Both the position numbers and the translations under genes were made by a program. A DNA stretch of 5,996 bases from Acidobacteriota bacterium. GTDB taxonomy: Bacteria > Acidobacteriota > Blastocatellia > Pyrinomonadales > Pyrinomonadaceae. Positions 1-5,996 of the stretch are shown here, in pieces. The notes below the pieces were generated by a model. The model was given only the letters and a program-made list of their open reading frames with translations, was not told the DNA's origin and searched no databases. The stretch is taken from the NCBI GenBank assembly GCA_020853255.1, contig JADYZI010000259.1:1-5996 (forward strand), read 5' to 3'. The first letter of the stretch is position 1. Every line of letters begins with the position of its first letter.

Positions 1-71
1 GCCATGCGTGCGCGAAAGCCGTGCTTCTTGGCGCGACGGCGGTTGTTCGGTTGAAAAGTTCTCTTCGGCAT
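1..71 (-). CDS. rpmH: Ribosomal protein L34 (bL34), 5' part only
   Basis: Reading the minus strand from the ATG at 71-69 gives MPKRTFQPNNRRRAKKHGF followed by R-A-R-M-A before the window ends. This is the diagnostic N-terminus of bL34, a very small, Arg/Lys-rich protein of the large ribosomal subunit that packs against 23S rRNA. About 24 of the usual ~44-50 codons are present; the 3' end lies outside the window. A purine-rich GAGGGA sits just upstream of the ATG (minus strand, near 77-82), a fitting ribosome-binding site. In many bacteria rpmH is followed by rnpA and yidC, so those genes may lie just beyond the left edge (family knowledge, not seen). Upstream in the same direction is purN, but rpmH appears to have its own promoter. 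Confidence 0.95.
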   Translation of the reverse strand, partial: MPKRTFQPNNRRRAKKHGFRARM

Positions 72-117
72 ACTTGTCCCTCACTGATAGATCCACTTGC
101 GAGAAGTGAAAACCTAG

Positions 118-147
118 AGTTTACGCGCCCAAAAGCCAAATTGTCAA
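118..147 (-). promoter_or_regulatory. Sigma70-type promoter for rpmH
   Basis: On the minus strand a perfect -35 hexamer TTGACA (147-142) is followed after 18 bases by TAAACT (123-118), which keeps the key T, A, A and T positions of the -10 box. Transcription would start near 111, giving a leader of about 40 bases ahead of the rpmH ATG. The -35 lies inside the loop and inner stem of the purN terminator hairpin, so the end of purN transcription and the start of rpmH transcription share DNA. Strength and use are inferred from the motif only. Confidence 0.55.
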
Positions 148-159
148 AACAAATTGGCT
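131..159 (-). terminator. Probable intrinsic terminator of purN
   Basis: Downstream of the purN stop, the minus strand forms a hairpin from AGCCAATTTG (159-150) and CAATTTGGCT (143-134). This gives nine of ten pairs with one central mismatch and a six-base loop, followed directly by a run of T residues (134-131). T residues also precede the stem. The stem is AT-rich and the T-run short, so termination may be partial. Confidence 0.5.
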
Positions 160-187
160 AAAAAACACGCCTCAATGTCTTCCTGCA

Positions 188-748
188 TCACCCGGCAAGC
201 TTCTTCAAAGCGTCGATATAAAGCTGGTGCTCTTCCGCGAGTATCTTCTGCGTGAGCGTTTCGACCGTGTCGCCCTCAAGCCGCTCGACCTCTTTTTGCA
301 GGATCACGGGGCCGTGATCGAGCAGCTCATCGACATAATGCACCGTGCAGCCAGTTATCTTAACGCCGGCCTCAAATGCCTGCTTTTGAGCATCAAGACC
401 GGGGAAAGCAGGCAAAAGGCTTGGGTGAATGTTCACTATCCTGCCCGCAAAACGCCTTACGAACTCGGGCGAGAGCAGCCGCATATAACCCGCGAGGCAC
501 ACAAGCTCGACGCCGCGGCTTTCGAGCGCATCGCCGATCTCGGCATCATGCTCGGCACGTGTTCGCCCGCGTCGCTCAACGACAACTGCCCCGACGCCGC
601 GATCTTTCGCTTTCACGATCCCGGCCGCATCGGCCTTGTCGCTGACGACCACCGCGACCTCCGAATCAGGTATTTCGCCGCTCGCAACCGCATCAACGAT
701 CGCCGCCATATTCGACCCGCGGCCGGAGATAAGAATTCCTAATTTCAT
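188..748 (-). CDS. purN: Phosphoribosylglycinamide formyltransferase (GAR transformylase)
   Basis: PurN transfers a formyl group from 10-formyltetrahydrofolate to GAR, the third step of de novo purine synthesis, in the cytosol. The 186-residue product begins MKLGILISGRGSN; the GRGSN loop (residues 9-13) binds the GAR phosphate. The catalytic triad is complete and in the same numbering as E. coli PurN: Asn106 and His108 in VNIHPSLLP (105-113) and Asp144 in VDELLDHGPVILQ (139-151). LAGYMRLLSPEFV (85-97) is also typical. It is about 26 residues shorter than the E. coli enzyme, all at the C-terminus, and still includes the EEHQLY helix (172-177), so it looks complete. No strong Shine-Dalgarno precedes the ATG, but the start fits the family exactly. 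Its usual partner purM is not next to it; a PurN/PurM hybrid remnant lies 1.4 kb upstream (2110-2352). Confidence 0.97.
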   Translation of the reverse strand: MKLGILISGRGSNMAAIVDAVASGEIPDSEVAVVVSDKADAAGIVKAKDRGVGAVVVERRGRTRAEHDAEIGDALESRGVELVCLAGYMRLLSPEFVRRFAGRIVNIHPSLLPAFPGLDAQKQAFEAGVKITGCTVHYVDELLDHGPVILQKEVERLEGDTVETLTQKILAEEHQLYIDALKKLAG

Positions 749-805
749 TGATTATTCAATGCGCAAATGAGTCCGCAACGGCGCGCGACGCGTATCTTGT
801 AATCT

Positions 806-833
806 ATCATAGCGGGAGTAGAACCAGCGGCAA
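806..833 (-). promoter_or_regulatory. Candidate purN promoter
   Basis: The minus strand carries TATGAT (811-806), one mismatch from the -10 consensus, with TTGCCG (833-828), a four-of-six -35 match, 16 bases upstream. The resulting leader to the purN ATG would be about 50 bases. This would let purN be transcribed alone, which fits its separation from purM. I saw no clear PurR box, so regulation is unknown. Confidence 0.35.
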
Positions 834-960
834 GCAAGGTTTTTAGCAGCCCGCAGGGCTCCTACAGACTATCGTTACTGGGCCGTAGTACTCCTTATCG
901 TCCGGGACCACAAGTCCCATTTGCTGAGCATCCAGTCTCTACTCAAGGAAGAAAAATTGA

Positions 961-2040
961 ATGGCTAGGGATATTGAACCTGTGGATGCGGGGAAATCCT
1001 CCGTCTCAGGGCGCCTGTGTAACTTTCCAACCGGCAGTCCATTCCTCTCACCCACACACAAAATATGGCTCGATGAAATGGTGATCCCCGCTCTTCGCAG
1101 CTCGCCAAACCCTTGGATCGACATCTTCGGCTACGCAAGCCGACTCGGTGACTATGAATTCAATAAGCAACTGTCATACCAGCGTTGTGAGGCGGTCGTC
1201 CGATACGTACGCGCTGCGGTTCCAAATGTCCCGTTCCCTCAAGAATTTGGATTCGGCGAAAGCAAAAGCGATGGTGCAGGAGTTGCTGAAAACGACGGTT
1301 TTTGGCGCGCCGTTGAACTCTATGTCTATGCCAACGGCAAACCGCCAAAACGCAAACTGCCGCCGCCCGAGCCAAGAATCGTTGACGAATGGTTTGTAAC
1401 TACATTTTCCGGAAAAAGCGAATCGGCGATAGTTGTCCTGGGCTACTCGGCGATGATGGGACAGATCACTTTCCAACGTGCTGATGGAACTAAATACTCT
1501 GGTGCGATCGGACTATTCGGACTTAGCGCAGGACTATCCTTAGATATTGGAAAACTGCCGGGCATGTCCAAGGCTCTCAAGCGATTTCCGGCATTGCTTA
1601 AATGGCTCGGCGGCGGCGGTGCGAGCGAAGCGAATGAACTCCTAAAGTGGGTGAAAAAACCGGGCACCTTGCAGTATATTATTAAACGCACACCTGGCGG
1701 CATTGCTCTCTACGATGGGCTGCTTCAGATCCTTGGCGGAGGCAGCGTTTCTCCAAGCTGGGCTCCATCGACCGCCATTGGACTTGTCTTTCCGTTCCAT
1801 CCGCCGCTCAGCACGCTTTCATTCTATGGAGACTGTCTGTGTTACGGTCTTAGCGGAACCGTGGCAGTCGGCACTGCCGGGACATACATCCTCTTCTTTG
1901 GCTATAGGGGAAATATGTATTCTCCCTCATTCTCTTTAGATAATTTTAGAGGGTGTGCGATCATCTCCGCTGCGGGAGCTTCGCTTCAGATTCCGGGACT
2001 GTCGGCGGCGGGCACAATTTACGTTGGAGAGATCACCTAA
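961..2040 (+). CDS. OmpA-domain protein with unrecognised glycine-rich C-terminal half
   Basis: The 359-residue product has two parts. Residues ~15-123 match the OmpA-like peptidoglycan-binding fold (PF00691-type): FPTGSPFLS (22-30), NPWIDIFGYASRLGD (50-64), FNKQLSYQRCEAVVRYV (67-83), GFGES (97-101) and ENDGFWRAVELYVY (110-123). The Arg that contacts diaminopimelate is kept (Arg75), but the Asp of the usual GHTD motif is Ser60 (GYAS). A Pro/Lys-rich linker (126-140) leads to a C-terminal half with alternating hydrophobic, Gly and Ser stretches (155-200 and 285-357) that I cannot assign; it may be beta-rich. No signal peptide or membrane helix is evident at the start (MARDIEPVDAGK), so it is not an ordinary outer-membrane OmpA. 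AAGGAAG nine bases before the ATG supports the start. A small hairpin (GGGAC, 904-908, with GTCCC, 914-918) lies upstream. The gene sits between purN and the purN-purM remnant, opposite in strand to both. Possible roles include an envelope-binding protein exported by another route or a secretion-system cargo; neither is shown. Confidence 0.85.
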   Translation: MARDIEPVDAGKSSVSGRLCNFPTGSPFLSPTHKIWLDEMVIPALRSSPNPWIDIFGYASRLGDYEFNKQLSYQRCEAVVRYVRAAVPNVPFPQEFGFGESKSDGAGVAENDGFWRAVELYVYANGKPPKRKLPPPEPRIVDEWFVTTFSGKSESAIVVLGYSAMMGQITFQRADGTKYSGAIGLFGLSAGLSLDIGKLPGMSKALKRFPALLKWLGGGGASEANELLKWVKKPGTLQYIIKRTPGGIALYDGLLQILGGGSVSPSWAPSTAIGLVFPFHPPLSTLSFYGDCLCYGLSGTVAVGTAGTYILFFGYRGNMYSPSFSLDNFRGCAIISAAGASLQIPGLSAAGTIYVGEIT

Positions 2041-2109
2041 CAGCGAAACGGATCCTAGAAAAATTGGAAAAGAATGTTCGTTTTATCGGCGAGACGGTCT
2101 TTCTTCGCC

Positions 2110-2352
2110 TCAGGCATCAACGATATGCACATCTTTTCGCCCGCCGATTGCTAGTCCCAACTGCACCGGCCTCGGGATTGCCTCCAAAATGACGGCGGAA
2201 TCTGCGGGCGAGCAGATGATGATCATTCCGATGCCCATATTGAACGTGCGGAACATTTCGGTGTCCGAGACATTGCCTAGCCGCTGGATAAGGCCGAAGA
2301 TCGGCGGTTCGGGCCATGACCCGCGGCCCGAAATAAGAATGCCTATTTTCAT
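2110..2352 (-). pseudogene. PurN-PurM hybrid remnant: PurN start fused in frame to PurM C-terminus
   Basis: From the ATG at 2352-2350 the product begins MKIGILISGRGS, matching the first 12 residues of the intact PurN (one conservative change). It then passes without a frameshift into SWPEPPIFGLIQ, GNVSDTEMFRTFNMGIGMII and a short tail ending VHIVDA. The second part is the C-terminus of PurM (phosphoribosylformylglycinamidine cyclo-ligase); compare E. coli PurM with its SW..WPE.F..LQ, GNV and EMYRTFN.GVGMI signatures. Only ~70 of PurM's usual ~330-350 residues and 12 of PurN's ~190 remain, so neither activity is possible. The join lies in R-G-S, shared by both genes (about nine bases of microhomology, CGCGGGTC). 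Over the 35 purN-derived bases there are four differences from the intact copy, three of them silent. The frame is still open for 80 codons, so a small protein could be made, but an 11-bp inverted repeat covers its start codon. Confidence 0.85.
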
Positions 2353-2389
2353 TGACGATACCGACTTAAAGCTCCTATTATCGTCAATG
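2350..2389. repeat. 11-bp perfect inverted repeat around a promoter
   Basis: CATTGACGATA (2350-2360) and TATCGTCAATG (2379-2389) are exact reverse complements separated by 18 bases. The left arm contains the start codon of the minus-strand PurN-PurM remnant and the -35 box of the plus-strand promoter. The right arm begins inside the -10 box. It could be a two-half-site operator, an RNA hairpin on the minus strand that hides the remnant's start codon, or a scar of a hairpin-templated rearrangement. I cannot choose between these from sequence alone. Confidence 0.75.
2352..2381 (+). promoter_or_regulatory. Sigma70-type promoter for the secreted-protein gene at 2433
   Basis: TTGACG (2352-2357) and TATTAT (2376-2381) each match five of six consensus positions, with 18 bases between them. 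The predicted start near 2388 leaves a ~45-base leader to the ATG at 2433. Both boxes overlap the 11-bp inverted repeat, a layout common for repressor operators. The -35 is built from antisense bases of the remnant's start codon region. Confidence 0.5.
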
Positions 2390-2432
2390 CACGACAAAGA
2401 ATGAAACAAGCCGTTGGAGACCACGAAACTGA

Positions 2433-3116
2433 ATGAAAATTTGTCTCATATCTGTTTTTGCATTCTTTATCTTCTCGCTGCCGATCTTCGGCCAGGTAAA
2501 TGACGAAATAGATGTCAATAGCCGTAAGGTGCCCTACGATGTGGAAAATGTAGTGTTTGTCCTGGACGGCACGCCAACGCCCGATGCTGTCGGCTTTGAT
2601 AGCCCAAAAAGCTACTGGAAGTTCAGCTATGAGCTGCGTTTCTTAGATGACATTCACAAAGAATTTGAATTACAAGAGACGCTCGGAACAAAACTTAAAG
2701 ACCGATCCGACAAACCCGTTTCGACATCGAAGCTAAACAAACTTATAGCTCGAGAAGTAAGAAAAATTAGTATCTTGGTGACCAAAGGGAAGATAAAGAA
2801 GCGACCGCTCACCACCGCACGCAATCGCGAACTCTTGATCCCGGTAAAGCTGACTCCCCAGATACAGCAGATCATCGCCCGATCCGCCGGGTCGAACAAA
2901 AATCCTGAATTCGTGATCAGCGTCAAAGGTAAGCTCTATACAAGGACCAGTTCCGGGTTAAAGTTCAAAGAAAAATACGCTGCTCGATTTCCGTGTTCGG
3001 TTAAGATCGAATCTATCGACCAAAAGTTATATTGGGCTTCGAATAGGTGCGGCGTCTCACTCGAAGTTATGAACGAGAACAACACGATCAGGTTTGGGAT
3101 GTTTTCGCGGCTTTAG
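2433..3116 (+). CDS. Uncharacterised secreted protein
   Basis: I do not recognise this 227-residue product. It opens with a clear signal peptide: MKIC, a hydrophobic core (residues 4-19) and a plausible cleavage after FG (20) before QVNDEID. The mature protein is mixed and rich in Lys/Arg and Asp/Glu. It has a basic middle (KLKDRSDKPVSTSKLNKLIA, 87-106; TKGKIKKRPL, 117-126) and two cysteines (Cys188 in RFPCSVK, Cys206 in NRCGVS) that could form a disulfide in the periplasm. No catalytic motif is visible. GGAGA (2416-2420) lies 12 bases before the ATG, slightly long for a ribosome-binding site. The 2701-2760 line is ~43% GC, lower than purN, suggesting a lineage-specific or transferred gene. 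It is convergent with the TPR gene downstream. Confidence 0.8.
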   Translation: MKICLISVFAFFIFSLPIFGQVNDEIDVNSRKVPYDVENVVFVLDGTPTPDAVGFDSPKSYWKFSYELRFLDDIHKEFELQETLGTKLKDRSDKPVSTSKLNKLIAREVRKISILVTKGKIKKRPLTTARNRELLIPVKLTPQIQQIIARSAGSNKNPEFVISVKGKLYTRTSSGLKFKEKYAARFPCSVKIESIDQKLYWASNRCGVSLEVMNENNTIRFGMFSRL

Positions 3117-3136
3117 CTTTCCACAAAGTAATAATG

Positions 3137-3180
3137 CTCTCATTGTCGCCGCAAACTTCGGCCTATCTCTGACATGAGAG
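3137..3180. terminator. Possible bidirectional terminator-like structure between convergent genes
   Basis: CTCTCATTGTC (3137-3147) pairs with GACATGAGAG (3171-3180), with one T bulged. Inside it GCCG (3148-3151) pairs with CGGC (3159-3162). An eight-base asymmetric bulge (3163-3170) breaks the stem, and no proper T-run follows on either strand. The location between two convergent genes favours a transcript-end role, but the structure is imperfect. Confidence 0.3.
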
Positions 3181-3255
3181 TTTCACTTGATAACTTTTGG
3201 CGAACCTACTGTACGGCGATCTTGTTCAGGCCACCTAGGACAACGATTTCTCCGC

Positions 3256-4188
3256 CTATTGCCCGAGCGCCTTCAACCTCGCAAGCGTGGCCGTTGCCAG
3301 ACTGTGTCCGGGCGAAAGCTGGAGAACCTTTTCTAGATCGGGGCGCGCGAGCGAATATTGTTTTAAGTCAAAACGGATCGCTCCACGCAGCAGATATGGA
3401 GCGGCGTAGTTCGGGTCGAGGGATATCGCTTGGTTCAAAGACGCTATCGCGAGATCGATATCCTTTTTCCGCGAATAAATGCTGCCGCGGTCATAGTGGT
3501 ATTTCGCACTGTTGGACTGAAGTTTCAACGCCTGAGAGTTGTCCGAAAGGGCACGGTCGTAATCCGCCGACCGGGAATAGACAAGAGCTCGGCCGTTCCA
3601 GGCCTCCGCATTTGCAGGATCCAACGAGAGAACCTTTTCCAGATCAACAAGAGCCTCGGCGTTCCTTTTCTGCCTGAAATATATTGCCCCGCGATTGTGG
3701 TATGGCTTCGAGTAATTGGGTGAGAGGCGTATCGCCTCTGTGTAATCTGCGATGGCGGCGGCATCGAGGCCTCTGTCCGAATTTGCGATCCCGCGATTGT
3801 ACCAGATCGTTGCGTCCGTCGGCGCCAAGCCGATCGCCGTCGTATAGTCTGCGACCGCACCCACGTGGTCCTTCAATTTGTTCTTGGCGAGTCCGCGTTG
3901 GAAATGCGCTTCTGTGTACCTTGCATTTAGCCGTATTGCTTCCGAATAATCACTGACCGCCGCCGAATAGTTCCCCAAAAAGTAATAAGCCTGTCCGCGG
4001 TTGAACCACGTCGCATACGACGACGGCATCAGCCTGAGAGCACTTGTGTAGCTTGCGATAGCAAGCGTGTAATTCTTCTGCTTATAGTGCCCGTTCCCAG
4101 CGGAAAAAAACTGATCTGCCGTCTGCGCAAATATCGCACCGGAGAAAACAAAAACAAGTAAAAGCGATAGGGATATTCGGGATTTCAT
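3256..4188 (-). CDS. Secreted tetratricopeptide-repeat (TPR) protein
   Basis: The product is 310 residues from the chosen ATG at 4188. A longer reading from 4242 would put 18 non-signal-like residues ahead of the signal peptide, so I prefer the internal start. MKSRISLSLLLVFVFSGAIF, then AQ, forms a standard signal peptide (cut near residue 21). The rest is almost wholly TPR: eight repeats with an exact 34-residue period, starting near residues 24, 58, 92, 126, 160, 194, 228 and 262, with the usual W/Y-x-x-RG, A-x-x-DY and AI-x-L-x-P pattern (for example WYNRGIANSDRG, 129-140). TPR arrays form a right-handed superhelix that binds peptides or partner proteins, here presumably in the periplasm or at the outer membrane. 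The partner cannot be told from the sequence. No enzymatic domain is attached and the protein ends shortly after the last repeat (ARLKALGQ). It is divergent from the gene at 4318, with 129 bases between starts. Confidence 0.9.
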   Translation of the reverse strand: MKSRISLSLLLVFVFSGAIFAQTADQFFSAGNGHYKQKNYTLAIASYTSALRLMPSSYATWFNRGQAYYFLGNYSAAVSDYSEAIRLNARYTEAHFQRGLAKNKLKDHVGAVADYTTAIGLAPTDATIWYNRGIANSDRGLDAAAIADYTEAIRLSPNYSKPYHNRGAIYFRQKRNAEALVDLEKVLSLDPANAEAWNGRALVYSRSADYDRALSDNSQALKLQSNSAKYHYDRGSIYSRKKDIDLAIASLNQAISLDPNYAAPYLLRGAIRFDLKQYSLARPDLEKVLQLSPGHSLATATLARLKALGQ

Positions 4189-4248
4189 ATCGAATGAATA
4201 TAGATGAGTCTTGCGAATTTGAAAAGTGGTCTGCCATCGCAAATTGTC

Positions 4249-4254
4249 TATAAT
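4249..4254 (+). promoter_or_regulatory. Perfect -10 box (TATAAT) upstream of the gene at 4318
   Basis: TATAAT stands about 63 bases before the ATG at 4318 in the divergent intergenic region. No good -35 hexamer is found at 16-18 bases upstream; a TG two bases ahead of the ideal extended -10 position may partly compensate. A single hexamer is weak evidence in an AT-rich gap, so this is tentative. Confidence 0.35.
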
Positions 4255-4317
4255 GAATAGAGCGAACTATGTCGGTGAACAACCCTTCAGTAACTTTTCT
4301 TACTTAACGAGATATTT

Positions 4318-4896
4318 ATGTGGAAGTTTTGCATCTCATTGGCAGCATTCATTCTAGGAGTACTCTCCACTTCTGTCTCCCTGTCGATGTTTCAGCCAAA
4401 TGCCGAGCCTGCTACTTTTAAGCTGACTTCGGTACCACAAGCCGATAGGACGGTGAGTGAGCCTGCAAAGATCGATAAGGCAACAGCAAGGTTTGTAGGT
4501 GCTGGCGTCAATTCCGACAAAGAGGTTGAACAGTTTTGGCTGACCTTTCAAAGAGCAGTGGCGGATGACGACCGGGATCAAGTGGCGGCGATGGCTCACT
4601 ACCCGCTCAACGTATACTTTTTCTCTGATCCTTTGGACAGAAGCGGCTACAGACACTTAAAGAACCGCACGGCCTTTCTTAGAGCTTACGACAAGATATT
4701 CGACAAAGCCCTTAAGGATCGAATCGCGAACACTTCGATCAACGACATTTGGGCACGGTATGACGGTATTCTAATGCCCCGAGGAGAGATCTGGGTAGGT
4801 GTCTTTTGTTTGGATAAGGAATGCGAAGGCGACTATGAGATAAAGCTCAGGACAATTCACGCAAACAGCGCCTTCATTGACCGATCGAAACACTAA
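4318..4896 (+). CDS. Uncharacterised exported or membrane-anchored protein, possible NTF2-like fold
   Basis: The 192-residue product begins with a short charged end and a hydrophobic segment (residues 5-23, CISLAAFILGVLSTSVSLS) that may be a signal peptide or an uncleaved anchor. There is no lipobox. A Pro/Thr/Ser-rich linker (26-56) leads to a compact domain (66-180): EQFWLTFQRAVADDDRDQVA (71-90), then a YPL strand (95-97), KNRTAFLRAYDKIF (115-128), and GEIWVGVFC (156-164) with two nearby cysteines (164, 169). An opening helix with FW..F..A...D.D.VA, then a helix ending in YD.IF and paired strands, resembles small secreted NTF2/SnoaL-like domains. That is a fold guess from pattern, not a confirmed match, and no substrate can be proposed. 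The ribosome-binding site is weak. The start is the first ATG and gives a sensible export signal. Confidence 0.75.
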   Translation: MWKFCISLAAFILGVLSTSVSLSMFQPNAEPATFKLTSVPQADRTVSEPAKIDKATARFVGAGVNSDKEVEQFWLTFQRAVADDDRDQVAAMAHYPLNVYFFSDPLDRSGYRHLKNRTAFLRAYDKIFDKALKDRIANTSINDIWARYDGILMPRGEIWVGVFCLDKECEGDYEIKLRTIHANSAFIDRSKH

Positions 4897-5075
4897 GACA
4901 CAGTCCTCCCCCTGGTCCTGTCTCCGCCTATTTGATGATCGATACTGAATTGTATCCCGATTCGATCTTTCCGATCCCGCGCGTTGGGAGCTTGGCCAAG
5001 AGTTCAACGGAGCGCTTCTGACGCAACGGGCGGCCTAACCTACTTATGACTGGTCGGAGAAGCAGTCATTTGTTC

Positions 5076-5358
5076 GAGGCGGCTTGCCGCTCTATTTGCG
5101 GAAAAGCTGTGCTTTTCCGCCTCGCGCTGAAAAAGAAAATGGCGGCTGTGCCGCCGCTCCCGCTCGATGTTCAAGTTCTCAAGAGACACTCCCGCATACT
5201 TACAAACTCTCAGGGGCGCACAGCCGCCATCATCTCACCTCGACGCAAACTATACTGCCGTAAAAGCTCAGCCCTTTAAGTAGAAATTTGCCCGTTGTCG
5301 GCGGCCACAGCCGCCTCCGAGGGATAATTTTCTGCCTTGATCCCCGGCTTGAAAGCCG
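5076..5358. repeat. Cluster of GC-rich hairpins (REP-like palindromes)
   Basis: At least five hairpins occur in 280 bases. They are GCGGC/GCCGC (5079-5083 with 5086-5090); a perfect 10-bp stem GCGGAAAAGC with GCTTTTCCGC around a TGT loop (5098-5120); GGCGGC/GCCGCC around TGT (5141-5155); GGCGGC/GCCGCC around CACA (5300-5315); and CGGCTT/AAGCCG (5345-5358). Two share the same apex, GCTGTGC. Palindromic, GC-rich, clustered and extragenic is the profile of REP/BIME-type elements, which can bind gyrase or IHF or stabilise transcripts. Family membership is inference. Confidence 0.6.
5139..5230. repeat. 13-bp perfect inverted repeat enclosing 66 bases
   Basis: ATGGCGGCTGTGC (5139-5151) recurs exactly in reverse complement as GCACAGCCGCCAT (5218-5230). 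The left copy is also half of a GGCGGC-TGT-GCCGCC hairpin. The arrangement resembles two REP units in opposite orientation, as in a BIME, and could be the boundary of one composite element. Confidence 0.65.
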
Positions 5359-5514
5359 TGGCAATTCAGATCCATCCGAGCGACGAATGTACGAATAAGA
5401 ACGGACGCGTTGGCCGATGGGTCTCTATTTGTTCAGTGAGCACAAAGGAGAATTCATTCGTGCATTCGTGGCTATTTAAGACCCATTGACATGTGTGATA
5501 TACTCATATTGTTG

Positions 5515-5535
5515 GTGTAAACATATGTTTTACAC
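5515..5535. promoter_or_regulatory. Near-perfect 20-bp palindrome, possible protein-binding site
   Basis: GTGTAAA (5515-5521), CATATG (5522-5527) and TTTTACAC (5528-5535) form a palindrome apart from one extra T. An AT-rich dyad with GTGTAAA half-sites would suit a dimeric regulator, but no gene starts just downstream in this window, so a target is not evident. Confidence 0.35.
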
Positions 5536-5592
5536 TCTGATCTTTGACAAAAGTGACATAAATTGTAACTGCCGCCTCGAAAAACGCCGATT

Positions 5593-5641
5593 TTTGTCCC
5601 ACTTTGTCCCACTTTTCCAATTCACGGCGGGACGGGACAAA
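5593..5641. repeat. TTTGTCCC direct and inverted repeat block
   Basis: TTTGTCCCAC is repeated in tandem (5593-5602, 5603-5612). The reverse complement GGGACAAA follows at 5634-5641 with a further GGGAC at 5629-5633. Two GTCCC copies can therefore pair with two GGGAC copies around a ~17-base loop, in either register. Function unknown. Confidence 0.5.
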
Positions 5642-5650
5642 CATCGGGAA

Positions 5651-5692
5651 ATTGTTCATTGTTCATTGTGGATTGTGAGTTGTTAATTGGGA
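5651..5692 (+). repeat. Degenerate heptanucleotide tandem array (forward)
   Basis: Six consecutive 7-base units can be read: ATTGTTC, ATTGTTC, ATTGTGG, ATTGTGA, GTTGTTA, ATTGGGA, followed by the related ATGGAAG. The seven-base period is kept while the units drift, as in short tandemly repeated repetitive sequences known from cyanobacteria. The mutation pattern suggests slippage or templated spread rather than selection on a protein. Confidence 0.6.
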
Positions 5693-5732
5693 ATGGAAGC
5701 CGAACTTGTCGGGTTTTCACCTGTTGAATGAA

Positions 5733-5774
5733 TGATGAAGCGTGCCCTTACTAACGTGCGGGCCTCCGCAACGG
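5733..5774 (+). repeat. Dispersed ~42-nt repeat, copy A
   Basis: The unit reads TGATGAAG, a short variable part, then GCCCTTACTA, one variable base, CGTGCGGGC and a CAACG end. Copy C (5840-5882) matches nearly throughout; copy B (5811-5830) matches the right half only. GCCC and GGGC inside the unit are complementary, so it can fold weakly. No encoded protein is apparent. Confidence 0.65.
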
Positions 5775-5779
5775 ATCAT

Positions 5780-5807
5780 CCGTTCTCCGTTCTCCATTCT
5801 CAATTTC
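5780..5807 (-). repeat. Degenerate heptanucleotide tandem array (inverted)
   Basis: On the plus strand the units are CCGTTCT, CCGTTCT, CCATTCT, CAATTTC. Read on the minus strand they become GAAATTG, AGAATGG, AGAACGG, AGAACGG, the same style as the ATTGGGA/ATGGAAG end of the array at 5651-5692. The two arrays are therefore one repeat family in opposite orientations, flanking copy A of the dispersed repeat. Confidence 0.55.
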
Positions 5808-5810
5808 ACT

Positions 5811-5830
5811 GTGCGGGCTTGCGTCAACGC
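5811..5830 (+). repeat. Dispersed repeat, partial copy B (right half)
   Basis: GTGCGGGCTTGCGTCAACGC matches the right half of copies A and C with small changes, and lies directly after the inverted heptamer array. The left half (GATGAAG to ACTA) is absent, as if the array had replaced it. Confidence 0.5.
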
Positions 5831-5839
5831 ATTTGGTTC

Positions 5840-5882
5840 TGATGAAGGGACGCCCTTACTAGCGTGCGGGCTTCTTCAACGC
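5840..5882 (+). repeat. Dispersed ~43-nt repeat, copy C
   Basis: This is the full-length partner of copy A: TGATGAAG, GGA, CGCCCTTACTA, then GCGTGCGGGCTTC and CAACGC. It is followed immediately by a tandem 8-mer (GCTCTGCG at 5881-5888 and 5889-5896). Confidence 0.65.
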
Positions 5883-5911
5883 TCTGCGGCTCTGCGGGCG
5901 CGACTAATTTC

Positions 5912-5982
5912 GCCGTTTCGCTCACGGCACGGCCCAAAGGATCGGGGTTTGAGACACCGGACGGCTTACACTGACGGCACGG
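5912..5982. repeat. Small hairpin and 9-base direct repeat at the right edge
   Basis: GCCGT (5912-5916) pairs with ACGGC (5924-5928) around a seven-base loop. The nonamer ACGGCACGG at 5924-5932 recurs at 5974-5982. It continues the repeat-rich character of the region; the window ends before any larger unit can be delimited. Confidence 0.35.
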
Positions 5983-5996
5983 GCGAGCAAAGAACC

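Follow-up and report, generated by a model that had tools for sequence, protein, structure and literature searches.

How did an 80-codon open reading frame that begins like purN and ends like purM come to lie upstream of an intact purN gene? The frame is found in the window, by which we mean the whole 5996-nt stretch of acidobacterial DNA analysed here, and had been interpreted from its letters alone as an in-frame PurN-start/PurM-end hybrid left by a rearrangement of the two purine genes. Two loci served as the main comparisons: L001, from MAG SSF31 (labelled Pyrinomonadaceae), to which the window's acidobacterium is close, and L002, from MAG SZAS-14 (genome G002). The features of the window to which the text refers are the following:

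1-72 (-), which we take to be the start of rpmH (ribosomal protein L34)
188-748 (-), intact purN, 186 aa; amino acid identity 96% to L001 and 87% to L002
714-751 (-), start of the intact purN, one copy of a 38-nt direct repeat (repeat search)
752-960 (no strand), putative donor-type DNA from the intact purN to the cargo gene; its match in L002 flanks the orphan purN start there
961-2040 (+), cargo gene of 359 aa with an OmpA-like domain towards the N-terminus (Pfam score slightly below cut-off); amino acid identity 97.5% to L002
2110-2352 (-), hybrid ORF of 80 aa in which a PurN start is joined to a PurM C-terminus (ORF, profile, PDB and repeat searches)
2110-2326 (-), PurM C-terminus, putative donor lineage; identity to L002 83-84% in 2236-2326 and 95-97% in 2113-2235
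2317-2352 (-), purN-start remnant, codons 1-12, MKIG... (MKLG... in the intact purN) (ORF and repeat searches)
2318-2325 (-), junction microhomology CGCGGGTC, R-G-S codons, common to purN and purM (proxy parents)
2433-3116 (+), ORF, 227 aa, in the foreign block (Pfam, NCBIfam and genome searches)
3256-4242 (-), TPR-repeat gene; its last 67 bases (3256-3322) are 67% identical to L001, and 3323-4207 are 97% identical
5290-5996 (no strand), backbone stretch, 94% identical to L001 5943-5237

The frame is indeed a fusion of the two genes. The sequence-only reading had proposed searching the 80-residue product against the PurM and PurN families, and PurM was recovered by the TIGR00878 profile, which matches residues 10-64 with its positions 267-321 of 332 (E = 9.7e-14), by Pfam AIRS_C (E = 5.2e-4, also below its cut-off) and by a PDB search in which PurM chains account for 20 of the 22 matches (best E = 1e-11) and other proteins for the two weakest. 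The score of 51.3 bits is far below the whole-gene cut-off of TIGR00878 (236.35), as expected because only a fragment of PurM is present. The PurN family profiles of the Pfam and NCBIfam scans gave no match, and the purN part is recognized from the direct repeat, in which 714-751 and 2318-2355 are 89% identical with 4 differences over 38 nt, 35 of them coding. Four differences in the 35 purN-derived bases had been counted previously; that count is correct, and all 4 fall within the first 24 coding bases. The frame is enclosed by a longer one of 104 codons with a GTG start at 2424. Its product lacks nearly all of either enzyme and contains no full-length PurM or PurN domain above a curated cut-off; the PurM tail differs from that of L002 by 3 nonsynonymous and 2 synonymous changes, too few for constraint to be demonstrable. 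The hybrid is probably a recombination scar without function.

The two pieces fuse at an 8-nt string, CGCGGGTC, which encodes Arg-Gly-Ser in frame in purN and in purM, just where the join had been placed before; with the same codons in both genes the reading frame is kept automatically. When joins were drawn at random between proxy parents (purN of L002 and purM of L005), a shared string of at least 8 nt occurred with a frequency of 2.3e-4; in this proxy pair one base interrupts the 8-nt string, the length of which thus depends on the proxies. With the same reservation about the parents, the purN/purM fusion is an illegitimate join with microhomology in the 3-10 bp range usual for homology-facilitated illegitimate recombination (HFIR), which is defined by a homologous end plus an illegitimate one. 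Such microhomology was found at most joints of this kind in transformation, and four comparable joints from Escherichia coli conjugation had 0, 0, 0 and 1 nt of homology, according to the available part of PMC3240628; the latter indicate that microhomology is not universal.

The backbone of the window is that of L001. Positions 1-751 are 95.5% identical to it, most of the TPR gene 95% and 5290-5996 94%, and synonymous divergence from L001 is 0.169 in purN and 0.133 in the TPR gene. The order in L001 is purM-X-TPR-purN, where X is a variable stretch and only 13 bases separate the TPR stop from purN; by synteny, the purM stop should lie about 180 bases past the right end of the window. In the relatives L007 and L014 purM and purN are adjacent, in agreement with the ancestral order, purM then purN, from which the earlier interpretation had set out. 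Between the TPR gene and purN, the window contains a foreign block (about 752-3322), 2.5 kb of which is absent from L001 and which consists of the ORF at 2433-3116, the hybrid, the 359-residue OmpA-domain gene and a 209-base stretch preceding purN. The block has its left boundary inside the 3'-terminal part of the TPR gene, where identity to L001 changes abruptly at 3323 (nominal P = 9e-15, best of 424 splits). Further inside the TPR gene, a patch at 3496-3555 is 97% identical to L002 vs 85% to L001, the opposite of most of the gene, and is perhaps another recombination tract.

The identities to L002 follow a different pattern. Window 691-2326 and L002 6251-4615 are 96% identical (97% for bases 752-2235), whereas outside the shared segment identity to L002 is 80% in purN, 86% in the TPR gene and 90% in window 1-154. 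Synonymous divergence from L002 is low in the cargo gene (0.084) and the PurM tail (0.064) but high in purN (0.575) and the conserved part of PurM (0.466), so that the segment postdates the split from L002; its divergence is also below that between the window and L001 in purN and the TPR gene. These divergences indicate that the PurM tail and the OmpA-domain gene were horizontally acquired. The suggestion in the sequence-only reading that the donor was another strain finds support here (synonymous divergence of 0.06-0.08 for tail and cargo vs 0.58 for purN).

L002 itself is not a plausible direct donor, since the conserved part of PurM in the hybrid is just 83-84% identical to it; among the 53 loci compared this part is closest to L005 (90%). 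Within purM, 15 of 91 positions differ from L002 in 2236-2326 vs 7 of 195 in 2041-2235, a step at about 2236 that is nominally significant (Fisher P = 4.4e-4) for a split placed by eye. It runs opposite to conservation, the less identical part being the more conserved one, and the similarity between the purM genes of L001 and L002 stops at L002 4726. The step suggests an intragenic crossover through which purM of L002 acquired the donor's tail.

In L002, purM is followed by the window's cargo gene, and the same 1.06-Mb contig also carries a piece of purN. This orphan purN start (L002 6194-6251) has the upstream flank of the window's intact purN, and possibly continues to codon 59 (46% amino acid identity). 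L002 thus presents the mirror image of the window: judging from the sequences, donor DNA is broken inside purN in L002 and inside purM in the window. The opposite breaks point to a donor with the order purM-cargo-purN.

The explanation that we consider probable is a one-sided capture of donor purM-ompA-purN DNA, by homology at purN and by microhomology on the purM side, as in HFIR. An unsampled relative would have had the order purM, ompA-like gene, purN, and a piece of its DNA beginning inside purM, presumably taken up in linear form, would have been captured at a purN locus. Homology, through purN plus what comes after it, would have mediated the joining on the purN side; on the other side, illegitimate joining would have taken place at CGCGGGTC, common to codons 10-12 of purN and to purM. 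The result would be the old purN start in frame with the PurM tail of the donor, then the cargo gene, then a complete purN. L002 would have been anchored by a homologous crossover inside purM, the far end being broken off in purN. The scar possibly formed in an intermediate donor and was then moved by ordinary homologous recombination; its position inside a larger block, bounded within the 3'-terminal part of the TPR gene, makes such an origin possible.

Several observations bear on this reconstruction. The flank GTCAATG directly before the hybrid is that of the native purN in both L001 and L002, which is weak support because it comprises only four bases beyond the start codon; the intact purN of the window carries the upstream flank of the putative donor. 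Over 35 nt, the purN-start remnant differs at 4 positions from each of the intact purN, L001 and the L002 fragment, and at 3 from purN of L002; assignment to a lineage was rejected because the remnant is too short. Against one-sided capture, purN bases 1-58 of the window differ once from L001 and five times from the L002 fragment, which may reflect either decay of the fragment or another donor; the proposed donor order purM-ompA-purN was not encountered in any genome; and the ORF at 2433-3116, lying in the same block, needs a further event. Within the window's purN no clear identity step marks a homologous crossover, purN being the obvious anchor. Genes of the DprA and ComEC/Competence families are present in all four genomes tested and in most controls, including E. 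coli, so that they permit natural transformation but are weak evidence for competence.

The same anatomy, with a 38-nt direct repeat around the insert, is expected if a circle bearing the PurM tail, the cargo gene and the purN start was excised from the donor through recombination of its purM and purN R-G-S strings and integrated by a single crossover in the purN start of the recipient. Yet the purN fragment of L002 continues beyond R-G-S to about codon 19 and is thus not derived from a circle closed at R-G-S; in addition, 38 bases with 4 mismatches form a short crossover target. None of the six window ORFs scanned encodes an integrase, although a homologous crossover would need none. Integration of a circle is not needed to explain the locus, and we regard it as unlikely. 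The sequence-only reading had put forward a tandem duplication with one end inside purM and the other inside purN, which with later loss of the upstream copy would account for a PurN-start/PurM-end joint upstream of an intact purN. In the window, however, an unrelated ORF and the TPR gene lie upstream of the hybrid, with neither purM nor a second copy of the cargo or of other downstream sequence, and the lineage of the PurM tail and cargo differs from that of purN, the TPR gene and the 5290-5996 backbone. What stands of that proposal is the scar and a donor from another strain, while the flanks and the mosaic identities leave the duplication very improbable.

An import of the scar-bearing block by double homologous recombination in the TPR gene and purN, the scar having been made elsewhere by any mechanism, would fit the foreign edge at about 3323 and the mosaic character of the locus. 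It is compatible with one-sided capture, which leaves the place of origin open, but no source for the block was found: when four candidates were scored per genome, 2353-3330 was matched in 1 of 119 family genomes, and there over 50 bases of the TPR tip only. As a separate account, we give such an import a rather small chance. As to an assembly chimera, the identical hybrid protein is encoded on 25 contigs (the longest of 39 776 bases, from assemblies that are possibly not independent), so that a one-off chimera is unlikely, and the 1.06-Mb contig of L002 holds the cargo together with purM and purN pieces; this explanation is scarcely credible. Site-specific integration at a fixed site in purN was also considered and rejected, since the three purN breaks seen in this study lie at different codons (about 12, 19-20 and 27-28) and share no common core.

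The cargo gene has a pN/pS of 0.15 and is probably a working gene. Close relatives of it are distributed very patchily. Besides the L002 copy, a search that scored the 7999 candidates sharing most words gave relatives at 59-68% identity (P0021-P0031), some of them from MAGs that bear the labels Paraburkholderia and Bosea. Some match to the cargo protein exists in 107 of the 119 genomes given as L001's family; nearly all are short and cover the OmpA-domain part. The only full-length close copy among the 119 is that of SZAS-14, the next best being in G038 (32% over residues 8-190). Carriage by a plasmid, phage or virus was tried as a source and dropped: the gene has no match among plasmids and phages, and in viral contigs the close-relative search returned 2 pattern-matching stretches, none of which was confirmed. 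The ORF at 2433-3116 has neither an NCBIfam match nor a credible Pfam match, and only distant relatives (29-36%) in 3 of the 119 family genomes.

The same genomes were searched for further scars. A match to the PurM tail was found in 107 of 119, with a single match in 106 of these, and no second hybrid was seen by this search. A search with 53 residues of PurN start (limit E = 0.1) had matches in 106 of 119 genomes, two of them in each of five genomes, of which SZAS-14 and G061 are convincing; the second matches in G083, G046 and G041 (E = 0.003-0.09) were taken as other formyltransferases or chance, and in G046 both PurM matches are near contig starts. We also examined 53 purM-purN intervals of 383-10 566 bp (L001-L006, L114 and L118-L163), picked by eye as long and with both genes on one contig; this set excludes adjacent pairs, split contigs, G116 and G044. 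Screened with PurM and PurN panels, 2 of the 53 have clear orphan purN starts, L002 and L114 (from G061). When the DNA was scanned with the purN start of each respective genome, these two intervals scored 46 and 44; the other 51 stayed at 18 or less, the top control also reaching 18.

Weak interval matches (the best, 3e-5, in L005; others in L137, L154 and elsewhere) were left out of the count, shuffled and reversed controls giving 0-5 matches per interval at equal threshold. The one strong PurM match, in L161, was rejected as a scar, being a purM frameshift that leaves two overlapping pieces in different frames; similarly, the orphan purN start of G116 is a frameshift, with purN in two overlapping pieces of different frames, and G044 was dropped because its purN was matched from residue 17 onward. 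The corresponding purM-tail DNA scan reached 25 in L158 and 22 in L160 (controls at most 20), and these matches were discarded, as they are scattered across 160-170 bases, well away from the purM stop.

In G061 the orphan purN start lies between the TPR gene and purN and opens a 70-residue fusion (L114 5381-5593, -), in which the PurN start is in frame with another tail. Compared with the genome's own purN, 8 of the first 24 bases differ and then none of 58 (P = 2e-5). The cargo that follows differs from the window's: one of its proteins has weak 4Fe-4S matches and another is a PMT_2 glycosyltransferase. A protein 96% identical to the fusion is encoded on another contig record of 1482 bases. 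The scars thus total three: the window, L002 and G061. Three short database proteins (P0035, P0038 and P0039) have a PurN-like start and then diverge; each may be another scar or a broken purN gene. P0035 and P0038 are on contigs of 269 and 69 kb, and P0039 is on one of only 565 bases.

The interval between purM and purN is a hotspot of gene turnover between core genes. Mechanical prediction of ORFs of at least 110 aa in the 53 intervals yielded 94, which form 60 clusters, 49 of them singletons, some perhaps spurious ORFs; among the recurring clusters, one of 10 ORFs includes TPR genes and another comprises 10 ORFs of about 380 aa. No integrase or transposase occurs among the 25 of 74 Pfam families listed for 85 of the 94 ORFs. 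That one-sided illegitimate capture is a routine way of loading genes between purM and purN in these acidobacteria seems doubtful to us; if it were so, orphan purN starts and purM tails would let the rate of capture be read from natural genomes, and one cargo with opposite anchors in two species would amount to a natural experiment on one-sided capture.

The event is a capture of known kind, not a new kind of system. As far as the available part of PMC3240628 goes, HFIR has been described in Streptococcus pneumoniae, Acinetobacter baylyi and Pseudomonas stutzeri, with inserts averaging about 1 kb, and the locus resembles it in having a proposed homologous end, an illegitimate end with microhomology, and an insert of about 1.6 kb or more. 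HFIR is RecA-dependent and uses linear incoming DNA. The event at this locus is deduced from natural genomes and not from an experiment, and here the same cargo has opposite anchors in two genomes. Insertion by HFIR is usually coupled to deletion; L001 4957-6480 gave no alignment in L002, and either state may be the older.

An HFIR-like mechanism has been proposed, in the accessible text of PMC5361080, for the displacement of T6SS effector-immunity modules in Vibrio cholerae, where likewise an incoming module anchored on one side displaces the end or the partner of an old gene. The remnants there are immunity genes and an effector 3' end at a toxin locus, whereas in the present case purN starts and a purM tail are left beside housekeeping genes. 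Transfer hotspots, as presented in the part of PMC5635113 at hand, also have variable genes between conserved core genes and recombination in the flanking genes, but their model is double homologous recombination, in contrast to the one illegitimate end proposed here. For small variable segments at dimorphic loci, insertion through one homologous and one illegitimate joint has been proposed (PMC2884548, in part); those cases are within species (E. coli, Staphylococcus aureus and Streptococcus pyogenes), and the text available from that source contains no mirror-image pair. A literature search for purM/purN hybrids returned nothing relevant among the matches listed, judged by title and opening of the abstract.

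The influence of such recombination on wild genomes is mostly inferred. A natural locus here gives both the joint with microhomology, in the window, and the crossover step in purM, in L002; the mirror-image pair with one cargo, together with the scar of G061, is a good natural example of a known event, and as a trace of genes captured through recombination beside purine genes the hybrid is unusually easy to read. The direct repeat that flanks the insert predicts that it can be excised cleanly. Dispersed repeats are also present in the window, at 5290-5996 and at 5079-5156: among the matches listed, those around 5486-5830 occur in many copies, mostly of 72-85% identity, in G001-G003, and shorter ones in G004-G006.
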